Source: an uncultured Veillonellaceae bacterium (lineage in GTDB: Bacteria > Bacillota > Negativicutes > Veillonellales > Negativicoccaceae). From it: a stretch of DNA of 6,000 nt. Positions 1-6,000 of this stretch are shown in pieces. The notes beneath the pieces were generated by a model. That model saw only the letters and a list, made by a program, of their open reading frames with translations. It searched no databases and was not told where the DNA came from. The DNA is taken from positions 1-6,000 of the forward strand of contig USPU01000051.1 of NCBI GenBank assembly GCA_900556745.1. The letters run 5' to 3'. The translations under genes were made by a program, and so were the position numbers. Positions within the stretch are counted from its first letter, which is position 1; each line of letters begins with the position of its first letter.

Positions 1-251
1 CGCTCGACGCGGCGCAAGAGGAAGTTCATTCGCAAGCGGCCGTTACCGCAACTCCCGCGATTATTTGGAACGGCACCATGACCGAAGGCGCGACGACGCT
101 CGCGCTGCTGACGATCAACGGTGTGCCGGTGACATTGGCGCCGGGGGAAAGCTATGCCGGTTACAAGGTCACCGGTATGACAACGCATGATTTGACATTG
201 GCGGGACCGCAGGGTGATCTGCATTTACAGCCTTTGGAGGCGCAATCATGA
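1..251 (+). CDS. C-terminal fragment of a pilus/secretion assembly protein (PilP/GspC-like HR domain), 5' truncated
   Basis: An open frame enters from the left edge (first full codon at position 3) and gives 82 residues before TGA at 249-251. The visible part starts with a hydrophilic Ala/Gln/Glu-rich linker. It then forms a compact beta-rich module: a short strand with IIWNGT, then LALLTINGVPVTL, then GESYAGYKVTGM, then DLTLAGPQGDLHLQPL. This order (small-domain strand, 'ALL..NG', 'L..GES..GYKV..M', 'L.L.GP.G...L') resembles the periplasmic HR domain of PilP and GspC, which connects the inner-membrane platform to the secretin. Its last bases overlap the start codon of a secretin gene (ATGA), so the two are almost certainly co-transcribed and translationally coupled, which fits that role. 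The family call rests on fold-like pattern and context, not on a diagnostic motif. It could be another small periplasmic pilus protein. The coding call itself is firm. Confidence 0.6.
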   Translation, partial: LDAAQEEVHSQAAVTATPAIIWNGTMTEGATTLALLTINGVPVTLAPGESYAGYKVTGMTTHDLTLAGPQGDLHLQPLEAQS

Positions 252-1474
252 GCGTAAGCAAGTGGGGAACTTTGCTGCTCGGCCTGAGCCTACTCGCCGG
301 ACCGATTCAAGCGGCGGATGTGCAGGCGCGGGATTCTGCCGTGCGGGAAGTGTTGACGGGGCTGGCGCGATTGACCGGCGACAATATTATCATCGCCGAC
401 GATGTTCACGGCAACGTCACGCTGACACTGCATGATGTGACGCCGCAGGAGGCGCTGCAGCTGGTGGCCGAGGCGGCGGACGTGACGCTGGTGAAAAACG
501 GACGCACCTGGCTCGTACACGGCACGCAAACGAACGAAAAAGCGGCCAAACAAGCGCACTCCTTCGCCTTGAATTATGCTGACCCCGTGAACGTGCAAAA
601 AGAGCTCACGGCGATTGTGCCGGCGGAACAGGTGCAAATTAACCCGGAGAGCGCGAGCGTCATCGTCTACGGGACGCCGCGCGAACTGGCGGAAGTGGAC
701 CAGCTGCTGAAGAAAATCGACTACGCGTATCGGCAGGTCAATGTCTCGGTGGAAGTCGTCGCGGTCAATCGCGATCATATCAAAGAACTCGGGATTGATT
801 GGGACTGGTTGCCGCTGACGGGCAGCGCGCGCTATGAAACGCGCTACGAACGCGGCCGCGGCGCACGGGAGAAAGTGGAAGAAATCGTCACGCCCGACGG
901 GTTCGGTTCGATTCAATTCGGCAAAACCGTGGCGGGGCATCCGTACTCCTTTTTCTTTCGCGCGAAATTAAATGCGCTGGTCGCCGACGGCAACGCGCAA
1001 ATTTTGGCGCGACCGAATATCACGACGGTCAACGGCAAGACGGCGCGAATTTTAATCGGCAATAAAATTCCCGTGCTGGTCGATCAGATCACCAATGGTG
1101 AAAAAGTGACGACGACGGAATATCGCGACGCGGGCATACGCCTTTTATATACGCCGCGCGTCAATGCGGCCGGCGAGATCACGGCCGACGTGACGGCGGA
1201 AGTATCGACGCCGTACCTTGTTCCGGAACTGCGGGCTTACCGTATCACGACGCGCGAAGCGCAAACGACCGTGCGCCTGCAACCGGGCGAAGCGCTTACG
1301 ATCGGCGGTCTGATTGATCGCGAGGAGCAAACAAGCGAACGGCGCGTGCCGATTTTAAGTGAAATTCCGATTCTCGGACGATTGTTCCGCACGACCGAGC
1401 ATACGAAAAATAATGCGGAAATTATGATAACGATTACGGCGGACTTGCTTCCGGAGCGGTCGCCGCAGCCATAA
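248..1474 (+). CDS. PilQ/GspD-type secretin (outer-membrane pore of a type IV pilus or type II secretion system)
   Basis: This 408-residue protein should form the multimeric outer-membrane channel through which a type IV pilus or secreted proteins pass. Residues 1-22 are a signal peptide (one Lys, then a Leu/Gly-rich core, cut near QA|AD). Residues about 24-92 look like an STN/N0 module. Residues about 104-160 are a secretin N1 module (FALNYADPVNVQKEL to ELAEVDQLLKKID). Residues about 162-402 are the secretin core: VNVSVEVVAVNRD, then QILARPNITTVNGKTA (251-266), then the C-terminal signature GEALTIGGLID (347-357) followed by VPILSEIPILGRLF (367-380). The protein is much shorter than typical PilQ or GspD (often over 600 residues): it has one N1-type repeat, no AMIN domain and almost no S-domain tail. 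The start at 248 has TTGGAGG at 234-240 and overlaps the upstream stop. A secretin implies an outer membrane. PilQ versus GspD cannot be settled without the rest of the operon; the short form and PilP-like neighbour favour a pilus. Confidence 0.92.
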   Translation: MSVSKWGTLLLGLSLLAGPIQAADVQARDSAVREVLTGLARLTGDNIIIADDVHGNVTLTLHDVTPQEALQLVAEAADVTLVKNGRTWLVHGTQTNEKAAKQAHSFALNYADPVNVQKELTAIVPAEQVQINPESASVIVYGTPRELAEVDQLLKKIDYAYRQVNVSVEVVAVNRDHIKELGIDWDWLPLTGSARYETRYERGRGAREKVEEIVTPDGFGSIQFGKTVAGHPYSFFFRAKLNALVADGNAQILARPNITTVNGKTARILIGNKIPVLVDQITNGEKVTTTEYRDAGIRLLYTPRVNAAGEITADVTAEVSTPYLVPELRAYRITTREAQTTVRLQPGEALTIGGLIDREEQTSERRVPILSEIPILGRLFRTTEHTKNNAEIMITITADLLPERSPQP

Positions 1475-1491
1475 CGAAACGCCGAATCGGC

Positions 1492-1499
1492 GGGGAGGG
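1492..1499 (+). promoter_or_regulatory. Ribosome binding site that decides the ABC-F start
   Basis: GGGGAGGG lies only 3-4 bases before the ATG at 1503 but 9-10 bases before the in-frame ATG at 1509. Normal spacing favours 1509. The protein then begins MIKVAGLSKAFG, which is the usual beginning of an ABC-F ATP-binding domain. The alternative start adds only two residues (MA). Confidence 0.6.
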
Positions 1500-1508
1500 C
1501 ACATGGCT

Positions 1509-3416
1509 ATGATCAAAGTCGCCGGGCTCTCGAAAGCCTTCGGCATCGAAACTATTTTTAAAAATGTCACATTCACCGTCACGGAAGGACAGCGCGTCGG
1601 CTTGGTCGGCCGCAACGGCGCGGGCAAATCGACGCTGCTGCGTTGCGTCATGGGGACAATGGAGGCGGACTCGGGCAGCGTGAGCGTGACCGATCAGGCG
1701 ACGATCGGTTACGTGCAGCAAAGTATTGATTTCGGCGCGCAGACATTGCGCAAAGTGGTGGAAACCGCATGGGAAGACGTGCGGCGAATCGAACATGAAC
1801 TCGAGGATCTGACTATGCGCATGGGGCGGACTTCCGATCCGGCGCTGCTCGAACGCTACGCGAAACTGGAAGACCGCTTTGAACGGCTCGGCGGCTACGC
1901 CTATGAAACGATGACGCGCCGGATCTTGATCGGTCTCGGCTTTACGGAAGCGGACTGGGATCGCGCGGCGAATGATTTCTCCGGCGGTCAAAAAACCAGG
2001 ATCAATTTGGCGCGCGCGCTCGTGCGGCGGCCGGATTTTTTATTGCTGGATGAACCGACGAACCATTTGGATATCGCGATGACGGAATGGCTTGAAGATT
2101 TCTTGCGCAGTTATCGCGGCGGCATTTTGCTGGTGTCCCATGACCGCTACTTTTTGGACGCGGTGACGACGAACATTCTGGATCTCGAGCAGCATCGAGT
2201 CACATCGTATCGCGGCAATTACAGCACTTTCAGTAAAAAGAAAGCGGCGCGTTTATATGCCGACTTGCGCGCGTATGAAAAGCAGCAGGAAGAAATTACG
2301 CAAACCGAAGCCTACATTCGCAAATATAAAGCGGGTATCAAGGCGAAGCAGGCGCGCGGACGGCAAAGCCAACTAAATCGTCTGGAACGCCTGCAAAAGC
2401 CGGTGACAGAAACGACGCTCGCCTTTTCGTTTCGTCCGGCGACCGGCACGGCGGAACGCGTCTTGGATGTGCAGGAGCTGGCAGCGGCGTATGGGGATCG
2501 CACTATTTTTAAGGATATTTCCTTTTTGTTGCGTCGCGGCGATACTGTCGGCATCATCGGCCCGAACGGCATCGGCAAGTCGACGCTTTTGTCCGTGATT
2601 ACCGGCGAAAAAACACCGGCGCACGGCACGGTCACATTCGGCAATCGCGTCGCGCTCGGCTACTATTCGCAGGAACACACCAATTTGCATCCGAGCCGCA
2701 CGGTGCTTGAAGAGGTCATGCAGGAATACGGCTGCGGCGAAGATGACGCGCGTCATATTTTGGGCGGTTTTCTCTTCCGCGGCGATGACGTGTATCGTCT
2801 CGTCGGTCAGCTCTCCGGCGGGGAGCAGGCGCGGCTGGCGTTGCTGCTGTTGCTTTTGGAAGAACCGAATGTGCTCATTTTAGACGAACCGACAAACCAT
2901 TTGGATATCCCGACGCGCGAAATGATTGAAGACGCGTTGCTCGAGTTCGGCGGCACGTACCTGGTCGTGTCCCATGACCGTTACCTTTTGGATCGGCTGG
3001 TGCAACGCACGCTTTCATTTGAAGACGGCACTTTCCGTGAATATTTGGGCAACTATTCCTATTGGAAAGAAAAACGCAAGGAACTGCTGGAGACCGGTCG
3101 CATTCCGACACCGGAGACGGCAGAGCCGCGCAAAAAAGAAAATACGGTTACGCCGTCGGCGGACGTTTCGCCCGCGCCGCCTTCATCGCGCGCGACGGAT
3201 TCTTTCCGCGCGGCACCGCAGGCGGAGAAAAAAATCGCGGCGCTCGAGCAGGAAATCGCCCGCACGGAAGCGACGATCACGATGATTGAGACGCAGATCG
3301 TGCAAACGGTCGATGCGAACGCGTTGACGGAACTGGCCGAATCGCTTTCGGCCGCGCAGGAAAAGCTGACCACGCAGTACGAAAAATGGGAACACTGGGC
3401 GCAAATGCTTGAGTAA
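1509..3416 (+). CDS. ABC-F family ATPase (Uup/YfmM-like translation factor), two ATP-binding domains
   Basis: The product is 635 residues with two fused ABC ATPase domains and no membrane segments, which is the ABC-F layout. Domain 1 has Walker A GRNGAGKST (34-42), signature FSGGQ (157-161) and Walker B DEPTNHLD (181-188). Domain 2 has Walker A GPNGIGKST (351-359), signature LSGGEQ (435-440) and Walker B DEPTNHLD (459-466). Between them is a charged helical linker (about 243-295, rich in Lys/Arg/Gln), the P-site tRNA interaction motif region in known ABC-F proteins. A low-complexity Pro/Ala/Ser stretch (about 535-570) leads to a C-terminal coiled coil (about 573-635), as in Uup. Members bind the ribosomal E site and relieve stalled or mis-set ribosomes; some give antibiotic resistance. 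Nothing visible marks this one as a resistance type. It starts 34 bases after the secretin stop with no promoter seen between, so it probably shares that transcript, though a functional link to pili is not implied. ATG 1503 is an alternative start. Confidence 0.93.
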   Translation: MIKVAGLSKAFGIETIFKNVTFTVTEGQRVGLVGRNGAGKSTLLRCVMGTMEADSGSVSVTDQATIGYVQQSIDFGAQTLRKVVETAWEDVRRIEHELEDLTMRMGRTSDPALLERYAKLEDRFERLGGYAYETMTRRILIGLGFTEADWDRAANDFSGGQKTRINLARALVRRPDFLLLDEPTNHLDIAMTEWLEDFLRSYRGGILLVSHDRYFLDAVTTNILDLEQHRVTSYRGNYSTFSKKKAARLYADLRAYEKQQEEITQTEAYIRKYKAGIKAKQARGRQSQLNRLERLQKPVTETTLAFSFRPATGTAERVLDVQELAAAYGDRTIFKDISFLLRRGDTVGIIGPNGIGKSTLLSVITGEKTPAHGTVTFGNRVALGYYSQEHTNLHPSRTVLEEVMQEYGCGEDDARHILGGFLFRGDDVYRLVGQLSGGEQARLALLLLLLEEPNVLILDEPTNHLDIPTREMIEDALLEFGGTYLVVSHDRYLLDRLVQRTLSFEDGTFREYLGNYSYWKEKRKELLETGRIPTPETAEPRKKENTVTPSADVSPAPPSSRATDSFRAAPQAEKKIAALEQEIARTEATITMIETQIVQTVDANALTELAESLSAAQEKLTTQYEKWEHWAQMLE

Positions 3417-3419
3417 CAT

Positions 3420-3446
3420 ATTTTTTTAAAAAGTTTTTTAAAAAAG
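3420..3446 (+). promoter_or_regulatory. A/T-tract UP-element-like sequence upstream of the leader promoter
   Basis: Alternating runs of T and A (T7, A5, T6, A6) cover roughly -38 to -60 relative to the expected start of transcription, where RNA polymerase alpha subunits contact UP elements. The base composition contrasts sharply with the GC-rich surroundings. The tract has no GC-rich stem, so it is not convincing as a terminator for the ABC-F gene. Its role as an UP element is inferred from position and composition. Confidence 0.45.
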
Positions 3447-3448
3447 TG

Positions 3449-3477
3449 TTGACAGATGTAAAAATCGCTGGTAGAAT
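3449..3477 (+). promoter_or_regulatory. Sigma-A (sigma-70 type) promoter for the T-box leader and downstream operon
   Basis: A perfect -35 box TTGACA (3449-3454) is separated by exactly 17 bases from TAGAAT (3472-3477), one mismatch from the consensus -10 box. Transcription should begin near 3483-3486, just before the first T-box Stem I. No comparable promoter is visible between the T-boxes or before the downstream gene, so this is probably the only promoter for 3485-6000. Confidence 0.85.
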
Positions 3478-3486
3478 CAATCCAAC

Positions 3487-3709
3487 ATCAAAAAGCAATG
3501 ACCGGGATCAAATTTTTCGGCAAGGAACTTTTCAGAGAGCAGACGTTCGGTGCGAGTTTGCAAGTCAGTCGGAAAAGAATACCTCACCCGTGAGCCTTCG
3601 TCGTGAATGGAGTAATGACGAACGTCGCCGGCGTTAACGGATCGAGAGATAAACCAGGGTGGTACCGCGTAACTACGCCCCTGCAGAGATATTTTCTGCG
3701 GGGGTTTTT
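3487..3709 (+). promoter_or_regulatory. T-box riboswitch 1, specifier CTC (leucine)
   Basis: This leader binds a tRNA and lets transcription continue when that tRNA is uncharged. Stem I can be traced. The lower helix is CGGG (3503-3506) with CCCG (3587-3590). The middle helix is TTTTTCGGC (3513-3521) with GTCGGAAAA (3568-3576). An AGAGAG bulge region (3534-3539) precedes the apical helix GCAGAC (3539-3544) with GTTTGC (3556-3561), whose loop carries GGTG (3549-3552, the GNUG element). The codon one base 5' of the lower helix, the specifier position in characterised T-boxes such as glyQS, is CTC at 3583-3585, read by tRNA-Leu(GAG). A TTCGTC/GACGAA hairpin follows. The T-box motif ending GGGTGGTACCGCG is at 3651-3669; CAGGG (3655-3659) can pair with CCCTG of the terminator to form the antiterminator. 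The TGGT bulge predicts discriminator base A, which fits tRNA-Leu and tRNA-Ile. The adjacent TAC is one codon out of register and is rejected as specifier. Confidence 0.92.
3678..3709 (+). terminator. Intrinsic terminator of T-box 1
   Basis: CCCCTGCAG (3678-3686) pairs with CTGCGGGGG (3696-3704) in a 9-bp stem with one T-G wobble and a 9-base loop, followed by T5 (3705-3709). The left arm is the same segment needed by the antiterminator, so the two structures exclude each other. It should also stop read-through from the ABC-F gene. Confidence 0.9.
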
Positions 3710-3721
3710 AAGTACCGCCAA

Positions 3722-3943
3722 TCAAAAAAGCAATGACCGGGACCAAATTTTTCGGCAAGGACTTTTCAGAGAGCAGACGTTCGGTGCGAGTCTGCAAGTC
3801 AGTCGGAAAAGATTACATCACCCGTGAGCCTTCGTCGTGAACAAAGTAATGACGAACGTCGCCGGCGTTAACGGACCGAGAGATAAACCAGGGTGGTACC
3901 GCGTAACTACGCCCCTGCAGGGAATTTTCCTGCGGGGGTTTTT
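3722..3943 (+). promoter_or_regulatory. T-box riboswitch 2, specifier ATC (isoleucine)
   Basis: This is a near copy of box 1 with all elements kept. It has the CGGG/CCCG lower helix, the TTTTTCGGC/GTCGGAAAA middle helix and an AG bulge. The apical helix GCAGAC/GTCTGC is now fully Watson-Crick, and the loop carries GGTG. The T-box motif is at 3885-3903. The specifier position, one base before the lower-helix CCCG, reads ATC at 3817-3819, matching tRNA-Ile(GAU). The TGGT bulge again expects discriminator A. Only about 12 bases separate it from terminator 1 and no promoter is visible there, so it is reached only by polymerase that passed box 1. Confidence 0.92.
3912..3943 (+). terminator. Intrinsic terminator of T-box 2
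   Basis: CCCCTGCAGG (3912-3921) pairs with CCTGCGGGGG (3929-3938) in a 10-bp stem with one T-G wobble and the loop GAATTTT, followed by T5 (3939-3943). It has one more base pair than terminator 1. Its left arm overlaps the antiterminator partner of the T-box motif. Confidence 0.9.
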
Positions 3944-3957
3944 ATGTACCACGAGAA

Positions 3958-4170
3958 GGCAAGGAACGGGCTAAAGTCTTCGCCAATGATTTTTCAGAGA
4001 GCAAACGGCGCTGCGAGTTTGCAAATCGGCGAAGAGGAATACATCACCCGCGAGCCGCAACGCGAACCGAGTAGCGATTGCCGTCGCCGGCGTTAACGGA
4101 CCGAGAGATAAACCAGGGTGGTACCGCGCCGCCGCGCCCCTGCAGGATATTTTCCTGCGGGGGATTTTTT
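3958..4170 (+). promoter_or_regulatory. T-box riboswitch 3, specifier ATC (isoleucine), diverged copy
   Basis: The primary sequence of Stem I differs from boxes 1 and 2 but the fold is kept. The lower helix is CGGG with CCCG. The middle helix is TCTTCGCC with GGCGAAGA, a full compensatory replacement of the helix in boxes 1-2. The apical helix is GCAAAC with GTTTGC, and its loop carries GCTG as the GNUG element. The specifier is ATC at 4043-4045 (Ile), in the same register. The next hairpin is also replaced, GCAACGC pairing with GCGATTGC around one bulged A. From 4082 on, the sequence again matches the other boxes, with the T-box motif at 4110-4128. The antiterminator loop is GC-rich (GCCGCC) instead of TAACTA. 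It is the last gate before the coding region. Confidence 0.92.
4137..4170 (+). terminator. Intrinsic terminator of T-box 3
   Basis: CCCCTGCAGG (4137-4146) pairs with CCTGCGGGGG (4154-4163) in a 10-bp stem with the loop ATATTTT, then A and T6 (4165-4170). It is the third serial terminator ahead of the class III aminotransferase-like gene. About 50 bases of spacer with no other recognisable element separate it from the start codon. Confidence 0.9.
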
Positions 4171-4206
4171 ATCCTCGAAGTAACGCCAAAACGGTTTTTA
4201 ATAGAG

Positions 4207-4212
4207 AAAGGA
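4207..4212 (+). promoter_or_regulatory. Ribosome binding site that decides the start of the PLP enzyme
   Basis: AAAGGA (roughly 4207-4212) sits 8 bases before the ATG at 4221. The in-frame ATG at 4212 overlaps this ribosome binding site and has none of its own, so translation should begin at 4221 (MKRSQELIQEE), not at 4212 (MIFMKRS). Confidence 0.7.
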
Positions 4213-4220
4213 TGATATTC

Positions 4221-5558
4221 ATGAAACGCTCCCAGGAATTAATTCAAGAAGAAAGTCATTATTTTGCGCCGGCCGGTCGGATTCCGTATTATCCGCTGGT
4301 CATTGATCATGCGCACGGTTCGACGCTGACCGATGTCGACGGTAACGAATACCTCGACTTGTTGACAAGCGCCAGTGCCTTGAATGTGGGGCACACACCG
4401 GAGCCGATCGTGAATGCCATTATCGCCCAGGTCAAGAAAATGATTCATTATACTCCGGCCTACATGTACCACGAGCCTTTGGTACATCTTGCGAAAAAAA
4501 TGTGCGAAATCACGCCGGGAGATTTTGAAAAACGCGTTATCTTCGGCTTGACCGGTTCCGATGCCAACGATGCTCTGATCAAGTTCGCCCGCGGGTACAC
4601 GGGTCGTCCGTACATTATCTCCTTCGTGAACGCGTACCACGGCTCGACGTACGGTTCGATTTCCATGTCGGCGATCAGTCAAAACATGCGCCGCAAAATC
4701 GGTCCGTTGTTGCCGGGCTTCTACCATATTCCGTTTCCGGACAGCTACCGCGGCATGTACGGCAGCGCGGAACCGAATACGGTGGAAGAATACCTCGCGC
4801 CGCTGAAAGAAATGTTGGCGACCTACGTGCCGCCGGAAGAAGTGGCGGCGGTGGTTATCGAAACATTGCAAGGCGACGGCGGCTTGTTGCAGCCGGTGGA
4901 CGGTTACTTCGAAGCCTTGCAGAAGTTGTGTAAAGAACACGGCATTCTCTTTTGCGTTGACGACACGCAGCAGGGGCTCGGACGCACCGGCACATGGTGC
5001 TCGCTGGAACACTGGCATTTGGATCCCGACCTTGTCGTTTACGGTAAATCGCTCGCGGCGGGACTGCCGCTCTCCGCTTTGGTCGGACGCAAAGAGATTA
5101 TGGAAAGTCTGGATCGTCCCGCGCATTTATTTACGACCGGAGCCAATCCGGTATGTTGTGCGGCGGCGCTTGCGACTTTGCAATACATCGAAGACAATGA
5201 TTTACTCGCGGAAAGCACGCGTAAAGGCAAGATCGCGCGCGAGCGGATGGAAGATTGGCGCGAACGTTTCGACTGCGTCGGTGACGTTCGCGGTTTAGGC
5301 CTTTCACTCGGCGTTGATATCGTCGCCGATAAAAAAGCGAAAACGAAAGATCCTCACGCCGCGCTCGTTATTTGCAACCGCGCCTACGAAAAAGGCGTCG
5401 TGATGATCGCTTTCGCCGGCAGTGTTTTGCGTTTCCAACCGCCGCTGACGATCACGGATGAAGAACTCAATAAAGCATTGGATGTTATCGAAGAAACTTT
5501 AACGGAATGGCAGGAGGGCCGGCTCGCCGATTATAAAGTCGACGGGCAAGGCTGGTAA
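4221..5558 (+). CDS. Class III aminotransferase-fold PLP enzyme, probable isoleucine 2-epimerase / branched-chain amino acid racemase
   Basis: The product has 445 residues, the usual size for class III (GABA-transaminase-like) PLP enzymes. Visible active-site elements are GSDAND (112-117, phosphate-binding loop), AYHGSTYGS with Y139-H140-G141 (ring stacking), D247 in DDTQQGLGRTG (pyridine nitrogen), K276 in VYGKSLAAGLPLS (Schiff-base lysine) and HLFTTGANPVCCAA (phosphate contact from the partner subunit). As I recall it, the Lactobacillus buchneri isoleucine 2-epimerase shares many of the same blocks: VIDHAHG, GSDAND..IKFAR, YHGSTYGS, RKIGP, PDSYR, DGG, HGILF, QGLGRTG, GKSLA, PAHLFTT and LRFQPPL. 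That enzyme interconverts L-isoleucine and D-allo-isoleucine and acts on other non-polar amino acids. The Ile/Leu T-boxes upstream support a branched-chain substrate. It is cytosolic and probably a homo-oligomer. Alternatives are a transaminase for branched-chain, omega-amino or D-amino acids. The fold is certain; the epimerase reaction is inferred. Confidence 0.85.
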   Translation: MKRSQELIQEESHYFAPAGRIPYYPLVIDHAHGSTLTDVDGNEYLDLLTSASALNVGHTPEPIVNAIIAQVKKMIHYTPAYMYHEPLVHLAKKMCEITPGDFEKRVIFGLTGSDANDALIKFARGYTGRPYIISFVNAYHGSTYGSISMSAISQNMRRKIGPLLPGFYHIPFPDSYRGMYGSAEPNTVEEYLAPLKEMLATYVPPEEVAAVVIETLQGDGGLLQPVDGYFEALQKLCKEHGILFCVDDTQQGLGRTGTWCSLEHWHLDPDLVVYGKSLAAGLPLSALVGRKEIMESLDRPAHLFTTGANPVCCAAALATLQYIEDNDLLAESTRKGKIARERMEDWRERFDCVGDVRGLGLSLGVDIVADKKAKTKDPHAALVICNRAYEKGVVMIAFAGSVLRFQPPLTITDEELNKALDVIEETLTEWQEGRLADYKVDGQGW

Positions 5559-5563
5559 GGAGG
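5557..5563 (+). promoter_or_regulatory. Ribosome binding site for the YkvI-family gene
   Basis: AAGGAGG overlaps the stop codon of the preceding gene. It lies 3 bases before the ATG at 5567 and 6 bases before the ATG at 5570, so 5570 (MEQVNW) is the better start. The overlap with the upstream stop suggests translational coupling. Confidence 0.65.
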
Positions 5564-5569
5564 GACATG

Positions 5570-6000
5570 ATGGAACAAGTTAACTGGCGTAACGTAGTCA
5601 AACTGAGCGGGGCGTATATCGCCTACCTCATCGGCTCGGGCTTTGCCACGGGGCAGGAAGTATTACAGTTTTTCGCTTCGTACGGCATGAACGGTTTGTA
5701 CGGCGCGTTGATCAGTGCCGTTTTGTTCTGCTCCATCGGCGTGATCGTCATGCGCAAGGGACATGAATTGCAGCTCGCACGGCCGTCGCTGATTTTCCGT
5801 CATTACTGCGGCAATTATTTGGGACGCGCGATCGAGTATTTCACACTGCTCTTCATCTTTTCGATCGTCGTCATCATGATCGCGGGTTCGGGCGCCATCG
5901 CGGAGGAATATTTCGGCGTGCCGTCCGCGGTCGGTTGGTTCGGCATGGGCGTTGTCGCGATGATTACGGTGCTCGCCGGATTGCGTCGCCTGGTCGATAT
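5570..6000 (+). CDS. YkvI-family (COG3949) membrane protein, probable amino acid transporter, 3' truncated
   Basis: The visible 143 residues are strongly hydrophobic. Likely membrane segments lie at about 11-27, 43-62, 89-110 and 121-138. The opening, KLSGAYIAYLIGSGFATGQE followed by VLQFF, is characteristic of the YkvI family. The IGSGFATGQE stretch (21-30) resembles the broken first helix that binds substrate in LeuT/APC-fold carriers. The family is mostly uncharacterised; a secondary, cation-coupled amino acid transport role is inferred from the fold. It begins 11 bases after the PLP enzyme stop and shares its T-box-controlled transcript, which points to branched-chain amino acids (L or D forms) as the cargo, in either direction. 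The rest of the gene, probably more than half, lies beyond the window. ATG 5567 is an alternative start adding one Met. Confidence 0.85.
   Translation, partial: MEQVNWRNVVKLSGAYIAYLIGSGFATGQEVLQFFASYGMNGLYGALISAVLFCSIGVIVMRKGHELQLARPSLIFRHYCGNYLGRAIEYFTLLFIFSIVVIMIAGSGAIAEEYFGVPSAVGWFGMGVVAMITVLAGLRRLVD

Follow-up and report, generated by a model that had tools for sequence, protein, structure and literature searches.

A stretch of 6,000 nucleotides (the window, by which we mean the whole stretch at its full length) carries at positions 3489-4171 three complete T-box riboswitches in series, each with its own terminator. Their specifiers read Leu, Ile and Ile, and with moderate confidence we regard this leader as most likely a serial gate, which would need both uncharged tRNA-Leu(GAG) and uncharged tRNA-Ile(GAU) to open and would control a predicted epimerase/transporter operon. 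As judged from about 95% DNA identity the window belongs to the genus Negativicoccus; positions 3487-6000 are 94.9% identical to N. massiliensis (L051), and with another Negativicoccus genome (L050) the identity is 94.5%. The features on which the argument rests are listed here.

3449..3477, + strand: promoter-like site TTGACA-17-TAGAAT with a TG before the second hexamer (11/12 consensus matches)
3489..3685, + strand: T-box 1, Leu specifier (RF00230, 102.8 bits)
3583..3585, + strand: specifier codon CTC (Leu) of box 1 (register calibration; a unique column)
3657..3669, + strand: T-box core GGGTGGTACCGCG of box 1, bulge TGGT (sequence match)
3677..3705, + strand: terminator hairpin of box 1 (-22.0 kcal/mol folded alone)
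3724..3919, + strand: T-box 2, Ile specifier (RF00230, 104.8 bits)
3817..3819, + strand: specifier codon ATC (Ile) of box 2 (register calibration)
3911..3939, + strand: terminator hairpin of box 2 (-23.8 kcal/mol folded alone)
3953..4144, + strand: T-box 3, Ile specifier, a diverged copy (RF00230, 84.3 bits, below gathering)
4043..4045, + strand: specifier codon ATC (Ile) of box 3 (register calibration)
4137..4163, + strand: terminator hairpin of box 3 (-23.5 kcal/mol folded alone)
4221..5558, + strand: class III PLP enzyme, predicted branched-chain amino acid (isoleucine) 2-epimerase (PF00202, PRK08593, PDB relatives)
5567..5998, + strand: 5' part of a YkvI-family membrane transporter which runs off the window (likeness; predicted APC fold of the full-length N. 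massiliensis protein)

The original prediction was a strong promoter followed by three complete T-boxes with a terminator each and no room for further promoters in the gaps between them. The analysis agrees on the boxes, the terminators and the gaps, and finds a promoter-like site ahead of them. A cmscan search of the whole window with the covariance model RF00230 finds boxes 1 and 2 (E 1.3e-22 and 4.2e-23) above the gathering score of 93, and a search of 261 bases finds box 3 (E 3.4e-19) below that score. The T-box core GGGTGGTACCGCG starts at 3657, 3891 and 4116, and the UGGU bulge is present in all three boxes. The terminators occupy the CGCCCCT arm which the antiterminator requires, and the two folds are therefore mutually exclusive. 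When the antiterminator stretch is folded by itself it forms the expected helix in boxes 1 and 2 and a different hairpin in box 3. The region 3000-4600 contains four terminator-like sites, of which one is on the opposite strand, against 2.7 +/- 1.7 in shuffled sequence; the count gives no weight to these hairpins, which get it from being placed behind each T-box core.

A sigma-70 consensus scan gives a single promoter-like site before the array, at 3449-3477, where 1.2 would be expected by chance in the region scanned; N. massiliensis has exactly the same site, and the second relative (L050) has it with one base changed. The same scan finds no promoter-like site between the boxes, and the gaps from the T run of a terminator to the next Rfam match are only about 14 and 9 bases; internal promoters are on these grounds rejected. 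The leader thus holds at least two full boxes with no intervening promoter, which makes it a tandem array.

The reading of the specifiers depends on the register, and this was calibrated on all Rfam-found T-boxes of the two Negativicoccus relatives (13 and 14), with the eight boxes of their own arrays at this locus set aside. The rule takes as specifier the codon whose end lies six bases ahead of the GAG that forms the 3' foot of Stem I, and this codon was compared with the downstream gene. Since each leader has several GAG strings, the one belonging to this foot had to be picked out, and the choice was not made blindly. Genes were named with NCBIfam at one locus per gene and the loci of the second genome by likeness; the ileS piece is truncated by the end of its locus and scores just under the NCBIfam cut-off. 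The rule fits the downstream gene in all of the 15 scorable loci, which represent eight genes in two related genomes (ileS ATC, valS GTC, thrS ACC, glyQ GGC, pheS TTC, cysE TGC, serC TCC and metF ATG). Four loci with two genes were left unscored as their amino acid is uncertain: a TrpX-like binding protein, below the cut-off of the TrpX model, whose specifier TTC does not fit Trp, and an ECF-type transporter, where the codon is TGG. A register shifted three bases upstream, which would make TAC and hence Tyr the specifier, had been named as the reading that would overturn the original assignment; it fits 0/15 loci and a Tyr specifier is excluded. The specifiers CTC, ATC and ATC are thereby confirmed, and Ile and Leu both suit the predicted branched-chain enzyme downstream.

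An unusual arrangement was seen before the TrpX-like gene. The T-box there (L033 1501-1767 and L052, in genomes G001 and G002) has one Stem I followed by two successive antiterminator/terminator modules, with two GGTGGTACC cores 57 bases apart, and its specifier is for Phe, not Trp.

The original prediction proposed that related genomes be searched for the same array. Both Negativicoccus relatives have four boxes at this locus behind the same promoter, with ATC as specifier in 8/8 of them. These arrays (L050 1294-2216 and L051 1219-2142) are the longest full arrays we encountered. In two more distant members of the order (G032 and G033; the protein is 79-80% identical) the same gene pair has a single upstream T-box in the stretch fetched, and its specifier, read by eye, is ATC in both. 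At E 1e-120 or better the enzyme occurs in 4/61 genomes of the order. As the boxes of the relatives all carry ATC, whether four or single, the Leu specifier is derived: a one-base change at 3583 in the lineage of the window, known from one sequence, and not a conserved device. The history is probably that a single Ile box was the starting point, that the array was expanded in Negativicoccus, and that one box then changed from ATC to CTC in the lineage of the window.

Boxes 1 and 2 are 93% identical and box 1 is 95% identical to three boxes of N. massiliensis and to one of the other Negativicoccus genome, while box 3 is only 76-79% identical to boxes 1 and 2. Against ten other Negativicoccus boxes, box 1 has two private alignment columns, and one of these is the first specifier base, C in the window and A in 10/10 others. 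With two private changes over about 223 bases the chance that one falls within the three-base specifier is about 3%, a figure to be taken as a rough hint and not as a test. The change could also be chance drift, as the nine codons that lie one base away from ATC include one for Leu, CTC. Box 3 has 24 private columns, and some of its Stem I pairs are kept by two-sided changes (columns 40-76 and 54-70); the fold which RNAalifold gives for the aligned boxes is in part a mixture of T-box and terminator pairs, and it served solely to show these compensatory changes in Stem I.

A mixed array known from one sequence might be an error, either in the base call at 3583 or in the number of boxes, the true array being all-Ile. 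Repeats as similar as boxes 1 and 2 are a typical spot for short-read assembly errors, the relatives differ from the window in having four boxes instead of three, and all four are ATC. Collapse or mixing of known copies cannot, however, yield a C at this position when it is absent from all ten other Negativicoccus boxes, and the flanking genes read as long open frames. We consider such an artefact improbable.

It was also considered whether the array came with the gene from staphylococci. The homologous loci (n = 32) comprise 1 from Negativicoccus, 28 from Staphylococcus (64-69% identity over the best segment) and 3 remote ones, with further clusters at 69-72%. No T-box above gathering was found in the 11 of the 28 staphylococcal loci which were scanned, and no T-box core within 700 bases upstream in any of the 28, of which one has 145 bases upstream and two have N runs. 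On the upstream stretches scanned, inheritance of the array together with the gene from this source is rejected. Three of the 11 scanned loci (L015, L029 and L002) have SAM riboswitches above gathering about 1.1-1.2 kb before the epimerase gene.

The gate would require two tRNAs, and the genes for both are present in the genus as judged from ARAGORN predictions in selected tRNA regions (13 of G001 and 10 of G002): tRNA-Leu(GAG) in both genomes and tRNA-Ile(GAU) in G001. The anticodon GAG is the exact partner of CUC, and the tRNA-Leu(GAG) and tRNA-Ile(GAU) sequences listed have A-CCA at their ends, in keeping with the UGGU bulge that all boxes share. In the T-box database TBDB, CUC is the commonest Leu specifier (77% of them by its table and 74% by its text), while AUC makes up 99% of the Ile specifiers (PMC7778990). 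The single base at 3583 thus converts one canonical specifier into another canonical specifier. It speaks against a working Leu box that box 1 has no other change suited to the class II (long-arm) tRNA-Leu.

Because pairing of CUC with the anticodon GAU would be incomplete, box 1 should either answer to tRNA-Leu or keep the operon nearly shut. The second outcome would be expected if box 1 is a decaying Ile box, in which CTC has broken the binding of tRNA-Ile without giving useful control by tRNA-Leu; terminator 1 would then be mostly shut and expression weak. That the change is a single base in one lineage fits with this, and the difference between three and four boxes among relatives indicates turnover of the array. 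A decaying box would nevertheless hardly keep its other T-box elements and a score like that of box 2; two private columns speak against a general decay, and CTC is the Leu specifier met most often in TBDB (PMC7778990), with its tRNA present in the genus. Decay of box 1 is therefore unlikely in our judgement, and most weight is put on a response of box 1 to tRNA-Leu.

The original prediction did not name the target of the leader, and it is now likely to be a branched-chain epimerase with a transporter, which gives the Leu/Ile reading its best functional support. The enzyme, for which we used the start at 4221 (the list of open reading frames has an earlier ATG at 4212), belongs to the class III PLP family with 340.9 bits for PF00202 and 744 bits for PRK08593. 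The three nearest distinct PDB sequences are all isoleucine 2-epimerase (E 7e-149 to 9e-149; the next is at 2.4e-110), and the enzyme and the isoleucine 2-epimerases have a GKSLA stretch in common, the lysine of which we take to be the PLP anchor. Among the best NCBIfam rows listed it passes the cut-off only for "aspartate aminotransferase family protein", and with the leucine/methionine racemase model it is below the cut-off (390 versus 800).

The YkvI-family protein is complete in N. massiliensis (367 residues), and its gene adjoins that of the enzyme in G032, in G033 and in 7/28 staphylococcal loci. It has no match in Pfam, in the NCBIfam models or among PDB sequences. The predicted structure of the N. 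massiliensis protein (pLDDT 92.3) has the APC/LeuT fold, and a fold search with this model gives ApcT, BasC and other APC/LeuT-fold transporters among the best hits, with many families close together. From these likenesses the operon is probably concerned with salvage of branched-chain amino acids in the D-form, and a leader sensing Leu and Ile would suit such a target well. Just upstream of the array lies a gene for an ABC-F family protein (1503-3416; the ribosomal protection-like ABC-F model is passed), and at 248-1474 a secretin-like gene.

Leu, Ile and Val have steps of transport and synthesis in common. It can on this ground be argued that the levels of Leu and Ile drop together, that the three boxes serve as a dose device for general branched-chain shortage, and that the Leu box has no practical effect on the logic. 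Tandem T-boxes are indeed common on branched-chain synthesis genes (PMC12452182). A dose device would need no change of specifier, however, and the relatives use ATC only; we find this explanation possible and yet rather doubtful, and prefer the serial gate with two different inputs.

The triple tandem T-boxes of B. subtilis thrZ have one specificity throughout. Arrays of the thrS/thrZ kind control a synthetase, whereas the array in the window precedes an epimerase-transporter operon. T-boxes are a leading family of tandem riboswitches, with both pairs and triples, according to PMC12452182, where it is argued that tandem T-boxes in series need two uncharged tRNAs; the triple T-boxes described there for threonyl-tRNA synthetase (thrS) are like the window array in being complete T-boxes in series in one leader. 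The word "specifier" is absent from the main text of that paper. How tandem T-boxes are built and what they do is named as an open question in a review (PMC7583486).

Tandem arrays were said in the original prediction to be usually of one specificity, and this agrees with all 6 of the 6 other full arrays which we have read. A two-core pattern is found in 2/380 genomes of the class, both with the four-box Negativicoccus arrays, and its mirrored control in 3/380. A pattern with wider spacing is found in 0/61 genomes of the order (control 0/61) and in 5/398 genomes in the phylum of a Staphylococcus genome (control 2/398). Because the mirrored control also matches, single matches mean little before they are read. 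Of these five, L133 (Thr/Thr, by script) and L135 (Ser/Ser, by eye) are full tandem arrays and L134 is partial; in L136 and L137 the second core lies within coding sequence, and L136 is without any T-box. The Thr/Thr pair stands before a thrS-like gene, as seen by eye, and is of the same kind as the threonyl-tRNA synthetase arrays. In L134, from Bacillota, a discriminator module is repeated behind one leader, before a DAHP synthase-like gene (by eye).

Being exact, the patterns overlook many arrays, including those of G030 and G031, and the order may have more arrays than those among the matches listed. Among these matches G030 and G031 (L129 and L130) have two Leu (CTC) T-boxes before an ilvC-like gene, as read by eye. 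There, also by eye, a promoter-like site precedes each box, in contrast to the single site of the window array. Viral contigs contain neither the specifier stretch of box 1 nor the two-core pattern.

That a mixed array is uncommon, as was also proposed, holds in part: no Leu/Ile T-box array was found in the open-licence literature, judged mostly at the level of listings, but a mixed pair of T-boxes has a precedent. This is the homoserine dehydrogenase leader of C. difficile, where two tandem T-boxes presumably bind two different tRNAs (PMC11477304), as would the mixed array of the window. It differs in having two boxes, in the pathway and in that its specificity is presumed, and the passage on it does not describe a point switch out of a uniform array (PMC11477304). 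The T box-Leu/ppGpp riboswitch resembles the window array in consisting of two ON switches with separate expression platforms and a predicted AND behaviour with tRNA-Leu as one input; its second input is ppGpp, sensed by another class of RNA, whereas both inputs in the window would be tRNAs (PMC9481103). Table 2 of this review of tandem riboswitches has the T box-Leu and ppGpp AND gate and no T-box/T-box gate (PMC9481103).

On the side of the target, the lactobacillar isoleucine 2-epimerase is likely in one operon with an APC importer, so that a class III PLP epimerase adjoins an APC-fold transporter as in the window. The transporter of L. fermentum imports D-branched-chain amino acids, which the operon puts to use (PMC11907396). 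The partner in the window is of the YkvI family, unlike the lactobacillar importer, and the activities in the window are predictions from sequence. Neither "T-box" nor "regulation" occurs in the main text of that paper (PMC11907396). Tandem, triple and presumably mixed T-boxes are thus already known, and the point-switched Leu/Ile array is a new form of them.

The gate that we propose would work as follows. Each box would stop transcription unless its own uncharged tRNA binds, and read-through of the leader would be roughly the product of the three read-through probabilities; the AND logic would follow from the three terminators standing in series in one leader. Two Ile boxes would give a steeper response to Ile and less leakage, and box 1 with its change from ATC to CTC would add Leu shortage as a second required input. 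When both amino acids run short, the enzyme and the transporter would take up the D-forms of Ile, Leu and Val and convert them to the L-amino acids. The stronger form of the proposal, that a one-base change made the first unit of an all-Ile array into a Leu sensor and so produced a natural tRNA-Leu AND tRNA-Ile gate on a D-branched-chain salvage operon, we hold tentatively, at a little under an even chance.

The genus and its neighbours in the order provide a natural matched set on one operon, with one box (G032 and G033), four Ile boxes (the two Negativicoccus relatives) and Leu-Ile-Ile. Since only 11/228 alignment columns separate the first box of the window from that of N. massiliensis, it can be measured directly how the number of boxes and a single specifier base affect steepness, leakage and logic. 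If the Leu box works, one mutational step is enough to give a T-box array a second input, and the regulatory logic of this operon would have evolved through one codon in an array of repeats.
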